Of a stretch of DNA of 12,144 nucleotides, positions 1 through 12,144 are shown in pieces (position 1 is the stretch's first letter; every line of letters begins with the position of its first letter). The notes under the pieces are model-generated. The model was not told where the DNA came from. It saw nothing but the letters and a program-made list of their open reading frames with translations, and searched no databases. The stretch is from Deltaproteobacteria bacterium (GTDB lineage Bacteria > Bdellovibrionota_F > JAHFAK01), in assembly GCA_023250585.1 (NCBI GenBank), contig JAHFAK010000013.1, positions 1-12,144 on the forward strand. The letters run 5' to 3'. The translations under genes and the position numbers were made by a program.

Positions 1-1
1 T

Positions 2-358
2 GAATACTATGAGCAGTTTCTTTCCATCGTTCATAAACGTGTAAAAAATGATCTATCTCTTGAAACACTTCGAACCCTTGCTGATGGTCGTATTTACACG
101 GCAAAGCAAGCAGTAGAAAAAAAACTCATTAATACTACCGGCTATTTTGCTGATGCTTTTGATAAATCACTGGTGCTTGCTCATATTCTTGATGCTCAAG
201 TTGTTGCCTATACGTATTATCCAAAATCAAAAACAAATATTTATGCCGCAAATATTCAAGATACCACTTCATTGATTAATGTTACATCATTTGAAAAACA
301 TCTGCCGAAGTTAAAAGCTGGATTCTATTATCTCTGGTTACCGGAGAGTATAGAGTAA
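2..358 (+). CDS. sppA: SppA-like signal peptide peptidase (C-terminal end, partial)
   Basis: Only the last 118 codons lie in the window; the frame is open from base 2 to the TAA at 356-358. The family (S49 serine peptidases) cuts leftover signal peptides in the cytoplasmic membrane. The sequence contains the typical C-terminal SppA pattern: a helix with YYEQFLSIVHKRV, then LADGRIYTAKQAVEKKLI, then TTGYFADAF, matching the family's 'LADGRVYTGxQA...LGLVDxxGGxxDA' stretch. The tail (AQVVAYTYYPKS, then NIYAAN) resembles the usual end of the domain, followed by about 35 residues with no motif I recognise. The catalytic Ser and Lys would lie upstream, outside the window, so activity cannot be judged. 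An internal ATG at 173 is in the same frame and is not a separate gene. Confidence 0.8.
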   Translation, partial: EYYEQFLSIVHKRVKNDLSLETLRTLADGRIYTAKQAVEKKLINTTGYFADAFDKSLVLAHILDAQVVAYTYYPKSKTNIYAANIQDTTSLINVTSFEKHLPKLKAGFYYLWLPESIE

Positions 359-522
359 AGCGAGGATCAGTTCCTCCTCTGGGCTAAAAAACAATTGTGT
401 ACTATTTTCATACTTATGAGATGAAATTCCTTTACCTTATAGGCATTACTTAATTTTTAGTAATTATATCAGTTAGTTATTTTAAAATTATTGGCTTCAG
501 GCTTGCATACTTACCTACAATG

Positions 523-528
523 AGGAGG
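523..528 (+). promoter_or_regulatory. Strong ribosome binding site
   Basis: A perfect AGGAGG sits 8 bases before the ATG at 537 and fixes the start of the large lipoprotein gene. Confidence 0.8.
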
Positions 529-536
529 AATGAACT

Positions 537-2789
537 ATGAAAGAAGTAAAAGTTACGGTCATTCTTATCGTTATTTTTTTAGTCTATAGTAGTTGCGGAG
601 GAGAAACTGATACGAAAACTACAGATTCTTCAGAACAGATTGTAAATTCAGACGATTCACAAGGCAATAATGACAATGGCAATTCTTCGGATATAACCAA
701 TGAGCAAGGCGAAGAGAATTCTCCCATTGTTCCTGTAACGACTGAACCAGACGATGATGCTGATGGTGTAATAAATGACAAGGATAACTGTCCCAAGATA
801 GCTAATACTGACCAAAAAAATACTGATGGAGATTCATTAGGTGATGTATGTGATGCATGCCCAAAAGACTCTCAAAATGATGTAGATAAAGACGGTGTTT
901 GCGGAGATGTCGATAATTGTCCTTCAGTAGCTAATGCTGATCAAAAAGATAGTGATGGAGATGGAATCGGAGATCTGTGTGATGATTCTCCCGTAATTGT
1001 AGATACTTCTATTGATGCTGATGCCGATGGAATAACGCTTTCGAATGGAGATTGCAATGATTCTGATGCCACTATTTATCCTGGAGCACAGGAGATATTC
1101 AATGATGGTATAGATCAGAATTGTGATGGTAAAGATACAATAAATAATTTTCAACAGGAATTCTATGTGGATAGTACAAAGACTATACGTTTTAGTGAAG
1201 GAATAGGCTATTCAAAACCAACATTTGCTGACATAGATAAAGATAAAGATTTAGATGTGGTTGTGGGAAGTACGGAAGGCACAATTACTTATTTAAAAAA
1301 TAATAATGGTAAATATGAGGAGCAGCGGGGGAGTAATAGCCCATTTAGTGGAATCGACGTAGGAAGTTATAGTGCACCGACATTTGCTGATGTAAATAAT
1401 GATGGAGCTTTAGACTTAATAGTTGGAAATATTGATGGGATAATAAGATACTTTCAGAATACTAATGGAAGTTATGTCGAACAAACAGGAAGTAATAATC
1501 CATTCTATGAAATCGATATTGGAGAGTTTAGCACCCCAACATTTGCTGATATAGATAACGATAAAGATTTAGATCTTATTGTAGGTGAATATGATGGTTA
1601 TATTAATTATTATGTGAATGATAATGGAATCTATATTGAACAAACAATTGATGATCCTGGCCAATATTCTACGGCGAAAATTGCTTTTAGCCCATTCTCT
1701 GGAATTGATGTAGGCACTTTAAGTACGCCGACTTTTTCTGATGTGGATAAAGACGGAGACTTGGATTTAATCGTCGGTGAATCTGATGGTTATATCAATT
1801 ACTATAGAAACAACAATGGAACGTATCAAGCGGTAACGGGAAGTAGCAATCCTTTCAATAGCATTAGTATTCAGGGCAGTGCTCCGATTTTTGCAGATAT
1901 GAATAATGATAAAAATTCTGACTTAATTGTTGGTGGTAGTAGCGGTACTCTAAATTATTATAAGTATGCTAATGGAAGTTATACCATACAAACTGGTACT
2001 GCTAACCCATTTAATGCAATTGATGTTGGTTTTTATAGTGCTCCCACATTTACCGACATAGATAACGATGGGGATTTGGATTTAGTAGTTGGAAATAGCG
2101 TCGGGATAATAAAATACTTTAAGAATAATAATGGAAGTTATGTCGAACAAACGGATAGTAATAATCCATTCAATGCCATAGATGTTTCCTATCACAGTAC
2201 GCCAACGTTTGCAGATATTGATAAAGATGGGGATCTAGACCTTGTTCTTGGAGAAAAGGATGGAATTTTACATTACTTCAAAAAAGATAGTGGGAAATAT
2301 GTAGAGCAAACTGATACTGCTAACCCATTTGATAAAATTGACGTAGGTGATTATAGTGCTCCCACATTTACCGATATAGATAACGATGGGAATTTTGATT
2401 TAGTAGTTGGTAGCGAATCTGGGTTTATCTCTTTATATACATATAACAAAAGTACGAAGAAATATGAAGAACAAACAAGTGCGAGTAATCCATTTGATGG
2501 AATTAATGTAGGTTATGATAGTTATCCAGTTTTTGCAGACATTGATAATGACTATGATTTAGATTTAGTAATAGGAAATTTTGATGGTTCTATCCATTAT
2601 TATAAGAATATTAATGGTAGCTATGTTGAACAATCAGGCAATAAGAATCCGTTCGGTACAATCACAATCAATGGAGGTGATAGTACCCCAACATTTGCTG
2701 ATATAGATAACGATGGCGACTTAGATTTATTTATTGGTGGTGTGAGTGGTGGCGTGGCATTCTATAGAAATAACCTGACTTATAATTAG
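537..2789 (+). CDS. Surface lipoprotein with TSP3, MopE-type and ten VCBS/FG-GAP repeats
   Basis: A 750-residue predicted exported lipoprotein. Residues 1-20 form a short signal peptide ending in a lipobox-like VYSSC with the lipid-bearing Cys at 20; Tyr at -3 is unusual, so processing is likely but not certain. Residues 21-70 are a polar Ser/Asn/Asp/Glu linker. Residues 72-149 hold thrombospondin type-3 calcium-binding repeats (DDDADGVINDKDNCP, then DSDGDGIGDLCDD). Residues 160-199 match the Cys-containing metal-binding motif seen in MopE-like proteins (DADADGITL, GDCNDSDATIYPGA, DGIDQNCDG). From residue 225 to the end are ten copies of a ~52-residue VCBS/FG-GAP unit with core PTFADIDxDxDLDLxVG followed by YYxNxNGxYxEQ and NPF. 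The unit suggests a calcium-stabilised beta-propeller. The role is unknown; surface binding or adhesion is inference. The gene has its own strong RBS and appears monocistronic, converging on the antitoxin-like gene. Confidence 0.85.
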   Translation: MKEVKVTVILIVIFLVYSSCGGETDTKTTDSSEQIVNSDDSQGNNDNGNSSDITNEQGEENSPIVPVTTEPDDDADGVINDKDNCPKIANTDQKNTDGDSLGDVCDACPKDSQNDVDKDGVCGDVDNCPSVANADQKDSDGDGIGDLCDDSPVIVDTSIDADADGITLSNGDCNDSDATIYPGAQEIFNDGIDQNCDGKDTINNFQQEFYVDSTKTIRFSEGIGYSKPTFADIDKDKDLDVVVGSTEGTITYLKNNNGKYEEQRGSNSPFSGIDVGSYSAPTFADVNNDGALDLIVGNIDGIIRYFQNTNGSYVEQTGSNNPFYEIDIGEFSTPTFADIDNDKDLDLIVGEYDGYINYYVNDNGIYIEQTIDDPGQYSTAKIAFSPFSGIDVGTLSTPTFSDVDKDGDLDLIVGESDGYINYYRNNNGTYQAVTGSSNPFNSISIQGSAPIFADMNNDKNSDLIVGGSSGTLNYYKYANGSYTIQTGTANPFNAIDVGFYSAPTFTDIDNDGDLDLVVGNSVGIIKYFKNNNGSYVEQTDSNNPFNAIDVSYHSTPTFADIDKDGDLDLVLGEKDGILHYFKKDSGKYVEQTDTANPFDKIDVGDYSAPTFTDIDNDGNFDLVVGSESGFISLYTYNKSTKKYEEQTSASNPFDGINVGYDSYPVFADIDNDYDLDLVIGNFDGSIHYYKNINGSYVEQSGNKNPFGTITINGGDSTPTFADIDNDGDLDLFIGGVSGGVAFYRNNLTYN
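1209..2786 (+). repeat. Ten tandem ~156-bp VCBS/FG-GAP coding repeats
   Basis: The protein units begin near residues YSKPTFADID, SYSAPTFADV, EFSTPTFADI, TLSTPTFSDV, GSAPIFADMN, FYSAPTFTDI, YHSTPTFADI, DYSAPTFTDI, YDSYPVFADI and GDSTPTFADI. Unit 3 carries an insertion of about 12 residues (around DDPGQYSTAK), and unit 10 is cut short at the C-terminus. At DNA level units 6 and 8 share an almost identical block (near 2037-2075 and 2354-2392), and units 2 and 6 share another (near 1464 and 2130), consistent with recent duplication or gene conversion inside the gene. Confidence 0.85.
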
Positions 2790-2850
2790 ATTAAGAGAAG
2801 AAAAGCAGAAGTGGAGCTGACATATAAACAGTACATTGAGTGGAGGAGCA

Positions 2851-3063
2851 TTAAGCAGCGTAACGAATTTCTTTGAGATGTTTTTCAAAAGACTGTAGCA
2901 TATTTTGAATCGACATTGTTTCTTTTTCTTCGAAGTATTGTTCTCCACATTGAGAGCAGACATATGCGGGGATTTCTTTGATAAAAAGATGATACCCTTG
3001 TCGATCAACGGTATAAGAAACCTTTGATTGTTCCATTTCGCCTCTACAAAACATGCATTTCAT
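2851..3063 (-). CDS. YgiT-type zinc-finger protein, antitoxin-like
   Basis: A 70-residue protein with two CxxC knuckles (C3/C6 and C36/C39) in the arrangement of the N-terminal zinc-binding domain of MqsA/YgiT antitoxins. The segments KCMFCRGEM and IPAYVCSQCGEQYF are typical, the latter followed by a short helix. It lacks the C-terminal helix-turn-helix of full MqsA, as do many stand-alone YgiT-type proteins. Its ATG overlaps the TGA of the upstream DUF4258 gene (bases 3060-3063, ATGA), so the two were translationally coupled. DUF4258 and YgiT-type proteins are frequent neighbours and are commonly treated as a type II toxin-antitoxin-like pair. Here the partner is broken, so this gene may be an orphan. 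Binding of partner or DNA is family inference. Confidence 0.75.
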   Translation of the reverse strand: MKCMFCRGEMEQSKVSYTVDRQGYHLFIKEIPAYVCSQCGEQYFEEKETMSIQNMLQSFEKHLKEIRYAA

Positions 3064-3423
3064 TTTTTTCTCCTTTTTGAAAAGTTATTCTCCCATTTAT
3101 CTTCCGAAGGGATATATGTTGTGACGATAACGAGATAGTCTTCTTTTGGTGAACATACAACATGGAGAGGTCGAGTATGTCTTCTGGATACACTGTACAA
3201 GAGAAAACTATGTCTTCTTTTATCTTCTGGATAGTCTTCAATTATTATACCATTAAAAATTACATCTCTATACTTCGTCTGTAGTAACAATTATTTCTTC
3301 ATCATTCATTTCATTGAGAGCATGTAGAGTATATAAAATTTTCTTCTCAGCAGCTTTTTTAATTAATATCCGTTTATCCATTAATTCTAGTATACGTATC
3401 TCGATGTCAAAATCAACGTCTAT
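3060..3423 (-). pseudogene. DUF4258 toxin-like gene, frameshifted
   Basis: Two reading frames together encode one DUF4258 protein. The upstream frame, from about 3423 or the ATG at 3381-3379, reads KKAAEKKILYTLHALNEM and then DEEIIVTTDEV before a TAG. The downstream frame, running to the TGA at 3062-3060, continues with YRDVIFNGIIIEDYPEDK, then RPLHVVCSPKEDYLVIVTTY and KWENNFSKRRKK. The join lies near 3269-3274, where restoring one TA dinucleotide (GTATAGAG to GTATATAGAG) gives a continuous ...TDEVYRDVIF... sequence, so a 2-base loss in a TA run is the simplest explanation. The downstream piece alone (TTG at 3290) follows a stop codon directly and lacks the N-terminal His-containing segment. 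DUF4258 proteins are small, RelE/BrnT-like in setting and usually paired with a zinc-finger antitoxin, as here. A sequencing error cannot be excluded. Confidence 0.7.
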
Positions 3424-3446
3424 CTATACCTCACCTTATCCCAGGT

Positions 3447-3911
3447 TTAATAAAATCTAGCTGGTTGTCGGCGTTTTCTTTGAAAGAATTCTTGAAGTAA
3501 TTTTTTTGTTTCCTCTTCTAAAATGCCTCCTTCAATTTTCACGGTATGATTGAATTTTTTGGAAAAATCATTAATAGAATAAAAACTTCCCCAGCGTTTG
3601 TCTTTGCAGCCAAAATACACATGCGCGATGCGTGCATGAATGATTGCGCCCGCGCACATGATACATGGCTCGCACGTTACATATAAACTCGTATCATTGA
3701 GTCGCCAGGATTGTAATTTCTTCGAAGCCTTTTGTATTACTTGTATTTCTGCGTGTGCAGTCACATCTTGTTTTTGTTCGATGCGATTATATGCCCGAGC
3801 GATAATTTTATTTTTGTAAACAAGAACAGCTCCAATTGGGACTTCATCTAGAGTAAATGCTTTTTTAGCTTCCTTGAGCGCAAGAAGTATAAAATTGGTA
3901 TGAATGTTCAT
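3447..3911 (-). CDS. tadA: tRNA-specific adenosine deaminase TadA
   Basis: A 154-residue zinc-dependent deaminase that converts adenosine to inosine at the wobble position of tRNA-Arg(ACG), allowing CGN decoding. The catalytic signature is complete: HAE with zinc-ligand H53 and proton-shuttle E55, and EPCIMC with zinc-ligand cysteines C83 and C86. The flanking VPIGAVLV, SLYVTCEP and CAGAIIHARI agree closely with bacterial TadA, and the length is normal. The ATG at 3911 fits family N-termini, but no Shine-Dalgarno sequence precedes it. The gene is divergent from the deoxyhypusine-synthase-like gene, with 62 bases between them. The DUF4258 remnant begins about 23 bases after its stop on the same strand, so the three minus-strand genes may be cotranscribed. 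Confidence 0.93.
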   Translation of the reverse strand: MNIHTNFILLALKEAKKAFTLDEVPIGAVLVYKNKIIARAYNRIEQKQDVTAHAEIQVIQKASKKLQSWRLNDTSLYVTCEPCIMCAGAIIHARIAHVYFGCKDKRWGSFYSINDFSKKFNHTVKIEGGILEEETKKLLQEFFQRKRRQPARFY

Positions 3912-3917
3912 ATACTA

Positions 3918-3946
3918 AAGTTATTGAAAAAATACATTCATTTCAA
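3918..3946 (-). promoter_or_regulatory. Candidate tadA promoter
   Basis: On the minus strand TTGAAA (3946-3941) is followed after 17 bases by TAACTT (3923-3918). The expected start of transcription falls at or next to the tadA ATG, which would give a leaderless message and fits the missing Shine-Dalgarno. It overlaps the opposing promoter of the divergent gene. The -10 match is only moderate. Confidence 0.25.
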
Positions 3947-3952
3947 TATAAA
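3924..3952 (+). promoter_or_regulatory. Candidate sigma-70 promoter for the DHS-like/rsmA/recO cluster
   Basis: TTGAAA (3924-3929), a 17-base spacer and TATAAA (3947-3952) form a good housekeeping promoter match. Transcription would begin near 3959, giving a very short leader that still includes the AGGAG at 3961-3965, 8 bases before the ATG at 3974. Confidence 0.5.
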
Positions 3953-3973
3953 CATGACCAAGGAGAGTTATAC

Positions 3974-5065
3974 ATGAAAAATAAAATGCTGGGCAAATTA
4001 CCTAAGATTGCACCAAAAGATGTTTCCCAAACTGAAAACTTTGTCGATTTTGTTGATAACTGCTTTCAAGCTTATAATGGAGCACGGCTACGCGAGGCAT
4101 GCCAGCTTTTTGCGGAAAAGATGGTCGCTGATGATTCAGTCGTCGGTATTAGCCTTACGGGTGCCCTTACACCTGCAGGACTCGGCATATCAAGCCTTGT
4201 GCCGCTGATTGAAGCTGGATTTATTGATTACATCGCTTCAACCGGAGCAAATCTTTACCATGATGCACATTTTCCTTTAGGGTTTGATTTGTATCAGGGC
4301 TCACCGCATTTAGATGATGTCGTTTTGCGAAAAGATGGAGTGATTCGTGTCTATGATGTTCTCTTTGATCAAAAGGTATTATTCGATACCGATGCATTTT
4401 ATACTCACCTCATCCGACAACCGGTGTTTCAGAAAAAAATGGGCTGCGCAGAATTTCATTATGAACTTGGACGATTCGTTGATGCACGAGAAAAAGCTTT
4501 GGGCGTGAAAAATATCAGCGTTTTAGCTGCGTGTTTTCGGAATGAAGTTCCCGTATATGTGCCATCAGTAGGGGATAGCACGATTGGCATGAATGCAGCG
4601 TTGACAGCGCTTGAGGGATATAAGATTCAATTTGATCCGAACTTGGATGTCAATGAAACTGCGGCAATTGTTTATCATGCAAAGAAAAATAATATGAAGA
4701 GTTCTGTATTTGTGTGTGGCGGTGGGGCACCAAAGAATTTCTTGCTTCAAACCGAACCATACATTCAAGAGATTTTAGGACTCAAAGAAGATGGCCATGA
4801 TTATTATATTCAGATCACCGATGCTCGTCCTGACACCGGAGGGCTTTCAGGTGCAACGCCTTCGGAAGCGGTAAGCTGGGGAAAAATTAATCCCGATAAA
4901 TTGCCCGGGACGGTTGTGGTTTATACCGATACTACTATTGCACTTCCGATGATTGCACATTATACACTTTCAAAAAAGAAAAGTAGGCAGAAGAGAAAAT
5001 TCTACAAACAGCTTGGTAGTTTTGTCGAAAAAATGAAAAATGACTACATCAAAACCAAAGGATAA
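3974..5065 (+). CDS. Bacterial deoxyhypusine synthase-like protein
   Basis: A 363-residue member of the deoxyhypusine synthase family. Family enzymes use NAD to cleave spermidine and move its aminobutyl group to a lysine or, in bacterial relatives such as homospermidine synthases, to a free amine. Visible features are GISLTGALTPAGLG (residues 58-71), the STGANLYHD region (89-97) where eukaryotic enzymes have their TAGGVEED-type loop, the Gly-rich VCGGGAPKNF (247-256), DARPDTGGLSGA (283-294) and SEAVSWGKI (297-305). Lys304 corresponds to the catalytic lysine that forms the enzyme-imine intermediate (Lys329 in the human enzyme). The KHH of eukaryotic enzymes is KNF here, so substrate use may differ. 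Bacteria lack eIF5A, so hypusine formation is unlikely; a polyamine-synthesis role is inferred. A good AGGAG supports the start. The 3' end overlaps rsmA by 26 bases. Confidence 0.82.
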   Translation: MKNKMLGKLPKIAPKDVSQTENFVDFVDNCFQAYNGARLREACQLFAEKMVADDSVVGISLTGALTPAGLGISSLVPLIEAGFIDYIASTGANLYHDAHFPLGFDLYQGSPHLDDVVLRKDGVIRVYDVLFDQKVLFDTDAFYTHLIRQPVFQKKMGCAEFHYELGRFVDAREKALGVKNISVLAACFRNEVPVYVPSVGDSTIGMNAALTALEGYKIQFDPNLDVNETAAIVYHAKKNNMKSSVFVCGGGAPKNFLLQTEPYIQEILGLKEDGHDYYIQITDARPDTGGLSGATPSEAVSWGKINPDKLPGTVVVYTDTTIALPMIAHYTLSKKKSRQKRKFYKQLGSFVEKMKNDYIKTKG

Positions 5066-5876
5066 CTCTTTATCATTTCGGCCAAATAAAAAATTAGGCC
5101 AGCATTTTTTGCGAGATGCTACGTATCTCGATAAAATAATTTCATCGTTACATATTCAAAAAGAAGATACGATCCTAGAAATAGGACCTGGTGCAGGTGT
5201 GCTTACCGAAAAGCTTATCCCTTTGTGTAAAAAAATCTACGCTATCGAAATTGATAGATCACTTGTTGAGCAGTTAAAAAATAAATTTGGAGATTACAAG
5301 CATGTAGAAATAATTCATCGAGATATTTTACAGGCTGATTTTAAAGAGATTGCCAAAGGAAATATACTGCGTGTGGTTGGCAATCTACCCTACAACATTT
5401 CTTCACAAATTGTGTTTAAGATAATTGAAGAACAGGCAGTAGTTCATGATGCAGTCTTGATGTTTCAAAAGGAATTAGCCGAAAAATTTACGGGCGTTGT
5501 TGGGACAAAAAAATATGGACCAATAACTATTTTTACTCAGCAGTTTTTTGAGGTAGCGCATCTTTTTGATGTGCCGAAGTCAGCATTTTATCCTGTGCCA
5601 GAAATAGTATCTTCGGTGTTGTCTTTCATCAAAAGAAAGAATCCTCTGATAATTCCACAAGATCAACAGGGCTTTGAACGATTTGTAAAAATTGCTTTTA
5701 CTCATCGAAGAAAAAAACTCCTTAACAATATTAGAAATTATTCTACAAAGGATATTGGGGCTCTTACTAAGCTTTTTGAGAAATTTAATATTTCTATACA
5801 TGTGCGAGCAGAGGATGTGCCTATTGCAGAATTCAATGTTCTCTATGAGGCTATAAATAATGACGTTACCACATAA
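5040..5876 (+). CDS. rsmA: 16S rRNA adenine dimethyltransferase RsmA (KsgA)
   Basis: A 278-residue S-adenosylmethionine-dependent enzyme that dimethylates two adjacent adenosines in the 3'-terminal helix of 16S rRNA during late small-subunit assembly. The N-terminal KKLGQHFL (residues 17-24) is diagnostic. Cofactor-binding motif I is LEIGPGAGVLTEKL (46-59), followed by acidic E70 and by D95 of HRDIL. The catalytic motif NLPYNIS (115-121) is intact. The C-terminal RNA-binding region includes FYPVPEIVSSVL and FTHRRKKLLNNIR. Length is normal. The start lies inside the end of the preceding gene, in another frame and without a clear Shine-Dalgarno, so translation is probably coupled. The next gene, recO, starts 17 bases before its end. 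Confidence 0.95.
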   Translation: MTTSKPKDNSLSFRPNKKLGQHFLRDATYLDKIISSLHIQKEDTILEIGPGAGVLTEKLIPLCKKIYAIEIDRSLVEQLKNKFGDYKHVEIIHRDILQADFKEIAKGNILRVVGNLPYNISSQIVFKIIEEQAVVHDAVLMFQKELAEKFTGVVGTKKYGPITIFTQQFFEVAHLFDVPKSAFYPVPEIVSSVLSFIKRKNPLIIPQDQQGFERFVKIAFTHRRKKLLNNIRNYSTKDIGALTKLFEKFNISIHVRAEDVPIAEFNVLYEAINNDVTT

Positions 5877-6456
5877 ACATATGGGCTTTATTTTGAATAA
5901 GATTCATTATGGAGAGGCCGATATTATTCTTAAAATTATCAATGAAGAAGGAAAAAAGTTAACCCTCTTCGCAAAAGCAGCCAAGAAAAGTCTGAAACGT
6001 TTTGCGGGTGGGCTTGATTATTTTCATTTATACTCTCTTGAATATACAAGTGCCAAGCATGGCGGTATGGGAAAATTGTTTACCACTTCAATCATTACTT
6101 ATTACGACACTATTAAAACTGATCTTACTCGTTTTGCTCTTGCCAATGTTTTCGTTGAATTAATCGATCATTTCTTAAAAGAAGATGATAGCGAGAAAAA
6201 GTTATTTCACCAAATAAAACATTTTTTTGAGACGTTACAAACTACTGCTCTGCCTTTGGACGTATATTGTAATTCTTTAATGGAAATTTTTCGTATTCTT
6301 GGCTATGGGCTTGATCGCAATACTGATATTCAAAACGCTCTTCAGCAGAGAGAGTGGAATCGGCTTTTTCATGTCTTTAATGAACATATCCTTGTACATG
6401 GACAAAAAGAACTCAAGAGCCTGACCTTTGCGAAGAAGATCCTTTTTCATACTTGA
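5860..6456 (+). CDS. recO: DNA repair protein RecO (short form)
   Basis: A 198-residue RecO-like protein. RecO works with RecF and RecR to load RecA onto SSB-coated single-stranded DNA and anneals complementary strands. The N-terminal OB-fold matches the family: GFILNKIHYGEADIILKIIN (residues 9-28), then GKKLTLFAKAAKKSLKRFAG (31-50), and LDYFHLYSLEYT. The remaining ~120 residues are helical as in RecO, with a plausible family match at MEIFRILGYGLD. The protein is about 40-50 residues shorter than typical RecO, and the four-cysteine zinc site found in many homologues is absent: a single Cys remains in the helical part. It overlaps rsmA by 17 bases and ends the cluster. Sequence is intact to a TGA, so the short form appears natural rather than truncated. 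Confidence 0.8.
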   Translation: MTLPHKHMGFILNKIHYGEADIILKIINEEGKKLTLFAKAAKKSLKRFAGGLDYFHLYSLEYTSAKHGGMGKLFTTSIITYYDTIKTDLTRFALANVFVELIDHFLKEDDSEKKLFHQIKHFFETLQTTALPLDVYCNSLMEIFRILGYGLDRNTDIQNALQQREWNRLFHVFNEHILVHGQKELKSLTFAKKILFHT

Positions 6457-6480
6457 TTAAGTTTCTACATATTCGATAAT
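6453..6480 (+). promoter_or_regulatory. Candidate sigma-70 promoter for the SH3/beta-barrel protein
   Basis: TTGATT (6453-6458), a 16-base spacer and GATAAT (6475-6480) lie over the recO stop codon and about 40 bases before the GTG start at 6519. Matches are good but AT richness raises the chance of coincidence. Confidence 0.4.
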
Positions 6481-6506
6481 ATATGCGTTAAACTTAGTAT
6501 AAACGC

Positions 6507-6511
6507 GGAGG
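6507..6511 (+). promoter_or_regulatory. Ribosome binding site selecting a GTG start
   Basis: GGAGG lies 7 bases before the GTG at 6519. No ATG with a comparable site is nearby, so this decides the non-ATG start. Confidence 0.7.
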
Positions 6512-6518
6512 ATCTCGT

Positions 6519-7754
6519 GTGAATAAAATTGTATTTTGTATTGTATTTTTCTGGGTAATAAGCGCTGCGGCAACAACTATTGTAGTAAAAGGTATGGATA
6601 AGTCTGCGCCGGTTTATTCAAATCCCGATAACAAAGATGTGCCTATCACTGAAGTTGCACCAGGAACGCGATATGAAGTTCTCGATACTCAAGGTGAATG
6701 GTATAAAATTTCAATCAAATTTGAAGAAGATTTTAATATTACCGGTTGGATTCACAATTCTTATGTGACTGATACGTCACTTATTGAAGAACCAAAAACC
6801 GACATTCAAAATATGCCAGCGAATCCAGATTGGGATTCTTATGACAAGAAGAAAGTAGAAGAAAAAAAAGAAACAATAGAACCAAAACAAGAAGAACCAA
6901 CAAATTTTTGGAGTGGGGTATTGTGGAAAAAGAAAAGATCACAAGCGCGGCAAGCAGAAATTCAAGTACAACTAGGCACACAAATTAAAGATTATACCTT
7001 AAAAAATGCTTCCACGGGAGCTGATCCAAACCCTTCAACCATCATTGATTATAACCAGCCAAAGGCCTTTTTATCAGGTCTTTCGGGCTCTGTGTATTTT
7101 TTAAGCTTTGATAATTTTGACATAGGCCTTGATGGCTCATATACCTTTTCGTGGTATAGATACGACGTCATTATTAATAACAATCAAACATCACAGAATA
7201 TTACCAGTTATCTTCATACGATAACGACGAATGTTAATTTACGGTATATTATTCTTGAGAAAAAACATTTTGTCAGCGTCATGCCACGGCTTGGATTTCG
7301 TCTTCTTTCATTTCAGGGAGATGATGCGCAAGATAATGGTCAGCCCGTCTTTTTTTCAGTAAATAACACTCTTGTTGGATTAAATGTAGGACTTTTAAAT
7401 GCGGAATATTTAATGCCCCCTCTTAATCCTGATGTACGTTTTGGGTTTCGGGGATCATATGATGTTGTAATAAAACCAAGTTATTCAGAGAGTAAGGTTG
7501 ACTCTGATGGTGATGGACAAGCCGATGATGTTATTACAGGTGAGGATCCAAGCACTGCATTTTTCAATCATATTTTTGCCATTAGTTTTATAACATATTT
7601 TTATAAAAATTATAATGCGGAGATTGGTTATCAATTCTCCGATTTTGATATTAATTTCTCAGGGACTGGTTCTCGATTAAATTTTCCTATTACCGATGGT
7701 CGAGTGAACGATAATTATCACAATATATTCTTGAAAATAGGATATCTCTTTTGA
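6519..7754 (+). CDS. SH3-domain outer-membrane beta-barrel protein
   Basis: A 411-residue predicted outer-membrane protein that I cannot name. Residues 1-18 are a Sec signal peptide (NKIVFCIVFFWVISAAA). Residues about 20-87 form a bacterial SH3 domain: APVYSNPD, then VAPGTRYEVL, GEWYKISI and TGWIHNSYVTD. This is a fold that often binds peptidoglycan peptides. Residues 105-140 are a charged Lys/Glu/Pro linker. From about 145 to the end, alternating amphipathic strands rich in Tyr/Phe/Gly (SGSVYFLSFDNFDIGLDGSY, NVNLRYIIL, FVSVMPRLGFRL, NYNAEIGYQFSDF) end in HNIFLKIGYLF; a C-terminal Phe is the usual barrel-assembly signal. A DSDGDGQADD loop near residue 328 looks calcium-binding. The domain order suggests a barrel tethered to the cell wall by a periplasmic SH3 domain; this is inferred. 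It has its own promoter and RBS. Repeat element A begins directly after its stop. Confidence 0.75.
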   Translation: MNKIVFCIVFFWVISAAATTIVVKGMDKSAPVYSNPDNKDVPITEVAPGTRYEVLDTQGEWYKISIKFEEDFNITGWIHNSYVTDTSLIEEPKTDIQNMPANPDWDSYDKKKVEEKKETIEPKQEEPTNFWSGVLWKKKRSQARQAEIQVQLGTQIKDYTLKNASTGADPNPSTIIDYNQPKAFLSGLSGSVYFLSFDNFDIGLDGSYTFSWYRYDVIINNNQTSQNITSYLHTITTNVNLRYIILEKKHFVSVMPRLGFRLLSFQGDDAQDNGQPVFFSVNNTLVGLNVGLLNAEYLMPPLNPDVRFGFRGSYDVVIKPSYSESKVDSDGDGQADDVITGEDPSTAFFNHIFAISFITYFYKNYNAEIGYQFSDFDINFSGTGSRLNFPITDGRVNDNYHNIFLKIGYLF

Positions 7755-7760
7755 GTCTTA

Positions 7761-7884
7761 ATACTAAGTTGCATGCAAACGCTAACTGCGTTGGCTTCGT
7801 CGTCGGCTCCTCAACGTACTCATTATGTACGTTTGCGTCGCCTTCTCCTTGCCGACGTTTATCATTTTGAATGCAACTTAGTAT
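7761..7884. repeat. Palindromic repeat element A (MITE-like)
   Basis: The ends are a perfect 14-bp inverted repeat (ATACTAAGTTGCAT at 7761-7774 and its complement at 7871-7884). Taking CTAAGTTG...CAACTTAG as the element (7764-7881, 118 bp), it is bounded by TA on both sides, as with Tc1/mariner or IS630-type insertion. The centre holds a perfect hairpin, AACGTAC / GTACGTT around a 7-base loop (7813-7833). The element is visibly richer in G and C than its surroundings. It carries no open reading frame. From 7776 to 7883 it differs from element B at one base. Confidence 0.85.
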
Positions 7885-7918
7885 AAGGAACCTCTGAAAA
7901 ACTCGTAATTAAAGGTCC

Positions 7919-8242
7919 CTAGAATCGTCTTCTTTTCCGATAGCTTCCTTGATTGCAGCCAGAACAAAGGGCAGGGCGTTCAGGTGAAGGACGGTAATAA
8001 ATAGTCGTTTGTGTGCCACAGGCAAAACAGCTCACATGATAATATCGGTTCTTTTGATTTCCTGCTTCTCGCCTATTACCATTATTGTCATGCTCATCTC
8101 GACTATTCTCTTTTTTTCTACCACGACAGGTGGGGCAGCGTTTTGGCTCTTCATATCCTTTTTCACTAAAATACTGTTGCTCAGTTTCAGTAAAAGAGAA
8201 CTCTCGAGCACAATAAACACATCGTAATAATTTTACAGCCAT
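7919..8242 (-). CDS. Double zinc-ribbon protein of the CxxC-x17-CxxC type
   Basis: A 107-residue protein with two zinc knuckle pairs. The N-terminal part (C8, C11, C36, C39) contains CVYCAREFSFTETEQQYF and EEPKRCPTCRGRKK, matching the small probable zinc-binding domain found alone or in pairs in many bacteria. A basic, Asn/Arg-rich linker follows (residues 41-66). The C-terminal part (C72, C75, C93, C96) has exactly 17 residues between its two CxxC pairs (VSCFACG to ALCSGC), the hallmark of the CxxC-x17-CxxC family. The end is strongly basic (SYRKRRRF), suggesting nucleic-acid contact. The molecular function of these families is not known to me. The gene stands alone between two near-identical repeats and has no Shine-Dalgarno before its ATG. 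Confidence 0.75.
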   Translation of the reverse strand: MAVKLLRCVYCAREFSFTETEQQYFSEKGYEEPKRCPTCRGRKKENSRDEHDNNGNRREAGNQKNRYYHVSCFACGTQTTIYYRPSPERPALCSGCNQGSYRKRRRF

Positions 8243-8252
8243 AATTTTATTA

Positions 8253-8282
8253 AGTATAGCATATCATAATTTGCCGAAGCAA
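8253..8282 (-). promoter_or_regulatory. Candidate extended -10 promoter for the zinc-ribbon gene
   Basis: Reading the minus strand, TTGCTT (8282-8277), an 18-base spacer and TATACT (8258-8253) with an upstream TG (TGCTATACT, extended -10). The predicted start of transcription is only about 4 bases before the ATG at 8242, so the message may be leaderless. Confidence 0.4.
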
Positions 8283-8287
8283 TTACT

Positions 8288-8413
8288 ACTACTAAGTTGT
8301 ATTCAAACGCTAACTGCGTTGGCTTCGTCGTCGGCTCCTCAACGTACTCATTACGTACGTTTGCGTCGCCTTCTCCTTGCCGACGTTTATCATTTTGAAT
8401 GCAACTTAGTAGT
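8288..8413. repeat. Palindromic repeat element B (MITE-like)
   Basis: A second copy of element A in the same orientation. The core 8304-8411 equals 7776-7883 except for one base (C at 8354, T at 7826) in the central hairpin loop. The ends form an inverted repeat of about 20 bp with one mismatch (ACTACTAAGTTG at the left end and its complement at 8402-8413). Using CTAAG...CTTAG as the ends gives 8292-8409, 118 bp, again bounded by TA on both sides. With A it brackets the zinc-ribbon gene. Confidence 0.85.
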
Positions 8414-8442
8414 ATATCCGAAAAGCAATGACTAAAACAATA

Positions 8443-8527
8443 TGCCTAGGGCCGGACTCGAACCGGCACGGAGCTAGGCTCCGAGGGATTTTAAGTCCCT
8501 TGCGTCTACCAATTCCGCCACCAAGGC
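8443..8527 (-). tRNA. tRNA-Leu (anticodon UAA)
   Basis: The minus strand folds as a class II tRNA of 85 bases. It has an acceptor GCCTTGG...CCTAGGC plus A73, a D arm starting TGGCGGAATTGGTAGACGC, an anticodon stem AGGGA/TCCCT with loop CTTAAAA (anticodon TAA), a long variable arm CGGAG-CCTAG-CTCCG, and a T arm GCCGG-TTCGAGT-CCGGC. The 3' CCA is not encoded. Position 5 against 68 of the acceptor stem is a T-T mismatch. The mature 5' end touches repeat element C, which therefore forms its leader. Confidence 0.93.
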
Positions 8528-8650
8528 CCAGCATGAAATAAGAGCGAGTATACCGTGGTTGCTTCCTCGTTTCCTCATTCGGCGTAACTAACAGTACGCC
8601 TTATTCGTCGACTTCGTCGCGCCAGTCTATTCGTTCTTATTTCATGCTGG
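8528..8650. repeat. Palindromic repeat element C
   Basis: Ends are a 20-bp inverted repeat with one mismatch (CCAGCATGAAATAAGAGCGA at 8528-8547 against the complement of 8631-8650). The centre is a hairpin with stem GGCGTA/TACGCC (8581-8600). The two arms remain partly complementary in between, so the whole 123 bp is one long imperfect palindrome. The central part is related to element D inside the PEGA lipoprotein gene, in the opposite orientation, whereas the outer ends are different. On the minus strand a TATACT (8552-8547) could serve as a -10 for the tRNA, but no matching -35 is seen. Confidence 0.8.
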
Positions 8651-8662
8651 TAATTTATAGTT

Positions 8663-8689
8663 TTGAAATGAGTTCTAAGTCAATAAAAT
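8663..8689 (+). promoter_or_regulatory. Weak candidate promoter for hemD
   Basis: TTGAAA (8663-8668), only 15 bases, then TAAAAT (8684-8689), about 40 bases before the hemD ATG. The short spacer and AT-rich setting make this tentative. Confidence 0.2.
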
Positions 8690-8728
8690 ACTTTATTATT
8701 TTTGTCCTTTATCCTACTATGCGCGCAT

Positions 8729-9523
8729 ATGAGGCGAGCGATTACTTTAAAGCCTTTGGTAGGGAAACGTATTGTAGTTACGCGAGCGCAGGAGGATGCT
8801 GCATCATTGAGTAAACTTTTGCGGGAAGCAGGTGCGGAGCCTTTTGAATTCCCAACCATATCCATCGAAGAAATTGAACCGAACAACCAACGTGATGCTC
8901 GTATACAATCTATTAATGACTATTCATATCTTATTTTTACGAGCCAGCATGGAGTAAAATTTTTTCTAAAACATTTTGTACGATTTCATGAGATACAGAA
9001 GCTGCAGGATCTCACCGTTATTTGTATTGGTACACAAACGAATAATTGCTTGGCTTCATATGGCATTAAGTCCGATTTTACTCCGCGTCGTTTTCAAGCT
9101 GAAAGTATTGTCGCATTTTTCAAAAAAGAAACAATGATTGCTCATAAAAAAATTTTAATTGCCCGTGCCCAAGAAGCGAGAAATGTAATTGAAATGGGGT
9201 TACACAAACAAGGCGCATCGGTTACCGTTCTTCCCCTTTATAAAGTTACGCTGCCTCAAAATTCAGAAAAACTCAAAGAGATATTTGTAGAAAATCATAT
9301 TGATCTTGTTACGTTTGCAAGTTCAAAAACGTGTAGTAATTTTTTTCACATACTTGGATTAGAAAATAAACGTTATCTTAACGAAACAAATTTTGCTGTC
9401 ATTGGACCAATAACTCAAAAGACATTGCAGAACTTTGGTTACAGCAAAGCAGTAGTACCAAAAAAATATACTATTCCGTCACTTGTAGAAGCGATTTGTG
9501 ATTACTATGTAGAGGTGCCCTAA
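8729..9523 (+). CDS. hemD: Uroporphyrinogen-III synthase HemD
   Basis: A 264-residue enzyme that closes hydroxymethylbilane with inversion of ring D to give uroporphyrinogen III, the common precursor of heme, siroheme and cobalamin. It shows the bilobed HemD pattern: GKRIVVTRAQEDAASLSKLL with EAGAEPFEFPTISIE in the first lobe, the YLIFTSQHGVKFF hinge segment, TVICIGTQTNNCLASYG, then HKKILIARAQEARNVI with GASVTVLPLYKV, and LVTFASSKTCSNFF in the second lobe. I place the start at the ATG at 8729; an in-frame TTG at 8702 would add nine hydrophobic residues without support. No clear Shine-Dalgarno is present. HemD is fused to other haem or corrin enzymes in some bacteria but stands alone here, and hemC is not in the window. 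hemB follows after 16 bases. Confidence 0.88.
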   Translation: MRRAITLKPLVGKRIVVTRAQEDAASLSKLLREAGAEPFEFPTISIEEIEPNNQRDARIQSINDYSYLIFTSQHGVKFFLKHFVRFHEIQKLQDLTVICIGTQTNNCLASYGIKSDFTPRRFQAESIVAFFKKETMIAHKKILIARAQEARNVIEMGLHKQGASVTVLPLYKVTLPQNSEKLKEIFVENHIDLVTFASSKTCSNFFHILGLENKRYLNETNFAVIGPITQKTLQNFGYSKAVVPKKYTIPSLVEAICDYYVEVP

Positions 9524-9539
9524 AGTTGAAAGGAAAAAA

Positions 9540-10511
9540 ATGATATTAAAAAGACGACCGCGCCGTTTGCGAAAAAATAATGCTATTCGTAATCTGATGG
9601 CTGAAACAAAACTAACGCGCGAAGATTTTATTATGCCACTCTTTGTTATTGAAGGAGAGAATAAACAAGAGGCAATAAAATCGCTTCCCGGGATTTCACG
9701 TATGAGTCCTGATGTAGCAATGAAAGAGGTAGATGAGATTGTCCAATTAGGTGTTCAAGCACTTTTGCTTTTTGGTATTCCAGAAACTAAAGATGTTCAA
9801 GGATCATCTGCATATGATAGTAATGGCGTCGTTCAAGAAGCGATAAAAAGAATCAAAGATCGTTATCCGGATTTGTTTCTTATTACTGATGTATGTCTTT
9901 GTTCCTATACTGATCATGGTCACTGTGGAGTTGTGCAGGATAAAGTAATTGTGAACGATAGAACTCTCGATATTCTTGCCAGAGTTGCCATCAGCCATGC
10001 ACAAGCAGGTGTCGATATGGTAGCTCCTTCCGACATGATGGATGGAAGAGTAGGAGTTATTCGTTCTGTGCTTGATCGTGACGGGTATGAACACGTTGGA
10101 ATAATGTCATATGCAGTAAAATTTGCCTCCAATTTTTATGGACCATTTCGTGATATTGCCGATGCAACGCCCATATTTGGAGATCGGAAGAGCTATCAGA
10201 TGGATTATCGCAATGCAGACGAAGCGCTACGTGAAATTAATTTAGATGTGGAAGAAGGTGCGGATATAATTATTGTTAAACCTGCTCTTGCATATCTTGA
10301 TATCATTCGCAGAATAAAAGATACTATTAACATTCCAATTGCAGCGTATAATGTAAGTGGAGAATACAGCATGATTGATCTTGCAGGAAGCCATGGTCTT
10401 ATGAAGCGCGAGGAAGCTTTTATGGAAACATTGATTGCAATGAAACGAGCCGGGGCTTCAATTATTATTAGCTATTTTACTAAAGAGTTATTGCGCAAGG
10501 ACCTTATATGA
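9540..10511 (+). CDS. hemB: Delta-aminolevulinic acid dehydratase (porphobilinogen synthase)
   Basis: A 323-residue enzyme that condenses two 5-aminolevulinate molecules to porphobilinogen. Both Schiff-base lysines are present: K194 in MSYAVKFAS and K247 in IIIVKPALAYLD. The cysteine-rich zinc site is also present (C119, C121, C129 in DVCLCSYTDHGHCG), indicating the zinc-dependent class rather than the Asp-rich magnesium type. N-terminal RPRRLRKNNAIRNLM and DFIMPLFVIEG, and the C-terminal PIAAYNVSGEYSMI, are typical. The start is supported by AAAGGA shortly upstream. It follows hemD closely and shares an ATGA stop-start overlap with the next gene, so it is probably cotranscribed with both. 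Confidence 0.96.
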   Translation: MILKRRPRRLRKNNAIRNLMAETKLTREDFIMPLFVIEGENKQEAIKSLPGISRMSPDVAMKEVDEIVQLGVQALLLFGIPETKDVQGSSAYDSNGVVQEAIKRIKDRYPDLFLITDVCLCSYTDHGHCGVVQDKVIVNDRTLDILARVAISHAQAGVDMVAPSDMMDGRVGVIRSVLDRDGYEHVGIMSYAVKFASNFYGPFRDIADATPIFGDRKSYQMDYRNADEALREINLDVEEGADIIIVKPALAYLDIIRRIKDTINIPIAAYNVSGEYSMIDLAGSHGLMKREEAFMETLIAMKRAGASIIISYFTKELLRKDLI

Positions 10512-10930
10512 ATTTACTGTCTAACTGGCGTGAATCGATTATCTCTCGAAGAATAGTCGCAAAATTTATAGACCTCCTATTGGTTTTTATTGGAATGTCA
10601 ATTCTCTATCCCTTTGGATCACTCTGTGGCATTGTGTATATGCTTGTATCTGATATGATTTTTTCGGGGCGCAGTGTCGGTAAGAAACTGATGGATATTG
10701 TAGTGGTAACCACAAAAAATGATCCCCTTGATCGCTATCAATTAGTTTTACGTAATCTTCTTTTTAGTGGTACGTTTTTCTTTTTAGCATTTTCTATTAT
10801 TGGATGGATATTATTTTTTACCGTTGGACTTTTCTTTATTATTTTTGAAATTTATTTAATGATTACCAATGACAATAATCAGCGACTTGGCGATATTATG
10901 GCTCATACGAAAGTTATTCTGAAAAAATGA
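10508..10930 (+). CDS. RDD-family membrane protein
   Basis: A 140-residue integral membrane protein with the RDD-domain layout. The signature regions are RRIVAKFIDLLLVFIG (residues 14-29, with the Arg and Asp on the first membrane helix), GRSVGKKLMDIVVV (54-67) after the second helix, and a C-terminal QRLGDIMAHTKVIL (125-138) after a pair of hydrophobic segments (about 86-120). RDD proteins are a poorly characterised family, some linked to ion transport, so I assign no substrate. The gene overlaps hemB (ATGA at 10508-10511) and the following lipoprotein gene (ATGA at 10927-10930), which indicates one operon with translational coupling. A link to haem synthesis is not implied by the sequence. 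Confidence 0.82.
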   Translation: MNLLSNWRESIISRRIVAKFIDLLLVFIGMSILYPFGSLCGIVYMLVSDMIFSGRSVGKKLMDIVVVTTKNDPLDRYQLVLRNLLFSGTFFFLAFSIIGWILFFTVGLFFIIFEIYLMITNDNNQRLGDIMAHTKVILKK

Positions 10931-11844
10931 ATTTTATGAAACACATAATCCTTTTTTGTATTTTAAACATAATGACCGATATCTTTAAACATCCACAACG
11001 CAAGAACGGAGAGACAAAGGCACGACGAAGTCGAGGAATGAGGCGTACTCTTAGTTACGCCGCAATGACGAAACGAGGAGTAACGAATGTATGCGAAGTT
11101 ATGGCGTTGTGTATAGTTCTTATTCTCGTTGGATGTGCAAAGCGTCCTGATGGTAGAGATAGTTCTCTTCCTAAAGAAATAGAGAATAATCCGGTATATA
11201 AATTTGCTCTTATTTTTGATAAAAGCTTATCGGAGGAAATAAAAAATCAAATTCGTAGTGATATACAAAAAATACCTAAAGTTGAAATTATGAGTAAAGA
11301 TAAACTCGATTATCTTTTAGAAGAAAAAGAAATCACCTGGGATGCGCTTATGAAAATGAACGAAGTTGATTTTTCGTTACGTGATCTTTCATATATTGCA
11401 ATCTTCTCTCATAAAAATGGAAAAATATATCTTCATGGCCTTAATTTTTTAAGCGGTATTGTTGAGGAAGTATCCGTAGATTATGAGCTGAAAGAAAAAA
11501 TCAATTGGCTTCGTGGAACTCGAAGTGGCTGGATTTACTTTGACTCAGATCCCTATGGAGCGGAAGTTTTTGTAGATTACAATATCGTGGGGTATACGCC
11601 ACTTCTTAAATGTTTTAAAGAAGGCAGTTATGACGTTGATCTCATCTATAAAGGCTATAATTTTCTCAAACAGAATGCTACTATCCCCTCAACCACATAT
11701 CTTTATGGAAAAGTCGATCCATCATATGTAAAAAAAGAAGATGAATTTGGTATGACCTTTAGTGAAAAAATGCAGGCGGGTTTTGTTGCCATAGTCACGA
11801 TTTCGTCTATTGCTCTTGCGATTATTCTGCCGATTGCGTTGTAG
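10927..11844 (+). CDS. PEGA-domain lipoprotein with a repeat-derived N-terminal segment
   Basis: The frame encodes 305 residues from the ATGA overlap at 10927. A lipobox LVGC with Cys70 follows a hydrophobic run (ALCIVLIL), so the mature lipoprotein begins at residue 70. Residues 75-190 form a mixed alpha/beta region I do not recognise (KFALIFDKSLSEEIKNQIR, LRDLSYIAIFSHKNGKIY). Residues about 200-245 form a PEGA domain (GWIYFDSDPYGAEVFVD, GYTPLLKCFKEGSYDVDLIY), common in surface and cell-wall-associated proteins. A hydrophobic segment (about 286-305) closes the protein. The odd part is residues ~23-60, encoded by repeat element D. The working start may be 10927 (coupled to the previous gene) or an ATG inside the repeat at 11065, which gives MTKRGVTN and then the hydrophobic run, a normal lipoprotein signal peptide, though without an obvious ribosome site. 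Confidence 0.72.
   Translation: MNFMKHIILFCILNIMTDIFKHPQRKNGETKARRSRGMRRTLSYAAMTKRGVTNVCEVMALCIVLILVGCAKRPDGRDSSLPKEIENNPVYKFALIFDKSLSEEIKNQIRSDIQKIPKVEIMSKDKLDYLLEEKEITWDALMKMNEVDFSLRDLSYIAIFSHKNGKIYLHGLNFLSGIVEEVSVDYELKEKINWLRGTRSGWIYFDSDPYGAEVFVDYNIVGYTPLLKCFKEGSYDVDLIYKGYNFLKQNATIPSTTYLYGKVDPSYVKKEDEFGMTFSEKMQAGFVAIVTISSIALAIILPIAL
10994..11111. repeat. Palindromic repeat element D, inside a coding region
   Basis: A relative of element C in reverse orientation: shared blocks include CGACGAAGTCGA, AGGCGTACT, TTAGTTACGCCG and GAAACGAGGA in the same order and near-identical spacing. Its own ends form a different inverted repeat (CACAACGCAAGAAC at 10994-11007 against the complement of 11098-11111, 12 of 14 matching). 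The central hairpin is GGCGTA/TACGCC near 11042-11061. It is open in the lipoprotein frame throughout. Confidence 0.75.
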
Positions 11845-11853
11845 GGTAGTAGT

Positions 11854-12144
11854 TTAAAATCGAATTATTTTCCCAAATTTTTTAATTTCAGCAATAAGGG
11901 GACTGATCCCATTTTTATATTCTTTGATTGAGAGAGGAAAAGGTTCAATATCGTTGTCAATATAGCGACTTTGTTTTAAAAGATACTGTAGCTTACGAAT
12001 TGCATCCTTCCCAAATTTTGGAGAAATAATACAAAGATCTATATCGCTATGTTCATGAGCAGTGCCTTTTGCATAAGAACCAAAGATAATAAGCTTTTCT
12101 ATTGGTAATCCATCTTTTTGAATATGTTCTGCAAATGTTACCAC
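11854..12144 (-). CDS. Minimal nucleotidyltransferase-domain protein (N-terminus beyond window)
   Basis: About 96 residues of a stand-alone Pol-beta-type nucleotidyltransferase are visible. The active-site motif is FGSYAKGTAHEHSDIDLCII, with the GS pair at residues 22-23 and the metal-binding aspartates D34 and D36. An acidic DNDIEP (64-68 region) may supply the third carboxylate. The family often starts about ten residues further upstream, and a GTG coincides with the window edge, so I treat it as partial. Relatives include MntA-type antitoxins, which AMPylate a HepT toxin; a HepT partner, if any, would lie outside this window or is absent. The gene converges on the PEGA lipoprotein, with only 9 bases between the two stop codons. 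Confidence 0.75.
   Translation of the reverse strand: MVTFAEHIQKDGLPIEKLIIFGSYAKGTAHEHSDIDLCIISPKFGKDAIRKLQYLLKQSRYIDNDIEPFPLSIKEYKNGISPLIAEIKKFGKIIRF

Follow-up and report, generated by a model that had tools for sequence, protein, structure and literature searches.

Protein-coding palindromes are known mainly from Rickettsia and Wolbachia. The Rickettsia palindromic elements (RPEs) are palindromes of 105-146 bp with terminal inverted repeats and many copies, which lie in frame within conserved protein genes, in some cases with TA at their termini, and one RPE-bearing protein, Gmk, has been shown to be active (Ogata 2000, 2002; PMC2229807; PMC10969869). In Yersinia, the signal peptide of YPO1552 is partly formed by the MITE YPAL/RU-2 (PMC2759123). 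The Correia/NEMIS elements of Neisseria occur in a 155-bp and a 107-bp form with terminal inverted repeats and TA termini; it is the 107-bp form that has an open frame and lies inside ORFs (PMC2229807). The QMITEs of Coxiella burnetii are MITEs through which genes have acquired stop codons, tails at the C-terminus or inserts that keep the frame (PMC5896051).

Here, we compare these systems with element D, a repeat located in a window of 12,144 nucleotides, the whole stretch of DNA analyzed. Our preferred interpretation, which we hold with reasonable confidence, is that D is a non-autonomous, MITE-like palindrome that inserted at a TA in the signal peptide of a lipoprotein, and that the protein is likely read through.

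The lipoprotein gene and the boundaries of element D

The lipoprotein ORF (10927-11844, + strand) has 305 codons and is preceded by hemB and an RDD-family gene, in that order, the stop of the latter overlapping its start (ATGA). It is open right through the repeat, which agrees with the initial annotation that placed D inside an open frame between the coupled ATG at 10927 and the lipobox Cys70. The mature protein contains a PEGA domain (PF08308, E 9.6e-7) and a C-terminal hydrophobic segment. The native 5' part (10927-10963, +) consists of the coupled ATG, the n-region and half of the h-region (MNFMKHIILFCI), and VLILVGC, the other native half of the signal peptide, is found at 11116-11136 (+), with the lipobox LVGC at 11125-11136 and its Cys, residue 70, at 11134-11136. 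As in bacterial lipoproteins generally, the lipobox Cys follows a hydrophobic signal, and it is conserved in the orthologue in genome G001.

The search of the window genome used positions 10970-11110 as query and returned 35 matches (E 5.5e-69 for the query itself and 2.5e-53 for the next copy), which bears out the earlier suggestion that D is a repeat element; the copies were then aligned with their flanks and studied as loci. About 26 substantial copies, along with fragments, represent the family in this genome. The length of 118 bp first given for D has to be corrected, because the element extends from the TA at 10964 to the TA at 11115 in the copy alignment and the shorter version thus misses the left module. 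The element proper measures 148 bp (10966-11113, +), and with the TA duplication the net insertion is 150 bp, or 50 codons. Likewise, about 50 residues (NIM...CI) are element-coded rather than about 38, the codons for NIMTDIF belong to the element, and the native sequence to its left is MNFMKHIILFCIL only.

D is composed of a 26-bp outer left module, which is a degenerate terminal repeat in the window copy, and an inner palindromic unit of 126 nt (10990-11115, +; terminal stem CACAACGCAAGAAC / GTTATGGCGTTGTG) that is common to the other phyla. The inner unit holds the conserved core with an internal hairpin (GGCGTAC..GTTACGCC; 11014-11087, +) and an internal in-frame ATG (11065-11067, +). Copy length is nearly constant: the inner palindrome has 126 nt from TATA to TATA in most copies, and in many it follows a 26-nt module in which the terminal sequence is repeated. 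Counting the outer TAs, the full form has 152 nt (10964-11115 in the window), and the element plus one TA has 150 nt. D and its relatives are short, multi-copy and without a coding gene of their own, with terminal stems of about 16 bp in 59 copies from five genomes, all of which are features of MITEs.

When the flanks of D are joined at the TA, ATGAATTTTATGAAACACATAATCCTTTTTTGTATTT-TA-GTTCTTATTCTCGTTGGATGT becomes MNFMKHIILFCILVLILVGC, a standard lipoprotein signal peptide that reads in frame as MNFMKHIILFCIL/VLILVGCAKRPD (MNFMKHIILFCILVLILVGCAKRPD). The junction is MKHIILFCIL/VLILVGC and not ...LNI...IVLILVGC, as had been proposed. The predicted empty site is TTTTGTATTT-TA-GTTCTTATTC, and the predicted empty allele ...TTTTGTATTTTAGTTCTTATTC.... 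The putative target duplications are at 10964-10965 (+), from the reconstituted frames of the window locus (L001), L003 and L013, and at 11114-11115 (+), from the copy alignment and the joined flanks. TA is found at both ends in most copies, the ends of inner-only copies being less clear, and the three signal peptides (L001, L003 and L013) are restored only when one TA is kept. We infer the duplication in this manner because no insert-free close relative was among the two genomes of the phylum that were compared, and no true empty allele was seen.

The search for orthologues covered 98 genomes, related and other, and identified one good full-length orthologue of the lipoprotein, in G001, the only other genome of the phylum searched and a class-level relative of the window genome. 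The orthologue is situated directly behind hemB and begins MKAEHRLSGALLLVVLLGSGACGPKRPD, a compact lipoprotein signal; in the alignment, its Cys and KRPD match Cys70-A-KRPD of the window protein (C-x-KRPD context), and the 50 extra residues are absent. The orthologue comparison, which had been recommended as a check, thus returned a lipobox Cys with no insert. At the level of sequence, it shows that the lipoprotein gene behind element D, lipobox Cys included, is intact and conserved beside hemB in G001.

Sister copies in the genome and in other phyla

Two more Sec signals are split in the window genome, in L003 (C148), where 153 nt of element separate MKKII from IALFFVTTSAILAET, and in L013 (C152), where 150 nt separate MKKKYS from IILLLFSLPQFVGA. 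Both are open throughout and both are located at an ATGA overlap with the upstream gene. Since no orthologue of the L013 gene was found in G001, its empty site is read solely from the joined flanks. The split of an original signal peptide by D, as first suggested, is upheld by the joined flanks, by G001 and by L003 and L013. Signal peptides were hit by three of the 26 copies (P about 0.003 when signals are taken to occupy 1.1% of the genome, an assumed fraction in a post hoc calculation).

Inspection of other ORFs for in-frame copies, also suggested earlier, identified L012 and L014 in addition to L003 and L013. In L012, the copy lies in frame near the N-terminus of purE, which overlaps purF (gene names by sequence resemblance), and in L014 it lies in frame between the propeller and barrel domains of a 988-residue ORF, the orthologue of which in G001 has both domains in one frame and no insert. 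The L014 copy is inner-only with a nominal net length of 124 nt, which is not a multiple of 3 although the flanking domains share a frame; its exact ends may differ, or there may be a compensating change. Elsewhere, a copy contributes the stop codon or a short tail of a gene (rplC in L008; L006; L028), and some copies sit just upstream of gene starts.

Several variants of the family were also observed. In three copies (L027 866-1128, L023 1345-1606 and L022 1344-1610), the core is interrupted by an extra segment (CCTGCTTCGTTCCTACGGAACTACGCAGGACG...), which makes them about 110 nt longer; the beginning of this segment looks palindromic. Solo fragments without a core (L064 1501-1535, L042 1501-1539 and L046 1495-1518) include a mini-palindrome of 35 bp, as well as left modules or terminal repeats that stand on their own. 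Directly upstream of the tRNA gene at 8443-8527 (- strand), the window itself contains an element (8528-8650, - strand; core match C43:8564-8638) with the same core as D and different terminal repeats (CCAGCATGAAATAAGA); the core and the ends appear to be exchangeable modules. A small ORF, Cys-rich and zinc-ribbon-like (7919-8242, - strand), lies between two 125-nt palindromic elements (7759-7883 and 8287-8411) that are 97% identical and have yet other terminal repeats (TACTAAGTTGCATKCAAA).

The wider family was sought in a single exact-pattern scan of the GTDB genomes with the core, and four further carriers emerged: GWA2_55_10, which is labelled Deltaproteobacteria, a bin from Hainich groundwater, and one MAG each from Nitrospirae and Nitrospinota. 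When the whole genomes of these carriers were searched, three had 37-47 matches and the fourth had 7; many of the matches contain the core only. Judged by these matches, at least five uncultured bacteria, distantly related to one another, carry the repeat family. Most near-full-length copies examined in the other carriers are intergenic and close to gene boundaries. In the Nitrospinota MAG, a copy (L146 1461-1587) lies in frame inside mtaB, a tRNA methylthiotransferase gene, where it adds about 43 residues, and the gene keeps a full-length match to TIGR01579 (426 bits vs. a cut-off of 357). Furthermore, the element in L109 of GWA2_55_10 supplies MRSYDALY to a menA-like prenyltransferase. In-frame insertion with the frame kept, as in the RPEs, was thus found in six loci (L001, L003, L012, L013, L014 and mtaB in L146), and the analogy drawn earlier with these elements is an apt one as to behavior.

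The terminal inverted repeats vary between copies, with both sides changing together (for example in L015, L016, L019 and L147). In the 59 terminal stems, one pair is T-A in 13, A-T in 13, C-G in 11 and G-C in 7 copies, and paired in 80% vs. 40% after shuffling, while a second pair is G-C in 37 and C-G in 17, counts that ignore kinship among the copies and overstate the independent changes. Because the terminal stems stay paired while their sequence changes, we conclude that the palindrome itself is maintained, whether it serves as the substrate of a transposase or acts as a folded strand. The ends of ordinary MITEs are bound by one transposase, unlike the covarying terminal repeats observed here. 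Beside genes, the sense-downstream orientation outnumbers the antisense (26 vs. 13, p about 0.05), and left ends lie by gene 3' ends in 34 cases vs. 13, both from mechanical ORF calls and only suggestive of an orientation preference.

A DDE_3 search for an autonomous parent returned one partial IS630/DDE_3 ORF with no matching ends beside it. Y1_Tnp was considered as a common mobilizer and rejected, as Y1 transposases are present in four of the five carrier genomes and absent in G098. The DDE_3 and Y1_Tnp searches thus identified no mobilizing transposase for the family. Rfam gave no match except the tRNA, and no virus or plasmid carrying the element was found in viral_contigs or PLSDB.

Translation start and fate of the gene

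The copy alignment and the reconstituted empty site show that the element inserted at a TA within the hydrophobic-core codons of the signal peptide. Because the full-length element with its TA duplication is 150 bp and the copy is open in the phase in which it landed, the gene gained 50 codons with its frame kept. Translation most likely still starts at the coupled ATG (10927/10936) and reads through the element. The signal or anchor for lipidation at Cys70 would then be the later half of the former signal, which the element has extended by VMALCI and to which it has added a strongly basic stretch upstream. For this combination of read-through and a rebuilt signal or anchor, we put the chances at about even; a 57-residue basic n-region after the first hydrophobic stretch is unusual and counts against it.

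It had also been proposed that D supplies a new start, MTKRG. Translation would then begin at ATG 11065 (MTKRGVTNVCEVMALCIVLILVGC) and give a normal 24-residue signal peptide, the upstream region being untranslated or a separate short peptide, and MTKRG with VMALCIVLILVGC is indeed a well-formed lipoprotein signal. In the copies read in frame 2 (purE in L012, L013, L027 and L109), AGGAG and ATGCGAAG are in frame with the gene, with a duplex of -8.4 kcal/mol in the three that were tested (L012, L013 and L027). However, the window copy uses the alternative open frame, in which no ATG has a correctly spaced Shine-Dalgarno (+0.5 kcal/mol at 11065 and -0.5 kcal/mol at 11101; at 11038 the Shine-Dalgarno abuts the ATG), and the native coupled ATG at 10927, the likelier start, is still present; of the candidate starts, those at 10927/10936 alone have support. 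We regard a start inside D, the leading alternative to read-through, as possible but doubtful; since the Shine-Dalgarno and its ATG belong to the other open frame, it may fit the sister copies more than the window copy. The right end gives AGGAG-N10-ATG in frame with purE (L012 1439-1610), a flippase-like gene (L027 1066-1128) and the menA-like gene (L109 about 1600; all in element-oriented coordinates), and these are candidates for element-donated translation starts. A broader version holds that the right end is a portable start module, in which one open frame offers AGGAG and ATG, and the other a basic start followed by a semi-hydrophobic tail. Selection would then retain insertions located at gene starts and in signal peptides, since the 5' end is restored by the element, and the family would donate N-termini and signal peptides across phyla, a scenario that we consider improbable.

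The insertion could instead have killed export, leaving a young pseudogene or a mislocalized protein with a frame that is open by element composition. When the element is shuffled by dinucleotides, the frame that it uses stays open in 3.5% of the shuffles, but the family consensus is already largely open in the frame of D, and open or nearly so in several frames, and the openness of this single copy is therefore no evidence of selection. The window copy has 7 private changes in 152 nt, and in simulations restricted to substitutions, roughly 20-28% of runs keep 235 codons free of stops by chance, which is not improbable for a young insertion. The age of the insertion thus gives little support for gene function afterward, and the product is a predicted one. 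We nevertheless find such an inactivation of export unlikely, as at least four 5' ends (L001, L003, L012 and L013) and two conserved genes (L014 and L146) are all uninterrupted. That the 50 residues are ancestral to the lipoprotein and were never inserted, for which the open frame is the sole support, is scarcely credible: the G001 orthologue is without them, and the copy census, in which the same DNA recurs about 26 times at unrelated genome sites and again in other phyla, refutes this idea.

Relation to described palindromic elements

The behavior of the D family is already known, since RPEs insert in frame and YPO1552 has a MITE-derived signal peptide. In the open-licence papers searched, three things appear to be undescribed: the family itself, its presence in several phyla, and the recurrent splitting of signal peptides in phase where two genes overlap. 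A signal peptide split with its frame kept, three times in one genome, offers natural experiments in the rebuilding of secretion signals by a random insert. The family has also inserted in other genes for secreted proteins and even in genes for housekeeping enzymes, and it points to a general way for mobile DNA to reshape the N-termini of proteins.

The QMITEs belong to another host, and splitting of signal peptides is not reported for them in the part of the account considered (PMC5896051). In YPO1552, RU-2 contributes a hydrophobic cluster, whereas D splits an existing signal peptide in phase and leaves both native halves recognizable. Unlike the Correia/NEMIS elements, the D family has terminal stems that vary yet stay paired and a core common to several phyla. 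The terminal inverted repeat of Correia/NEMIS also differs in sequence from those of the D family. The RPEs are likened to D by behavior alone: both families are short (about 105-150 bp), palindromic, multi-copy and in frame in genes, but the D family is found in other organisms and in several phyla, most of its copies outside the window genome are intergenic, and several of its copies are located in signal peptides or gene starts. The D family thereby extends RPE-like behavior to uncultured bacteria of several phyla.
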